Shown: one piece after another, positions 1 through 44,114 of the stretch
How positions within the stretch are numbered: the stretch's first letter is position 1
Layout of the letters: every line of letters starts with the position of its first letter
Virus record (IMG/VR): IMGVR_UViG_3300046792_000331
Span: 1-44,114 of that record
Reading direction: 5' to 3' (one strand)
DNA length: 44,114 nt
Source: a virus
The notes under the pieces: generated by a model
Databases searched by the model: none
What the model was told of the DNA's origin: nothing
The model's input: the letters and a program-made list of their open reading frames with translations, nothing else
Translations under genes and position numbers: made by a program

Positions 1-24
1 CGCCCCCACCCGAAGGTGGGGGCG
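1..24. terminator. Bidirectional hairpin terminator at the circular junction
   Basis: A perfect 10-bp inverted repeat, CGCCCCCACC and GGTGGGGGCG, surrounds a CGAA tetraloop. Joining the window ends (44093 to 1) extends it to 11 bp. It lies downstream of the minus-strand lysis genes and, across the junction, downstream of the plus-strand operon ending at 44077. It would therefore end both convergent transcripts. The U-tracts are weak, as is usual for GC-rich actinobacteria. Confidence 0.75.
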
Positions 25-65
25 CGTTTCTGTCGGTGCCCGGCGCTAGGCTCGCCGGTTCGGTG

Positions 66-419
66 CTAGGCCTGCTTGTCGCCGACCGCGTTGACCGGCG
101 CGATGACCTGCGTGCGGATGAACGCCGCGGCGACCGCGCCGACGAACGACATGATCACGGCCTGGTTCTCGGCGGTCACGTGCAGCCCGAACCCGATGGC
201 GAGGGCGAGCAGGGCCTGGGCGACGCCGAGGAGCGCGGCGACCTGCCCGTCCCGGCGCACCACGAACGCGACGATCGCGGCCGCGATGGCGGTGGCGAAC
301 GCGTTGAGGACGGCCTGCTGGTCGCCGGTGAGGTGGATCAGGAACGCGGCCGCGAGGCGTACCGCGGTGGCGACCAGGGTCAGGTAGAGAGCCGGGTCGC
401 GAGAGAGTTTGAACGACAT
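66..419 (-). CDS. Putative holin (multi-helix membrane protein)
   Basis: A 117-residue protein with three to four hydrophobic stretches (about residues 12-32, 38-58, 61-82 and 88-108), a charged VVRRDGQ turn and few other charged residues. It probably forms membrane lesions that release the endolysin. A good ribosome site, GGAGG, sits 7 bases before ATG. It is the last gene of the late transcript, downstream of the amidase, which is where actinophage holins usually lie. The holin call rests on size, topology and position, not on a recognised family motif. Confidence 0.65.
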   Translation of the reverse strand: MSFKLSRDPALYLTLVATAVRLAAAFLIHLTGDQQAVLNAFATAIAAAIVAFVVRRDGQVAALLGVAQALLALAIGFGLHVTAENQAVIMSFVGAVAAAFIRTQVIAPVNAVGDKQA

Positions 420-455
420 GGCTTGCCTCCGAACGTGTGTTCTAAGGTGAGATAG

Positions 456-731
456 CTACGGGCAGCGGAAGCTGAGGCGCAGCTTGTGGATCTCTTCGGC
501 GACCCGCCGACCCGTCGGCGTCGTCGGCCGCGGCGAACTCTGGTAGGCGGAGTCGAGATCACCGAGCAGGGCGCACCAGCGCCGGTCCGAATCGGCTCGC
601 TCCGCCGTCGACCGCTTGTCGGCCTGCTTCTGCACATGGTTGGTGTAGCCCACACCGGCACCGGCAATGCCGACCACGGCGATGAACGCCACGGCGATCG
701 CGTACCAGAACCGCACGTACGGCTTGGTCAC
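456..731 (-). CDS. Small single-pass membrane protein of the lysis cassette
   Basis: A 91-residue protein starting at GTG, whose first bases overlap the stop of the preceding gene (GTGA). Residues 9-29 form one transmembrane helix. They are followed by a charged, probably coiled-coil segment (about 32-52) and a C-terminal tail ending in a Cys-Pro. Small bitopic proteins beside holins are common in actinophages and can act as second holins, antiholins or spanin-like factors. Nothing in the sequence decides among these. Confidence 0.65.
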   Translation of the reverse strand: MTKPYVRFWYAIAVAFIAVVGIAGAGVGYTNHVQKQADKRSTAERADSDRRWCALLGDLDSAYQSSPRPTTPTGRRVAEEIHKLRLSFRCP

Positions 732-994
732 GGCTCACCGTCCGCTGAGGAGGAGGACGACCGCGAGCGTGATCCCGACGAGTGCGACGGCGACGACCGC
801 CCGCGACCAGCCGAGTTCGAACCGGGCCGCAGCTGCCACACCCGGATCCCTCCCGCGATGCCCAGCAGGCCCATGCAGGTGGTGAGCAGCTGCCCGTTCA
901 CGTTCCCGGAGACGATCTGATACGTGATCCCGCCCAGTCCCACCAGCACGCACCCCGCGTCCCGGATGTAGCCGATCAGCTTCTCGGGGCTCAC
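728..994 (-). CDS. Lysis-cassette membrane protein with a polar C-terminal tail
   Basis: An 88-residue protein. The first 52 residues resemble small phage membrane proteins, with two hydrophobic segments around residues 12-30 and 36-50. The rest is a Ser/Arg/Gly-rich tail of low complexity. Its TGA overlaps the GTG of the next gene, supporting this frame to the end. The +1 frame over the same tail encodes a clean transmembrane helix (separate entry), so the true C-terminus may differ. Function unknown. Confidence 0.6.
   Translation of the reverse strand: MSPEKLIGYIRDAGCVLVGLGGITYQIVSGNVNGQLLTTCMGLLGIAGGIRVWQLRPGSNSAGRGRSSPSHSSGSRSRSSSSSADGEP
735..839 (-). CDS. Possible 34-residue membrane peptide overlapping the upstream gene out of frame
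   Basis: A GTG-started frame nested in the 3' end of the 728-994 gene. It encodes a short amphipathic start followed by a strong hydrophobic helix (about residues 14-31) ending SGR. Third-position GC is similar in the two frames. Its stop lies 3 bases before the GTG of the next gene. It could be a separate peptide, a frameshifted C-terminus of the 728-994 product, or chance. Confidence 0.35.
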   Translation of the reverse strand: MAAAARFELGWSRAVVAVALVGITLAVVLLLSGR

Positions 995-999
995 TCACG

Positions 1000-1941
1000 T
1001 CACGCGGTGGCTTCGACGGTGAGCTGGCCGCCGAGCACGGTCACGGTGCCGGCGAACTCGCCGCCCTGGCCCGGGTCGCCCTTCGGCCCCGGGTCACCCT
1101 TCGGGCCTGGATCTCCCTTGGGGCCCGGGTCGCCCTTAGGTCCGGGCTTGCTGCCGACGTTCTCGATGGCCAGGTCGCACTGCATCTTGAACGCGTGCCA
1201 GCCGGTGATCATCGTGTGCGGGCCCTCGCCGTACGACGCGCGGGACGCGTTGACCGCGGCCTCCGTCTTCGGCCCGTACTCGCCGTCGACCGTGCCGACC
1301 GGGAAGCCGAGGTCGCCCAGCACGTACTGCCAGAACTTGACCGGCTCGCCGGAGTCACCCTTCTTGGGCAGGAACATGTCGTCATCGCCTCCGTCGAGCT
1401 CGTCTTGGACCATGCCGAGAAACTGCGACCACGGGAAGTCCGCCCCCGGGTCGGTGTGCGTGCCGTTGTCCTGCGGAAACGCGTTGGTGATGTCGACGTG
1501 CCCGCAGAAGCCCTTGACGCCGTCAGCGACCTGCGACGACGACAGCTTCTTGACGGGGATGCCCCACTTCTTGGCGTCCCGGGCGGCCTGCCCGGCTGCG
1601 AGGCGCAGCATGGCCTGGTGGTAGCTGTCGCTCCAGTTCGCCGAGTCGGCGCGGGTGCACAGCTCGTGTTGGATGCCGCGCTTGTTGCCCTGCGTCCGGG
1701 CGGCGTGCGCCTGGTCCTCGGTGCGCACGCACTGCACGGTCGAGTCGGAGTCGTGGAAGTAGTGCGTCGAGGTGCCGTCGGTGCGGCGCTGGTCGTAGGA
1801 CGCGCCGTCTTCGGCGGCCGCGCCGGTCGCCGAACCCTCGGTGGTGTGGATGACCACCAACTGGACTTGGGACCGATTGGCGTCAGTCCAACTCTTCGGC
1901 GGCATCCATTGGAGGTCCGGGTATTCCGATGACGTAGCCAT
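1000..1941 (-). CDS. Endolysin: N-acetylmuramoyl-L-alanine amidase with collagen-like linker
   Basis: A 313-residue lysin that should cut the amide bond between muramic acid and the peptide stem. Residues about 27-170 are a type-2 amidase/PGRP fold: the VVIHTTEGS strand carries H32, and H148 (CGHVD) and H162 with D164 (THTDPG) fit the zinc and catalytic positions. Residues about 190-235 resemble a peptidoglycan-binding repeat (LGDLGFPVGTVDGEYGPKT). Residues 266-291 are four GPKGDP units, a collagen-like Gly-X-Y stretch rarely seen in lysins, then a short beta-rich tail. No signal peptide is present, so export would depend on the holin. Confidence 0.9.
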   Translation of the reverse strand: MATSSEYPDLQWMPPKSWTDANRSQVQLVVIHTTEGSATGAAAEDGASYDQRRTDGTSTHYFHDSDSTVQCVRTEDQAHAARTQGNKRGIQHELCTRADSANWSDSYHQAMLRLAAGQAARDAKKWGIPVKKLSSSQVADGVKGFCGHVDITNAFPQDNGTHTDPGADFPWSQFLGMVQDELDGGDDDMFLPKKGDSGEPVKFWQYVLGDLGFPVGTVDGEYGPKTEAAVNASRASYGEGPHTMITGWHAFKMQCDLAIENVGSKPGPKGDPGPKGDPGPKGDPGPKGDPGQGGEFAGTVTVLGGQLTVEATA

Positions 1942-1951
1942 GCGTCCCTCC

Positions 1952-2215
1952 TCAGGTCGGGTTGGTCTGGTTGAGGATCCAGTCGGGCCACGGGCCGTCC
2001 AGCGCGGCGTCGAGCCGGGTCAGCCACTCGGCGTCGGGGACTACGCCCTTGTCGTTGAGCGCTTTCATGATCACGCCGAGCATGACCAGCAGCGTGAGAT
2101 CGACCTTGTACAGCTCCGGGCCGACCAGCAGCAGCGAGACGCCCAGCTGCCCGGTCGTGGTCGCCTGCTGCCGGCGTAGCAGCTCCTCGACGTACGTCTC
2201 GACGAACTGGGCCAT
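1952..2215 (-). CDS. Hypothetical protein between tail fibre and endolysin genes
   Basis: An 87-residue protein from ATG at 2215, 11 bases after the preceding stop. It has a charged N-terminal helix (VETYVEELLRRQQ), a hydrophobic middle (about residues 24-51) and an acidic Trp-rich end (DGPWPDWILNQ). Longer reading in the same frame exists but lies over the fibre-like gene. It could be a small virion or lysis-associated protein. I do not recognise a family. Confidence 0.65.
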   Translation of the reverse strand: MAQFVETYVEELLRRQQATTTGQLGVSLLLVGPELYKVDLTLLVMLGVIMKALNDKGVVPDAEWLTRLDAALDGPWPDWILNQTNPT

Positions 2216-2226
2216 GACGCCTCCGA

Positions 2227-2772
2227 TCAGAACGGAACGCAGTTGAGTCGCCGGGTCGCGAACGTGCCAGTGCCGCCGGAGACCCGATAGGACATCGCGA
2301 ACGTGTTGGTCCCCGCGGTCAGGCCCGTCTCGACGTAGGCCAGGCCGTGGAACAGCTGCCCGGTCTGGTCGTACGAGATCGCCCAGCTGTCCGACGCTGC
2401 GATCGTGCTGGCGCCGGAAACTGCAACGCTCGTCCACACGTTGGTGCCCGCGACGCTGGTCGACTGGCGGCAGTGAAAGGAGAGCAGCGCCTTTGTCCCG
2501 GTCCCGATCGGGAACGACGGACCGGCCGTGCCGCCGCCGCCGGAGAGTGTCGACGTGTACGTGGTCGACGTGGTTGTTTCGCCGCTGAGTTGGGCGAACT
2601 GGCCCGGTGCGCGCTGAACGATCGAGTTGCTGCCGTTGCCCGCGAAGATGCTGCTTACCTGGCTGGATAGTGCTGGGGCGGTCATCAGCAGGTTGTCGCG
2701 CACGGAGGCGTTCCACTGTGCGGCGGTCAACGCGGTGCTGGCCACCGCGGTGAGCGGCGTTGTCCAAGCCAA
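2227..2772 (-). CDS. Putative tail fibre or minor tail protein
   Basis: A 181-residue protein opening with a stretch ending WNASVRDNLL. This resembles the recurring opening of actinophage tail-fibre-like proteins (AWTTP...LTAAQ.N..VRDNLL). The remainder is Ser/Thr/Gly-rich and predicted beta, typical of a trimeric tip or receptor-binding domain. Two cysteines occur (FHCRQ and the C-terminal LNCVPF). It lies distal to the tape measure and tail-tip genes, as expected for a host-recognition protein. Confidence 0.65.
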   Translation of the reverse strand: MAWTTPLTAVASTALTAAQWNASVRDNLLMTAPALSSQVSSIFAGNGSNSIVQRAPGQFAQLSGETTTSTTYTSTLSGGGGTAGPSFPIGTGTKALLSFHCRQSTSVAGTNVWTSVAVSGASTIAASDSWAISYDQTGQLFHGLAYVETGLTAGTNTFAMSYRVSGGTGTFATRRLNCVPF

Positions 2773-2775
2773 GAA

Positions 2776-3315
2776 TCAGCCCTCCAGTTCGGGGTGCGGC
2801 GAAAACGAGAGGGTGCCGTCGGGCTCGACGAACGGCAGGTCGTGGTCGTGCGCGAGGGCACGCGCGGCGCGCAGCTGGCGGCGCGGGTCAGCGGCGGGCA
2901 GTACGTCCAGCAGGAGACCGTCCACGGCTACGCCCTCGACCTCGTGCAGGATCAGGGTCCGTTCGGTCAGCGCCTTCCACTCCGGTGGCAGGCAGTCGTG
3001 CGCGGCGTTCTCGGCGAGCAGGTCCTCGAGGTGCTCGCCGGGCAGCCAGTTCTGGGTGCGCCGGACGGGCCGCATGCCGAGGATCGCTTCGATGGCCTGC
3101 GGGTCGGGTGGCCAGATCACGACGGTGCTGTAGCCGCAGGCGTCCGGCCCGCCGAGGCACAGGAACTCGACCTGCCCGGGTTCCAGCGCGATCGCGTTGG
3201 TGCACCACGGGCGGACGCAGCGGGCGACCCAGCGTCCCCAGTTCGCCTCGGCGTACGCGACGCCCGCGATGGCCACCTCGGCGGGCGTCTCGATCACGAA
3301 GCTCGGACCGGACAT
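2776..3315 (-). CDS. Tail-module protein with Cys-rich zinc-binding-like segment
   Basis: A 179-residue soluble protein. Residues about 33-61 contain C-x4-C, then a later C and C (RCVRPWCTNA, FLCLGGPDACGY), suggesting a zinc ribbon or disulphide knot. A helical region and acidic C-terminus follow. Comparable proteins sit between minor tail genes in other actinophages without an assigned role. Its stop is 3 bases before the start of the fibre-like gene downstream. Confidence 0.65.
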   Translation of the reverse strand: MSGPSFVIETPAEVAIAGVAYAEANWGRWVARCVRPWCTNAIALEPGQVEFLCLGGPDACGYSTVVIWPPDPQAIEAILGMRPVRRTQNWLPGEHLEDLLAENAAHDCLPPEWKALTERTLILHEVEGVAVDGLLLDVLPAADPRRQLRAARALAHDHDLPFVEPDGTLSFSPHPELEG

Positions 3316-3327
3316 GCGACGCCCCTT

Positions 3328-4872
3328 TCAGTACGAGAACTGGGCATCGTTGAAGCCCTGGCCGCCAACGTCGAATCGGAACATGGTCGGCGGGTTATCG
3401 AGGCCGCCACCCTGGAAGGCGCCCTGGTCGAAGCCCTGGCCGGACACGTCGAACGTGAACGGGTTGGTCACCACGGCCGGGATCTTCTCCACGCCGAACG
3501 TGGTCACGTGCTCGGCGCCGCCCTGGCCGATCGTGTGCTGGATCTGCTCGATGTAGCAGTCCGCATCCAAGCCGGTCAGCGACTCGGTCAGATGCACCCG
3601 GTCCGACAGGTTCCGGCTGATGCACTCGGCCAGCCGCGCCGCGCTGCCGGCGCCGCGCATCGTCACCTGCAGCGTCGGCAGCCGCTCGGCGCGCTTCGCG
3701 ACGATCAGCTGCAGGATCGCCTGCGCGTCGTAGATACCCGCCCACACCGGCAGCCGGCCGTCCGCCAACGACTTGCGGCCGTGGTTGTAGATGCTGACCG
3801 CGTCCTCGACGGTGACCGTGATGCTGGTCGACTGGATCGCCTGCGCCCGCAGGGCGACGTCCTGCACGATCGAGTCGCCCGTGGCGGTGATCGAGATGAC
3901 CGTCGACTGGCCCGACGTGCGCGACAGGCTCATCGAGACGCTGCCGGACACGAGGGTGTAGTCGGTGTCCTGCACGGGTGCGATCGCATTGATGAACGGC
4001 TGCGACGCCCGCGCGGTGACGTTGAACGTGGTCCCGTTCGCGATGGTGATCTGCCCCTGGCTGGACCACACCTGGGACGCTGCCGCGTCGATGGTGTGCA
4101 GCGGCACCTCGGTGGAGATCGAGTTGACGACCTCTTTCCAGCCGGCGTTGTAGGTCACCGGGTCGGAGATGCAGGGCTCGGTGCCCGACGACCGCCAGGT
4201 CGCCTGCGAGGTCAGCGACGCGGACCGGGTCAGCCGGTGGTGCCGGTCGCGGAACACGATCTGGCCCAGCGAGTTCACCGTGATCAGCGCCGACGGCCCG
4301 TCCGAGTCGACAAGCTCCAGCAGCGCGTCGAACGCGTCGGCCTCGCTCAGCCACCAGTACGGCAGGTAGGAGACGCCCGGGTCGATGTCGCGGGCGGTCG
4401 CCGACCAGCCGATCGCGTCGAGGATGTAGCCGATCGCGTCGCCGGTGCGGATGCCCTGGTAGAGCGGCGTGCTGATGGTGACGCCACGGAAGGAGCCGAG
4501 CGCGTCGATGCAGGTCGCCGGCACGGACTGGTCGTTGATGCCGGGCCGGATGTCGAGGTCGTCGAGGTAGCCGGAGTAGAGGACCGTCGAGGTCGCGCCG
4601 ACGGTGGCCTGCAGCTGCAGGTGCTTGCCGGGCGTGACGAACCCTGCGATCGGCGAGCTCGTGTTCTCCGGCGAGTAGTCGCGGCTTCGGTTGTCGAGTT
4701 CGAACTGGGCCTCGCCCGGGTCGATCGGCGAGAACTGGCGGGCCTGGTTCCGGCCGTACTTCACGACGACCGGGGTGCGCTGGTCGAGGGTTCGGGCGGT
4801 GACATCGTCGTTGGTGACGTCGGAGAAGCCGTTGCCCTGCCAGTCGATCTGCAGCGTGTACCGGGCAGCCAT
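3328..4872 (-). CDS. Minor tail protein (tail-tip / baseplate-hub type)
   Basis: A 514-residue beta-rich protein directly downstream of the tape measure, sharing a TGATG stop/start overlap with it. The N-terminal region (LQIDWQGNGF, then FSPIDPGEAQFELDNRSRDYSP) matches the pattern of actinophage minor tail proteins that occupy the distal tail/tail-associated position. It probably forms the tail tip hub on which fibres sit. A C-terminal repeat (VSGQGFDQGAF and VGGQGFNDAQF) looks like a short duplicated beta motif. Confidence 0.8.
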   Translation of the reverse strand: MAARYTLQIDWQGNGFSDVTNDDVTARTLDQRTPVVVKYGRNQARQFSPIDPGEAQFELDNRSRDYSPENTSSPIAGFVTPGKHLQLQATVGATSTVLYSGYLDDLDIRPGINDQSVPATCIDALGSFRGVTISTPLYQGIRTGDAIGYILDAIGWSATARDIDPGVSYLPYWWLSEADAFDALLELVDSDGPSALITVNSLGQIVFRDRHHRLTRSASLTSQATWRSSGTEPCISDPVTYNAGWKEVVNSISTEVPLHTIDAAASQVWSSQGQITIANGTTFNVTARASQPFINAIAPVQDTDYTLVSGSVSMSLSRTSGQSTVISITATGDSIVQDVALRAQAIQSTSITVTVEDAVSIYNHGRKSLADGRLPVWAGIYDAQAILQLIVAKRAERLPTLQVTMRGAGSAARLAECISRNLSDRVHLTESLTGLDADCYIEQIQHTIGQGGAEHVTTFGVEKIPAVVTNPFTFDVSGQGFDQGAFQGGGLDNPPTMFRFDVGGQGFNDAQFSY

Positions 4873-7800
4873 CAGATCTTCCCCTTGCGGCGGAGATCAT
4901 CGATGGACGCGGCCAGCCAGCCCTGGACCTCCATGCGCGAGCCGATCACGCCGTGGTTCTCCAGCACCACGGTCACGCCTCCCCCGTCGCTGCCCGCGTT
5001 CTGCCACATCGGGGTGACCCGTTCGGGCTGGTAGTTCTCGCCGAAGGAGTAGGTGCGGCCGGACGCGCCGACGCCGAAGATCGGCTCGGTGATGGTGCCG
5101 CCGTTCTTCATCGCCCAGTGGTCGTGGGCGTTGCCGCCAGCGAAGTTGTGCTGGTTCTCGATCAGCGCCGAGTAGCGGTGCCTGGAGCCGTTGTGGATGT
5201 TGAGCGATTGCCACGGGGTGATCAGTTCCTTCGTGGCGCGCATGAAGTGCAGGTTGATCCACTCGGCGAGTGGCTTCGACGGAGCGAAGTCGACCGCCCG
5301 GCCGAAGCCGTGGTAGCTCTTGTTGCCCGTCAGCGTGATCGCGCCGGGCCGGTAGTCCGAGTAGATCGGCATGCCTGGAAACGCCATCCGGACGGCGGCT
5401 TCCATCCATTTATAGCCCGGGCCGCCGCTACCGCCGGGAGCCGAGAAGAACGGCGACGGCACCTTCGTCTTGCTCGCGTTCACCGGGTACGGCCAGACCA
5501 TGCCGCCGCCGGCGTAACCGGGCCACTGGCCGGTCGCGTTCATGTAGTCCAGCGCGCCCGGCTTGGCGCTCTCCAGCGGAGCACGTGCGCTCTTGTTCAC
5601 CACGAACTCGTCGGCGTGCACGACCCCGGCCGGCTGATACTTCGCGCCGGGTCCGGTCCAGCCGCCGCCGGCGAAACCCGGCCCGTCGCCGGCGCCGTTG
5701 AGCCGGCCGATGGTGTTGGCACTCTTCAGCGCCTGCTGCATCGCCGACAGCTTCCGCAGCTCCGCCTCGACCTTGCCCTGCCCGGTGACGTTCAGGTTCG
5801 CCGCGTACGGGCCCGCGAAGTGGTTCGCCGCGGTGTACGCGTCGTCGAGCTGCTTCTTCGCGGCCACCGCGCCCGGCGCCGTCGCCTTCGCCTCATACGT
5901 CCCGTCGTACTGGTCGGCAGCCTTCTTCGCCGACTTGAACTGGCCCTCGAGGTTCTTAATCTCGGTCTTGGACAGCCCGGCCGCGCGCAGTGTCGCGTAC
6001 AGCGACGGCGTCATCTTCCCGTTGAACGTCTGTCCCAGCGACCCGACCGCGCCCTGCAGACCGATCGCCGCCACCGCCAGATCGCGGGTCGCCTGCTTGG
6101 CTTCCTTGCTGCTGGCCCCGTGTTCCTTGGTCGCCTTGGTCGCGGCCTTCTGCGCGTCGGCGAGACCCTCCTGGGCCTTAAGCAGCCCGAAGACTGGGTC
6201 GGTCTCCTGCTTCATCATGTCGCTGAGCTGGGACAGGGCGTCCCGCTGGCCGTTCGTGGCCGCGGTCGCCGCCTCGGTGGCGGTCTTGTACTTCTTCTGA
6301 TCCTGCGCGCCAGCGCTGAGCTGGCCGTTCAGGTCGCCAGTGGCTGTCGCGGCGGCCATCGTCGAGGCCTTCGACGTCTCGAGGGCTGCCGCGTAGGCGG
6401 GGAACTGCTTGCGGACCTCCTCGAGGCTGACGCCGTTGGTGGCCAACTCCTTGGACAGCGCCTCGAACGCGGCCTGTGCACCGGAGGTGTTGCCGCCGGA
6501 CACCATCTGCGCCAGAGCGGTATCGACCGCCCCGATGCGCTCCTGCGTCTTCGCTAGTGACTCGTTCGTGCCCTTGAGTCCCGGGATGATCGCCTCGAGG
6601 CCGCCCTCGAGATTGCGGGCCCAGTCCTTGCGGTTGTTGCTCGTGTCGGCGACCAGGTCGAAGGTCTTCTTCAGGTCGCCCATGTTGTCGCCGAGGACCC
6701 GGGACGCCTCGCCGGCGGTCTTCCCGGATTTCGCGTATTGCTCCAGGCCGACACTGAGTGCGTCGAGCTGCGGATTCAGGTCCTTCTGGAAGTGGCTGAC
6801 AACCTCGCCCGCGATCTGCAGGGCGGCGAAGACGAGACCGATCTTGCCTGCTGCGGCCGAGAGCCGTCCCATTCCCGCTGCAGCGTTTGCGGCGGCCGGG
6901 CCCATCGCCTCCAGCTCGAGGCGGACAGCGGCCGTCGTCTTGCGCAGCTTGATCCAGCCCGCGCCGAGCACCAGCGCCGCACCGCCGAGCGCGGCCATCA
7001 CCGTGATGGTGCTGCCGATCCACGGGGGAAGTTCGGAGAACGCGTTGACCAGCCCGTTGACGGCCTTGACCAGGACGCGCAGGCCACCGTTCGCGCCGGA
7101 GCCCGCCTGGATCGCCAGGGTTTCGATTGAGCCTTTCAGGCGTTCTATGTCGCCGGCGAGGTTGTCGGTCTGGATCCGGGCGGTCTCGGCCGCGTAGCCT
7201 TGGTCGTTGACCTTGTCGATCCATGTCTGGATGCCGGCCGCGCCCTGCTGGTAGAGGACGTTCGCGGTACGGATCGCGTCGGAGCCGAAGATCTGCGCCA
7301 GCGCGGCGTCGCGCTGCGCCTGGGTCAGGCCGCCGAGCTTGGTCTTGAGCTGCTCGGCCAGGTTGGTGATGCCGACGAACTTGCCCTGGGCGTCGTAGGC
7401 GGCGATGCCCAGGTCGTCCATCAAGGCCTTGGTCTTGTCCGCCGGGTTCGCCAGCGACAGCAGCATCTGCTTGAACGACGTACCCGCATCGGAGCCAGTA
7501 AGACCCGCCGAGGCGAAGGCGGCGAGCGTGCCCGTGGTGTCCTCCACCGACAGGCCGAACTGGTGCGCGACCAGGCCGCTCTGATTGAGCGCGTAGCCCA
7601 GGTCGTGCACGGAACCCTGGGCCTTGCCGGCGCCGGCGGCCAGCAGATCCGCGATGTGCGGGATGTCCTTGCCCGACAGCTTGAACTGCGTCATGGCGCT
7701 CGCCGCGGTCTCGGCGGCCTCGCCGACGGACAACTGACCGGCCGCTGCGAGCGACAGCGCGCCCTTCAGTCCTCCGTTGAGCACATCGGCGGTAGATACG

Positions 7801-8165
7801 CCTGCCTTGGACAGCTCGGTGATGGCGTCGGCGGCCTGGGTGGCCGAGTACTGGGTGTCCTTGCCCGCCTGTAGTGCCGCCTCGCGCAGCATGCTGATGT
7901 CTTTCGCGCCCGCGTGGGTGGCGGCCTGAACGCCGGACATAGCCTTGTCGAAGTCGGCGGCGGCTTTGATCGCGTACCCGGCCATGCCAGCCAGTGAGAG
8001 GCCGACGACGCCCGCTCGGTCGGCCACCTTGTCCAGGTGCCCGGCCTTGGACGCCTTGTCTATTCCGGTGGCGAAGTCTTTGGTCGCCGCGCCGGCCCGG
8101 CCGATGGCAGACATGTACTGCGAGACGTCCGCGGTGAGCTTGACTCCAACTGTGCGCAGCGCCAC
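4872..8165 (-). CDS. Tail tape measure protein with M15-like peptidase motif
   Basis: A 1097-residue protein that sets tail length; by the usual 1.5 Å per residue the tail would be about 165 nm. The N-terminal third is the TP901-type tape-measure region rich in Ala/Gly helices (ITELSKAGVSTADVLNGGLKG), with hydrophobic stretches near residues 385-405. Residues about 930-1020 carry an M15/VanY-like metal site: SYHGFGRAVDF (H952, D959) and NAHDHW (H1016). This domain probably trims peptidoglycan during DNA entry. Gene size and position after the frameshifted chaperones are diagnostic. Confidence 0.92.
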   Translation of the reverse strand: MALRTVGVKLTADVSQYMSAIGRAGAATKDFATGIDKASKAGHLDKVADRAGVVGLSLAGMAGYAIKAAADFDKAMSGVQAATHAGAKDISMLREAALQAGKDTQYSATQAADAITELSKAGVSTADVLNGGLKGALSLAAAGQLSVGEAAETAASAMTQFKLSGKDIPHIADLLAAGAGKAQGSVHDLGYALNQSGLVAHQFGLSVEDTTGTLAAFASAGLTGSDAGTSFKQMLLSLANPADKTKALMDDLGIAAYDAQGKFVGITNLAEQLKTKLGGLTQAQRDAALAQIFGSDAIRTANVLYQQGAAGIQTWIDKVNDQGYAAETARIQTDNLAGDIERLKGSIETLAIQAGSGANGGLRVLVKAVNGLVNAFSELPPWIGSTITVMAALGGAALVLGAGWIKLRKTTAAVRLELEAMGPAAANAAAGMGRLSAAAGKIGLVFAALQIAGEVVSHFQKDLNPQLDALSVGLEQYAKSGKTAGEASRVLGDNMGDLKKTFDLVADTSNNRKDWARNLEGGLEAIIPGLKGTNESLAKTQERIGAVDTALAQMVSGGNTSGAQAAFEALSKELATNGVSLEEVRKQFPAYAAALETSKASTMAAATATGDLNGQLSAGAQDQKKYKTATEAATAATNGQRDALSQLSDMMKQETDPVFGLLKAQEGLADAQKAATKATKEHGASSKEAKQATRDLAVAAIGLQGAVGSLGQTFNGKMTPSLYATLRAAGLSKTEIKNLEGQFKSAKKAADQYDGTYEAKATAPGAVAAKKQLDDAYTAANHFAGPYAANLNVTGQGKVEAELRKLSAMQQALKSANTIGRLNGAGDGPGFAGGGWTGPGAKYQPAGVVHADEFVVNKSARAPLESAKPGALDYMNATGQWPGYAGGGMVWPYPVNASKTKVPSPFFSAPGGSGGPGYKWMEAAVRMAFPGMPIYSDYRPGAITLTGNKSYHGFGRAVDFAPSKPLAEWINLHFMRATKELITPWQSLNIHNGSRHRYSALIENQHNFAGGNAHDHWAMKNGGTITEPIFGVGASGRTYSFGENYQPERVTPMWQNAGSDGGGVTVVLENHGVIGSRMEVQGWLAASIDDLRRKGKI

Positions 8166-8169
8166 GGCG

Positions 8170-9107
8170 TCACCTCTTCCGGATCGTGGTGCCCCAGAGG
8201 CGGGCTTCGGCGTTGCGGAGCGGCTTCTTGCCGGCGTCGGTCAGGCCGCTGATGGTCTCGGCGATCGCCCGCGTGGCGCGGCACAGGGACTGGTTGACCT
8301 CGAACTGGGGCGCTCCGGGCTTGCCCTCGTCGGACGTGCAGACGTCGAGCGGCCGTCCGCATTTCGGGCACAGGCCGTCGCGGTAGAGCGCCAGCGCGAT
8401 CAGCTCGGCCCGGTCCTGCTCGGTCCAGAGCGGCTCCCGGGTCGTCACCGACCGGACCAGGCGACCGCGCTCGTACTCGTGCTCGGTGACCTCGACCGGC
8501 TCCCGGCCATCGAACTGTGACGGCGGAATGCCAAGGCGTTCGGCCGCCTCTACTCGGCGGCGATACCCCGCTTCGCTTTCGAAGCGGCGAGCGAGAAAGG
8601 GATGTCGATATCCGCCCGGTTCAGCAGGAAGGCGCCCATGCCGAGCAGCTCGAACTGCCGGTCGGTGATCGCGTCGAACAGGGCCGCCCAGTCCTCTTCG
8701 TCCAGCTCAGGATCTACGACGGATTGGCGGATGAGGCCCTCGTAGAAGGTGTCTACGTTAAGCTGCATACCCCTGTCCCGCTCGACGATCTCGTCGTTGT
8801 CACCGCGGCGGGGCGGGTGACTAAGGGCCAGAGCCCGGTACTTCGGCTTGGACAATGCGCGCAGGGTGAACGTCACCGTGCTCTCGCGCATCTCGGCCTC
8901 GAGGGCTTCAATCCGCTCGACGATCTCACCGACGCCGCTGCCCGCGAGGCTGTCGCCCTGCTTCTGCTGCGCCTGCTCAAGGTCGCGTTCGGCCTGCTCG
9001 TGGTCGGCGACCAGGTCTCCGCGTAGGCAGATTTCGACGGTGCGCTCGGGCAGCTTCGCCTCGGCGAGCATCGCCTTGAAGTTCTTCAGGGTGGCCTTGC
9101 CGCTCAT
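8170..9107 (-). CDS. Tail assembly chaperone, -1 frameshift fusion product (GT type)
   Basis: Reading the 8550-9107 gene to CCCTTTC (8595-8601) and shifting -1 gives a 312-residue fusion ending at 8170; the base count fits exactly one -1 step. The second-frame part begins LARRFESEAGYRRR and continues through RLGIPPSQF, PLWTEQDRAEL and a CPKCGRPL zinc-ribbon-like motif, the pattern of actinophage GT proteins. The 8170-8448 segment alone is therefore probably not an independent gene. The fusion helps assemble the tail tube around the tape measure. Confidence 0.85.
8550..9107 (-). CDS. Tail assembly chaperone (G type)
   Basis: A 185-residue unshifted product, TAG stop at 8550. The charged helical centre (about residues 34-75) and the segment FTLRALSKPKYRALALSHPPR with NVDTFYEGLIRQSVVDP match the typical actinophage G-like chaperone. 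ATG at 9107 follows GGGAG repeats. It lies between the tail tube gene and the tape measure, the universal position, and supplies the major chaperone form. The minor form is made by frameshifting 17 codons before the stop. Confidence 0.88.
   Translation of the reverse strand: MSGKATLKNFKAMLAEAKLPERTVEICLRGDLVADHEQAERDLEQAQQKQGDSLAGSGVGEIVERIEALEAEMRESTVTFTLRALSKPKYRALALSHPPRRGDNDEIVERDRGMQLNVDTFYEGLIRQSVVDPELDEEDWAALFDAITDRQFELLGMGAFLLNRADIDIPFSLAASKAKRGIAAE
8595..8601 (-). promoter_or_regulatory. -1 ribosomal frameshift slippery site CCCTTTC
   Basis: In the chaperone frame the message reads ATC CCT TTC TCG. C-CCT-TTC is an X-XXY-YYZ heptamer where both tRNAs can re-pair in the -1 frame as CCC TTT. 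The -1 frame stays open from here to 8170 and encodes a recognisable second chaperone domain. The location between tail tube and tape measure genes is where this event is conserved in long-tailed phages. Confidence 0.88.
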
Positions 9108-9122
9108 GTTTCTCCCGCTCCC

Positions 9123-9172
9123 GCTTCCTCCCGAGGAAGCGCCCGGCCAGCTCGGGAGGAGACTGGCCGGGC
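9123..9172 (-). repeat. Two adjacent hairpins with a complementary loop (possible RNA switch)
   Basis: 9123-9140 is an 8-bp palindromic hairpin (GCTTCCTC/GAGGAAGC). 9141-9172 is a 10-bp hairpin (GCCCGGCCAG/CTGGCCGGGC). The apical loop of the second (9151-9160) is perfectly complementary over 10 bases to 9126-9135 in the first, so they can pair as a pseudoknot or form a competing third hairpin. This lies in the 5' leader of the tail chaperone gene, just after a terminator. Confidence 0.6.
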
Positions 9173-9175
9173 ACG

Positions 9176-9209
9176 AAAAAACCCCGCGAAACCGTGAGGG
9201 CTTCCGGGG
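9176..9209 (-). terminator. Intrinsic terminator after the tail tube gene
   Basis: On the minus strand CCCCG plus GAAGCC pairs with GGTTTC plus CGGGG around a CTCAC loop, followed by six T residues. It sits 28 bases after the tail tube stop. Partial termination here would give high capsid and tail tube expression but lower expression of chaperones, tape measure and lysis genes. Confidence 0.85.
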
Positions 9210-9236
9210 CAGCGCGTACTTAGAGGGCAGGTAGAA

Positions 9237-9731
9237 CTAGGCGACCGCGGCCCGGAGCGACGGGCCGGTGCCCGCAGCGCCGGCTGTGATCTTCATCGGG
9301 ATCTCGTATCGCTCGACCGAGTTCGGCTCCGGGTCCATGCGCGCGACCTCGCCACACAGCGCCGGGTAGACCTCGACGCCCTGGGTCGACGTCCAGGCGG
9401 TCGCCTGGGCGACCGACCGGCGGATCACGATGAACCCGGCGGTATCGCGGATCAGCGTGGTGAAGATCGTGTCGCCCGACGCCTGCTTCTTCAGCCGCAG
9501 ACGGGTGTTGGAGAAGGACGCCCGGCCGTTGACGTTGGAGGTGAACACCGACGCCAGCGAGGACGTGTCGACGTCGGCAGTGTCCGGCTGGAACCCGGAC
9601 AGGCCATCGGCGGTCAGCGTCGACGTCAGGTCGATGCCCGCGTTCAGTTCGGTCGTGGTCGGGGCGTTCTGGTTGCTGATGCTCGTGACCCAGTAGACCC
9701 TGGTCTTGCCATCAGCGGGGACGTCGGCCAT
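9237..9731 (-). CDS. Major tail tube protein
   Basis: A 164-residue protein of the expected size and position, directly before the chaperones. It opens with KTRVYWVTSISNQNAPTTTELNAG, resembling actinophage tube proteins in which a short lead precedes P-T-x-x-E-L-N-A-G. The middle and end are beta-rich with the pattern expected of the stacked hexameric ring fold. It is followed by a strong terminator, consistent with a highly expressed structural gene. Confidence 0.85.
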   Translation of the reverse strand: MADVPADGKTRVYWVTSISNQNAPTTTELNAGIDLTSTLTADGLSGFQPDTADVDTSSLASVFTSNVNGRASFSNTRLRLKKQASGDTIFTTLIRDTAGFIVIRRSVAQATAWTSTQGVEVYPALCGEVARMDPEPNSVERYEIPMKITAGAAGTGPSLRAAVA

Positions 9732-9743
9732 TCACCTACTCCT

Positions 9744-10052
9744 TTACTTGTCGCCGCTGGTGGCGGACTTGGCGGGAGAACTCTTGGGCGCCGGCCCGTC
9801 GACCGGCTCGTCGTAGCCGTCGGGTCCGGACGGGAACCAGCCGAGGCCCGCGTGCAGCAGGACGGCCTCGTGGTTCATGACGCCCTTGCCGCCGTGCACC
9901 TCGTGGCGGACCCACTGGAACTCCTGGCCGGTCGGCTCGGTCGTCTCCGACCAGCCGCGGACCTTCGTCCACTCGTCGCGCGCCTCGGCGCCGACGACGC
10001 GGGCCTTCACGCCCTCCACATCGGCGATCCAGTACTCGGTCTTGTCGGTCAT
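9744..10052 (-). CDS. Conserved actinophage protein of unknown function (neck/tail region)
   Basis: A 102-residue protein from ATG at 10052. The segments WIADVEGVKARVVGAEARDEW and GWSETTEPTGQEFQWVRHEVHGG are a pattern I recall from actinophage proteins located next to the tail tube gene. A Pro/Ala/Ser-rich tail ends the protein. It may join tail tube and head, or assist assembly. An upstream in-frame start at 10106 is less likely because the added residues are low complexity. Confidence 0.7.
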   Translation of the reverse strand: MTDKTEYWIADVEGVKARVVGAEARDEWTKVRGWSETTEPTGQEFQWVRHEVHGGKGVMNHEAVLLHAGLGWFPSGPDGYDEPVDGPAPKSSPAKSATSGDK

Positions 10053-10065
10053 CGCGAAGCGCTCC

Positions 10066-10398
10066 TCAGGCGGTGTAGAGCTCGTAGGTGACTCCGGTGA
10101 GCGCACCGGAGAAGGTCACGGTCGCGACGTTGGAGCTGTTGATCGCCCCCCGGGGGACGAGGATCATCCGCACGCCGGTGGCCGGCGCGGCTACGGCGGT
10201 GACCGTGCCCGGGTTGCTGATGCTCGTGAAGCCCGGATCCTGGATCGCGACGTTGGTGGCCGTGCCCGTGGTGATCACACGCAGGAACCAGCCGTTCGGG
10301 CCGGCAGTGCCGCCGGAGATCGTGTCCGACGCCGACGGCGTGATCGCCGAGGGGGTCGTGCCGGTCGTCACGACCGACTGAGGCGAAACGAGCGCCAT
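10066..10398 (-). CDS. Putative small structural protein (decoration or fibre-like, beta-rich)
   Basis: A 110-residue protein with the strongest ribosome site in the neighbourhood (AAGGAGG, 7 bases before ATG at 10398). The sequence is Thr/Ala/Gly/Val-rich with alternating beta pattern (FLRVITTGTATNVAIQDPG, VTFSGALTGVTYELYTA). It resembles small phage jelly-roll decoration proteins that start MALV-x-P. Strong translation signal and position favour a virion component. The exact role is unknown. Confidence 0.65.
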   Translation of the reverse strand: MALVSPQSVVTTGTTPSAITPSASDTISGGTAGPNGWFLRVITTGTATNVAIQDPGFTSISNPGTVTAVAAPATGVRMILVPRGAINSSNVATVTFSGALTGVTYELYTA

Positions 10399-10473
10399 TC
10401 GGCGCCTCCTTCGGGGAGAAATCGGACAGGACATCCGCCGAACAGCGGACAGTGATCTCGTGCATGCGGGCCG

Positions 10474-10479
10474 TACCCT
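10474..10479 (+). promoter_or_regulatory. -10 element TACCCT for a leaderless plus-strand gene
   Basis: TANNNT seven bases before the ATG at 10487 fits actinobacterial leaderless promoters, in which transcription starts at or next to the start codon. No clear -35 is visible. The same spacing recurs at 39612 and 41159 in this genome. Confidence 0.5.
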
Positions 10480-10486
10480 GCGAGGC

Positions 10487-10663
10487 ATGGCATCGACGAG
10501 ACCCGAATCCCGCTGGACGCTGAACAGCGTCGGCAACCGAGTGATGTGGGCGGTCGTGGCCGCGTTCCTGACCTGGCTGGTCTTCCACGGCGCGGTCCTG
10601 CCGGTCGCCGTCGGCCTCGTCGTGCTCGCGATCCTCACCGCCGTGGCGGCCTCACGCCGTTAG
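10487..10663 (+). CDS. Inverted two-helix membrane microprotein (moron candidate)
   Basis: A 58-residue protein encoded opposite to all surrounding late genes, filling the gap between the 10066-10398 and 10660-11100 genes. A polar N-terminus (about 18 residues) is followed by two hydrophobic helices (about residues 19-34 and 37-53) and ends AASRR. It has its own TANNNT element. Its stop overlaps the convergent gene end by four bases. The arrangement is that of a moron: an autonomously transcribed cargo gene inserted between virion genes and often expressed in the lysogen. Function unknown; superinfection exclusion is one possibility. Confidence 0.65.
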   Translation: MASTRPESRWTLNSVGNRVMWAVVAAFLTWLVFHGAVLPVAVGLVVLAILTAVAASRR

Positions 10664-11100
10664 CCCGGAACGCTCCGCCAGCCGTACACATCGGTCTGGT
10701 CATAGACCGTCGTCCCCGGGATCTCTTCGTTGCGCTGCGGCGGCTGGCCGTCGATCCACTCGATGGGGAAACAGGACCGGCCAGAAATCAGGAGCACCTT
10801 GTCGAGCACCGCAGCACGCACCCGGCCGGACACCGCCCGGGCCGCGCGAGCGGCCTGCGGGTCGCCGCCGATGGAGTGCACAACCGCGACCGCGTCAATC
10901 GCCGCCGAGTCTCCGGCCAGCGAGATCGCGTCGGGTGCGACGAGTCCATTCGGTGCCTGGATGTAGAACTCGACCTTCGCGTATGGCGGTGCCGCGCCAT
11001 CGTCGACCTTGCTGTCGTATGCGACGAGCGTCGGCGAGCCCGGCGCAGCGAGCAGGAGAGCCCAGAAGCCGTCGAAGAGATCCTGTACCGGCCAGCTCAT
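10660..11100 (-). CDS. Tail terminator / tail completion protein
   Basis: A 146-residue protein. The N-terminus VQDLFDGFWALLLAAPGSPTLVAYDSKV followed by PYAKVEFYIQAPNG and a segment with AARAVSGRVRAAVLDKVL matches the actinophage tail-terminator pattern. It lies immediately after the HK97 gp10-like gene, overlapping it by four bases. It would cap the tail tube and dock it to the head connector. Confidence 0.8.
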   Translation of the reverse strand: MSWPVQDLFDGFWALLLAAPGSPTLVAYDSKVDDGAAPPYAKVEFYIQAPNGLVAPDAISLAGDSAAIDAVAVVHSIGGDPQAARAARAVSGRVRAAVLDKVLLISGRSCFPIEWIDGQPPQRNEEIPGTTVYDQTDVYGWRSVPG

Positions 11101-11486
11101 CCCAGGCCCAGCGCTTTCACGGCTAGGTCCTCCATCGCCTTCTCGAACCGCGGCTGCTCGGCGTCGGCGGCCGGGCGCATGAACGGCATCGCCGCGTTCT
11201 TGATCGTCCCGAACTCGGCGATGTTGCCCAGCGGGCCCTGGGGCTTCGAGTGGTTGGGGCCAATTTCAGCGGCCGGGCCTTTGAGGCTGCGGTACATGTC
11301 GAAGTCGATCGAGGCGGGTAGCCGGCGCAGACGTGGGTGACCGGAAATCCGGCGGGCGCCGTCCTTTTTGATGTTCAGTGCGCCCTTGAAGACGACGGCC
11401 TCGGTGTCCGCGAGCGCCGGAGCGGACGCCTTCGTGATCGCGTCGGCCAGGGCGGTGACCTCATGCGTGTCGAACTCGATGCCCAT
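11097..11486 (-). CDS. HK97 gp10-like head-tail joining protein
   Basis: A 129-residue protein. The helical N-terminus (VTALADAITKASAPALADTEAVVFKGALNIKKD, with a basic end) followed by GPLGNIAEFGTIKNAAMPFMRPAADAE is the diagnostic HK97 gp10 pattern. It probably helps form the neck. It shares single-base and four-base overlaps with its neighbours (11486; GTGA-type at 11097), indicating coupled translation with the stopper and terminator genes. Confidence 0.82.
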   Translation of the reverse strand: MGIEFDTHEVTALADAITKASAPALADTEAVVFKGALNIKKDGARRISGHPRLRRLPASIDFDMYRSLKGPAAEIGPNHSKPQGPLGNIAEFGTIKNAAMPFMRPAADAEQPRFEKAMEDLAVKALGLG

Positions 11487-11890
11487 CAGGACCCCGTCTT
11501 CTCCGTGCAGGACACCCGGCGCGCCGTCGGCTCGCTCTTGTGAGCCAGGTCGTGCACCAGGAACGTGCGGCCCACGAGATCCTGGTCGTTGACCGAGGCC
11601 GTGATCAGCACCTGGTCGCCGACCTTCAGGCCCTCGGTTCCGGCGACGGGGAGCTGGACGTCGATGCGCTGCTCGAGGATGTAGTCCTGGCCGACGTCAT
11701 GCGGGCGCCCGATGCCGGTGATCTGCTGCACGCGGCACTTCCCCGCGTACAGCTGGGTGTAGGACTGCGTCGGGTAGCCGGTCACCGGGTCCGTCGTGCC
11801 GCCGACGTTCGCGCGCCGGATTGTGCACGTATCGGCCATGCCGGCTTCGGCGGCGGCCTGACCGCGGGCGAGGACGGAGGCGCGGCTCAC
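11486..11890 (-). CDS. Head closure / stopper protein (DUF6093-like)
   Basis: A 134-residue protein from GTG at 11890, whose GTGA overlaps the preceding stop. The N-terminus VSRASVLARGQAAAEAGMADTCTIRR matches the DUF6093 opening that I recall from actinophages, and supports the upstream GTG over the internal ATG. The beta-rich remainder ending LVHDLAHKSEPTARR fits a small barrel-like connector. It sits between adaptor-side genes and gp10, as expected for a stopper. Confidence 0.8.
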   Translation of the reverse strand: MSRASVLARGQAAAEAGMADTCTIRRANVGGTTDPVTGYPTQSYTQLYAGKCRVQQITGIGRPHDVGQDYILEQRIDVQLPVAGTEGLKVGDQVLITASVNDQDLVGRTFLVHDLAHKSEPTARRVSCTEKTGS

Positions 11891-12315
11891 GAGAGGCCGA
11901 TCGAGATCCCGCCGACCGCGATCTGGAACGTGTTGCCGTTCGCCACGGTGATCGGCGCGCCGTTGAAGTCGCCGAACCACGACCGGGCCGCGGCGGAGTC
12001 GGTGAGGTCGAACGACTGGATCGACCAGCTGCCTCCCGAGCCGTTCGTCCACGACAGCGCCGACGACGCCGGGAGGGTCACGTTGCTGCCCGAGCTCGAG
12101 GCGGTCGACGCGGCCGGCACCGCGGTGCCGCCGGCGGTGTAGCCGGTGCCGGTCAGCTGGGTGCCGTTCGCCGAGGCGGTCGAGCTGGTCGAGTTGAGCC
12201 GGACCTTCATCGCCGAGCCTGCGAACGCGGTGAACGAACCGGGCGCGCCGGATGTGCCGGTTGGCGTGGTCGCGTTGAGGACGTTCGACGCCATGGACTG
12301 CGGGATACCGGCCAT
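11887..12315 (-). CDS. Putative minor structural protein (beta-rich)
   Basis: A 142-residue protein. MAGIPQSMASNVLNATTPTG, a Gly/Thr/Ser-rich core and WFGDFNGAPITVANGNTFQIAVGGI form a pattern I recall from actinophage structural proteins in the neck/decoration region. The start ATG overlaps the stop of the 55-residue upstream gene (TAATG). It may be an accessory head or tail-fibre-like protein. Confidence 0.65.
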   Translation of the reverse strand: MAGIPQSMASNVLNATTPTGTSGAPGSFTAFAGSAMKVRLNSTSSTASANGTQLTGTGYTAGGTAVPAASTASSSGSNVTLPASSALSWTNGSGGSWSIQSFDLTDSAAARSWFGDFNGAPITVANGNTFQIAVGGISIGLS

Positions 12316-12482
12316 TACTCCTGCTCTCCTTCGGTGCTGAGCTGCTCTAGAAGCTGGGCAAGTTGGCCGTCGGCCTGGGCGATGCTGACGCCGCCGGACG
12401 CGACGACGTTCCCGTCGGCGTCGACGACCCGCCAGCCCTGCCCTTGGTCGAACTCCGGCGACTCGCTCTGCTGGTCGGACAC
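12315..12482 (-). CDS. Small acidic protein (55 residues)
   Basis: From GTG at 12482 to TAA overlapping the ATG of the next gene. It encodes an acidic, Gln-rich protein with the beta strand pair WRVVDADGNVVASGGVSIAQADGQ and a C-terminal helix LAQLLEQLS. Phage genes of this type sit next to fibre and decoration genes. Coding is supported by the tight junction and by the GAAGGAGAGCAGGAG stretch at its 3' end that serves the next gene. Function unknown. Confidence 0.6.
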   Translation of the reverse strand: MSDQQSESPEFDQGQGWRVVDADGNVVASGGVSIAQADGQLAQLLEQLSTEGEQE

Positions 12483-12495
12483 GCGCGCTCCCGGA

Positions 12496-13326
12496 CTACG
12501 GGCGGGCCGTGGTGCCCGCGAAAGGCCTGATGGTGATGCCCGAATTCGGGCGTGCGGTGGTGCCGCTGTTGGGCCGCGGCGTGATCCGCGAGCTCGAACT
12601 GGCGGTCACGAATCCGTGCCCGGCGACAGTCGCAGTGCCGTTGACGACCAGGCCCCCGGCCGCCGCGACGGAGCCCGCACCAAGCCGGCTCGCGGTGGCC
12701 TGTAGGCGGGCCAGCGCGGTTACCGATCCGGTTCCGACGATGCTGGCCGAGCCGATGATCGAGCCGGATGCGCTGGCCGTGCCCGCGCCGGTGATCGTGG
12801 CGGTGCCCGATGATGCTGCCCCGGAGTTCGCCGTGACCGAGCCAGTGCCCGCGACGGTGGCCGTGGCGACCTGGACGACCGAGGTCGTGACCGAGCCCGC
12901 GCCTGTGGTCGTCTTGCCTGCGGCGGTCGTTGCCAATGCGGTGGTCGAGCCGGAGGCGGTGACCGTAGCCGGGGCCGCGACCGTGGCGAGAGCCGAGACT
13001 GAGCCTGCGCCGGTGATGGTCGCCGAGCCGGAGGCGGTGCCGCCGGAGTTGGCCGAGACGCTGCCCACGCCGGTGACCGTTGAGCCGGCAACTTCGGTGA
13101 CGAGCGCCGTTGTCGTGCCCGTACCGGCGACCGTGGCCGAGCCGGGGAGGGTCGCCAGTGCGGTGACCGTGCCGACGCCGGCGACTGACGCGGTGGCGGT
13201 AATCGTGACGGCGGCGGACGTGCTGCCGGCGCCGGTGACGGTGGATGTGCCGTTGGTCGTCGTTGAGGAGGTAAGCGGCGGAGAGGCGATTACCTGGACG
13301 GGGAAGCTGCGGCCGAGACGTGCCAT
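12496..13326 (-). CDS. Low-complexity repeat protein, putative fibre or adhesin-like structural protein
   Basis: A 276-residue protein. After a short lead (MARLGRSFPVQVIAS), almost the whole chain is Ala/Ser/Thr/Gly/Val. A unit close to A-T-V-x-G-x-G-S-V-T-A recurs about a dozen times at roughly 12-25 residue spacing, predicting a regular beta structure. The C-terminus changes to short RPNSGTTA / RPFAGTTA repeats. There are almost no charged residues in the core and no cysteine. Position among structural genes suggests a virion surface fibre. The opposite strand is open throughout, a by-product of the repeat codons. Confidence 0.65.
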   Translation of the reverse strand: MARLGRSFPVQVIASPPLTSSTTTNGTSTVTGAGSTSAAVTITATASVAGVGTVTALATLPGSATVAGTGTTTALVTEVAGSTVTGVGSVSANSGGTASGSATITGAGSVSALATVAAPATVTASGSTTALATTAAGKTTTGAGSVTTSVVQVATATVAGTGSVTANSGAASSGTATITGAGTASASGSIIGSASIVGTGSVTALARLQATASRLGAGSVAAAGGLVVNGTATVAGHGFVTASSSSRITPRPNSGTTARPNSGITIRPFAGTTARP

Positions 13327-13352
13327 GGGTTACCGCCCCTCGGCCTCGGGGT

Positions 13353-13853
13353 TTACGCCTCGGACCAGACCACGTAGCAGACAGCGTTCACCGCTGCGCC
13401 GGCAGTGACTCGGACCCGCAGGAACCGGGACACGGCCACCTCGGGCTCGAGGCCCAGCGGCCACTGTTTGACGAACAGGCCGGTCGGCGGGATCTGCTGG
13501 TAGTCCAGCAGCCGGGTCGCCGTGATTGAACCCTCGACGGATGCGGTGTACCCCGTCGCCGACGTGCCGAGCGTCATCTTGCTCGCCACAGTGCCGGTGT
13601 CATTGAGCGGCCGCACGCCGGCCGCCACGTGTGCCGTGACCGTGGCCGCGACGTCCGTGTCGATCAGCTCGACCTTGATCGGGGTGGCCGCGGCCGAGCC
13701 GTCGAAGCTGATGCCCCACTCCGAGACCCGCAGCTCGCAGGTGGACGGGGTGGCGATCTGCAGCAGCGTCTTGATCGCCGTGCCGGTCGTCACCGGGGCC
13801 AGCGCCGCCGTGGTCGGGGATGCGCCGTTGTGCGCGATGAACGTGTTGGCCAC
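13353..13853 (-). CDS. Putative structural protein of the accessory head/neck block
   Basis: A 166-residue beta-rich protein opening MANTFIAHNGASPTTAALAPVTTGTAIKTLLQI. Such openings occur in small actinophage virion proteins. The segments WGISFDGSAAATPIKVELIDTDVAAT and VSRFLRVRVTAGAAVNAVCYVVWSE suggest a beta sandwich. No catalytic motif is seen. It probably decorates capsid or neck. Confidence 0.65.
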   Translation of the reverse strand: MANTFIAHNGASPTTAALAPVTTGTAIKTLLQIATPSTCELRVSEWGISFDGSAAATPIKVELIDTDVAATVTAHVAAGVRPLNDTGTVASKMTLGTSATGYTASVEGSITATRLLDYQQIPPTGLFVKQWPLGLEPEVAVSRFLRVRVTAGAAVNAVCYVVWSEA

Positions 13854-13862
13854 GGCCGCTCC

Positions 13863-14636
13863 TCAGTACGTGTAGCTGCGATTGACGGCCTGGGCGACGA
13901 CCAGGGGCAGCTGGGCGACGAATGCCGATGCGGCAACGGCCCGGACCTCGATCGCGGCCGCCGCGAAGTTGAACAGGGCGCCACCGCCAGACCTGAGGTC
14001 GTCCCACGACACCGACGTCGAGGTGCTGCCCGAGCGGATCTCCGACTCCAGGCCGCCCCAGTCGGAGTTGAACATCGAGTCATGGACCTCGGTCCACGTC
14101 GTCGGCGACGAGCCCGGGGTCGCGCCGGCCGCGGACTTGTCCATCGCGGCGATCGCGAAGCACTCGGACGAGGTCGACGGCGCCGCGTTCAAGGTGATCG
14201 ACGCAGGGGTCGGCGGGCCCGAGAAGCCGCCGTTCTGCTGACCGCTCGCGACCGCACCCGTCGGGGTGCCCGTGTCGTAGCCGGTATAGGCGACCACCGA
14301 CACCGCGTACATGCCCGCCTGCCTGCCGCCGGCGCCCAGCGCCAGCGTCATGCTCGCGCCCGTGGACACCTGCGCGATCCAGATCTTCGCCACCGTAGGG
14401 AAGCTCGTCGGCGCGCTGGCGATCACCACCGGGCTCGACCAGGACCACGCCCCACCGCTGAGCGTCAGCGCGCTCGACGGATCCGTGGTCGTGCTGGCGT
14501 TTTCCGTGTACGCCTCGCCGACCACCAGCAGCGAACTGGACGGCGGAGTGAAGGACGAGGAGGTGAATGTGCCGGTGCCGAAGTTCCCCGCGGTGCCGGA
14601 GATCTGCTGCAGCAGGTCGGTACGGGCCAGCGCCAC
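13863..14636 (-). CDS. Putative structural protein, beta-sandwich rich
   Basis: A 257-residue protein rich in Ser, Thr, Ala and Gly with aromatic beta strands (WSWSSPVVIASAP, MYAVSVVAYTGYDTG). The layout (LLVVGEAYTENA, then YAVSVVAYTGYDTGTPTGAVA, then FAIAAMDKSAAGATPG) resembles phage and secreted proteins with a concanavalin-like or adhesive sandwich domain. It lies in the accessory structural block between connector genes. Virion-surface carbohydrate binding is plausible but not shown. Confidence 0.6.
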   Translation of the reverse strand: MALARTDLLQQISGTAGNFGTGTFTSSSFTPPSSSLLVVGEAYTENASTTTDPSSALTLSGGAWSWSSPVVIASAPTSFPTVAKIWIAQVSTGASMTLALGAGGRQAGMYAVSVVAYTGYDTGTPTGAVASGQQNGGFSGPPTPASITLNAAPSTSSECFAIAAMDKSAAGATPGSSPTTWTEVHDSMFNSDWGGLESEIRSGSTSTSVSWDDLRSGGGALFNFAAAAIEVRAVAASAFVAQLPLVVAQAVNRSYTY

Positions 14637-14656
14637 AGGTCAGCCCTCCGGCCTGG

Positions 14657-14971
14657 TCAGCCGGAGTAGTTGACGCCGGTCAGGAGCTTGGCGTTGCTGA
14701 AGTAGTTGCTCGCGCCCGTCGGGTCGAAGGTGCCGTGCGCCACCGCGTACAACCCCGCCGTGCCGCCGAGGTCGGCGAAACTGTTCCGGATGATCAGCAG
14801 GTCGGCGGTGGTCACCCCGACACCGGACGGGCCCAGCGCGGCGTCGTTGTGGGCGCTGTCGTCGAGCCACAGCTTGAAGTCGCGGACGTCGTCGAGGGCC
14901 TTCCACAGCGCGTACGAGAGCGTGCCGGCCCGCGAGTTGATTTCGTTCGCGGTCAGGGTGAAACCAGCCAT
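14657..14971 (-). CDS. Conserved actinophage head-region protein
   Basis: A 104-residue protein from ATG at 14971. The opening FTLTANEINSRAGTLSYALW and the end YFSNAKLLTGVNYSG bracket a helical protein with an aromatic centre (DFKLWLDDSAH). A similar N-E-I-N-S-R-A opening and L-L-T-G ending occur in proteins near phage head genes. Function unknown. Longer readings upstream in the same frame overlap the adaptor gene and are unlikely. Confidence 0.65.
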   Translation of the reverse strand: MAGFTLTANEINSRAGTLSYALWKALDDVRDFKLWLDDSAHNDAALGPSGVGVTTADLLIIRNSFADLGGTAGLYAVAHGTFDPTGASNYFSNAKLLTGVNYSG

Positions 14972-15000
14972 CGAGGGCTCCCAAGTCGGGCGAGTGAGGC

Positions 15001-15624
15001 TTACCTGTTGGCGGCCAGCATCCGGACGGAGCCCCGACCCTTGCGGCCGTACTGGCGACGCAGCGCCACGGCCAACGGCCCGGCCGGGTCGATCGCGCTC
15101 TCGATCGAGGCAGCCATCGCCGCGTACGTCACGGCATAGTCGTCGATCTTCTCGCTGGTTACCGCGCCCGAGCCGCCTGCAGCGTTGTAGGCGGTCTTCG
15201 CCAGATCGAGCACGACGCCACGGGCCAGCTGCAGCTTCTGATCCCCGGCCACGCGGCCATGGGTGTAGGTGACCGTGACCGTCGACGGCATCGGCCAGTA
15301 CGGCCGTACCGCCGACAGCCAGCCGTACCGCCGCCACAGCCGGCCGCGGGAGAGCTGCACGGTGAAGTCGGTGACGGTGAGCACGCCGATCAGCACGGCG
15401 CCGACCGCGGTGACCGGGCCTTCCGGCAGGTCGAGCCAGAAGCCGCGGTCATGGAGGTCGACGTCGAGCACCACGGTGTCGTCGACGACCTGCACGATGC
15501 GCTGCCCGGCCGCCGCCTGTACCGCGCCGGTTGCCAGCTCGATCGCCAGCGTCGCGGTCGCGGTATCGACGTCTTCCTGCAGGAGGGAGGCGAGTTCCGA
15601 GGGCGTGACGAGCATGTCGGCCAT
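15001..15624 (-). CDS. Head-tail adaptor (connector) protein
   Basis: A 207-residue protein. The N-terminus MLVTPSELASLLQEDVDTATATLAIELATGAVQAAAGQRI matches the helical start of gp6-like adaptors, which dock on the portal ring. It continues through VTVTYTHGRVAGDQKL and KLQLARGVVLDLAKTAY and ends with a basic tail (RRQYGRKGRGS). Position downstream of the capsid gene fits. Confidence 0.82.
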   Translation of the reverse strand: MADMLVTPSELASLLQEDVDTATATLAIELATGAVQAAAGQRIVQVVDDTVVLDVDLHDRGFWLDLPEGPVTAVGAVLIGVLTVTDFTVQLSRGRLWRRYGWLSAVRPYWPMPSTVTVTYTHGRVAGDQKLQLARGVVLDLAKTAYNAAGGSGAVTSEKIDDYAVTYAAMAASIESAIDPAGPLAVALRRQYGRKGRGSVRMLAANR

Positions 15625-15654
15625 CGCCGCCCGCCTCCTTCCGCTATGGAATTG

Positions 15655-15951
15655 TTAGCGCTGGCCGACGCCGGCGGCCTTGGCTGCCGTCTCGGTCTGC
15701 GCCTTGCGGGCGGCCTCGGCCGCGTCGTCGTCGGTCTCCGGCGTCGGCTTGCCGGAGGTGACGCCCTGCAGGGTGTAGTTCTCGTTCGGGGTCGGGTCGA
15801 CCTCGACGCCCCGGAAGCCCTGCTCGGTCTCCCGGTCGATGATCTCCTGCGGCCCGGACGCGACCTGCTGGTCGGCCTTCTCCGCGTCGGCCTTGGCCTT
15901 CTGGCCCTCCGGCGAGTTCTCCGGGTGGCTGGCCTTGGTGCTGACTGCCAT
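15655..15951 (-). CDS. Small acidic head-region protein
   Basis: A 98-residue hydrophilic protein with an acidic, Ala-rich composition and no hydrophobic core. The stretch VEVDPTPNENYTLQGVTSGKPTPETD resembles short phage proteins downstream of capsid genes that carry a G-V-E-V-x-P-x-P-D/N-E-x-Y-T motif. Mostly disordered. It may be a minor capsid-associated peptide. Confidence 0.6.
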   Translation of the reverse strand: MAVSTKASHPENSPEGQKAKADAEKADQQVASGPQEIIDRETEQGFRGVEVDPTPNENYTLQGVTSGKPTPETDDDAAEAARKAQTETAAKAAGVGQR

Positions 15952-15960
15952 GTCGCCCTC

Positions 15961-16365
15961 CTAGGCGTAGTTCGCGGCGGTGGCGATCACGACGAGACCG
16001 CCCGGGTCGGTAATACCCGTGCTGACGTGAACCGATTGCCACTGAAGGACATCGCCTGCGGCAAGCACGAGGTTTGCCGGAGTCGCGGAGAGCGTGATGG
16101 TCTTCTCGTCACCTGCGACGGTGTTGACGCCGACGCCGAGCGTCAGGGTCGCCACCACTGTGCTGCCCGCGCCGGCCTGGCCGAGGTTGACGAGGTTGTA
16201 GGTACGGGCTGTCGCCGAGCCGGTCTGGGCGGCCAGCGGGGTGTACGACACGGCTGTGACCGTGGCCGCGCGGGGCGCGACGTAGACGATGGTGTTCAGG
16301 TCGTTTCCGGCGGTCGCGACAGGTTGCACCGGAACCTGGTGGCCGGCGCCGAAGGGTGCGGTCAT
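15961..16365 (-). CDS. Putative capsid decoration / accessory protein
   Basis: A 134-residue protein directly downstream of the major capsid gene. Beta-rich pattern (IVYVAPRAATVTAVSYTPLA, ARTYNLVNLG, TVVATLTLGVG, GDVLQWQSVHVSTGITDPGGLVVI). The final strands resemble small jelly-roll domains that bind capsid surfaces. Position and fold type support decoration; no specific family could be confirmed. Confidence 0.65.
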   Translation of the reverse strand: MTAPFGAGHQVPVQPVATAGNDLNTIVYVAPRAATVTAVSYTPLAAQTGSATARTYNLVNLGQAGAGSTVVATLTLGVGVNTVAGDEKTITLSATPANLVLAAGDVLQWQSVHVSTGITDPGGLVVIATAANYA

Positions 16366-16377
16366 GAGTCAGGCTCC

Positions 16378-17322
16378 TTACGGGATCAGGATCCGGGCGA
16401 CCGGGTACCGGTTCGCCTCGACGGCCTGGTCGTAGTTGATGACGTTCGCGACCTGCCAGCCGATCCGGAAGGTCAACCGGATCGCCGTCATGTCCTGCTG
16501 CGGCAGGTTGTAGATGATCGCGCCGGTGTTGTCGGTGATGACCGCCTGGTCGAGGATCTTCATCGTGATGTCCTGGCGGACGCCCACGACGAACTGCGAC
16601 CAGTCGCCGACCAGCGAGTACACGCCGCCCGAGCCTGCCGGGAACAGGCCGCGCATCGGGTAGGTGACCGGCAGGCCGTCGATCGACTTCAGGTCGCCGG
16701 TGATGCGGGTCGGGTCGATCTTCTGGCCGGTGGAGTCCCGGGCCGAACGCAGCCGGGCCCGCCACGCGGTCGAGGCGACGAAGCCCGACGCGTCGTAGCC
16801 GTCGGCGTCGAGCAGCGCGTAGGCGGCGTCCACGTCGCCCAGGCCGCCACCGGCGGTCGCTGCGGCGTTGCCGGTGAGCGAGTTGCCGGCGGCCAGCGCC
16901 GCAGCGGAGATGTTGGTCGGCCAGGTGCCCGGCGCGTTGGTGCCGAAGAAGACCGCGGCGTCGAGCGTGCGGCCCGTCGCCTCGATCATGTACGGCATCG
17001 CCTGGTCCCAGATGTTCGCGTCGACGTCGGCGACCACGTTGTCCGGCACCGGGAGGATCGTCGCGATCTCCTCGATGTTCAGGTACTTGTTCGTCCAGTT
17101 GATCTCGGTCGTCTGCTTCAGGCCGGTGTCGCCGTTGACGAAGTAGGAGATCGGCAGCGCCGACAGCACCGGGAAGCGGACCTGCGCCCGGGAGACCGGC
17201 ACGCGGCGGAACATCTGCAGGACCGCGGAGTCCTGCGCGGCCCGGGCGAGCATCTCGTTCGAGACCTCTTCCGGGATGAGAGCCGCGGCGTCGGTGCGGC
17301 TCGTCAGGTTGTTGTACGCCAC
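16378..17322 (-). CDS. Major capsid protein, HK97 fold
   Basis: A 314-residue protein without a long N-terminal delta domain, which fits the presence of a separate scaffold gene upstream. Recognisable pieces are LIPEEVSNEMLARAAQDSAVLQMFRRVPVSRAQVRFPVL at the N-arm, FVNGDTGLKQTTEINW before the E-loop, and the P-domain helix region TGRTLDAAVFFGTNAPGTWP. The A-domain carries GLPVTYPMRGLFPAG and VVGVRQDITMKILDQAVI. Highly typical of actinophage capsids. Confidence 0.92.
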   Translation of the reverse strand: MAYNNLTSRTDAAALIPEEVSNEMLARAAQDSAVLQMFRRVPVSRAQVRFPVLSALPISYFVNGDTGLKQTTEINWTNKYLNIEEIATILPVPDNVVADVDANIWDQAMPYMIEATGRTLDAAVFFGTNAPGTWPTNISAAALAAGNSLTGNAAATAGGGLGDVDAAYALLDADGYDASGFVASTAWRARLRSARDSTGQKIDPTRITGDLKSIDGLPVTYPMRGLFPAGSGGVYSLVGDWSQFVVGVRQDITMKILDQAVITDNTGAIIYNLPQQDMTAIRLTFRIGWQVANVINYDQAVEANRYPVARILIP

Positions 17323-17380
17323 GTGAACCTCCTGGTTCGGATATCGAGCAGCGGTCCCCGCGGCGTGCCGGGTGCTGCGT

Positions 17381-17878
17381 TCAGCTCATGCCTGCCGCGT
17401 GGCGGATGAGCGAGTTCATGTCTGTCGGCTTGGCTGCGCTGGTGCGGGCCCCGCCGTCGAAGTTGGTGGCCTTGCCGCCGCCGAGCCGCTTGATGCGCGC
17501 CTCGATGGACTTCAGGTCGGGTTCGCCGTCCTCGCCGATGAACTTGGAGAGGTCGACGTCCTCGAGGTAGGCGTCGAGCGTCTGCTTGTCGACCTGGCCC
17601 GCCGCGGCGGCGCGGAACTCGGCCCGGACGAGCCGCGGGGCGGCGGCCTTGGCGGCCTCGAGGGTGCCTTCGGCCTTCGCTGCGGCGACCGCCTTCTCGG
17701 TCTCGGACATTGCGGCGGCCCGGACCTTTTCCAGCTCCTTGGCTGCCTGGGCGTTGCCCTTGGCGCGTTCCTCGTTCTTGCGAGCGAGGGTCTGCCATTT
17801 CTCGGCCTCGGATTTCCAGTCCTTGACGTCCGTTTCGGTCGTCTCGGCGGTGGTCTCTTCGGCAGTTTCTTCGGACAT
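17381..17878 (-). CDS. Capsid scaffolding protein
   Basis: A 165-residue acidic protein. Residues about 10-80 are a long charged helix with Glu/Lys/Ala heptads (WKSEAEKWQTLARKNEERAK), the scaffold coiled coil. The centre contains the RAEFRAAAAGQVDKQTLDAYLEDVDLSKFI motif common to actinophage scaffolds, and the C-terminus ends in a short polar helix that would bind capsid protein. Located immediately upstream of the capsid gene. Confidence 0.87.
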   Translation of the reverse strand: MSEETAEETTAETTETDVKDWKSEAEKWQTLARKNEERAKGNAQAAKELEKVRAAAMSETEKAVAAAKAEGTLEAAKAAAPRLVRAEFRAAAAGQVDKQTLDAYLEDVDLSKFIGEDGEPDLKSIEARIKRLGGGKATNFDGGARTSAAKPTDMNSLIRHAAGMS

Positions 17879-17927
17879 TGGTGCTCCCGTTTCGGGATTG
17901 GGCCGGCCCCGTTTCGGGTCCGGTGGC

Positions 17928-18815
17928 CTAGAGGATGTAGCCGTGCAGCCGCAACAGCCTGATCGCGTCGTCGCGGTCCTCGGCGTCGCGGAAGATCTGC
18001 TCCGGCATCAAGCGCGGCCGCTTTCCCGTGGCCTCGGTGGTGTAGAGGCGCCCGTCGGCGGTCTGCATGCCGCGGCGCGCGTTCACGACCCGGCTGATGT
18101 CGGCGCCCTCGCGGATCGCCTGCGCGCCCGCCTTGCCGAACGTCTGGTCCTGCTCGGCGGCGGACATCGACTCGAACAGCTTGTTCGGGTCGGTCCGCAG
18201 GTCCTCGGCGTTCTCCGCTGCGGGGATCCCGATGCAGTCGCACTTCGGATGCCGGTTGAAGCCCGCGTTGTACCGGTACCAGCGGCCGGCCAGGACGATG
18301 CACCGCGAGCACGAGTTCCCGACGACCATGCGGGTATAGCCGGTCGCGTGCCGCCTAGCAGTGATCGCCACCTGGTCGGCAACCCGGCCGGCGTCGGCGA
18401 CCTGGGTATGCCCGATCAGCTCGGCGAGCGCACCGCCTGAGGCCATTGCCCGCTCGAGCGTCTGACCGCCGGAGAGCGCCACCTTCGCGGCAATACCTGG
18501 CTGGGCCAGCAGGCTCTCGAGCGGCCTACCATCGGCGGCGATCCCCGACAGGGCGGACGCGTCGAGGCGCCCTTCGGTGGCCGGATTGATGCCCTGCTCG
18601 AGCAGGGCTTCGGCGACGTATCGGTCGGCGGTCACTGCGGCAGCATGCTGGCCGCCGGTGAGGATCAGCAGCAGTCGCGGGATCTGCTGGGCCCACGTCT
18701 CGCTGATGTGCGCCGGATCGACCCGCGCCCAGGCCTCCCGCGCCTCGAGGCGAAGTTTCGCGGCGAGCCGGGCGCGGGACCGGGCGTGCTCGGCGGCCAC
18801 CTGCAGCGCCGACAT
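17928..18815 (-). CDS. MuF-like head morphogenesis / capsid minor protein
   Basis: A 295-residue protein. The helical N-terminal half is followed by TARRHATGYTRMVVGNSCSRCIVLAGRWYRYNAGFNRHPKCDC, a Cys-rich segment with the H-P-x-C-D-C signature of SPP1 gp7/MuF-type proteins in actinophages. The location between portal and scaffold genes agrees. Some relatives act as minor head proteins ejected with DNA; in others this slot is a maturation protease, and no protease triad is evident here. Confidence 0.8.
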   Translation of the reverse strand: MSALQVAAEHARSRARLAAKLRLEAREAWARVDPAHISETWAQQIPRLLLILTGGQHAAAVTADRYVAEALLEQGINPATEGRLDASALSGIAADGRPLESLLAQPGIAAKVALSGGQTLERAMASGGALAELIGHTQVADAGRVADQVAITARRHATGYTRMVVGNSCSRCIVLAGRWYRYNAGFNRHPKCDCIGIPAAENAEDLRTDPNKLFESMSAAEQDQTFGKAGAQAIREGADISRVVNARRGMQTADGRLYTTEATGKRPRLMPEQIFRDAEDRDDAIRLLRLHGYIL

Positions 18816-18818
18816 GAG

Positions 18819-20237
18819 CTACTGCCCTGGCGGCGGCGAGGGCTGCTGGCCGGACGGTGGCGGAGGCTGCTGGCCGCCGTTCTGCACGAAGGACAGCAGC
18901 GGATCACGGGCGGCCTGGTCTGCGGCCTGCTTCTTCCAGCGGTCGATCTCGATCTCGGACGCGCCCCAGCGCTCCCACAGGGCCTCGTTCGGAACGCCGA
19001 TCGTGGACATCTTGACCAGCGAATCGACGAGCTCGCCCTCAGTGCGGAACTCCGGGTTACGCCACTTCGTCTCGATCTGCTCGGTGCCATCGGACTTGCC
19101 GGCCGCCTTGCGGGCCAGCCGCATGGCGTCCTCCATGCCCTCGCCGGACGTCCGGTTGCGCTGCCGCACCTTCGAGACCAGGCCCGACTCGGACGCCTTC
19201 AGCGTCTCGCCGTTCACGTTCGACATCTCGCCGAGCAGATACTGCGCCGGGGTCCGGGTGCGCGACGCGATGTCCTTGACGTCCTCGCGCTTCGCGGCAC
19301 TGTAGGGGTCGAGCGGCGCCGCGTCCCACTGGCCGAAGGCGGTCTCTGCGGCGTCGGATGTGACCATCCGGTCGCGGCCGATGTCGATCCGGTTCGCGTT
19401 GCCGTCGGCGTCGTGCTCCGGGTAGCCCTTCGCCCACTTCTGCGGGAACGCTCCGAAGTCCTGGGTCATGAGCCGGTCGGCCAGGGTCTTGTTCACCCGG
19501 TCCTGGATCGAGATGACGTCGGCCAGTTCGGACACGCCTCCGGTCAGCATCCGCGGATTGTTCGCGACCTCGACCAGTGGCACCTCTTTGAGCGGGTTCG
19601 GCGCCGGCCAGGGCTCGCCGCGCACCTCGCGGGGCTTCCACTCCGGGTCGCTGACTGAGGCGCCGTACTTCGGCTTCGGGGCCTGGAACTTGTAGATCGC
19701 GTCCGGCAGGTAGAGCGTGGCCATCCGCAGGTCCGACCAGTCGTCCTGCCAGACCTTCAGCCCCGCGGCCCGCCGGCGCCGACCCGAACCGGGCTGGTAC
19801 TCGACGGTCGCCTGGGTCGGATGCTCGGCGTAGATCAGTGGGTAGTCACCGTCCGGCTCTGGCGGGGCGACGAGCAGGAAGCTGCAGCCGCCGATGGCCG
19901 CCTCGAGGAGTACCTGGTCGGAGCTGGCGTCGAGGTTGTTGGCCTGCCAGATGTCCCAGGTCGGCATGTCGCCGGCGAGGTTCTTGCCGATCCGGAAGCC
20001 TTCGACGACCTGCCGCTCGACCATCGCGTCGACGACCAGGCCCATGTAGTTGCTGTTCGACAGGGACAGCAGCCGGGAGAACTCGTCGCGCGCCTGCTCG
20101 GCCAGCCACGGCAGCCGGGCCGGCTTGCCGCAGTAGTACGCGTCGAACAGTTCGAACGTCTCGCGCTGGTCCTTGAGCTGCCTGTAGAGCCGCTTCACCC
20201 ACCACAGCGGCGAGAGGGGCTGGTCGGACGTAGCCAC
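18819..20237 (-). CDS. Portal protein
   Basis: A 472-residue protein of the SPP1/HK97-like portal class. The N-terminus has a typical lead (PLWWVKRLYRQLKDQRETFELFDAYYCGKPARLPW). It contains NNPRMLTGGVSELADVISIQDRVNKTLADRL and TPAQYLLGEMSNVNGETLKASESGLVSKVRQR, both diagnostic for actinophage portals. The C-terminus is Pro/Gln-rich. It forms the dodecameric DNA gate and terminase docking ring. Confidence 0.93.
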   Translation of the reverse strand: MATSDQPLSPLWWVKRLYRQLKDQRETFELFDAYYCGKPARLPWLAEQARDEFSRLLSLSNSNYMGLVVDAMVERQVVEGFRIGKNLAGDMPTWDIWQANNLDASSDQVLLEAAIGGCSFLLVAPPEPDGDYPLIYAEHPTQATVEYQPGSGRRRRAAGLKVWQDDWSDLRMATLYLPDAIYKFQAPKPKYGASVSDPEWKPREVRGEPWPAPNPLKEVPLVEVANNPRMLTGGVSELADVISIQDRVNKTLADRLMTQDFGAFPQKWAKGYPEHDADGNANRIDIGRDRMVTSDAAETAFGQWDAAPLDPYSAAKREDVKDIASRTRTPAQYLLGEMSNVNGETLKASESGLVSKVRQRNRTSGEGMEDAMRLARKAAGKSDGTEQIETKWRNPEFRTEGELVDSLVKMSTIGVPNEALWERWGASEIEIDRWKKQAADQAARDPLLSFVQNGGQQPPPPSGQQPSPPPGQ

Positions 20238-20250
20238 CGGATCCCCCTCG

Positions 20251-21846
20251 TCAGTAGCCGCGGACGCGTCCGGTGACGCGGGTCAGGGTCTTGCGGTTCA
20301 GTCCGGCCTCGATGACGTCGGCCCGGGCCTCGTAGGCCAGCGCGGCCCCGACCACCGAGTCGATCTTCCGGGGGCTTTTGTCGTGCTCCTTGCGCACCAG
20401 CCGGTGACCGCCCTTGTTCCGCACGTAGGCGTTGCCGAAGTGCTCCATGAACGTGCCGTCACCCGAGTGCCACACCTCGCCGACCACCAGGTCAGTGCGC
20501 AGCCGATCGAGCGCGGCCGCCATCTGCACGTCGCGGCGGGTCTCCCAGGCGATCACCCGGCTCTCGCCAAGATCCTTCGCGAGATCGTCGATGTCCGTGC
20601 GCCACTCGTGCGGGTCCGCATACAGCCGGGTGACCTTGTAGCGGGAGAACGCCTCCCGGACCGCGGCGAGCACGTCGGCGCGCGGGACCTCCCACCAGTT
20701 GCCCTCAGGGCCGGCCGGCTTCGCCCAGATGCCCACCGGGAACAGGAACCCGTCGGAGATGCGAGAGCCGATCAGCACCGTCGAGTCGTCGTTCAGCGAC
20801 CCGTCGAAGCCGAGCGCGATCTCCGCACCTGGGTCGACCATCTCGGTGCGCTTCTGTCGCTCGACGACGTCCAGCGGGATCCAGACGTCCTTCGTCGACT
20901 GGGCCCGGTTCAGGAAGTAGCGGGCCGCGGTCGCGTCGTCCGGGCAGGACCGGGGGTCGCGCATTTCGCGGTAGATCCGGGGCAGGTCCATCCAGGCCGC
21001 CGCAGCGCCGTAGACCTGCTTGAGCTGCGCAAGGGTGTGCTGCTCGTCGTCCAGGTCGATCCGGCCCTTGGCCTCGCGGTGATCGACATATACGGCGGCC
21101 GACAGCTCGCCCTTGCGCCAGGCCGTCAGCGTCTCCTCGGCCGTCGACTGCTCGCCCGGCCGGTACGCGGTGGTCGTCTGCATCAGCCACGGCTCGGCGA
21201 GCTTGCGCTTGCCGAGGTTCCGCTTGACCGTGCCGTACATGGCCTTCGGCTCGCGCAGCACGTACAGGTGGGTCTCATCGGCGCAGACCCAGGTCTCCTT
21301 ACCGCCGTCCTTCGACGCGGCGCCGGCCGTGCAGGCCCTGATCTCGCCGCCGTGCGGCAGGTAGAGCGCGGTCGCCGACTGATACTGCCGGATGCCCGAG
21401 ACGCCGCCGTAGATGTCCGGGTGGACGTCCGGGCCCCATGTTCCGGCGATGAAGGCGATGTTCTCGAACGTGTTGCCGGCCTGCGACTCCTCGGTCGCGA
21501 GGCACTTCAGCAGCGGCGAGACGATCGGACGAGCCACCGGCTGTCCGTTCGCGTCCCAACCGTCGAAGCGCACCGGAGCGAAGCCCTCGGCGGTGCCGAT
21601 GAAGCCCGCCAACTCACTCTTCGCGCGGCCTTTTGGCCGGCTGAGCACGGCCTCGTCGTTGACGCGACGGCCGGTCTGCGGATCGAGCCGGTAGGCCTCG
21701 ACGATGAAGTTCAGCCACTCGTCGTCCAGCTCGATCGGCTGACCCTGGATGTCGCCCGGGCCATGGCAGCAGTAGGCCTGGATCCAGTCGGCGACCTCGT
21801 AGCCCAGGGAGCAGACATGCCCCTCGAACAGGGGATGCCAGCCCAT
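20251..21846 (-). CDS. Terminase large subunit
   Basis: A 531-residue packaging ATPase/nuclease. A deviant Walker A occurs at about residues 69-78 (SRPKGRAKSE), the form usual in actinophage terminases. Walker B-like residues are in ETWVCADETHL (about 205). The nuclease domain begins around ALGFDGSLNDDSTVLIGSRI, with its first catalytic Asp and following acidic pair. It overlaps the small subunit by one base pair at 21846. Confidence 0.93.
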   Translation of the reverse strand: MGWHPLFEGHVCSLGYEVADWIQAYCCHGPGDIQGQPIELDDEWLNFIVEAYRLDPQTGRRVNDEAVLSRPKGRAKSELAGFIGTAEGFAPVRFDGWDANGQPVARPIVSPLLKCLATEESQAGNTFENIAFIAGTWGPDVHPDIYGGVSGIRQYQSATALYLPHGGEIRACTAGAASKDGGKETWVCADETHLYVLREPKAMYGTVKRNLGKRKLAEPWLMQTTTAYRPGEQSTAEETLTAWRKGELSAAVYVDHREAKGRIDLDDEQHTLAQLKQVYGAAAAWMDLPRIYREMRDPRSCPDDATAARYFLNRAQSTKDVWIPLDVVERQKRTEMVDPGAEIALGFDGSLNDDSTVLIGSRISDGFLFPVGIWAKPAGPEGNWWEVPRADVLAAVREAFSRYKVTRLYADPHEWRTDIDDLAKDLGESRVIAWETRRDVQMAAALDRLRTDLVVGEVWHSGDGTFMEHFGNAYVRNKGGHRLVRKEHDKSPRKIDSVVGAALAYEARADVIEAGLNRKTLTRVTGRVRGY

Positions 21847-22241
21847 CAGGCGCCGCGGGCCGCCCGGGCCCGATCGAGCGACGACACAGAGCCAGCGCCC
21901 TTCGGCTGCTGCACGCCACGCGCCGGCCGGGTCTGCGGACGCTTGCCGCTGACAGCCTCAGGCATCCGCAGCGAGGCGACCAGCTGCTTGAGCAGGTTCT
22001 GCTGCTGCCGCGCCTCGGCGAAAGCCGGGTGGGTGAGCAACTGGCCCTTGTCGGTCTCGATCACCGGCTCGGACGCGCGGCAGATCCGGTCGAGCCGCTC
22101 GAGTCGGTCAGCGACACGGCACGCCTCGAGGGCGACCTCGCGCTCGGCGTCGGAGATCTTCGGGTGCTGCTCGTGGATCGAGGTCCACAGGCGAAGGCCG
22201 CGGTCCTCGAGGATGCCCTGCGGCTTAGGAATGTCCGTCAC
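21846..22241 (-). CDS. Terminase small subunit (P27-like)
   Basis: A 131-residue protein from GTG at 22241, with AAGGAGGTGACC as an unusually strong ribosome site. The helical core (LWTSIHEQHPKISDAEREVALEACRVADRLERLDRI) and QLLTHPAFAEARQQQNLLKQLVASLRMPE match the actinophage P27-type small terminase. The C-terminus is basic and disordered. It would recognise the packaging site, probably close upstream, and recruit the large subunit. Confidence 0.83.
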   Translation of the reverse strand: MTDIPKPQGILEDRGLRLWTSIHEQHPKISDAEREVALEACRVADRLERLDRICRASEPVIETDKGQLLTHPAFAEARQQQNLLKQLVASLRMPEAVSGKRPQTRPARGVQQPKGAGSVSSLDRARAARGA

Positions 22242-22351
22242 AGAGGGTCACCTCCTTGCGCGCGCGGAGCGGTCTCAGGGGTCTGGACTGCGAGGCACCT
22301 CCCCGGCGGTCCTGCGCCCTATGGATCTTGGGGGTCTCCCCCCACCCTCCG
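22242..22351. other. Candidate cos/pac region upstream of terminase genes
   Basis: A short noncoding interval between a 60-residue gene and the small terminase. It is rich in G/C runs, including a G5/C6 dyad (GGGGGTCTCCCCCC, near 22328-22341). Phages with an HNH gene next to terminase usually cut cos ends, and cos sites commonly lie here. No specific overhang can be named from the sequence alone. Confidence 0.35.
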
Positions 22352-22534
22352 TCACCCTGCGTAAGGTCGACCAAGGTAGGTGAGCGCGCCTCGTGCAAGG
22401 TGCGCATCGTGTGGGCTCAGGTCAGGGCATCCATCGCAGGGCGTGGTGAGTCCGGAGCGGTGCGCTGCACGTCGGGTGAGCAGGTAGTACGCGCCTCGAA
22501 CTGCTATCAGCATGCGGGCGATGGTCAGTGGCAT
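22352..22534 (-). CDS. Small protein between HNH and terminase genes
   Basis: A 60-residue protein whose ATG lies 3 bases after the HNH stop, with GGAG upstream, indicating coupled expression. It is basic, with a hydrophobic N-terminus (LTIARMLIAVRGAYYLL) and a centre TTPCDGCPDLSPHDAHLARGALTYLGRP containing C-x2-C and two His. It may be a zinc-binding accessory to packaging. No family is recognised. Confidence 0.55.
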   Translation of the reverse strand: MPLTIARMLIAVRGAYYLLTRRAAHRSGLTTPCDGCPDLSPHDAHLARGALTYLGRPYAG

Positions 22535-22537
22535 AGC

Positions 22538-22882
22538 TCAGCTCCGTCCGTGTGCCATGCGACCGCCCTCAGCCTCGTTGCACAGCTGGTGCTCGGGCCC
22601 GCGGTATGCGGTGCGGTCAGGCGTGTGGCCCAGTTGCCAGGGCTCGCCGGGCAGGATGCGACGGATGGGTGCGAGGCAGATGTCCGCCTTGCAGTCGACC
22701 AGGCCGGCGTCGACCTGGGGCTTCCACCTGCGCCTTAGCCTGTCGTGCCCTGCGTCGTATCCGCGCTGCTGCCGTGTCCCTCGTGCCCGGTCCACCTCGC
22801 GGGTGTGGCCTTGGCAGCGTGGCGTCAGGCTCAGCTCGGGGCAGCCAGGCTCCGCACATACGCGCATCCGGGGCCTGGCCAT
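22538..22882 (-). CDS. HNH endonuclease
   Basis: A 114-residue nuclease. The N-terminus has a Cys pair and histidine (CAEPGCPELSLTPRCQGHTRE), then VDRARGTRQQRGYDAGHDRLRRRW. The C-terminal WQLGHTPDRTAYRGPEHQLCNEAEGG supplies the H, N and later H of the beta-beta-alpha metal fold. HNH proteins beside terminase cooperate in cos cleavage in many long-tailed phages. The start region is G-rich (GGGGGGTGGGAG before ATG). Confidence 0.87.
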   Translation of the reverse strand: MARPRMRVCAEPGCPELSLTPRCQGHTREVDRARGTRQQRGYDAGHDRLRRRWKPQVDAGLVDCKADICLAPIRRILPGEPWQLGHTPDRTAYRGPEHQLCNEAEGGRMAHGRS

Positions 22883-22906
22883 CTCCCACCCCCCGGAGAC
22901 GACGAA

Positions 22907-22928
22907 GGCCCAGCTCAGTGGCTAGGCC
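22907..22928 (-). terminator. Possible terminator upstream of the late operon
   Basis: GGCC-AGC pairs with GCT-GGCC around a six-base loop with one mismatch. On the minus strand it is followed by TTCGTCGTCT, a moderately U-rich tail. It would limit read-through from the early operon into the HNH and terminase genes. Confidence 0.4.
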
Positions 22929-22981
22929 TGGTCGTGGTCAGTGTGTCCCCTGTTTGTTGCGGGCAGGGTTCACTTGCGGCG

Positions 22982-23010
22982 ATCTTCGCAGGCGAGGGCG
23001 TGATCGTCAA
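22982..23010 (-). promoter_or_regulatory. Candidate late promoter upstream of HNH and terminase
   Basis: On the minus strand TTGACG (23010-23005) and GAAGAT (22987-22982) are separated by 17 bases. The element lies in the 139-bp gap between early and late modules, ahead of the possible terminator at 22907-22928, where a late promoter would be expected. The -10 match is only partial. Confidence 0.35.
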
Positions 23011-23021
23011 CTATCTGCTGG

Positions 23022-23231
23022 TCAGGTGGTGTGTCCCTCGCGCTGGATCCGGCTGAGCGCGTCGTGTCCAGCTTGTTCGAGTTCGCCTGGCGTGGGCGGC
23101 CGCTCAGCGTGCACGTGGTCGGTAGGCGCCGGCCAGCGTGGGATGTAGCGCGGCTCCGGGTTGCTGAACGTGGTGACGTCGGTGAGATGCCACGGCTCAG
23201 CCCCGCACAGCCAGCACTTCACGGCCGCCAC
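23022..23231 (-). CDS. Small early protein with Cys-x2-Cys motif
   Basis: A 69-residue hydrophilic protein starting MAAVKCWLCGAEPWHLTDV, a single C-x2-C with nearby His suggesting zinc binding. A proline-rich centre and a helix (PGELEQAGHDALSRIQREG) follow. It is the last gene of the early operon and overlaps the previous gene by 13 bases. Unknown function. Confidence 0.6.
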   Translation of the reverse strand: MAAVKCWLCGAEPWHLTDVTTFSNPEPRYIPRWPAPTDHVHAERPPTPGELEQAGHDALSRIQREGHTT

Positions 23232-23539
23232 TCGTCCCGGAATCCGTCCCGTCCGGCGTACGGCTGGGCGATCGCCTTGATCGCGTCTTCGCAGGCCGCC
23301 ACGTATCCATCGCGGAAGCCTGGGTCTTGCGTGCCGAGCGCCTTCATCACGGCAGGATCGGCCAGGTCCAGGATGCGCCGCTTGGCCTCGACCTCGGCCA
23401 GCAGGCGGTCGTCGTCGAAGTGGCTAGCGAATCCCGATCCGCCGCAGTCATCGATATGCAGGCAGGCGGCCCCGATGACCCGCTCGTCGTCGTCCAGCTG
23501 GGCACGCAGCCAGGTCACGAGGTCGTCCATGCTGGTCAT
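23219..23539 (-). CDS. DUF6221-like actinobacterial/phage protein
   Basis: A 106-residue protein. The pattern MDDLVTWLRAQLDDDERVIGAA, then DDDRLLAEVEAKRRILDLAD, ending FRDEWRP is the one I know from DUF6221 proteins common in Streptomyces and related phages. It is acidic and helical. No biochemical role is established. Its ATG overlaps the preceding stop (ATGA), as elsewhere in this operon. Confidence 0.75.
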   Translation of the reverse strand: MTSMDDLVTWLRAQLDDDERVIGAACLHIDDCGGSGFASHFDDDRLLAEVEAKRRILDLADPAVMKALGTQDPGFRDGYVAACEDAIKAIAQPYAGRDGFRDEWRP

Positions 23540-24162
23540 GCGCTCATCCTCTCAGCCTTGGTGGGCCGGTTGGTGGTGATGTGTTGGGCGAGGACGCCGA
23601 TCGTCTTGTGGTCCCAGGTGGCGCCACAGGCGGTGCATAGGCCGTGGCTGGTGGTGAGGTTGATGCGGAGGGTGCCGCGTCCTGTGCAGTCGGCGAGTGG
23701 GCAGGGGACGCCGTTGATTTGGCGGACTTGTTCGAGGCCGAGGTAGACGCGGCACCAGTGGGTCCAGCGTCGGAGGTCGGCGCATAGGGCTTTCTGGTCG
23801 GGTTCGTCGAGGTGGCCGGCGGCTCCGACGAGGGCGCGGATGGTGGATTCGGTGGTGGGGCGTGGGTTGATGCCGAGGTCCCTGCACCAGCGTTGGGCGG
23901 TTGTGGTGATCTGCTGGTGGCGGGAGAGGGCTTCGATTTCGAGGGGTGGCCGGCTTCCTGGGGTTGATCCGCTTGCGCCTTCGTCGGCGATGGTGGCGGG
24001 TAGGACGGCGTGGTGGAGTTGGGTGAGTAGGCCGTGTTGGACGGTGATGTGGTGGTGGGTTTGTCGGTGTCGTGATCCGGTCCAGGTGGTGTAGGGCTCG
24101 CGGTGGGCGTGGGGTTCGGTGAGGGTGTCGGCGAGTTCGGTGATTTGTTCGAGTGGGGTCAT
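23536..24162 (-). CDS. Zinc-ribbon protein, DUF7341-like
   Basis: A 208-residue protein, His-rich near the N-terminus (HHHITVQHGLLTQLHHA). It ends in a four-Cys ribbon, CPLADCTGRGTLRINLTTSHGLCTACGATWDHK (C-x4-C, C-x2-C). The middle helices (RWTHWCRVYLGLEQVRQI) resemble conserved actinophage proteins of this size. Its base composition is less GC-rich and more GT/AC-skewed than its neighbours, hinting at separate acquisition. Probably nucleic-acid binding. Confidence 0.65.
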   Translation of the reverse strand: MTPLEQITELADTLTEPHAHREPYTTWTGSRHRQTHHHITVQHGLLTQLHHAVLPATIADEGASGSTPGSRPPLEIEALSRHQQITTTAQRWCRDLGINPRPTTESTIRALVGAAGHLDEPDQKALCADLRRWTHWCRVYLGLEQVRQINGVPCPLADCTGRGTLRINLTTSHGLCTACGATWDHKTIGVLAQHITTNRPTKAERMSA

Positions 24163-24266
24163 GTGGTGCCGCCTGAGAGCGTCTGTGGGGCGTCAGGATT
24201 GCCTGGGCCTATGGCGAGTACCCCTGGGCGGGCTTTGTGGCTCTGCGGCGCTACCGGGGCGTTCAC
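24159..24266 (-). CDS. Possible 35-residue coupled peptide
   Basis: Opens with GTG overlapping the preceding TGA and closes with TGA overlapping the ATG of the next gene, the same four-base couplings used throughout the operon. The product is Pro/Gly/Ala-rich and probably disordered. It may exist mainly to carry ribosomes across the junction. Coding is otherwise unproven. Confidence 0.35.
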   Translation of the reverse strand: MNAPVAPQSHKARPGVLAIGPGNPDAPQTLSGGTT

Positions 24267-24439
24267 CGGCAGACCTCCGTGTGCTCGTCGGCGCGCCGCA
24301 CCAGCTCGGGGAGGCGGTCTCCGTGCTTGAGCACGTAGTCCCACGCGCAGCGGTCGCAGGTGATCAGGGCTACCGCGTCGGATTCGCCCGGGAACCAGCC
24401 GTAGGCAAACTGGAACCGCTGCATGTCCTCGGGGCTCAC
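24263..24439 (-). CDS. Small C-x2-C protein (58 residues)
   Basis: From GTG at 24439 to TGA at 24263. The product begins VSPEDMQRFQFAYGWFPG and contains LITCDRCAWDYVLKHGDRLPELVRRADEH, with a later Cys at the end. One C-x2-C pair plus C-terminal His and Cys gives a plausible zinc knuckle. The composition and GTGA coupling on both sides support translation. I know no family for it. Confidence 0.65.
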   Translation of the reverse strand: MSPEDMQRFQFAYGWFPGESDAVALITCDRCAWDYVLKHGDRLPELVRRADEHTEVCR

Positions 24440-24639
24440 GTGTCCACCTCCCCGTCGGTCAGTCCGAATCGCGGGTCGGTAAGCGCCCGCTCGACGGTGG
24501 CGATGCGCCTGTGCAGCAGCCGGACGCGGAAGTCGTCCTCGCCGAGGCCGTCAGCTAGAAGCCGGTCGAGTTCGGCCTGGTAGCGCTGCTTGTCGCCCTC
24601 GAAGGCCTCGCGAGACCAATCGGCGCGGGTCCAGTTCAC
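24436..24639 (-). CDS. Small helical protein (tandem paralog 2)
   Basis: A 67-residue charged helical protein from GTG at 24639. Its core LDRLLADGLGEDDFRVRLLHRRIATVERAL aligns in pattern with the next upstream gene (TWRTAGLTDEHPNIKRRLNRIALAQHLL), and both end in E-V-D-T. The pair therefore looks like a tandem duplication. Such helix-loop-helix proteins occur in many actinophage early regions without known function. Confidence 0.62.
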   Translation of the reverse strand: MNWTRADWSREAFEGDKQRYQAELDRLLADGLGEDDFRVRLLHRRIATVERALTDPRFGLTDGEVDT

Positions 24640-24830
24640 GTGTCCACCTCGGTCCAGTCGGTGACGGTCACGTCCTGCTGGGCGAGCAGGTGTTGCGCGA
24701 GCGCGATGCGGTTGAGCCGCCGCTTGATGTTGGGGTGCTCGTCGGTGAGTCCCGCCGTGCGCCAGGTGCGGATCTCGCGTGCCCAGCGCCCGATGTCGGC
24801 CCGGAGCTGTTCGGGGTCTCGGATGCTCAT
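24636..24830 (-). CDS. Small helical protein (tandem paralog 1)
   Basis: A 64-residue protein from ATG at 24830. Helical hairpin with a conserved turn (TAGLTDEHPNIKRRLNRI) and a C-terminus VTVTDWTEVDT. That ending also resembles the upstream gene's end (VTVTDWEAVE), so parts of the region have been copied more than once. Both of its ends overlap neighbours by four bases. Unknown function. Confidence 0.62.
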   Translation of the reverse strand: MSIRDPEQLRADIGRWAREIRTWRTAGLTDEHPNIKRRLNRIALAQHLLAQQDVTVTDWTEVDT

Positions 24831-25171
24831 TCCACGGCCTCCCAGTCGGTGACGGTGACGGTGCGCTTGTGCAGGTGCGGGCCGTCGGTCCAGGCGTCGC
24901 GGCTTGCGACGAGGGCGATAAAGCCCCGCGCGGCCGGTTCGGGTTCGCCAAGGTGCGGGTTGCGGAACGGTGACCAGGTGAACTCGTACGGGTCGCCGTC
25001 GATGCGGCCGGTGACCCGCCATTCCTCGTACGTGGTCACGGGCTGGCGTCCGGCGATCAGCTCGTCGCGGAGGGCGTTGATGTCAGCGCTGTCGGCGGTC
25101 TGCACCTCGATCGGGAGCGAGTCGCCGTCGCGGTACGGCCCGTGGTCGATGATTTGGTCGGCGAGCGTCAC
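24827..25171 (-). CDS. Hypothetical early protein
   Basis: A 114-residue protein from GTG at 25171. It has an N-terminal motif LADQIIDHGPYRDGDSLPIEVQ, a beta-rich centre (VTTYEEWRVTGRIDGDPYEFTWSPFRNP) and a C-terminal VTVTDWEAVE. The WRVTG and YEFTWSPF strands suggest a small beta-sheet domain. No catalytic motif visible. Confidence 0.65.
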   Translation of the reverse strand: MTLADQIIDHGPYRDGDSLPIEVQTADSADINALRDELIAGRQPVTTYEEWRVTGRIDGDPYEFTWSPFRNPHLGEPEPAARGFIALVASRDAWTDGPHLHKRTVTVTDWEAVE

Positions 25172-25533
25172 GCGGTCCTCCGGTCGGGGGTGAGGGCGCC
25201 GGCGTTCACAGCCCGGCGGTAGGCGGCGTCGACGGTGTTGCGGCGCATGCCGAGGCGTTCGGCGATCTGGGTGCGGGTGTGGCCTTCGGATCGGAGCAGG
25301 GCGTAGTCGGCGGCGAATTCGCCGGTGGAGCGTTGCTGGCGGGGGAAGCGGTGCAGCGTGCCCTGGCCGCGGTGGTGGTCGTAGCAGCCGACGCAGAGGG
25401 TGCGGGCGAAGTAGGGCCGGTCGGGGTGGCAGGTGGCAGGCCGTGCGTGGACGAGGACGAGTCGTCGGGGTTGGGTGAGGAGGCGGCGGGCGGTGGCCTC
25501 GAAGTCGGCGAGCTGGTCGCGCAGGTCGGTCAC
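25168..25533 (-). CDS. Helix-turn-helix protein with zinc-binding-like N-terminus
   Basis: A 121-residue protein. The N-terminal half contains CHPDRPYFARTLCVGCYDHHRGQG, with C, H, C-x2-C and HH suited to metal binding. The C-terminal half is an HTH similar to sigma-70 region 4 or resolvase HTH domains: LLRSEGHTRTQIAERLGMRRNTVDAAYRRAV. It is probably a DNA-binding regulator of phage transcription. Confidence 0.72.
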   Translation of the reverse strand: MTDLRDQLADFEATARRLLTQPRRLVLVHARPATCHPDRPYFARTLCVGCYDHHRGQGTLHRFPRQQRSTGEFAADYALLRSEGHTRTQIAERLGMRRNTVDAAYRRAVNAGALTPDRRTA

Positions 25534-25928
25534 GGCCGGGTCCCGTAGTCGGTGCCGCAGGTCTGGCAGACCATGCCGACGGTCTCGCGGCTAGGGCCAG
25601 AGCAGGCCGGGCATGGCGTTGGTGCTGGCCTCCAGCCCATCGCGATCAGGGCGTTGATGGTGGCGAAGGCGGCGGACGGGTCGACGCCGGACCGGGCGGC
25701 GCGGACCTTCCTGGCCGCTTGGCGGAGCGCTTCATCGCTGATGTCGGCGACCAGGCCGCGCGGTTTCTCGCCGTTGAGCAGCGTGCAGATCCGTTCGGCG
25801 AGTTCCTGGTCCCCGTTGACGACGACGGCGACGAGCTGGGCGGCCCCGACGATGTGCCCTTCGGGTGTGCGCTCGCCCTCGCGGACGATGGTGACGCCCC
25901 AGTGGTTGCCGGTGCGGTAGGTGCTCAC
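25530..25928 (-). CDS. Early protein with C-terminal zinc ribbon
   Basis: A 132-residue protein from GTG at 25928. The N-terminal YRTGNHWGVTIVREG and LVAVVVNGDQELAERICTLLNG form a small alpha/beta domain found in many actinophage early proteins. Its C-terminus is a four-Cys ribbon (CPACSGPSRETVGMVCQTCG). Likely nucleic-acid or protein binding. Role unknown. Confidence 0.68.
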   Translation of the reverse strand: MSTYRTGNHWGVTIVREGERTPEGHIVGAAQLVAVVVNGDQELAERICTLLNGEKPRGLVADISDEALRQAARKVRAARSGVDPSAAFATINALIAMGWRPAPTPCPACSGPSRETVGMVCQTCGTDYGTRP

Positions 25929-26404
25929 GCCCTGCCTCCGTCTCGCAGTGACTGCTGGATCGCGGTGCGGATCTCCTCGAACTGCTCGGGCGTCAGCTCG
26001 GCAGGGTCGGTGATGAGCGGCTGCGGCATCTGGGTGATCCACGGGTCGTCGGCCACGTCGGGGATGAGCAGCCGGCGTACGCCTCCGCGGGGGTCGGGCA
26101 CGTCTCCGGCCCGGCGTGGGATGACGTGGACGTGCAGGTGGGGCACGGTGCGTCCGGCGAGCGGCCCGTCGTTGACGGCGATGGTCCAGTCGTAGGCGTC
26201 GCCGTAAAGCTGCACGGTCGCGATGAGCTTCAGCAGGTCGTTCGCCTCGTGGATCAGCAGATCCGTAAGCCGGTCCACGTGCCGCTTGGGCACGATCAGC
26301 GTGTGCCCTTCGGTAACCGGGTGGGCGTCGAGGACGGCGCGCATGAGGGGCGTTTCGGCGATGACGGTGTTGTCGTCCCAGGTGGTGCAGCAGGTCCGGG
26401 TCAC
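25925..26404 (-). CDS. HIT-family nucleotide hydrolase/transferase
   Basis: A 159-residue protein with the histidine triad HLHVHVIPRRAGD (H-x-H-x-H) preceded by HPVTEGHTLIVPKRHV, the HIT fold core. Family members hydrolyse or transfer nucleotide monophosphates from dinucleoside polyphosphates, AMP-lysine or similar. In a phage it could manage nucleotide alarmones or adenylylated intermediates. Residues after about 110 form a phage-specific C-terminal extension. GTG start, coupled to both neighbours. Confidence 0.85.
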   Translation of the reverse strand: MTRTCCTTWDDNTVIAETPLMRAVLDAHPVTEGHTLIVPKRHVDRLTDLLIHEANDLLKLIATVQLYGDAYDWTIAVNDGPLAGRTVPHLHVHVIPRRAGDVPDPRGGVRRLLIPDVADDPWITQMPQPLITDPAELTPEQFEEIRTAIQQSLRDGGRA

Positions 26405-26703
26405 GGCGTCTCCTTGGGCTCGGCGGCGAGGCGGGCTTGGTGCTCAGCGTCAGCGATGACGCGCCGGATCTCGCCCACGGGGATGTCCGCGTCGGGGTCG
26501 ATGTCCCCGCCGTCCGTGTCCTTCGTCAGTGACCAGACCGCGGCGATGACGGCGGCCTGTCGCTCGATGAGGTCGGCGGCGGCGAGTGCGGCGTAGTCCA
26601 GCAGCGGTCCGTTCATGCGCAGGTCGCTGTGGTCGCGGAGCATGTCGGCGTGGTCCTGCGGTGTGCCGTCGTTGTACGGCTCCGGGAGCGGGAAGTCGTT
26701 CAC
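26401..26703 (-). CDS. Hypothetical acidic early protein
   Basis: A 100-residue acidic helical protein. GTG at 26703 is preferred because AGGAGGA precedes it; an in-frame GTG at 26751 that overlaps the preceding TGA would add 16 residues. Motif NDGTPQDHADMLRDHSDLRMNGPLLDYAALAAADLI. No metal or catalytic motif. Perhaps a small adaptor. Confidence 0.6.
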   Translation of the reverse strand: MNDFPLPEPYNDGTPQDHADMLRDHSDLRMNGPLLDYAALAAADLIERQAAVIAAVWSLTKDTDGGDIDPDADIPVGEIRRVIADAEHQARLAAEPKETP

Positions 26704-26747
26704 GTTGGTCCTCCTGCTGTCGGGTGGGTTGGCGCCGGCGTGGCGGC

Positions 26748-26906
26748 TCACGGGGTCACCTCGCGGGCGGTGGCCTTGCGCGCGTGGTCGGCGAGGTGCT
26801 GCCGCATCAGGGCTGGGCCGATGAAGTCGCCGTCGGGGACGGAGAACCACTCCTCGCGCGGTAGGCCGTCGCGTTCGCACAGGCGGCAGACGATGAGGCG
26901 GCTCAT
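26748..26906 (-). CDS. Small C2H2-like zinc finger protein
   Basis: A 52-residue protein, MSRLIVCRLCERDGLPREEWF then MRQHLADHARK. C-x2-C followed about 31 residues later by H-x3-H gives a plausible single zinc finger. ATG at 26906 overlaps the preceding stop (ATGA). Probably binds nucleic acid or protein. Confidence 0.6.
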   Translation of the reverse strand: MSRLIVCRLCERDGLPREEWFSVPDGDFIGPALMRQHLADHARKATAREVTP

Positions 26907-27148
26907 CCGACGTCCTCGGCGGGTCGGGCAGGGGAAGCAGCGGCGGGCTCGCAGTCGCATTCGTCCGGGCAGTTGTCGTCGCGCAACGGCTGCCCGCACC
27001 GAGCGCAGCCGACGAGCGGGGGCGCGGTGGCCGTGCAGACCAGGTCGTCGTCCTCGCTGTGCTGGTCGTAGGCGTGGCCGCAGTGGCAGCGGTCGGTGGC
27101 GAGGTCGCGGTCGAACTCTTCGCAGTCGCAAGTGATCGGGCGGGTCAT
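26903..27148 (-). CDS. Cys-rich microprotein
   Basis: An 81-residue acidic protein with ten cysteines: CDCEEF near the start, CHCGHAYDQH, then CARCGQPLRDDNCPDECDCE. It could hold two zinc ions. Sequences of the form C-x-C-G-H-x-x-x-x-H are widespread in actinophage early proteins. Unknown role. Confidence 0.62.
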   Translation of the reverse strand: MTRPITCDCEEFDRDLATDRCHCGHAYDQHSEDDDLVCTATAPPLVGCARCGQPLRDDNCPDECDCEPAAASPARPAEDVG

Positions 27149-27378
27149 GCGTGCCTCCGGGAGTCGATCGGGGTGACGGTGGCGAGGCGGGGTGGGCGGC
27201 GCGGCTCGCGGTCGCGGAACTCGGCGGGCGGGATGTTCTCGGGCTCGCGGTCGTGGTTCGCGATGGCTTCGCTGCGGCAGAGGCGGCAGTTGGTTTGAAG
27301 CTCCGATGGGTGGCTGCGGCAGCGTGGTGCGTCGCGGTCGAGGTAGGGGCTGGGGTCGTCCAGCCAGTGGTCGGTCAT
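27145..27378 (-). CDS. Small early protein with C-x2-C
   Basis: A 77-residue polar protein: aromatic N-terminus (DHWLDDPSPYLDRDAP), then CRSHPSELQTNCRLCRSEAIA with three Cys and one His, then an Arg/Pro-rich tail. Possible zinc knuckle. Coupled by four-base overlaps to its neighbours. Not otherwise recognised. Confidence 0.58.
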   Translation of the reverse strand: MTDHWLDDPSPYLDRDAPRCRSHPSELQTNCRLCRSEAIANHDREPENIPPAEFRDREPRRPPRLATVTPIDSRRHA

Positions 27379-27638
27379 GGCTCAGCCCGCGCCCAGCAGA
27401 TGCAGCAGTCGACGCTGGCAGGGATGAAGTGCCCTTCCCGGCGCAGGCGGTCGAGGCAGCCTGCGGACGGGCAGGGGTGCTCGTGTCCTGGGCCCTCGTC
27501 CGTCACGTAAACGCCGTGGTAGCCGAGTGCGACGAGGCATTCCGCGATCTCCTTCACGGTCACGTCGCCGTCGGTGGCAAGCGCGACCGTGAAGCGCTGG
27601 GTGTCCATCCCGATGAGGTGGTCTGCTGGCTGGCTCAC
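27375..27638 (-). CDS. Small early protein with C-terminal Cys/His cluster
   Basis: An 87-residue protein. The centre DVTVKEIAECLVALGYHGVYVTDEGPGHEHPCPSAGCLDRLRREGHF resembles a small alpha/beta fold followed by a C/H-rich loop, with CCICW near the end. It lies directly downstream of the putative replication initiator. Function unknown. Confidence 0.6.
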   Translation of the reverse strand: MSQPADHLIGMDTQRFTVALATDGDVTVKEIAECLVALGYHGVYVTDEGPGHEHPCPSAGCLDRLRREGHFIPASVDCCICWARAEP

Positions 27639-28390
27639 ATGGCCTCCCTGGTGAAGAAGTCGACGACGGGCGCAACGTGCTCGGCGGGGTTCGGCGGTCT
27701 CGCGTGCGGGAGTGAGTTGCGCTGTTGGTCTTGGGCTGGGGTAAGTGGGTCGGAGGGTGACTTGTTCTCATCGGTGGCCGACGCCGGAGGCGGCGGGCGT
27801 CGCCGGGGGCCTGGGGGCGGCGCGCCCCCAGTGAGAGGTGATCTTTTGTCTTTAGGTGGGGGCTCACTCATAGGTGAGCGCAGAAAACCGCTTCTGCGCT
27901 CAGTTCTTTGGGTGAGCGCAGAAGGCTCCTCGTCGGCACCCTCGGAATCCGTAGCTTCTGCGCTCACTTCTTGGGCGAGCGCAGAAAGACGCCGAGCCTT
28001 TTCGCCGGTGCGGTTGGTCGCCTTCATGCCGTCGACAAGATCGTGGTACTCCGCCTCGTCCAAGGCATTGATGGCCTTCTCGGTGTGCGGAAGGACGGTC
28101 AACCGGTACTCGTCGGCCCGCTTCGCCTTGCGGTTGCCGACCTTCACCAGCTCGATGAGGCCGACCTCGCGCATCCAGGCCAGGTAGCGGCGGGCAGTGC
28201 TGAAGCCCATCTCGCAGTCCGCGGCCAGGCGGGCGACGCCGCACTTCACGCTGGTGCCGTCGGTGTTCGCGTACGAGCCGACCGTCAGCGCGACGGCCTT
28301 CTTCTTGTAGTCGGCGAGGCGGGCGCGGCGCACTACGGCGTACCACCTGCCCAGCGACGCGCCGAAGTCGACGATTTCATCTGCGCTCAC
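27635..28390 (-). CDS. Winged-helix DNA-binding protein, putative replication initiator
   Basis: A 251-residue protein, GTG start chosen at 28390. Residues about 10-115 form a winged helix: AVALTVGSYANTDGTSVKCGVARLAADCEMGFSTARRYLAWMREVGLIELV, then a basic wing (KVGNRKAKRADEYRL). This pattern is found in phage replication initiators and HTH_36 proteins. The C-terminal half is Pro-rich and disordered; its codons carry five copies of TGAGCGCAGAA in both orientations. A sixth, one-mismatch copy spans the start codon. This layout, initiator gene containing its own iterons, resembles the lambda O gene. A regulator is the alternative. Confidence 0.7.
   Translation of the reverse strand: MSADEIVDFGASLGRWYAVVRRARLADYKKKAVALTVGSYANTDGTSVKCGVARLAADCEMGFSTARRYLAWMREVGLIELVKVGNRKAKRADEYRLTVLPHTEKAINALDEAEYHDLVDGMKATNRTGEKARRLSALAQEVSAEATDSEGADEEPSALTQRTERRSGFLRSPMSEPPPKDKRSPLTGGAPPPGPRRRPPPPASATDENKSPSDPLTPAQDQQRNSLPHARPPNPAEHVAPVVDFFTREAM
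27875..27986. repeat. Iteron cluster within the initiator gene: candidate replication origin
   Basis: Copies of TGAGCGCAGAA: 27875-27885 (+), 27892-27902 (-), 27913-27923 (+), 27956-27966 (-) and 27976-27986 (+, one mismatch at the first base). The first two form a perfect 11-bp inverted repeat with a 6-base centre. One further one-mismatch copy, inverted, covers 28379-28389 at the gene start. A comparatively AT-rich patch (27840-27855, GATCTTTTGTCTTTA) flanks the cluster and could be the unwinding element. Confidence 0.7.
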
Positions 28391-28717
28391 CAGGCGTACG
28401 CCTGTTCGGTGGCGAATTGCACAGCGTGGAAAAGCGTGCGCAGAGAGCAAGGCCATGGCAGCATCAGGCCACGGGTCCTTCCGGTGCTGTCGGAATGGGC
28501 CTGCGGGACGGGTGTTAGCGCACCCGTTCCGCCCCCACATTCTCCCAGCTCAGCGGGCGCGTGAATACCATTCATCCACTCCGACACGCCGATGCCCTCT
28601 GTATTCCTGCCCACAACTCGCCCTCGTGCTTCTATCGCGCCGTGCAATTCGCCGGGGATGGCCGAATAGGCCGGGCATGACACGCCCGGCCACAATCGCC
28701 GAATGGTGCAGCCGGTG
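28391..28717. other. Noncoding interval (327 bp) with two dyads, upstream of the initiator gene
   Basis: No convincing gene. ACGGGTG-TTAGCG-CACCCGT is a perfect 7-bp inverted repeat at 28508-28527 and could be an operator or attenuator. GGCCGGGC-ATGACAC-GCCCGGCC is a perfect 8-bp inverted repeat at 28669-28691, 27 bases after the methyltransferase stop, and is a likely terminator without a U tract. The rest probably holds the promoter for the initiator and distal early genes; no consensus element stands out. Confidence 0.5.
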
Positions 28718-29458
28718 TCAGGCAGCCCCTTTCGCATGGTCGAGAATCAGGCCGCCGATGAGTTCCCCGACCGGTGGCACGACGGCATTTCCGAGTCCAG
28801 CCAAGGGCTTGGTAACCAGTCGAGAGGGAACCCCATGAGCCACGCGACCCAGGTCGGGTTCAGGTAGCCACCCTGCTCTCCACGCTTGGCCACGCGCTGC
28901 TCCAGCGAGCTGCCTTCCCTTTGCCACTGCGGTCGCGGATTGGCGAGGTTCTTCGCGGTGCGCGCCAGGGGCGTAGGCCACCAGGAACAGGCGCTCACGT
29001 GCATGTGACGCACCCACCGAGCACGCGGATAGCACCGTCCAGTCCGCATCGAACCCGTCTTCGGCCAGGTCACCGAGCATCCATCCGAAGGCGTCGGCGT
29101 CGTCAAGGAGAGCTGCGACGTTCTCCACGAGGACGTATTCCGGTCGTACTGTGCGAACGACAGCGCGGAACCAGGGCCATCCCCAACGGGGGTCGCCCGT
29201 ACCTCGGCGGAGGCCGGCGGTCGAGAAGGGCTGGCAGGGGAAGCCGCCGGCGACCAGTCGAACAGGGGGTCTTGGTCGAGCGGACCACCATTTGGGGGTC
29301 GTGCGGACGTCGTCATGCTTGGGCACCTCGGGCCAATGTAGATCGAGGATGGTCCGGCAGTACGTGTTCAGCTCCACCTGGCCGACGCAGGTCATGCCGG
29401 CACGGTCGAGGCCCAGGTCCAGGCCGCCGATACCGCTGAAGAGCGACAGGTAGTTCAC
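28718..29458 (-). CDS. DNA (cytosine-5) methyltransferase, orphan
   Basis: A 246-residue compact enzyme. Motif I LFSGIGGLDLGL (SAM binding, residues 6-17), motif IV GGFPCQPFS with nucleophile C75, motif VI ENV (112-114), motif VIII-like HARERLFLVA, and motif X-like GLGNAVVPPVGELIGG are all in order, so it should be active. The target-recognition part is very short. No partner restriction gene is nearby, so it probably protects phage DNA from host restriction or tags it. GTG start overlaps the preceding stop. Confidence 0.93.
   Translation of the reverse strand: MNYLSLFSGIGGLDLGLDRAGMTCVGQVELNTYCRTILDLHWPEVPKHDDVRTTPKWWSARPRPPVRLVAGGFPCQPFSTAGLRRGTGDPRWGWPWFRAVVRTVRPEYVLVENVAALLDDADAFGWMLGDLAEDGFDADWTVLSACSVGASHARERLFLVAYAPGAHREEPRQSATAVAKGRQLAGAARGQAWRAGWLPEPDLGRVAHGVPSRLVTKPLAGLGNAVVPPVGELIGGLILDHAKGAA
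28747..29316 (-). other. Overlapping +1-frame reading frame inside the methyltransferase gene
   Basis: A 189-codon open frame, embedded wholly within the methyltransferase gene. Its product contains SSWRTSQLSL, WPKTGSMRTGRCYPRARWV, SWWPTPLARTAKN and LNPTWVAWLMGFPLDWL. These match a motif series I recall from separately annotated phage proteins that end in W-L-M-G-F-P-x-G-W. The last motif falls opposite the methyltransferase GVPSRL...GLGNAVVPP segment. It is either a conserved overprinted gene or a shadow widely annotated by mistake. Confidence 0.4.
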
Positions 29459-29649
29459 GCCTCGCCTCCGTTCTCGCCGGCGCGTAGCTGCTGCACGTCG
29501 AGCCCGGCCGGTCCGGTCTCGGGGTGGTGGGCGTCGCCTGCCTCACCGACCAGCCCGCAGCAGCACGTCAGGCGGCCGTTGTGGTCGGGTGGCAGGCCGG
29601 GGTCGGCGCGGAAGATGCCGCCGCAGATGCGGTGGGCGGTGGACTTCAC
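29455..29649 (-). CDS. Small early protein with Cys/His motif
   Basis: A 64-residue protein from GTG at 29649 with AAGGAG six bases upstream. Contains HRICGGIFRADPGLPPDHNGRLTCCCGLVGEAGDAH, three consecutive Cys plus one upstream Cys and several His, suggesting metal binding. It overlaps the methyltransferase start and may be coupled to it. Not a recognised family. Confidence 0.6.
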   Translation of the reverse strand: MKSTAHRICGGIFRADPGLPPDHNGRLTCCCGLVGEAGDAHHPETGPAGLDVQQLRAGENGGEA

Positions 29650-29897
29650 AACAGCTCCTTGGCGCGCAGATGCGGGCACCGAGGCTCGGTCTGCAACCAG
29701 CCGTGCGCCTGGCAGTAGCCGTGGTGGTCGTACCGGCACGGGTCCGGGTCGGCGAGGTCTTCCAGCAGCGCGCGGTAGTCCCGCTCGAGGAGGGCGAGGA
29801 CGGCGGCCAGACCCTCGCGGATGCCGTCGTCGCCGTGGTTCACGAAGTCGATGCGCTCGTAGATGAGCTGCACCATCTCGTCGGTCGGCTCGATCAC
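29646..29897 (-). CDS. Small early protein with C-terminal Cys/His cluster
   Basis: An 83-residue protein from GTG at 29897. N-terminal acidic helix pair (MVQLIYERIDFVNHGDDGIREGLAAVLALLERDYRALL), then PCRYDHHGYCQAHGWLQTEPRCPHLRA, in which three Cys and several His resemble a zinc finger seen in other actinophage microproteins. GTGA-coupled on both sides. Confidence 0.62.
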   Translation of the reverse strand: MIEPTDEMVQLIYERIDFVNHGDDGIREGLAAVLALLERDYRALLEDLADPDPCRYDHHGYCQAHGWLQTEPRCPHLRAKELL

Positions 29898-30190
29898 CGG
29901 GCACCTCCGGCGAGCGGCGCCAGTGCCAGCCGGCAGCCCAGCTCGCGGGCCTGCTGGAGGACGGCGAGGTCGTCGGCGATAGCACCGATGTGGCCGTGTT
30001 GGTAGGCGAGGTGGACGGCCTGCGCGGCGGTGTGGGCGCCGAGCTTTCCGTAGAGCTTGAGCTTGTAGGTCTTGACGGTGTGCTGGGAAAGGAACAGGGC
30101 GGCGGCGATCTGGGGTGTTTCGAGGCCGTCGCAGATGAGGGCGAGGATGCGTGCTTCGCGGGGGCTGAGCGGCTTGCCGATGCTGCTCAT
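29894..30190 (-). CDS. LuxR/GerE-type HTH regulator (single-domain)
   Basis: A 98-residue protein that is essentially one GerE domain: LSPREARILALICDGLETPQIAAALFLSQHTVKTYKLKLYGKLGAHTAAQAVHLAYQHG. The four-helix DNA-binding signature is complete (S-x-R-E, T-x-x-I-A, L-S-x-x-T-V-K, K-L-x-x). There is no receiver or sensor domain, so activity would depend on expression or partners. It probably controls a phage or host promoter. Confidence 0.85.
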   Translation of the reverse strand: MSSIGKPLSPREARILALICDGLETPQIAAALFLSQHTVKTYKLKLYGKLGAHTAAQAVHLAYQHGHIGAIADDLAVLQQARELGCRLALAPLAGGAR

Positions 30191-30408
30191 GACGCCTCCC
30201 GCTTTGCCTCGCGGATGGCCGGCGGGTTGTGGCCGTTGAGCATGGCCCTCGCCTTCGCCGCGGTCCGCTCAACGGCGACCGGGTCGGCGACGAGGCCGAG
30301 GGCTTCGAGGACGTCGGCGTTGCCGGTGCGCTCCAGGTAGCGGATCGCGTCGGCGCGGGTTGCGGGTGCGAGGTGGGTGCGCTCGATCTCGGTGCCCATC
30401 TGGCTCAC
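30187..30408 (-). CDS. Small helical early protein
   Basis: A 73-residue protein from GTG at 30408, overlapping the preceding stop. Helical and charged (TRADAIRYLERTGNADVLEALGLVADP, then ERTAAKARAMLNGHNPPAIREAKRE). The Y-L-x-R-x-G-x-A-D-x-L-E-x-L-G-L segment recurs in actinophage early proteins. Unknown role. Confidence 0.62.
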   Translation of the reverse strand: MSQMGTEIERTHLAPATRADAIRYLERTGNADVLEALGLVADPVAVERTAAKARAMLNGHNPPAIREAKREAS

Positions 30409-30707
30409 GGGCGGCCCTCCCGTTCGGCGCGCATTGCGGCGATGGCGTCGTCGAGCTGGGCTCGGGCGAGTTGCCGTTCCTGCATGGCGGTGACGGCGAT
30501 GGGTCGCCAGGCGCATCCGTGGTCGCGTTTCATCAGCTCGGCGCGGGCCTCGTCGCGTTCCCGCTCGGCGCAGGCCAGCTGGTGGTGGACGTGGGTCAGG
30601 TCCTGCTGGGATGCGGCGAGGTCCCGCTGGACCTGCCGTAGCCGCGCCGAGGTGGACTGGTCGACGGCCTCGCGCCAGGTCTCGGTCGACGGGTCACCGA
30701 TGGTCAT
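30405..30707 (-). CDS. Coiled-coil early protein
   Basis: A 100-residue protein. Residues about 20-60 form a continuous coiled coil (RLRQVQRDLAASQQDLTHVHHQLACAERERDEARAEL). A short GCAWRPIAVTAMQERQLARAQLDDAI helix follows. Phage proteins with W-R-P-I-A after a coiled coil are familiar but uncharacterised. Its ATG lies inside the 3' end of the membrane peptide gene. Confidence 0.62.
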   Translation of the reverse strand: MTIGDPSTETWREAVDQSTSARLRQVQRDLAASQQDLTHVHHQLACAERERDEARAELMKRDHGCAWRPIAVTAMQERQLARAQLDDAIAAMRAEREGRP

Positions 30708-30780
30708 TGCGGCCCCCGAGCAGGAACAGGAGCGCGACGACGGACAGGCAGAGCAGCAGGACGACCTGCCCGGGGCTCAT
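30694..30780 (-). CDS. 28-residue single-pass membrane peptide
   Basis: ATG at 30780 overlaps the preceding stop (ATGA). The product is one hydrophobic helix (QVVLLLCLSVVALLFLLGG) with a short polar C-terminus. The stop lies 14 bases inside the next gene. Small transmembrane peptides in phage early regions can modify host membrane enzymes. Coding support is the junction and the clear helix only. Confidence 0.5.
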   Translation of the reverse strand: MSPGQVVLLLCLSVVALLFLLGGRNDHR

Positions 30781-30959
30781 AGGTCGGCCAGCGCTTCATC
30801 ATGTTCGGCGCGAGTGCCGAACCAGACACCGTCTCCGCTCCAGATCTGGGAGTCAGCGACGAACTCCTGGACCTCGCCGCCCGGCGAGGTCACCTTGATG
30901 ACCACGTACCAGCGGTGCTTGTCGAACTCGATGGACGCGGCGTCGATTGGGCTCACCAT
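30777..30959 (-). CDS. Small early protein, beta-rich
   Basis: A 60-residue protein. IEFDKHRWYVVIKVTSPGGEVQEFVADSQIWSGDGVWFGTRAEHDEALA forms a compact antiparallel sheet pattern with conserved-looking Trp residues. Either ATG at 30959 or GTG at 30956, which overlaps the preceding TGA, may be used. No motif. Confidence 0.6.
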   Translation of the reverse strand: MVSPIDAASIEFDKHRWYVVIKVTSPGGEVQEFVADSQIWSGDGVWFGTRAEHDEALADL

Positions 30960-31249
30960 GGGTTCTTCCCGTAGTTGTCGATGATCGAGTCGACGCGGCC
31001 CGCGCGGCGGGGCGTCTTGGCCGGCCACGTCTCCATCGCGTCGAGCGGCCGGATGAACAGGCGCGCGTCGAGCAGGTAATCCACGCCCTCGGCCTTCGGC
31101 TCGTGACCGGCCCACGCGGACAGGTCACGGTCGATCGCGCGCAGCTCGGCGAGGACCTGGCGGTCGAGGTTGCGCCAGACGCGGGAGGGCATGCGCGGCT
31201 CGGCGGGCGGCGTCTGCCACTCGAGGTCGGCGGCGGTCAGGCGCGGCAT
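30953..31249 (-). CDS. Hypothetical early protein
   Basis: A 98-residue protein from ATG at 31249, sharing a TGATG-type junction with the preceding gene. Contains WRNLDRQVLAELRAIDRDLSAWAGHEPKAEGVDYLLDARLFIRPLDAMETWPA, a mixed helix/strand sequence. No catalytic or metal motif is evident. Confidence 0.6.
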   Translation of the reverse strand: MPRLTAADLEWQTPPAEPRMPSRVWRNLDRQVLAELRAIDRDLSAWAGHEPKAEGVDYLLDARLFIRPLDAMETWPAKTPRRAGRVDSIIDNYGKNPW

Positions 31250-31503
31250 CAGTCCCGCCCCCGATCGGCATGCCAGCCGCGCTCGACGACCTTGCCGCCG
31301 GTGATCCGCTGGTCGTGCTCCTTGAACCGCGAGATGCCCCACCTGCGACGCAGGTAGCGGAAGACGCGCATGGCCAAGCCCAGGTGCTCGACGGGGCCGT
31401 GGGCCATGTAGAACGCGTGGCGGAAGATCTCCGCATCGCCGGTCACGCGGATGGTCAGCACGGGCTCGCCGTGCTTGTTCTGCCGCAGGCTCATCTCGGT
31501 CAT
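31249..31503 (-). CDS. Hypothetical basic early protein
   Basis: An 84-residue protein from ATG at 31503. A beta hairpin (EPVLTIRVTGDAEIFRHAFYMAHG) precedes a basic helix (LGLAMRVFRYLRRRWGISRFKEHDQR). The positive charge suggests nucleic-acid binding. The stop of the preceding gene overlaps its ATG (TGATG). Confidence 0.62.
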   Translation of the reverse strand: MTEMSLRQNKHGEPVLTIRVTGDAEIFRHAFYMAHGPVEHLGLAMRVFRYLRRRWGISRFKEHDQRITGGKVVERGWHADRGRD

Positions 31504-31664
31504 CGGCCCGCCCTCAGCTTGCGGGGCGAGTGCGGCTCCTCGGCCTCGACGGCGACGGTCACGTTGCCCTCGACTACGAAGCCCGACGTCTTCAGGCACG
31601 GCTTGCCCAACTCGGCCTCGCACACCTCGGAGCACTTCTGCCATCTCTCCCAGTCGACGGTCAC
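31500..31664 (-). CDS. Small Cys-rich protein (54 residues)
   Basis: From GTG at 31664, overlapping the stop of the ArsR-like gene. The product opens VTVDWERWQKCSEVCEAELGKPCLKTSGFVV (three Cys), with an acidic centre and a basic C-terminus. A similar Cys-spaced opening with G-K-P-C occurs in actinobacterial zinc-finger microproteins. Unknown role. Confidence 0.6.
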   Translation of the reverse strand: MTVDWERWQKCSEVCEAELGKPCLKTSGFVVEGNVTVAVEAEEPHSPRKLRAGR

Positions 31665-31960
31665 CGGAACACCCCCAGCGCCCCGGCCAGCCGCTCCAGG
31701 ACGCCCGGCACCAGGCAGTACGGCGCCGTCCTGGACGACCGGGCGATCAGACCCGCCTCGGCCAGCACCCGCAGGTGATAGGAGACCGTCGCCTGGTTCA
31801 GCGGCGTCTGTTCGACGATCTCCATCACGCGCATGCCGCCGTAGATGGCCAGCATCGACAGGATCCGCAGCCGGACCGGCTGGCCGAGCGCATCGAACAC
31901 GGCGGCCAGGTCTGCGACGTCGGCATCGGACGGCAGCTCGTGCAGCAGGTCACGCCGCAT
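31661..31960 (-). CDS. ArsR-family winged-helix regulator
   Basis: A 99-residue protein: AAVFDALGQPVRLRILSMLAIYGGMRVMEIVEQTPLNQATVSYHLRVLAEAGLIARSSRTAPYCLVPGVLERL is a full ArsR winged helix with the usual recognition helix (Q-A-T-V-S-Y-H-L). The C-V-C metal site of classic sensors is absent, so it is probably not a metal sensor. It is coupled directly to the recombination genes and may autoregulate this segment. Confidence 0.87.
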   Translation of the reverse strand: MRRDLLHELPSDADVADLAAVFDALGQPVRLRILSMLAIYGGMRVMEIVEQTPLNQATVSYHLRVLAEAGLIARSSRTAPYCLVPGVLERLAGALGVFR

Positions 31961-32844
31961 CAGGACTCACCGCCCTGGGCTGCGGCCATCTGGTCCTTGC
32001 GCTCGCGCAACGCGTCGATGAGCCGGTCGGCCTCGTCGCGGGTCAGGTCGCTGCTGGACTCCAGTGGCTCGGTAAGGCCGAGGATCTGCGCCGTGAGCCA
32101 CAGCCGCTTGCGGCGGTCCTCCTCGGAGTCGCTGTAGCCCAGCTCGCCCCACAGCGCGAACATGTGGCCGCGCTGCTTGTCGGTCAGCATCTCCACCGTC
32201 GGCTCGACCGGTGGCGGCTGGAGCGCGGCTCGCGGCTCGTCGAGGTCGGCGACCGTGAGCCGGCGGGTGGCCAGCTGCACGCCGCGGGCGTTGGCGTAAT
32301 GGTTCGGCTCGCTGTCCAATTCCTCGGCCGCGTACGGCATGCCCATGATGGCGTCGCTGGCGATCCACCGGCATTGCTCGGCGGTGGCTCTGGCGAGCAG
32401 CATGGCGGCCGGGTTGGTCTTGTAGTTCGGGTTGCTCTTGTACTGCGGCATGAGCGACGCACGCTCGATGGTCCAGATGGACGGCGCGCCCCACTCGATG
32501 TCGCCCTTGCGGCGCCCGTCGACGACGGCGCGCTCCGACGTGGACTCGACCACGCGGATCTGGTGGCCCGCCGCCTGCACGACGGCGCGCAGCGTGATGG
32601 CCTTCGGTGCCGGGACGCCCTGGATGTTGTCGAAGGCGCGCAGCGACGCCATGGGGCTGAAGCCGAGCTCGGCGCCGGCGAGGATCGCGGCGCACGCTTC
32701 GGCGGGCTTGCCGCGGTAGGCGGCCGGGACCATGGAGGTGGAACAGACGCGGTCGGCGTAGACGGCGGCGGCGGTGGCCTGCTGCGCCCAGACCTGCAGG
32801 TCGATGCCAGGCGTGGCCTGGTCGGGAAGGACGAGGTCGGTCAT
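31960..32844 (-). CDS. RecT-like single-strand annealing protein
   Basis: A 294-residue protein. FSPMASLRAFDNIQGVPAPKAITLRAVVQAAGHQIRVVESTSERAVVDGRRKG, followed by PAAMLLARATAEQCRWIASDAIMGMPYAAEEL, is the pattern of actinophage RecT-like recombinases. The C-terminal domain after residue 220 (TDKQRGHMFALWGELGY) is a helical extension also seen in such proteins. It starts at ATG overlapping the exonuclease stop (TGATG). With the exonuclease it forms a homologous recombination pair. Confidence 0.8.
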   Translation of the reverse strand: MTDLVLPDQATPGIDLQVWAQQATAAAVYADRVCSTSMVPAAYRGKPAEACAAILAGAELGFSPMASLRAFDNIQGVPAPKAITLRAVVQAAGHQIRVVESTSERAVVDGRRKGDIEWGAPSIWTIERASLMPQYKSNPNYKTNPAAMLLARATAEQCRWIASDAIMGMPYAAEELDSEPNHYANARGVQLATRRLTVADLDEPRAALQPPPVEPTVEMLTDKQRGHMFALWGELGYSDSEEDRRKRLWLTAQILGLTEPLESSSDLTRDEADRLIDALRERKDQMAAAQGGES

Positions 32845-33692
32845 CAGTACTCCTCGGTCTTGACCCACGCGGGCAGGTCGATGTCGGTGATCTCGTCGGT
32901 CGGGTAGCCGGGCCAGACGCCGGACGCCTGGCAGTCCCTGAAGATCTCGAGCGCCTGGGACACCTGCCGGTCGCCCCACGCGATGGCCCGCTCGGTGAGC
33001 TGGTTGACGTGCACGAGGTACGGCGGCGCCTTCTCGACGGCGATGTGCACGAAGTAGGGCTCGACGCCGGGGAACAGCGCCCGGAAGCCGCGCAGGTAGA
33101 ACGGCGACTGGATCGCGTACCCGTAGTTGTGAGCCGCCTTCGACAGGGCATCGGGCGCGGCGCTCTCGGTGGTCTTGAGGTCGACGATGCCGTCCGGCCG
33201 CAGCCAGTCGGCCTTCGCCCGGCACAGCACGCTGGTCGCCGGGTCGCGCCAGATCAGCGTCTTCTCCGGCTCGCCGCTGACCAGCAGCTTCTTGGCGACC
33301 GGATGAGAGCTGACGGCCTTCCACATGGCGAGGGCGGCGGCGTAGTCGGACGGGCGCAGCGGCACGTAGTGCTTCGCGCGCAGCCTCGCGACCTCGGCCT
33401 TGTCGGCGTCGGTCCGCCACGCCTCCGGGTCCTTGCCGGTGCCCACGACCTCGACCGGCGTCGGCCCGGCGCCGAGCACCAGCGTGTGCACGGCGTGACC
33501 CAGGTCGAACTCGCGGCGGATCTCCAGCGTGCCGTTGTCGATGGCGTGCCGGAAGCGGGCCGGGCCGCCGGGCTTCAGCAGCTCCCGCGCGCCGGTGCTG
33601 GACAGCGTGGTGCTCGCGAGCACCGGGCCGAAGTACTCCTCGTCGGACAGCTCGTAGACACCCGGCTCGTAGCCGGTCTCGACCGCGGTCAT
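32844..33692 (-). CDS. RecE/Cas4-like PD-(D/E)xK exonuclease
   Basis: A 282-residue protein; ATG at 33692 overlaps the preceding stop (TGATG), excluding an upstream in-frame GTG. Nuclease motifs are in order: H66 in GHAVHTLVL, E143 in GEPEKTLIW, D162 in RAKADWLRP, and D171-x-K173 in GIVDLKTTES. The sequence matches the DUF3799-type RecE exonucleases. It should resect DNA ends for annealing by the RecT-like partner. Confidence 0.86.
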   Translation of the reverse strand: MTAVETGYEPGVYELSDEEYFGPVLASTTLSSTGARELLKPGGPARFRHAIDNGTLEIRREFDLGHAVHTLVLGAGPTPVEVVGTGKDPEAWRTDADKAEVARLRAKHYVPLRPSDYAAALAMWKAVSSHPVAKKLLVSGEPEKTLIWRDPATSVLCRAKADWLRPDGIVDLKTTESAAPDALSKAAHNYGYAIQSPFYLRGFRALFPGVEPYFVHIAVEKAPPYLVHVNQLTERAIAWGDRQVSQALEIFRDCQASGVWPGYPTDEITDIDLPAWVKTEEY

Positions 33693-34102
33693 CACAGCCT
33701 CGCCCACGTGCAGTCGCCCAGCAGCTTCAGCAGCCGGTCACCGGAGCCGACCGTGAACCGGTCGAAGCCGCCACGGTTGACGGTCCCGGAGTCGATCACC
33801 GACTTCGGCTTGTCGTCGTCGGCCTTCAACCTGATCCACGAGCAGCCGAACGTGCTGCTGGTGCCCGCCGCGACGATGTACGCGCCCGGCGTGACCTCGG
33901 CCGGAACCGTGAAGGTGCCGCTACCGACCCAGTTGATCCGGGCGCCGGGGAACGCACGCTCGGCGATCGCGGCCGGGGCCGGCTGCTCGAACTGGCCGGC
34001 GGCGGGGGTGGGCTTGACTGCCCATCCGACGATGCCGCCGACGAGAAGCCACACGGCCGTGGCGGCGAGGTAGATCCATGGTGCGAATCGCGGCGGCTTC
34101 AT
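33692..34102 (-). CDS. Membrane-anchored exported protein of actinobacterial secreted type
   Basis: A 136-residue protein. Residues about 8-29 are a transmembrane segment or uncleaved signal (WIYLAATAVWLLVGGIVGWAV). The exported domain contains VGSGTFTVPAEVTPGAYIVAAGTSSTFGCSWIRLKADDD and ends LLGDCTW. That G-T-x-x-V-x-x-x-V-x-P-G-x-Y pattern with two Cys is shared with secreted proteins of Streptomyces and mycobacteria. A host-like surface protein within the recombination operon is unusual and may modify the infected cell's envelope. Confidence 0.7.
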   Translation of the reverse strand: MKPPRFAPWIYLAATAVWLLVGGIVGWAVKPTPAAGQFEQPAPAAIAERAFPGARINWVGSGTFTVPAEVTPGAYIVAAGTSSTFGCSWIRLKADDDKPKSVIDSGTVNRGGFDRFTVGSGDRLLKLLGDCTWARL

Positions 34103-34392
34103 CGGGCATCACCGACGTACCGCGCGTAGACAGTCCGCAGGCCGTGGTCCATGCGTGCGACCGCTTGGAACGATCCGGCGGGGCGGCAGCACGGGTAGAC
34201 GCCCGCGTTGATGCTCGCCGCCATGCCGGACGCTCGGTTGCCGCTGCCTTCCAGGACGACGCCCCACATGCCGGGCATCTGCCGAAGCTCTGCGGCGGCG
34301 GTGTCGAACAGGGTGCCGCGTCGCCCCGGGCCACCCGGGGCCCTCTTGTCCGGTGGGTTCTGCCAGCGCAGAACGTGCAGCTTCTCGCTCAC
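34099..34392 (-). CDS. Hypothetical early protein
   Basis: A 97-residue protein from GTG at 34392. KLHVLRWQNPPDKR, then LRQMPGMWGVVLEGSGNRASGMAASINAG and SFQAVARMDHGLRTVYARYVG form an alpha/beta pattern like small phage proteins thought to mimic a DNA- or protein-binding fold. No motif of known function. Confidence 0.62.
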   Translation of the reverse strand: MSEKLHVLRWQNPPDKRAPGGPGRRGTLFDTAAAELRQMPGMWGVVLEGSGNRASGMAASINAGVYPCCRPAGSFQAVARMDHGLRTVYARYVGDAR

Positions 34393-34616
34393 GACGTCAC
34401 CGCCGCTCGTGCCCACCGCATCCGCTCGGCGGCCTGCTGCGGGTGCTCCCCGAACGCCTCGGCCATGACCGCGGCGCAGCCCTTGACGCCGTGCTCGGCG
34501 CGGACGGCGGCGGCGATCGCGGCGTCCAGGACGGCCCGGTCGTGCGGCTCGGCGGCGGACAGGGTGGAGGCGAACAGCGCCTCGGCGCGGGCCACGGTCA
34601 GGTCCAGGGCGGTCAC
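34389..34616 (-). CDS. Small helical protein, actinobacterial type
   Basis: A 75-residue protein from GTG at 34616. AEALFASTLSAAEPHDRAVLDAAIAAAVRAEHGVKGCAAVMAEAFGEHPQQAAERMRWAR is a pattern I recall from short Streptomyces chromosomal and phage proteins. Function undetermined. Coupled by GTGA. Confidence 0.65.
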   Translation of the reverse strand: MTALDLTVARAEALFASTLSAAEPHDRAVLDAAIAAAVRAEHGVKGCAAVMAEAFGEHPQQAAERMRWARAAVTS

Positions 34617-34948
34617 AGGAACCGCCTCGCCTTCGGGTCCGGCGTCGCGTACCGCTCGGCAGCCTCGGCGATGTCGACGATCCGGCCCGGCTTGAAGTCC
34701 TTCGCGTGGCCACGGGGGGCGGCCGTGATCGTGCCGTCCGCGTCCAGCTCGAAGTAGTCGTAGGTGTAGCTGCGGTTCGGGCCGGAGATCGTCACCGAGC
34801 GGACGATCCGGATGCCGTAGCCGTTGCCGTGGCTCTTTTCGTGCACGGCCGGGCAGTACTTCTCGCCCCACCAGTAGGAACCGAGATCGAACTCGCCCTC
34901 GATCTCGGCGACAGTGACGGCGCGCGGCTCACGCTTGCGGGCGGTCAC
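34613..34948 (-). CDS. Hypothetical early protein with beta-rich core
   Basis: A 111-residue protein from GTG at 34948. The middle (YWWGEKYCPAVHEKSHGNGYGIRIVRSVTISGPNRSYTYDYFELDADGTI) is beta-rich, with one Cys and clustered His that might bind metal. C-terminal helix DIAEAAERYATPDPKARRF. Unrecognised. Confidence 0.62.
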   Translation of the reverse strand: MTARKREPRAVTVAEIEGEFDLGSYWWGEKYCPAVHEKSHGNGYGIRIVRSVTISGPNRSYTYDYFELDADGTITAAPRGHAKDFKPGRIVDIAEAAERYATPDPKARRFL

Positions 34949-35490
34949 CAGATCACCGCCAGCATCACGGCGGACCAGATCACGGCCAGCGTGCCCACGC
35001 CGATCGCCCACCGCGTCCACGCCGGAGCAGGCCGACGGTGACGCGCACCGAACCACGGCTCGGCGTCAGCGGGGATCACGTACGGCACCGAGCGGCGCAG
35101 GATCAGGCGCTCGGTGACCTCCCCCGGCCCGGCCGGGACCAGCTCGCCGTCGACCGTCGCGGTCATGTCGTACTGCGGCGGCACCGACGGGCGCGGCGGC
35201 TTGGGTGCGGGCGCCGGACCCTGCGGGCCGGCCAGGCCGAACGTCACCGTGTCGTCGATCTCGATGACGCGGGCCATGTCGTGGTGGTTCAGGCCCAGCG
35301 CGGGCTCGATGAGGCGCATCCGGACGGTCTCGTCGGCGGCGGGGCGGCGGCGGGGCGGGAGTCCGGCGATCTCGTGAGCGAGGTTGCGGGTGTCCTCGGT
35401 GGTCGTGTCGCGGCGGAGGATGACGGTGCGGTCCTCGCCGATGGGGCGGTGGATGTCACCGGAGTCGGCGCGGTCGATCAGGTCGGTCAT
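34945..35490 (-). CDS. C-terminally anchored membrane protein
   Basis: A 181-residue protein from ATG at 35490 with AGGAGA upstream. Mostly soluble: an N-terminal acidic region, a Pro-rich linker (PQGPAPAPKPPRPSVPP), a beta segment (ELVPAGPGEVTERLILRRSVPYVIPADAEPWF) and a final transmembrane helix (about residues 158-180). A tail-anchored layout exposes the domain to the cytoplasm. Unknown function. Confidence 0.62.
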   Translation of the reverse strand: MTDLIDRADSGDIHRPIGEDRTVILRRDTTTEDTRNLAHEIAGLPPRRRPAADETVRMRLIEPALGLNHHDMARVIEIDDTVTFGLAGPQGPAPAPKPPRPSVPPQYDMTATVDGELVPAGPGEVTERLILRRSVPYVIPADAEPWFGARHRRPAPAWTRWAIGVGTLAVIWSAVMLAVIW

Positions 35491-35539
35491 GGCTCTATGT
35501 CTCCTGGCTGGAATTCGCTGAAGTGGGCTGGAAGTCGGG

Positions 35540-35577
35540 GGCCCGGGACGCGATACGGGGGGCTCGCGCCCCGGGCC
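35540..35577 (-). repeat. Strong 14-bp stem-loop between early genes
   Basis: Arms GGCCCGGGACGCGA and TCGCGCCCCGGGCC pair over 14 positions with one mismatch (a G-U pair in minus-strand RNA) around a 10-base loop. It lies in the only sizeable gap (35491-35619) of this part of the early operon. No U tract follows, so RNA processing, attenuation or mRNA stabilisation is more likely than full termination. Confidence 0.65.
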
Positions 35578-35619
35578 GGTCATGCGGCGCGGCGGGTCTT
35601 CACCCCGTCGCGACGGATG

Positions 35620-35718
35620 TCAGTGGCGGTGGAGCAGGCGTCTCCACCACGGACAGCGCGGGAGGCGGTGGCCGTGGCAGCCGCAGAAGTCGCACCAGGG
35701 CAGGAAGGCGGCGGCCAT
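35620..35718 (-). CDS. 32-residue Cys/His microprotein
   Basis: ATG at 35718 overlaps the preceding stop (TGATG). The product MAAAFLPWCDFCGCHGHRLPRC continues with a Trp pair and basic tail. C-x2-C-x-C-H-x-H-x4-C provides enough ligands for one zinc ion. Comparable tiny zinc proteins are common in this operon. Confidence 0.5.
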   Translation of the reverse strand: MAAAFLPWCDFCGCHGHRLPRCPWWRRLLHRH

Positions 35719-36230
35719 CAGAACGGCCGCTCGGCGCAGATCGAGTCGTCGTGCTCGACGAGCGTGTCGCCCGCGTCGCCCCGAATCTCCGGAGCCAGGC
35801 GCACCGGACAGCCGCACTCGGACGTACCGACACGGCGCTTACTGCCGATGTCCTCGGGGCGGCCGATCGCCTCGTCGGAGTAGACCGGAGTCAGGCCGCC
35901 CTCGGTCGTCGCGCCGGTGTGCAGCGGCTCGCGGACGCCGATCGCCTGGGTGGTCTCGCCGTCGTCGGCCCGGGAGTAGTCCAGCCCCGGCGCGGCGGGA
36001 GCGGGCCAGATCTCCAGCGCCGACTCGGAGAGCACCGTCGTACTGTCGTGCTGGCCGTTCGGGTAGCGGAACGCGAAGAACGTGTGCGCCTCGCCGTCGT
36101 CCGCCACGAACCGCACCTCGGCCGGGCCCTTGTTGAAGCGGTGCGGCAGGTACGCGTCGGGCACGAGGTCGCCGACGGAAAGCTGGTCGGCGCGCATCCG
36201 CACGGGAGCGGATAGGCTCGGGTCGGTCAT
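35718..36230 (-). CDS. Hypothetical early protein
   Basis: A 170-residue protein from ATG at 36230 with AGAAAGG upstream. PVRMRADQLSVGDLVPDAYLPHRFNKGPAEVRFVADDGEAHTFFAFRYPNGQHDSTTVLSESALEIWP is a coherent beta-rich domain of about 65 residues that recurs in the early regions of actinophages. The C-terminal half is acidic and less ordered with C-G-C. Function unknown. Confidence 0.68.
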   Translation of the reverse strand: MTDPSLSAPVRMRADQLSVGDLVPDAYLPHRFNKGPAEVRFVADDGEAHTFFAFRYPNGQHDSTTVLSESALEIWPAPAAPGLDYSRADDGETTQAIGVREPLHTGATTEGGLTPVYSDEAIGRPEDIGSKRRVGTSECGCPVRLAPEIRGDAGDTLVEHDDSICAERPF

Positions 36231-36768
36231 CGGATGGCCTTTCTGCTAGGAGAGATGTCCGGTGATCAGCGGGCCGACCCGAGGGGCATTCGGGCTGGCC
36301 CGCATCTGTCTCAGGAGCGGCGGGGCGCGAGGCCGCGCCGCTGAAGCTCTTCCGTAGGTCGAGCATGGTGACCGAGTCGCCGAGCTTGTCCCGCTGGCTT
36401 TCAAGCTCGTTCCGAAGCTGTTGCACGGCGGCGCGGGCCATTCCCCACCACGCCTGCATCTGTCGACCGACGATCGCGCCGTCGCTCCCGGACCGCATCG
36501 GCCGCGAGTGGGCGACCGTCTTGCGAACCCGGGTGCCGTCCGCCCTGATGAAGGTGACGGTGTTCATGTCCTTGAAGACCTGGGTGTAGTCGGCGGCCGC
36601 GCCCTCCCGGATCCACCGGCCGATCACGTCCGCCGCCCACTCCTCGCCGTCGGCCTCAGCCTTCGCGACACGGGAGGCGATCGCGTCGGTGATCTCATGC
36701 TTCGGCCGGCTCTGCTCTTGGCCGGACTCGACGAGTCCGCGCACGACGGTCCAGTACTGCGCGCTCAT
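35839..36768 (-). CDS. Early protein with uncertain 3' end (possible frameshift)
   Basis: From ATG at 36768 (ATGA overlap upstream). The first about 140 residues (SAQYWTVVRGLVESGQEQSRPKHEITDAIASRVAKAEADGEEWAADVIGRWIREG...) are a typical helical actinophage protein. The open frame then runs 392 bases into the 35718-36230 gene, where it becomes Arg/Pro-rich as shadows do. Shifting -1 near 36366 instead gives RPTEELQRRGLAPRRS and a stop at 36313-36311, before the next ribosome site. Natural frameshift, sequence error or real overlap cannot be told apart here. Confidence 0.5.
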   Translation of the reverse strand: MSAQYWTVVRGLVESGQEQSRPKHEITDAIASRVAKAEADGEEWAADVIGRWIREGAAADYTQVFKDMNTVTFIRADGTRVRKTVAHSRPMRSGSDGAIVGRQMQAWWGMARAAVQQLRNELESQRDKLGDSVTMLDLRKSFSGAASRPAAPETDAGQPECPSGRPADHRTSLLAERPSDDRPEPIRSRADARRPAFRRRPRARRVPAAPLQQGPGRGAVRGGRRRGAHVLRVPLPERPARQYDGALRVGAGDLARSRRAGAGLLPGRRRRDHPGDRRPRAAAHRRDDRGRPDSGLLRRGDRPPRGHRQ

Positions 36769-37436
36769 CGCGAGGCTCCGTTCACCAGTCGAAGGCCAGA
36801 GGCGTCGCGCCGGGCGGACCGGACGCGGTCGCACCAGCGGGTCATCTCATCCAGGAAGGGCCGCACGGCCTGGTCGAAGTCGACCGCGTACACCTCGGCG
36901 ATACGGTCGACGTCGAACTGCCAGAGGTCGTCGGCGCGGCAGACGATGGTCGAGAAGTTGTTCCGGAAGCGCTGCGCCGTGCCCTCCATCTCGGCGTCGA
37001 GCTGACGGTCGAGCGGGGTGAAGTCGGGCACGGAGGTCTCGTCCTTGGGGATGGGATTTGGCTGAGTGGCCGGACGCTCCCGACCGTCGAGAGAGATCAC
37101 CTTCGTCGGCTCTTCGACTGCCACATTTGTGGCAGTCGAGAGATCGCGGCGAACGGTCTCCTTCGAGACGCCGAGCGCAGCGCCGATCGCACGCTGGCTC
37201 ATGCCGCCATGCCGCAGCTCGGCCACCATCGCCGGGCGGTCGCCGGTCGGCACGCGCACGTCGCTCAGCTCGGTCGAGCAGTAGGCCTGCCAGGAGCCAT
37301 ACCCGAGCACCTTGTCGGCGCGGCCCTCGAATGCCCGCTTGATCTTCGGAAGAAGGCCGTCTAGGTCGCGGCGGATCTCGGCTGTCAGTTCCCGTGCCTC
37401 GTCGGCAGTCAACTCGGTGGTGGCGATGTCGGTCAT
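36765..37436 (-). CDS. HTH DNA-binding protein, early operon second gene
   Basis: A 223-residue protein from ATG at 37436. N-terminal helical region (IRRDLDGLLPKIKRAFEGRADKVLGYGSWQAYCSTEL), then an HTH (AMVAELRHGGMSQRAIGAALGVSKETVRRDLS), and a C-terminal helical domain after a linker with KVISLDGRERPA. The general arrangement resembles ParB-like or antirepressor-type HTH proteins of actinophages. It probably regulates phage transcription or partition. Confidence 0.75.
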   Translation of the reverse strand: MTDIATTELTADEARELTAEIRRDLDGLLPKIKRAFEGRADKVLGYGSWQAYCSTELSDVRVPTGDRPAMVAELRHGGMSQRAIGAALGVSKETVRRDLSTATNVAVEEPTKVISLDGRERPATQPNPIPKDETSVPDFTPLDRQLDAEMEGTAQRFRNNFSTIVCRADDLWQFDVDRIAEVYAVDFDQAVRPFLDEMTRWCDRVRSARRDASGLRLVNGASR

Positions 37437-37693
37437 GCCGCGCTCGCGGCGGTCGGCGTCTCGACCAGTCGGGCAACGGGGATGTTCAGCTCGGTGGCGA
37501 TCCGCACCAGCTCGGCGGCCTCGAAGCCGATGGAGCCGGCGAACCGCTTGCTGATCTGCGGCTGGGAGACGCCGAGCATCTCGGCGAGATCGTCTTGGCC
37601 CTTGCCGGCGCGGATCATTTCGGCCTTGACGTTCTGGCCGATCTGTCGCCGAATCGGGTCGACGTCCCGCGAGGGGCGGATGTCGTCTGTCAT
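37433..37693 (-). CDS. Cro-like XRE-family regulator, first early gene
   Basis: An 86-residue protein. ATG at 37693 is preferred; the in-frame ATG at 37705 lies within the probable -10 element. HTH: IGQNVKAEMIRAGKGQDDLAEMLGVSQPQISKRFAGSIGFEAAELVRIATELNI, a complete five-helix XRE domain. It is the first gene leftward and divergent from the repressor, the classic position of Cro. Probably shuts off repressor synthesis. Confidence 0.85.
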   Translation of the reverse strand: MTDDIRPSRDVDPIRRQIGQNVKAEMIRAGKGQDDLAEMLGVSQPQISKRFAGSIGFEAAELVRIATELNIPVARLVETPTAASAA

Positions 37694-37702
37694 GGCGTAG
37701 AG

Positions 37703-37730
37703 CATGTATCAAATAGCGATACGGTGTCAA
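37703..37730 (-). promoter_or_regulatory. Early leftward promoter with operator dyad
   Basis: On the minus strand TTGACA (37730-37725) and TACATG (37708-37703) are 16 bases apart. GTATCGCTATTTGATAC, a dyad with 5-bp arms, occupies the spacer and would place repressor or Cro over the promoter. The expected start lies just before ATG 37693. Confidence 0.6.
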
Positions 37731-37817
37731 CTCATACGTTCGGACTACTCCTGCTCAGCGGGATGTTGTGCCAAGAAGCTTGACGATATGGCGATAGACC
37801 ATGAGAGACTGGGTGGC

Positions 37818-38237
37818 ATGACGACACCATCGGAACAGCGACCCGCGACGCTGACCGAACTCGTTGCGCAGGAAATCGACTCCGTCCGGGGACGGAGGCG
37901 GATGTCTCAGGCGCAGCTGGCGCGGACCATGGGAAAGACGCCCATGTGGGTGTCGCTACGCCTCCGAGGACTGCAGCCCATCGACATGAACGACCTGCTG
38001 GCCTTCGCTCGAGCGCTGGACGTAAACGTGCACCAGCTGCTCCCGAGTCCCGAGATAGTTGCGGGGGCGGCCATCCCGTCAGCTACGGTTGCGTACCTTG
38101 CACTGGCCGAACGGCTGACCGGCCTTGCGTCGCGCCCGTCCGACAACCGGCCGAAGGGCCGGTCCTCCCGCGCCAGCGCGACCGGCGTCGGTCACACGGC
38201 CTACCTCTCCCGTGGCGCACGGCGCCGGACGGCCTGA
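37818..38237 (+). CDS. Immunity repressor candidate (XRE family)
   Basis: A 139-residue protein from ATG at 37818. The HTH lies at about residues 25-75 (RRRMSQAQLARTMGKTPMWVSLRLRGLQPIDMNDLLAFARALDVNVHQLL). The C-terminal 60 residues are Arg/Ser-rich and lack a LexA-like peptidase site, so induction would not be by self-cleavage. It faces away from the Cro-like gene and is followed after 7 bases by the integrase, a typical compact immunity/integration cassette. TTGACG at 37780 may be its -35. Confidence 0.8.
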   Translation: MTTPSEQRPATLTELVAQEIDSVRGRRRMSQAQLARTMGKTPMWVSLRLRGLQPIDMNDLLAFARALDVNVHQLLPSPEIVAGAAIPSATVAYLALAERLTGLASRPSDNRPKGRSSRASATGVGHTAYLSRGARRRTA

Positions 38238-38244
38238 ACGGATC

Positions 38245-39096
38245 ATGCGCAAAGATCTAGCCCCGGCGCAGCCTCGGGAAATGCAGATCATCGACGCTTA
38301 CATCGAGCACCTCCGCCGGGCCGGATGCACCCAGGCCACCCTCGAAGGCCGCTACGAGATCCTCCACCGGCTCAACCGCGAGCTTCCGTGCGGCATCGGC
38401 CAGACCAACACCGAGGAGCTGTCGCGGTGGCTCTACCGGGACGAGTGGTCGACCAACACGCGGGCGACGTACTGGCGCGCCATCCGGTCCTTCTACGGTT
38501 TCGCCGCTGACGCCGAGGACCCCTGGATCGACCGCAACCCCACCGAGAAGATGGAACCCGTCCAGACCATGCGCGGCGTACCGCGGCCGGTGACCGACCA
38601 GCAGTTGAGCCGCATCCTCACCGAGGCCCCCGAGCCGCTGCGCATCTGGTGCCTGCTGGCCGCGTATCAGGGCTTGCGCTGCATCGAGATCTCCCGGCTC
38701 GACCGGGAGCACGTCACCGAGCAGAACCTGTTCGTCGTGCGCGGCAAGGGCGATCGGCCGCGCGTGCACGACACGTACCCCGCAGTGTGGTCGGCCGTGA
38801 AGGACCTGCCTCGCGGGCCGATCGCGGTCGGCGACGACGGGGTTCGGCTGACGCCGTTCGAGGTGAGCCTGCGCGCCGCTCACCACTTCCGCCGGCAGAT
38901 GAACATGCCGGGGGTCTCGCTGCATCGCCTGCGTCACTGGCTCGGTGTCACGGCGCAACGCAAGTACCGGGACATCCGGGTGACGCAGGCGATGCTGGGG
39001 CACGTCTCGCTGTCGAGCACGCAGATCTACACGATGGGCAGCGAGGAGCAGCAGCGCGAGGCGCGTTCTACTCTTCCGAGGTTCGACGGCGAATGA
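38245..39096 (+). CDS. Tyrosine recombinase (integrase)
   Basis: A 283-residue protein from ATG at 38245. The N-terminal SAM-like core-binding domain (about 12-105) precedes the catalytic domain: R145 in GLRCIEISRL, K169 in RGKGDRPR, H227-R-L-R230 in SLHRLRHWLG, H253 in LGHVSLSSTQ and nucleophile Y262. All active-site residues are present. It lacks the larger arm-binding domain of lambda Int. It should integrate and excise the phage, together with an AlpA-like factor nearby. Confidence 0.92.
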   Translation: MRKDLAPAQPREMQIIDAYIEHLRRAGCTQATLEGRYEILHRLNRELPCGIGQTNTEELSRWLYRDEWSTNTRATYWRAIRSFYGFAADAEDPWIDRNPTEKMEPVQTMRGVPRPVTDQQLSRILTEAPEPLRIWCLLAAYQGLRCIEISRLDREHVTEQNLFVVRGKGDRPRVHDTYPAVWSAVKDLPRGPIAVGDDGVRLTPFEVSLRAAHHFRRQMNMPGVSLHRLRHWLGVTAQRKYRDIRVTQAMLGHVSLSSTQIYTMGSEEQQREARSTLPRFDGE

Positions 39097-39379
39097 GACG
39101 GGTACGCTCCGCAGTGCCGGGCCGGGTAACGGCCGGCCCGGCACCCTGGAGTGTGTGGGCGACGATCTCGATGCGCGGTGAGCGGTCCGGCTCGAGGTCG
39201 GTCTCATCGGCAACGACGATGACGTCCGCCGTGCCGTCGCGGATGTAGTCCCAGGCGTCGTCCCAGTCGTCGCGGACGATGCCGATGGCGTGGTAGCCGA
39301 GGGACAGGCAGTACTGGTAGCAGATCGCGGCGTGCGGTAGTAGATGGCGGCTGAGGACGAATACGACTGCTTCGGTCAT
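39068..39379 (-). CDS. Resolvase-like N-terminal domain protein (no catalytic partner domain)
   Basis: A 103-residue protein converging on the integrase with a 29-base overlap. AAICYQYCLSLGYHAIGIVRDDWDDAWDYIRDGTADVIVVADETDLEPDRSPRIEIV resembles the small serine-recombinase-like alpha/beta domain that actinobacteria encode as a stand-alone protein. No catalytic Ser of true resolvases is evident. A 7-bp hairpin (39390-39409) sits over its upstream region. Unknown role in lysogeny. Confidence 0.68.
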   Translation of the reverse strand: MTEAVVFVLSRHLLPHAAICYQYCLSLGYHAIGIVRDDWDDAWDYIRDGTADVIVVADETDLEPDRSPRIEIVAHTLQGAGPAVTRPGTAERTRLIRRRTSEE

Positions 39380-39625
39380 CCGATTCCCCTTCTCGGACGT
39401 GCGAGAAGTGAACAGTGAATCTCCCTGACAGTCGTGTGAAACATCAGCGTAACGGCTTGATCACCGTCTGGTTACCCTCGCGTACGGTCCCGTCCGGTTA
39501 GGACCCGATCATCCGAATGGCTAGATCGCTGCATCCTGCATTGAAACGCCGTTTCCGCCGGAGCAGGATGGCGCACCCCCTGCACGACGGTCTAGGACCC
39601 GGGTCAAGCCCTACCGTGCAGGCCC
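39380..39625. other. Regulatory and candidate attachment interval between integrase side and AlpA-like gene
   Basis: A noncoding 246 bp packed with dyads: CTTCTCG/CGAGAAG at 39390-39409; CATCCTGC (39532-39539) with GCAGGATG (39563-39570) enclosing GAAAC-GCC-GTTTC (39543-39555); CCTGCACG (39579-39586) with CGTGCAGG (39615-39622). TAGGACCCG is directly repeated at 39499-39507 and 39593-39601. These are suitable sites for integrase or Xis. No tRNA 3' end is recognisable, so the attP core is not identified. Confidence 0.45.
39612..39617 (+). promoter_or_regulatory. -10 element TACCGT for leaderless AlpA-like gene
   Basis: TANNNT eight bases before ATG 39626, without a recognisable ribosome site, fits leaderless expression. 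It overlaps the 8-bp dyad 39579-39622, so a bound regulator would compete with polymerase. Confidence 0.5.
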
Positions 39626-39835
39626 ATGGTCAAGTTGGATCTCATGGGAACGGTTGAGATCCGGCAGCGCCTCGGCATCAGCAAGGCCCGCGTCCACCAG
39701 ATCGTGCACCAGAAGGGCTTCCCTGACCCGGTGGCCCAGGTCTCCGGCGTAACCATCTGGCTCGCATCCGATGTCGAAGCCTGGATCGCGCGCAACCGGC
39801 CGGCACCTCAAGACTCCTCGAGCTTCGACACGTAG
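39626..39835 (+). CDS. AlpA/excisionase-like HTH regulator (paralog A)
   Basis: A 69-residue protein. The winged-HTH core GTVEIRQRLGISKARVHQIVHQKGFPDPVAQVSGVTIWLASDVEAWIARNRP is the MerR-like AlpA/Xis pattern (F-P-x-P then W-x-x-x-D-V-E-x-W). It is clearly related to the protein at 41172-41387. It may serve as excisionase or as an activator of integrase. Convergent 28-base overlap with the next gene. Confidence 0.82.
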   Translation: MVKLDLMGTVEIRQRLGISKARVHQIVHQKGFPDPVAQVSGVTIWLASDVEAWIARNRPAPQDSSSFDT

Positions 39836-40005
39836 AAGCGGCCCGGCTCGTACTCCTCGATCAGCCCCTGCTCCGCCAGCGCGTGCAGCACAGAGTTCCC
39901 CAGGACCGGCTCCTCGTCATCGGCCAGGTCGTCCTCGCTCAGGCCGGCGGCACGCTCGGAAGCCTCGATCGCGCGGCTCGTCAGCGGCCAGTTCTCTTCG
40001 TCCAC
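39808..40005 (-). CDS. Small acidic protein
   Basis: A 65-residue protein from GTG at 40005 with AAGGAGA six bases upstream. Very acidic (LSEDDLADDEEP), then NSVLHALAEQGLIEEYEPGRFYVS. The second half resembles a fragment of a winged-helix (HALxxxGLIxxYxxGRFYV). It might antagonise a DNA-binding partner or mimic DNA. Not recognised. Confidence 0.6.
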   Translation of the reverse strand: MDEENWPLTSRAIEASERAAGLSEDDLADDEEPVLGNSVLHALAEQGLIEEYEPGRFYVSKLEES

Positions 40006-40087
40006 GGTGCTCTCCTTCGCTGCATCGAAGGGCAGAAGCCCGGGCCGGGCCATGCAGGGCGCCGACCCGGACCTCGTTCAAGGGGGG

Positions 40088-41053
40088 TCAGCAGCCGCCC
40101 GGGCCGCCGTACCGGAAGGAACGGATGTTGCCCGCGGTGCCGAGCTGCTCGGCGTTCCACTCGTTCTGGATGCCCGACGGGTCTTCCCGTACGAACAGGT
40201 TCGTATTGGCCGCCGAGATGCCCTGGAACTGGGCACTGCCGAAGCTCGCGCCCGCGGTCGGGGTCGCCAGCGTCGGCGAGCCCATGTCAGTGCACACGGT
40301 CGACGACGGCATCTCACCGGCGGCGACCTCGCCGAACAGCTGGCCGTAGTCCTCGTTGGTGAACGTGGTCACCGACGGGGTCGCGGACGTCCAGATGGTG
40401 TCCGGAAAATAGCCCACCCAGTTACCGGTCGTGCCGGCCGTGTTGCCGACCCACATCCACCAGCCCGGCGAGGCCATGCCGGAGGAGAAGTGCTCGATGC
40501 CGACCTTCATGTTGGTCGAGATGACGTCGCCGAGGTTCGGCGTCACGCCGGCCACGTCGACCCAGCCGCAGCCGTTGTAGCAGCTGCCGTTTCCGTTGAC
40601 CCAGTGGTAGCCGAACAGGCGCGGCTGGGTGTCGCTGTTGACGACCGGGTCTTCGGTGATGCCGGCTTCGACGATCTGGGCGCTGCCGCCGACGGTCTTC
40701 TGCGCGCTCACCTCGGCCAGGGTGTGGCCGTCGTGGACGGTGTCCAGCACGGGCGACAGCGCGGAGATGTTCCCGTACGTGCCGGTCGGCAGAGTGGTGG
40801 TGAACCCCTGCGAGCCGACGTTGTAGTAGAAGCAGGTCGTCGAGCATGCCGTCAGCGGGGTGACCGCGCCGGGCTTCGCCGGGCGGCCCTTGGGCGCCTT
40901 CACGCCGGCGGGCTTGCTTGAGGCGTGCATGGTCCCGCCGGGGGTGCGCACGTGGCCGGCGGCGGCCGATGCCGGGGAGCTGTTCAGTCCGGCCAGGCCG
41001 GCGGCCAGGAGCAGCAGGGCCGCGACGCGGGCCGTGATCGTCTTGGGGTGAAT
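40088..41053 (-). CDS. Secreted neprosin-type glutamic peptidase, apparent ATT start
   Basis: The frame reaches back to a textbook signal peptide only if translation starts at ATT 41053: HPKTITAR, then VAALLLLAAGLAGL, then SSPASA and cleavage before AAGH. AAGGA lies 7 bases upstream; no ATG, GTG or TTG is available there. The mature protein shows the neprosin (DUF239) pattern: GHTLAEVSA, IVEAGI (E129), TQPRLFGYHWVNG, PGWWMWVG, NWVGYFPDTIW and YGQLFGEV (E242), followed by DMGSP. E129 and E242 match the paired catalytic glutamates. Predicted extracellular protease of about 290 mature residues. Probably lysogenic-conversion cargo. Confidence 0.82.
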   Translation of the reverse strand: MHPKTITARVAALLLLAAGLAGLNSSPASAAAGHVRTPGGTMHASSKPAGVKAPKGRPAKPGAVTPLTACSTTCFYYNVGSQGFTTTLPTGTYGNISALSPVLDTVHDGHTLAEVSAQKTVGGSAQIVEAGITEDPVVNSDTQPRLFGYHWVNGNGSCYNGCGWVDVAGVTPNLGDVISTNMKVGIEHFSSGMASPGWWMWVGNTAGTTGNWVGYFPDTIWTSATPSVTTFTNEDYGQLFGEVAAGEMPSSTVCTDMGSPTLATPTAGASFGSAQFQGISAANTNLFVREDPSGIQNEWNAEQLGTAGNIRSFRYGGPGGC

Positions 41054-41089
41054 GGGAGTTTCCTTCCCTAGGGACCTCTTTTCCTCGGC

Positions 41090-41135
41090 ACCTTACGCGG
41101 CGTCATGACGCGGCGTCACACGTTCATACGTATGA
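41090..41135. promoter_or_regulatory. Promoter/operator region of the neprosin-type gene and AlpA-like gene
   Basis: On the minus strand TAAGGT (41095-41090) is a good -10, with TGACGC about 17 bases upstream, and would give a 30-base leader to the ATT start. It lies across two tandem 11-bp repeats, ACGCGGCGTCA at 41095-41105 and 41108-41118. Next comes a perfect 12-bp palindrome TCATACGTATGA (41124-41135). Its half TCATACGT recurs at 37732-37739 beside the early promoter, so a common regulator may bind both. Confidence 0.55.
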
Positions 41136-41158
41136 CGGACAGTCGGATATACGAGACT

Positions 41159-41164
41159 TAGCGT
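41159..41164 (+). promoter_or_regulatory. -10 element TAGCGT for leaderless AlpA-like gene
   Basis: TANNNT seven bases before ATG 41172. This supports that ATG over the in-frame GTG at 41163, which lies within or at the element, and indicates leaderless translation. Confidence 0.55.
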
Positions 41165-41171
41165 GCGAGTC

Positions 41172-41387
41172 ATGGCAGACCGTCGTGACCTTCCGCGCCT
41201 CATGGGGCAGCAGGAGATCCGCGACCGGCTCGGCTACACCCGCCAGCACACCTGGATCATCATCGGCCAGAAGGGCTTCCCGGACCCGGTGTACGTGCTG
41301 GCCATGGGCCGAATCTGGCTCACCGAGGACGTCGAGGCGTGGATCCGCGAGCACCGGCCCGAGCTCGACGAAGAGCCGGAGAGCTAG
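41172..41387 (+). CDS. AlpA/excisionase-like HTH regulator (paralog B)
   Basis: A 71-residue protein: MGQQEIRDRLGYTRQHTWIIIGQKGFPDPVYVLAMGRIWLTEDVEAWIREHRPELDE. It shares the I-R-x-R-L-G, Q-K-G-F-P-D-P-V and IWL-x-x-DVEAWI blocks with paralog A (39626). It is divergent from the neprosin-type gene and convergent with the next HTH gene (four-base overlap). Likely regulator or second directionality factor. Confidence 0.82.
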   Translation: MADRRDLPRLMGQQEIRDRLGYTRQHTWIIIGQKGFPDPVYVLAMGRIWLTEDVEAWIREHRPELDEEPES

Positions 41388-41662
41388 GCCTCGCCCTCGC
41401 GGCCGGCCTTCTTGAACACGACGCTGCGGCGCAGCTGGTAGATCGTCCGCTCGGCCAGAGGCTTGTATCTCCAGCCCTGCCCTTCGGTGCCCCACTCGCG
41501 AGTGCGGCGCTCATCCTCGGCGAGTGAACGCTGGATGGTGCGCGCGGTGACTTCGAGCACCTCGGCCGCTTCGGCCACGCTCATCCAGTCCGCCACGTCG
41601 CTCTCCTCGCCCCCAGCTTGTGGCGAGGATGCTTCCACGTCTTTCGCGACCGTCAGCGTCAT
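41384..41662 (-). CDS. HTH excisionase-family DNA-binding protein
   Basis: A 92-residue protein. ADWMSVAEAAEVLEVTARTIQRSLAEDERRTREWGTEGQGWRYKPLAERTIYQLRRS has the HTH_17 opening (M-S-V-A-E-A-A-E-V-L-x-V-T-x-R-T-I), but with a longer insert before the wing. It is divergent from the plus operon beginning at 41727 and may control it. TTTCGCGAC repeats occur both in its 5' coding end and in the intergenic region. Confidence 0.75.
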   Translation of the reverse strand: MTLTVAKDVEASSPQAGGEESDVADWMSVAEAAEVLEVTARTIQRSLAEDERRTREWGTEGQGWRYKPLAERTIYQLRRSVVFKKAGREGEA

Positions 41663-41698
41663 GGTCGTATTCTCGCGTCCCTGGCGTCTCTTGCGCTA

Positions 41699-41715
41699 GT
41701 CGCGACTTTCGCGAC
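41699..41715. promoter_or_regulatory. Candidate operator between divergent HTH gene and five-gene operon
   Basis: GTCGCGAC (41699-41706, palindromic) is followed directly by TTTCGCGAC (41707-41715). TTTCGCGAC also occurs at 41642-41650, within the start of the HTH gene. Placement just before the GTG at 41727 suggests the HTH protein binds here and controls both directions. Confidence 0.45.
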
Positions 41716-41726
41716 ATGATGAGGCA

Positions 41727-42509
41727 GTGACGACGATGACCGGTTCCCCCGTCGACGAGCTGATGCCCGCCGCCCGGGACCTGGCCGCCCGGAAGCGGGC
41801 CGTGCCGCCGAAGCGCAAGATCCAAGAGGCGCTCTCGATCGGCTTCCCGAAGGCCTCCGAGATTCACGAGCGGCTCGTGGCCGAACACTCGGAACGGCAG
41901 CGGATCCGCCGCCGCCAGTTCCGCATGATCGCGGGCCGGAAGCACCCCCGCCCGGCCATCCTGGCCCGCTTCCGGCCCGCCCCCATCCCACCCGAATCGG
42001 CAACACCCATCCCCGTGGCATTCCCCCAGGTAGCGGCGGTCACGGACGCACCTCCCCCGGCGTCCGTGACCCCGCTCCCGAAGCGCGTCTCACGCTGGCC
42101 GCTGCTGCTGCTCGCCGCGCCCGCGTTCGTCGCGATCTGGGCAGGCTGGGTAGACCTCGGCCGGCTCACCGGCTTCGGCCAGGTGCACCCGCTTCCGGGT
42201 ATCGCCGACCGCTTCTCGATCAACACGGCGATCACCCTGCCTGTCGGCCTCGAGGCCTACGCGGCGTACGCGCTGTACGTGTGGCTGTCCCGCGCCGGAA
42301 GCGCCCGGGCGCGCACCTTCGCCCGCTTCTCGGCGATCGGCTCGCTGCTTCTCGGCTTCGCCGGCCAGGCCGCCTACCACCTGATGATCGCGCGCGGGAT
42401 GACCGCTGCCCCGTGGCCCATCACCCTCGCCGTGTCCGGCGTGCCCGTCGCCGTCCTCGGCATGGGCGCCGCGCTCTGGCACCTCGTCCACACTCCCGAG
42501 GAGAACTGA
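41727..42509 (+). CDS. DUF2637/SpdB-like membrane protein with N-terminal HTH-like region
   Basis: A 260-residue protein. Residues about 25-75 are basic and helical (KRKIQEALSIGFPKASEIHERLVAEHSERQRIRRRQFRMI), resembling DNA-binding segments of related proteins. After a Pro-rich linker come four membrane helices with WPLLLLAAPAFVAIWAGWVDLGRLTGFGQVHPLPGI, INTAITLPVGLEAYAAYALYVWL and FSAIGSLLLGFAGQAAYHLM, the DUF2637 signature. Such proteins are linked to intramycelial spread (Spd) of actinomycete plasmids and integrative elements. GTG start at 41727; ATG 41736 is possible. Confidence 0.8.
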   Translation: MTTMTGSPVDELMPAARDLAARKRAVPPKRKIQEALSIGFPKASEIHERLVAEHSERQRIRRRQFRMIAGRKHPRPAILARFRPAPIPPESATPIPVAFPQVAAVTDAPPPASVTPLPKRVSRWPLLLLAAPAFVAIWAGWVDLGRLTGFGQVHPLPGIADRFSINTAITLPVGLEAYAAYALYVWLSRAGSARARTFARFSAIGSLLLGFAGQAAYHLMIARGMTAAPWPITLAVSGVPVAVLGMGAALWHLVHTPEEN

Positions 42510-42757
42510 TGCCCAAGCTCGAAGTGATCACCGTCGAATGGGTCAGCGACGAGGAGGTGCACATTTACATCCCCGGCCAGCACGGCACCTGGTTTGCCCG
42601 GCCGGTCCCCATCCTGCGGCGCGGCGAGGTCGAGGAGGCGTGGGAGCTGAACAGCCTCGACGAGGTCGAGGGCTACTACGACAAGCCCGAGGACGCCTTC
42701 GGGGCGGTCGGCGAGAAGTTCGAGCTGCCCATCGTGATCACGAAGGAGCGCGAGTAA
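42509..42757 (+). CDS. Small acidic protein of the five-gene operon
   Basis: An 82-residue protein; ATG overlaps the preceding TGA (TGATG). Beta-rich start (EVITVEWVSDEEVHIYIPGQHGTWFARPVPILRRGEVEEAWELNSLDEV) and acidic end. Soluble, no membrane segment. It lies between the DUF2637 protein and a second small protein. Unrecognised; perhaps a cytoplasmic partner of the membrane components. Confidence 0.7.
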   Translation: MPKLEVITVEWVSDEEVHIYIPGQHGTWFARPVPILRRGEVEEAWELNSLDEVEGYYDKPEDAFGAVGEKFELPIVITKERE

Positions 42758-42996
42758 TGGGAGTAACGATGACGCTGCAGCGCTACCGGCTGAAGATCTT
42801 CGACGGGCAGTACGAGGTGCTGCACAAGTGGCTGTTCTACCTCGACGCCGACCTCGACTCCGCGTACGCCCCCAGCCTGCTCAACGAGCGCCTGGTCGCG
42901 CTCACCCGGCAGGCGACGGCCGCGAACGAGCCGATGGACGCGCCGCGCCTCGAGGTGTGGGACGGCGACGTCAAGGTGCTGGACTGGGCAGGCTGA
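42757..42996 (+). CDS. Second small soluble protein of the five-gene operon
   Basis: A 79-residue protein; ATG overlaps the preceding TAA (TAATG). TLQRYRLKIFDGQYEVLHKWLFYLDADLDSAYAPSLLNERLVALTRQATAANEPMDAPRLEVWDGDVKVLDW is a mixed alpha/beta pattern with clear strands at both ends. No known family. Tight coupling implies stoichiometric production with its neighbours. Confidence 0.7.
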   Translation: MGVTMTLQRYRLKIFDGQYEVLHKWLFYLDADLDSAYAPSLLNERLVALTRQATAANEPMDAPRLEVWDGDVKVLDWAG

Positions 42997-43556
42997 TGAT
43001 CCTCGCCTACTCCGCACCGCCTCCGACCGCGGCCGACCACCATTCGATGTCGCCGACCGCGACCGCACTGGTGCTGCTGCTCGCCCTGGTCATCGACTAC
43101 ATGTCCGTCGGCCCCAACTCCATCCGGGACCGGATCGCGTTCCTGCTCGCCGTGCCGGCCGTCCGCGAGGGCTTCAACGGCTCCCCGCTCGACGGGTGGA
43201 CGGTGGACACGCTGCGCCAGCTGGTCCAGTCGCTGCTCGACGCGACGAAGGGCGCGTACATCGCCGGGGCGTCGATCAACCTGCTGATCGGCGGGCTGGT
43301 CGGCATCCTGTGGATCTACACGGTCGGCTGTCTGCTGCCCGTCAAGTTCTCGCGCAAGCTCGGCCGGTTCGCGACCCTCACGTTCCCGCAGTCGGCGCTG
43401 TTCCGGCTCAACGGGAAGCTGTGGATCGCGGCGATCCTGCTGGGCATGCTGGCCGACCTGCCGCGCGGCATCGTCGGTGAGCTGACCCTCGGCTCGGTCA
43501 ACTTCCTGACCGGCATCGTCGCCCCCATCCCCACCATGCTCTTCGGGAACGCCTGA
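42996..43556 (+). CDS. Polytopic membrane protein of the five-gene operon
   Basis: A 186-residue protein; ATG overlaps the preceding TGA. Hydrophobic segments at about residues 21-37, 43-54, 90-112, 141-152 and 165-185. A basic loop (PVKFSRKLGRFATLTF) follows the main helix pair. No transporter or enzyme motif. Probably an integral partner of the HTH-bearing membrane proteins on either side. Confidence 0.7.
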   Translation: MILAYSAPPPTAADHHSMSPTATALVLLLALVIDYMSVGPNSIRDRIAFLLAVPAVREGFNGSPLDGWTVDTLRQLVQSLLDATKGAYIAGASINLLIGGLVGILWIYTVGCLLPVKFSRKLGRFATLTFPQSALFRLNGKLWIAAILLGMLADLPRGIVGELTLGSVNFLTGIVAPIPTMLFGNA

Positions 43557-44077
43557 TGATCACTCTGCCTGACGCGCCGGACCCGCACCGCAGCTGGGCG
43601 TGGCTCGCCGCCGCGCTCGCCGCGTACGGGATCTTCCTGCTCTTCACCCCGCTCATCCGCAAGATCCGCAACCCCTCCCCTCCCCCAGCGATCGAAGGTG
43701 TCAAGCCCAAGAAGGTGCAGGCCACGGTCGGTGTCACCGAGGATGAACCCGCTGAACCCGCCGAGATCGGCTGGTGGGGACGCATCATCGAGAAGGGCGG
43801 CGTCCGCTTCCGCCAAGCCCAGGAGATCATGGCAACCGGCGGCCTCGCCGAACCGCCCGAGGACAACGAGGTGGACGTGCCGCTCGACGACGAGCCGGAC
43901 GAGACCGAGGACCAGGGCGAGGCGATCGAGGAGTACATCGCCCGGGCGCGCGGTCTGCGGGTGCCGTACAACGCGATCGTGCGGGTCGTCGTCGACCACT
44001 ACGGCGTCTCCGAGTCGACCGCGAAGCGCCGCATCCGGGAGGTCGACGAGGCGCGCCGGCCACCCCGGGCGGCATAG
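43556..44077 (+). CDS. Membrane-anchored HTH protein
   Basis: A 173-residue protein; ATG overlaps the preceding TGA. One transmembrane helix (about residues 14-34, WAWLAAALAAYGIFLLFTPL), a basic stretch, an acidic linker (EDNEVDVPLDDEPDETED) and a C-terminal HTH: EEYIARARGLRVPYNAIVRVVVDHYGVSESTAKRRIREVDEAR. DNA-binding domain tethered to the membrane. Together with the first gene it gives two potential DNA-membrane tethers. It ends 16 bases before the junction terminator. Confidence 0.72.
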   Translation: MITLPDAPDPHRSWAWLAAALAAYGIFLLFTPLIRKIRNPSPPPAIEGVKPKKVQATVGVTEDEPAEPAEIGWWGRIIEKGGVRFRQAQEIMATGGLAEPPEDNEVDVPLDDEPDETEDQGEAIEEYIARARGLRVPYNAIVRVVVDHYGVSESTAKRRIREVDEARRPPRAA

Positions 44078-44093
44078 TCCGGACACGAAGAAG

Positions 44094-44114
44094 CGCCCCC
44101 ACCCGAAGGTGGGG
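44094..44114 (+). repeat. 21-bp terminal repeat identical to positions 1-21
   Basis: The last 21 bases equal the first 21. Overlapping them regenerates a complete hairpin and a sensible convergent-gene junction. This fits a circular molecule opened at an arbitrary point, not biologically defined ends. Confidence 0.85.

Follow-up and report, generated by a model that had tools for sequence, protein, structure and literature searches.

Where does this phage begin to copy its genome, and could the site lie inside the gene of the protein that acts on it? The stretch of DNA analyzed here, which we call the window, is a 44,114-bp virus record and is a temperate phage. It encodes an integrase (38125-39096), a repressor-like helix-turn-helix (HTH) protein (37433-37705), RecE-like and RecT-like proteins (32844-33707 and 31960-33420), a terminase (20251-21846), and a portal (18819-20237). 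The original prediction, which came from reading the sequence, took a cluster of short repeats within a winged-helix gene for a lambda-O-type origin carried in an initiator gene. Comparison with homologous loci supports this reading: homologs with other repeat words keep the place of the array, its phasing, and a G-poor tract, and many have DnaA boxes as well. We consider it very likely that the replication origin of this temperate actinobacterial phage lies inside the gene of its own initiator, a winged-helix protein predicted to bind TGAGCGCAGA words.

The putative initiator gene and its product

The putative initiator gene (27635-28390, minus strand) has a GTG start and encodes 251 amino acids, a winged helix followed by a disordered tail. 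Its identification draws on PHROGs matches, an AlphaFold model, and homologs. In PHROGs, the best match is phrog_26991 (unknown function; E 1.5e-7), and families named "replication initiation protein" and "replication initiation O-like" match weakly at E about 1e-5 (the O-like family, phrog_391, at 1.6e-5). A Pfam scan of the protein gave no family above its cut-off and no RepA_N (E 0.1 or better), Rep_3, or O match; an IclR-type HTH appeared below threshold.

AlphaFold predicts a confident winged helix, with pLDDT above 90 over about residues 11-130, and a low-confidence tail from about residue 145. We place the DNA-binding domain at about residues 11-110 (28061-28360, minus strand). The DNA coding for the tail holds the repeat array, so the model agrees with the predicted layout of a winged-helix protein whose disordered C-terminal part contains the repeats. 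The best Foldseek matches to the domain are winged helices of the MarR/ArsR type (E about 1e-3 to 1e-2); such superfold matches do not discriminate, and the fold search picked out no single initiator family. Searching solved structures by sequence returned nothing useful for the initiator. Despite the disordered, variable tail before it, a DFFTRE sequence at the C-terminus (window residues 243-251) is conserved in the window, L007, and L033, and is possibly a partner-binding peptide.

The gene lies downstream of RecE/RecT, as it does in L005, whose homolog is annotated "replication initiation protein." The gene next to it (27375-27638) has no PHROGs match. Directly upstream is a C5 cytosine methyltransferase ORF (28718-29458, minus strand; Pfam DNA_methylase), which may be interrupted or diverged; the Pfam match spans only profile positions 1-168 of 324. 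Two 16-nt arms of an inverted repeat (28411-28426 and 28638-28653), 94% complementary and 211 nt apart, also lie upstream of the initiator gene. A second small HTH protein (31661-31960, minus strand), encoded just downstream of RecT, weakly matches replication initiation families as well as regulator families. Among the roughly 40 window proteins scanned (chosen ORFs), we recognized no helicase loader, helicase, primase, or polymerase.

A repeat array that resides in the DNA

The five predicted copies of TGAGCGCAGAA, four of them perfect and lying in both orientations, were all located within exactly 112 bp at 27875-27986. In gene direction, the first copy (27976-27986, plus strand) carries one mismatch, and the perfect copies follow at 27956-27966 (minus), 27913-27923 (plus), 27892-27902 (minus), and 27875-27885 (plus), the last adjoining the G-poor tract described below. 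Their spacings, listed from the last copy back to the first, are 20, 43, 21, and 17, with alternating orientation, less regular than in most arrays of the family. Beyond the array and a copy at the start site, the 44,114-bp window contains no further copy at zero or one mismatch. When we slid a 400-bp frame across the whole window, the other families of four to five copies were only loose ones (two to four mismatches), mostly GC-rich.

An array within a coding region could simply reflect repeated peptides. In 200 synonymous-codon shuffles that kept the protein, the largest repeat family had three copies, compared with five in the same stretch of the real gene. Because the shuffles never rebuild the array, the repetition resides in the DNA and is not a consequence of the protein.

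The AT-rich patch proposed beside the array is present but mild: positions 27826-27861 are 47% AT, the window as a whole is 31% AT, and AT content peaks at 53% in the best 40 bp. A more apt description is a coding strand rich in A and C and poor in G. We also looked at GC skew: over 24-28 kb it stands at about +0.17, and at 28 kb it drops to almost 0. Gene content explains this equally well; in the window the skew is dominated by gene content and makes a weak test, not decisive for the origin.

Most homologous loci carry arrays of their own words

We gathered relatives with the winged-helix part only, through domain and domain-alignment searches, so that the DNA behind the domain provides an independent test. 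Looking up the whole initiator protein in viral contigs and phage records gave no match, because the tail has diverged. Some 30 distant relatives keep the layout seen in the window; they come from phages and prophages of actinobacteria, a phage of satellite size, and a linear, phage-like plasmid. Copies were counted with one mismatch allowed, over the first 500 bp past the domain match. At least five copies of one 11-bp word are present in 28 of 37 loci, and at least four in 30 of 37, the window included. By comparison, random sequences of similar dinucleotide make-up yield two to four copies, and only 2 of 254 control windows in the same loci reach five. In the 28 loci, five to nine copies of a lineage-specific word of about 11 bp lie just 3' of the winged-helix coding part.

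The loci are partly interdependent, as the M. abscessus group holds near relatives; for finer counts we dropped L004, L024, and L028, leaving 27 loci. The array rule is strong but not universal across the family: L006 lacks an array altogether, and L025-L027, L043, L048, and L050 have only three strict copies each.

Each locus's word is almost absent elsewhere in that locus, and the words differ between lineages. The window shares TGAGCGCAGA with its closest relative, L007, which is 75% identical in the domain and carries seven copies. Elsewhere the word is GAGCGCTGAT/GAGCGCTAAT (GAGCGCTgAT; L008 and L033), GAGGTCTG (L035), TCTACGGACAC (L030 and L040), GTCTGGGGATCA (L001, Micromonospora plasmid), or ACGACCGGACA (Mycobacterium abscessus phages). 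The window's clade comprises nine loci (tree support 96/99): the window, L007, L008, L030, L033, L034, L035, L040, and L029, a prophage in Microbispora rosea. Residues 64 and 67, for example, vary with the word, STARR occurring with GAGCGC, STAQR with GAGGTC, and RTAGR with GTGTCCGTAGA. We infer a putative pairing of these recognition-helix residues with the iteron word.

A distant homolog with seven iterons occurs in the satellite-sized Mycolicibacterium phage JSGardenL2 (L003; 10.9 kb), where it is the sole replication-like gene on the stretch read. In two Mycobacterium abscessus phages, a DNA polymerase III sliding clamp is encoded a few genes upstream of the initiator (L002, 931-2079; L004, 843-1991).

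The reading frame does not always extend over the repeats. In L001, L010, L012, L013, L051, and, within the window's clade, L008, the initiator ORF ends about where the array begins, and the stop codon precedes most or all of the repeats. Selection thus acts on the DNA apart from the protein. In L008, the DNA 3' of the array aligns with window coding DNA at GAGCCCCCACCT, a hairpin, and CAGCGCAACYCACTCCCGC.

Conserved elements beyond the last iteron

Neighboring copies in the same orientation are spaced by 21-23 bp (mostly 22), 33-34 bp, or 44-46 bp across the family. With the two-turn class left out, none of 5,000 random sets reached the periodicity of the 30 remaining spacings. Helical phasing is clear family-wide; the window itself, with its alternating copies, is only loosely phased.

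Past the last copy, a fixed series of elements follows. The first, present in most loci, is half a copy of that locus's word in inverted orientation, with a mean longest match of 7.0 nt compared with 4.5 nt for the words of other loci. In the window, own-word match and alignment place it at 27862-27867 (minus strand; GTGAGC). Next is a CCCACC box, found at most 60 nt after the last copy in 21 of 27 loci, against an expectation of about 0.04 per 60 nt. Its offset is 9-14 nt in 20 of the 27 and 39 nt in L029, where we read by eye an additional own-word copy ahead of the box. The window's box lies at 27855-27860 (minus strand).

The half-copy and box lead into the G-poor region. In the 27 loci, the 40 nt that follow the array have a GC skew of about -0.46; ahead of the array it is near 0. 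By skew and composition, the corresponding tract in the window, CCCCACCTAAAGACAAAAGATCACCTCTCACTGGGG (27826-27861, minus strand), is a candidate DNA unwinding element. After it comes a GC-rich 9-bp hairpin, CTGGGGGCG-CGC-CGCCCCCAG (27811-27831, minus strand), at the same position in L007, L008, and L033 and not present in L034 or L035. In L008 the stem is kept by a two-sided change to CTGGGGGCA-CGC-TGCCCCCAG. Farther on, alignment identifies a conserved DNA block, CAGCGCAACTCACTCCCGC (27706-27724, minus strand), largely kept in L008, where it falls outside the initiator ORF.

DnaA boxes accompany the arrays of many relatives

Of the 27 loci, 12 have perfect TTRTCCACA boxes in the array zone; across 400 permuted patterns, the number of such loci averaged 0.06 and never exceeded 2. 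Box density is 1.33 per kb in the array zone and 0.02 per kb elsewhere, an enrichment of about 60 times over background. Where the array is coding, the box is apparently read in several loci as Val-Asp-Asn (PVDN) in the tail. In L001, L013, and L051, the boxes are outside the initiator ORF. Neither the window nor any other member of its nine-locus clade has a box. As sequence evidence, the boxes make the strongest argument for origins over operators, and they are seen only in relatives outside the window's clade. Taken as a whole, the family looks like an iteron origin with varying DnaA dependence.

A copy at the start codon and an upstream leader

The original prediction also placed a one-mismatch copy over the GTG start and suggested that it could repress synthesis of the protein. 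This copy is present at 28379-28389 (minus strand), over the start codon at 28390-28388, and is a candidate autoregulatory site. With start codons set by alignment, a copy of the locus's own word (at most one mismatch) falls within the stretch from -50 to +30 relative to the start in five of the nine clade members (the window, L029, L033, L034, and L040) and in none of L007, L008, L030, and L035. The rest of these loci gives an expectation of 0.0048 copies per 80 nt. Because the start copies follow different words (GAGCGC type, TCTACGGACAC type), inherited chance is an unlikely explanation. The recurrence of such copies, each in its own word, supports autoregulation by the initiator and is consistent with the suggested repression.

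The start codon is also overlapped by the TGA stop of a 25-codon leader ORF, MLPWPCSLRTLFHAVQFATEQAYAW (28387-28464, minus strand), preceded by a strong ribosome-binding site, GGAAGGA (28476-28482, minus strand). L007, L008, L033, and L034 keep the same order, in which GGAAGG is followed by the ATG of an 18-25-codon leader with a stop codon that overlaps the start of the initiator; in this common arrangement GGAAG stands 18 nt upstream, and CGGAAGG is invariant in the five aligned loci. A strong ribosome-binding site is not evident at the initiator start itself, which makes translational coupling likely: the initiator is probably translated in concert with its leader.

Alternative explanations for the array

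Might the winged-helix protein be a transcription regulator acting through a cluster of operators in its own gene, with replication starting elsewhere? The nearest solved folds are MarR/ArsR regulators, the sub-threshold Pfam signal is of the IclR type, and one copy sits on the start codon, all of which fit a regulator. However, an operator made up of five to nine copies, far downstream of the start, would be unusual; the words hardly occur in the loci outside the arrays; and the arrays come with a G-poor tract and perfect DnaA boxes. PHROGs and phage annotators, moreover, name homologs replication initiation proteins. We regard a purely regulatory role as very improbable.

Short phased repeats beside a winged-helix gene also describe partition centromeres, and the array might be such a site, with the winged-helix protein occupying it in the way that TubR, itself a winged helix, occupies its repeats or ParB occupies its parS repeats. 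Mycobacteriophage parS sites are indeed arrays of 8-bp repeats (PMC7157519). Against this, no TubZ, ParM, or ParA motor was recognized among the window proteins scanned, the presence of an integrase means that partition is not required, and neither DnaA boxes nor an unwinding-like tract belong to a centromere; a partition site is less probable still. The slightest chance of all belongs to a repeat at the protein level, in which SALT/VSAE peptides in the disordered tail would produce the DNA repetition as a by-product. It could appeal to the position of the array within an open reading frame and to similar peptides in L007, but copies lie on both strands and the synonymous-codon shuffles fail to recreate them. 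We rejected it on those shuffles and on the non-coding arrays of L001, L008, L010, L012, L013, and L051.

Comparison with known origins

An origin within the initiator gene most readily recalls lambda. There too, iterons lie within the initiator gene, immediately past the segment that codes for DNA binding, and beyond them the coding strand becomes rich in A and poor in G (ACACAAAAGACACTATTACAAAAG... in the lambda unwinding region, CACCTAAAGACAAAAGATCACC... in the window). Lambda has four 18-bp iterons, nearly perfect inverted repeats that bind dimers (PMC5043065). The present family instead has five to nine asymmetric words of about 11 bp in mixed orientation, together with an inverted half-copy and CCCACC box, a start-codon copy, and, in many relatives, DnaA boxes. 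Nor did we find an adjacent helicase loader P in the window, or any lambda P-like gene among the window proteins scanned. The predicted "lambda O arrangement" therefore holds for the layout and not for the parts, which are short asymmetric words rather than 18-19-bp inverted repeats, with no P-like gene.

Two plasmid groups come as close as lambda. RepA_N initiators of the pSK41 type have a winged-helix N-terminal domain, origin boxes central in the rep gene, and an origin-encoded linker (PMC5703833). The likeness to the window, a winged helix and an origin within the rep gene, is one of anatomy only; the window initiator has no RepA_N Pfam match. In pSK41 there are four Rep boxes, and the C-terminal domain is folded and binds primase; the window tail is predicted to be disordered and is absent in short relatives. 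Iteron plasmids (P1, F, RK2, R6K) have helically phased iterons, an A+T-rich opening region, and DnaA boxes (PMC5043065). The present family resembles them in phasing, opening region, and DnaA boxes (the last in relatives only). Their origins, however, usually lie outside the rep gene, the window initiator has no Rep_3 match, and the window's clade lacks a DnaA box.

Among phages, the RepA proteins of extrachromosomal mycobacteriophages (Miko, Rachaly, CRB1) were suggested, by analogy with lambda, to have an origin within the gene, and the authors found no repeats near repA (PMC7157519). They resemble the window initiator as phage-coded HTH initiators. Overall, the window origin appears to work like lambda O/ori and the RepA_N plasmids and is not shown by sequence to be a member of these or of the iteron plasmids.

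Discussion

Sequence comparison establishes the array and its conserved place, phasing in the family, the flanking elements, the DnaA boxes of relatives, the start copies, and the overlap with the leader. Binding, melting, loading, and repression are deduced, and we picture them as follows. The winged-helix initiator would bind the TGAGCGCAGA words and bend the DNA. The initiator-iteron complex would then strain the DNA past the last copy, across the half-iteron, the CCCACC box, and the A/C-rich, G-poor tract. Initiator binding brings about melting in lambda and iteron plasmids (PMC5043065). The G-poor tract would open, and the replication machinery would be loaded there. The host probably supplies that machinery, since our scan of window proteins found no gene for a loader, helicase, or polymerase. 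Many relatives may draw help from host DnaA bound to boxes in the array; the window's clade would have lost its boxes or never had them. As the initiator accumulates, it could fill the start-codon copy and shut off its own synthesis, and the leader ORF overlapping the start would couple initiator translation to that of the leader.

We lean toward the view that these loci represent an undescribed class of actinobacterial origin. It would consist of a freely evolving pair of initiator and iteron set on fixed parts, namely phased last copies, the inverted half-iteron, CCCACC, and the G-poor tract, with DnaA dependence gained or lost between clades. The CCCACC/G-poor part might serve as a site for a host factor or capture the opened strand. 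Our literature search covered open-access papers, subscription papers lying outside it, and found no description of this origin family there; we claim its novelty with caution.

In the annotated relatives read here, genes of this family are mostly listed as "helix-turn-helix DNA binding protein" or "hypothetical protein," and the present reading would give them a function and a defined cis-site. The family may offer ready-made small replicons for actinobacteria with many mutually different iteron words, as well as a natural series for matching recognition helices to DNA words. Clades with and without DnaA boxes, found side by side, would make the switch in DnaA dependence testable. Judged by their sequences, these so far unnamed DNA-binding genes look like replication modules, each self-contained.

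Follow-up and report, generated by a model that had tools for sequence, protein, structure and literature searches.

What would a temperate phage gain from an exported peptidase of the neprosin family, and how would the gene be translated if its reading frame offers no usual start codon where the protein appears to begin? Both questions are raised by a gene in IMG/VR virus record IMGVR_UViG_3300046792_000331, of which a stretch of 44,114 bases (69% G+C), referred to here as the window, was analyzed in full. Neprosin family glutamic peptidases are familiar from plant enzymes, such as that of the pitcher plant. The explanation that we favor, and hold to be reasonably probable as a whole, is that we are dealing with a moron: a single gene that has its own promoter and is transcribed as a unit by itself, set between an AlpA-type gene and a gene for a 65-aa protein, in the accessory zone on the integrase side of a temperate actinobacteriophage genome. 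Its product would be a neprosin-family glutamic peptidase, exported by the Sec route and working outside the membrane. Translation would begin at ATT with fMet, aided by the sequence AAGGA, and, as IF3 rejects such codons, the output would be low and would rise when the fidelity of IF3 drops. The most likely job of the enzyme would be the trimming of surface or wall proteins of the lysogen or the infected cell, which would alter adsorption, aggregation, or nutrition. The features discussed below are listed in Table 1.

Table 1. Positions of the features of the neprosin locus and its surroundings in the window.
Feature	Position	Strand	Remarks
HTH repressor-like gene	37433..37705	-	
Integrase	38281..39096	+	
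Second AlpA-like HTH gene	39626..39835	+	53% to first
65-aa acidic protein gene	39808..40005	-	GTG 40005, SD GAAGGAG; downstream of neprosin
Inserted cassette (promoter + neprosin)	40080..41198	-	absent from L150
Neprosin-family secreted glutamic peptidase gene	40088..41053	-	321 codons, ATT 41053 to TGA 40088
E242 codon	40328..40330	-	aligned with catalytic E297 of Nepenthes neprosin
E129 codon	40667..40669	-	aligned with catalytic E188 of Nepenthes neprosin
Sec-type signal peptide, residues 1-30 (predicted)	40964..41053	-	inferred cleavage between ASA and AAG
ATT, inferred start codon	41051..41053	-	aligned with L143 TTG start; CAC next in both
AAGGA, Shine-Dalgarno-like	41061..41065	-	ends 7 nt before ATT
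Putative actinobacterial housekeeping-type promoter, TGACG-N18-TAAGGT	41090..41118	-	about 37 nt from start codon
AlpA-like HTH gene	41202..41387	+	divergent neighbour; orthologue flanks L150 empty site

The insertion site and the settings of phage neprosins

Genes for a large terminase, a portal protein, an integrase, repressor-like proteins, and an amidase endolysin are found in the window, and the phage is a temperate actinobacteriophage, a virus of actinobacteria. Judged by the terminase, the annotated phage nearest to it is Arthrobacter phage Hum25 (70%); among uncultivated viruses it is G001, with 92% identity in this protein. The contiguous gene order in G001, as well as in L150, a stretch of a 45.6-kb relative, indicates that the ends of the window would join in the zone between the lysis genes and the integrase. 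Rfam and tRNA scans over the window gave no matches. Five genes run rightward at 41727-44077 (260, 82, 79, 186, and 173 aa), and the members of this run that were scanned had no match in Pfam or PHROG.

The neprosin gene is situated on the integrase side, in a zone that also carries a repressor-like gene, in agreement with a sequence-only reading of this DNA that had placed it in a lysogeny region. In L150, where one lysis-side protein is 97% identical to that of the window and the integrase 57%, the genes for the AlpA-like protein, the 65-aa protein, and the integrase follow each other in the same order, with no neprosin. A profile of the neprosin branch (A5), which in a control matched in all six other viral contigs carrying neprosin, found none in the record of L150 and none in a further 22 viruses related by terminase. 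It took the place of a search with the PF03080 family, which was empty for 45 terminase relatives but missed its control as well. The DNA is homologous to that of L150 as far as position 41199, where the AlpA gene starts, and again from 40079, nine bases past the neprosin stop codon; between these points, about 1.1 kb of the window and about 115 nt of L150 are unmatched. By sequence comparison with L150, the locus is a moron cassette, whose promoter and gene came, by insertion or exchange, to stand between two near neighbors of that relative; an assembly chimera is made less likely by the homology of the flanks on either side. The 65-aa gene, considered as a dedicated partner of the neprosin, was rejected as such because it occurs in the neprosin-free L150. 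The two AlpA-like HTH genes enclose both the cassette and the 65-aa gene, and there is a single copy at this place in G001 and L150.

The pattern TGACR-N16-18-TARRRT, picked post hoc with the putative promoter site already seen, has a single match in the window compared to 0.12 expected, and simple scans for plain sigma-70 promoters and terminators gave no match. In Hum25, an esterase and an O-acetyltransferase are also located between the lysis genes and the integrase. The neprosin gene shares with such morons of temperate phages its accessory character, its position in the interval between the lysis cassette and the integrase, and its absence from relatives, but a peptidase of the neprosin family was not found among annotated phages.

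A survey of the phage contexts of homologs, proposed in the sequence-only reading, yielded six further IMG/VR contigs that carry a member of the family with phage genes around it, in contexts that are unrelated. In L143 (IMG/VR 3300046796_000431) the gene is found between those of the major tail protein and the tape measure, in L148 just past the lysis region and adjoining a lipase-like gene, in L146 ahead of the portal, and in L147 after a primase and a QueC-like gene. The copy of L144 is part of a 125-kb contig with phage-type nucleases, and that of L145, in a stretch which also includes head genes, is near genes for a UDP-glucose dehydrogenase and a family-2 glycosyltransferase. The dehydrogenase and the glycosyltransferase of L145, the latter a membrane protein (3512-4714 and 4949-6862), are a few kb from the neprosin and may represent a phage-borne surface polysaccharide pathway. 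In L147 (9174-10828), the QueC-like gene is directly upstream of the neprosin, itself truncated where the contig ends; the missing part has a match at the opposite end (22-240), so that a circular record is probable. In L144 (about 9650-9750), a tRNA-like 3' end (GGTTCGACTCCTGTC...) shortly ahead of the neprosin start suggests insertion beside a tRNA gene.

An exported enzyme would act on proteins outside the membrane, and its possible substrates should be proteins at the surface or in the wall of its own host, those of neighbors, or food. The settings on the lysogeny side in the window, in the tail module in L143, at the lysis end in L148, and near surface-sugar genes in L145 suggest surface remodeling as a common theme. 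Lysogenic conversion, put forward in the sequence-only reading, is plausible for the window, where the gene is on the lysogeny side, but not as a general role across phages: with its L143 copy in a set of tail genes, the gene may be of benefit in other ways than through lysogeny. We consider it rather unlikely that the gene serves the lytic cycle in place of lysogenic conversion, as a secreted late protein that loosens surface or wall proteins in the course of release and dispersal. The tail-module placement of the L143 copy and that of the L148 copy, right after the lysis region and beside the lipase-like gene, would fit such a role, whereas the window gene, preceded by its own putative promoter, is on the integrase side, away from the late operon. 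The trimming of surface proteins by the product of a moron is the reading that we retain.

Fold and active site of the protein

The coordinates and frame of the open reading frame, as well as both glutamates, proved correct on checking, and its earlier assignment as a neprosin-type peptidase is borne out by a family match and by the predicted fold. The protein matches PF03080 in Pfam (E 5.8e-11, 42.6 bits) above the curated cut-off of 22 bits, and the six other phage copies likewise match this family. An AlphaFold (AF2) model built with 40 relatives has a mean pLDDT of 80, with low values mainly across the first 68 residues. In a Foldseek search with this model, crystal neprosin was the first match and the best one in the PDB (E 2.5e-11), and VIA gave Z 24.3 against neprosin over 227 residues, with a far lower value (15.7) for the next family. 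Compared with the individual structures of Nepenthes neprosin (PDB 7zu8, 7zva, 7zvb, and 7zvc), the model has Z of 23.6-24.3. Neprosin entries are also recovered by a profile of the window's branch (E 1e-25), and the model has the neprosin β-sandwich fold. A viral structure library gave only weak matches to it, mostly with plant-virus coat proteins.

The window protein has in common with Nepenthes neprosin, a glutamic prolyl endopeptidase, the fold, the two catalytic glutamates at corresponding sites, and synthesis as a secreted precursor. It differs in being phage-encoded, with about 22% identity, and in having no activation domain matched by Pfam; PF03080 is its sole Pfam domain, and residues 31-70, where an activation or pro-domain was looked for, are of low confidence in the model. 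Cleavage after proline belongs to the plant enzyme, whereas the window protein is known from its sequence and model.

Both E129 and E242 are aligned with the catalytic pair and invariant in all 40 sequences, in which H110 and E114 are further invariant polar residues. The spacing of 15 residues between Q173 and E188 in the plant enzyme is equal to that between E114 and E129 in the window protein, which makes E114 the counterpart of Q173, and S116 that of W175. In plant neprosin these two residues were assigned to the oxyanion hole, and the Q173A and W175A variants are totally inactive (PMC9343461). Throughout the bacterial and phage branch both are replaced, the equivalent of Q173 by Glu (40 of 40 sequences) and that of W175 by Ala, Ser, or Thr, and the active site of the branch thus differs from that of the plant enzyme. 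The earlier statement that the neprosin motifs, with both glutamates, are intact holds for the catalytic glutamates but not for the plant-type site.

Peptidase activity of the window protein is likely, as judged from these residues, whereas prolyl specificity is not to be assumed, since with E114 and S116 in the place of the oxyanion-hole residues neither activity nor a preference for proline is guaranteed. It is unlikely that the branch kept the neprosin fold without peptidase activity, for example as a binding protein that lost the oxyanion hole. The replacement of the two residues whose substitution kills the plant enzyme (PMC9343461) speaks for such a loss, but the invariance of the catalytic glutamates, H110, and E114 suggests an active site that has been retained in an altered form.

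The start codon, the signal peptide, and IF3

No ATG, GTG, or TTG codon is present in frame from the upstream stop codon TAA (about 41096) to GTG 40951. The coding signal of the 34 codons from ATT to this GTG is +13.5 bits, a value not attained in any of 1137 out-of-frame open windows of equal length, and falls to -8.0 bits in the 13 codons preceding ATT 41053. The first residue of the closest relative, encoded by another phage (L143, 54% identity), falls on this ATT in the protein alignment; the start is TTG-CAC in L143, with GGAGG ahead, and the window reads ATT-CAC. The AAGGA seven bases before the ATT, pointed out earlier, is indeed present. A Shine-Dalgarno-type 5-mer at 5-9 nt precedes just 3 of the 143 ATTs in the window, and the leader of the gene has unusually little structure, with better folding in 195 of 200 shuffles. 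The usual start codons are unable to account for the N terminus of the window protein. The onset of the coding signal, the N termini of the homologs, the alignment with L143, and the spacing and open leader make it probable that translation starts, as had been claimed, at ATT 41053, a very rare start codon. ATC 41041 would preserve the signal peptide, but as a start it was rejected, its distance of 19 nt from the Shine-Dalgarno sequence being too large.

Read from the ATT, the protein begins with MHPKTITARVAALLLLAAGLAGLNSSPASA, followed after the predicted cleavage site by AAG, and simple scoring finds a basic n-region, a hydrophobic core, and an A-X-A site. This predicted signal needs a start at ATT or at ATC 41041 and is lost with GTG 40951, as the sequence-only reading had concluded for the usual codons. 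An N terminus of the signal type is found in all 59 relatives with a readable start, and Cys158 and Cys162 are invariant. The window protein would thus be exported via Sec and act outside the membrane. With the L143 protein it shares the N-terminal layout and His2; L143 differs in its TTG start and in the location of the gene in the tail module.

Among the 59 relatives, translation starts at ATG in 33, at GTG in 15, and at TTG in 11, and none uses ATT. That the true start is ATG or another usual codon, with the ATT a consensus error or a rare variant in an otherwise ordinary secreted phage neprosin, is in our view decidedly unlikely. One G-to-T change converts ATG to ATT, and the gene comes from a single uncultivated record of which a second copy was not found; a pattern search with N at the third base revealed no near-identical virus with another third base at the start codon. 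Consensus errors at one named base are rare, however, the remainder of the reading frame is intact, and L143 has TTG rather than ATG, two changes away from ATT. The ancestral start was then not necessarily ATG, which weakens a miscall without removing it. The survey of homolog starts proposed earlier has a divided outcome, with no ATG at the aligned codon of the closest relative, but also no ATT among the homologs examined. Translation from GTG 40951, the first usual start codon of the frame, which would yield a leaderless intracellular protein acting, for example, in the cell or the virion, is very improbable, since no Shine-Dalgarno sequence was found before it, the 34 upstream codons are coding, every relative with a readable start has a signal, and the invariant cysteines fit an exported protein.

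Rare start codons repressed by IF3 are documented for sigR (GTC) and infC (ATC) of Streptomyces and for infC (ATT) of E. coli (PMC5472188). The window gene has a rare start codon in common with these, but they are host genes with measured regulation by IF3 (PMC5472188), whereas the start of the window gene is predicted from sequence. By analogy with them, its expression may be low and controlled by IF3. If the ATT start is true, this is a rare viral gene whose dose depends on the IF3 of the host, and one in which standard gene finders would miss the signal peptide and misplace the protein in the cytosol.

Phage and bacterial relatives

The neprosin-domain proteins of actinobacteria (Actinoplanes, Streptomyces, and Catenulispora) are of the same branch as the window protein, sharing the motifs CYNGCG and FGEV, the signal peptide, and E114, E129, and E242, but they are only about 30-43% identical to it and have usual start codons. 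The one of these whose context was read, L090, is chromosomal. In a maximum-likelihood tree, the seven viral copies cluster with two bacterial ones; the pair formed by the window and L143 has full support, whereas support for the wider viral group is weak and its branches are long. Separate capture of each phage neprosin from its host is not favored, since two label changes suffice to explain the tree, although the long branches weaken this point. The phage neprosins tested had no match in PHROGs, NCBIfam, or 50,697 annotated phage records, and scans with single sequences, run against viral and genome collections as well as annotated phages, revealed no close relatives.

In the literature searched, no paper links neprosin to phages, and the bacterial and viral branch is uncharacterized. 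The phage branch has a changed active site, is moron-borne, and includes one case with a probable ATT start. We can tentatively suggest, as a possibility that goes further, that actinobacterial phages have their own lineage of exported glutamic peptidase with a remodeled site (an invariant third glutamate and no plant-type oxyanion hole), passed as a moron among unrelated phages, with a dose set here by an AUU start under the IF3 of the host. A phage lineage with an altered site would offer a direct way to probe the third glutamate, as well as what a phage gains from an exported protease.

A 45% identical neprosin is encoded at positions 1-936 of L089, near ABC-transporter-like genes, in a contig binned as Saccharibacteria, and is either a real copy or a binning error. 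The acidobacterial relatives L130 and L133 belong to this neprosin branch, from the rest of which a long branch separates them, so the family is not limited to actinobacteria.
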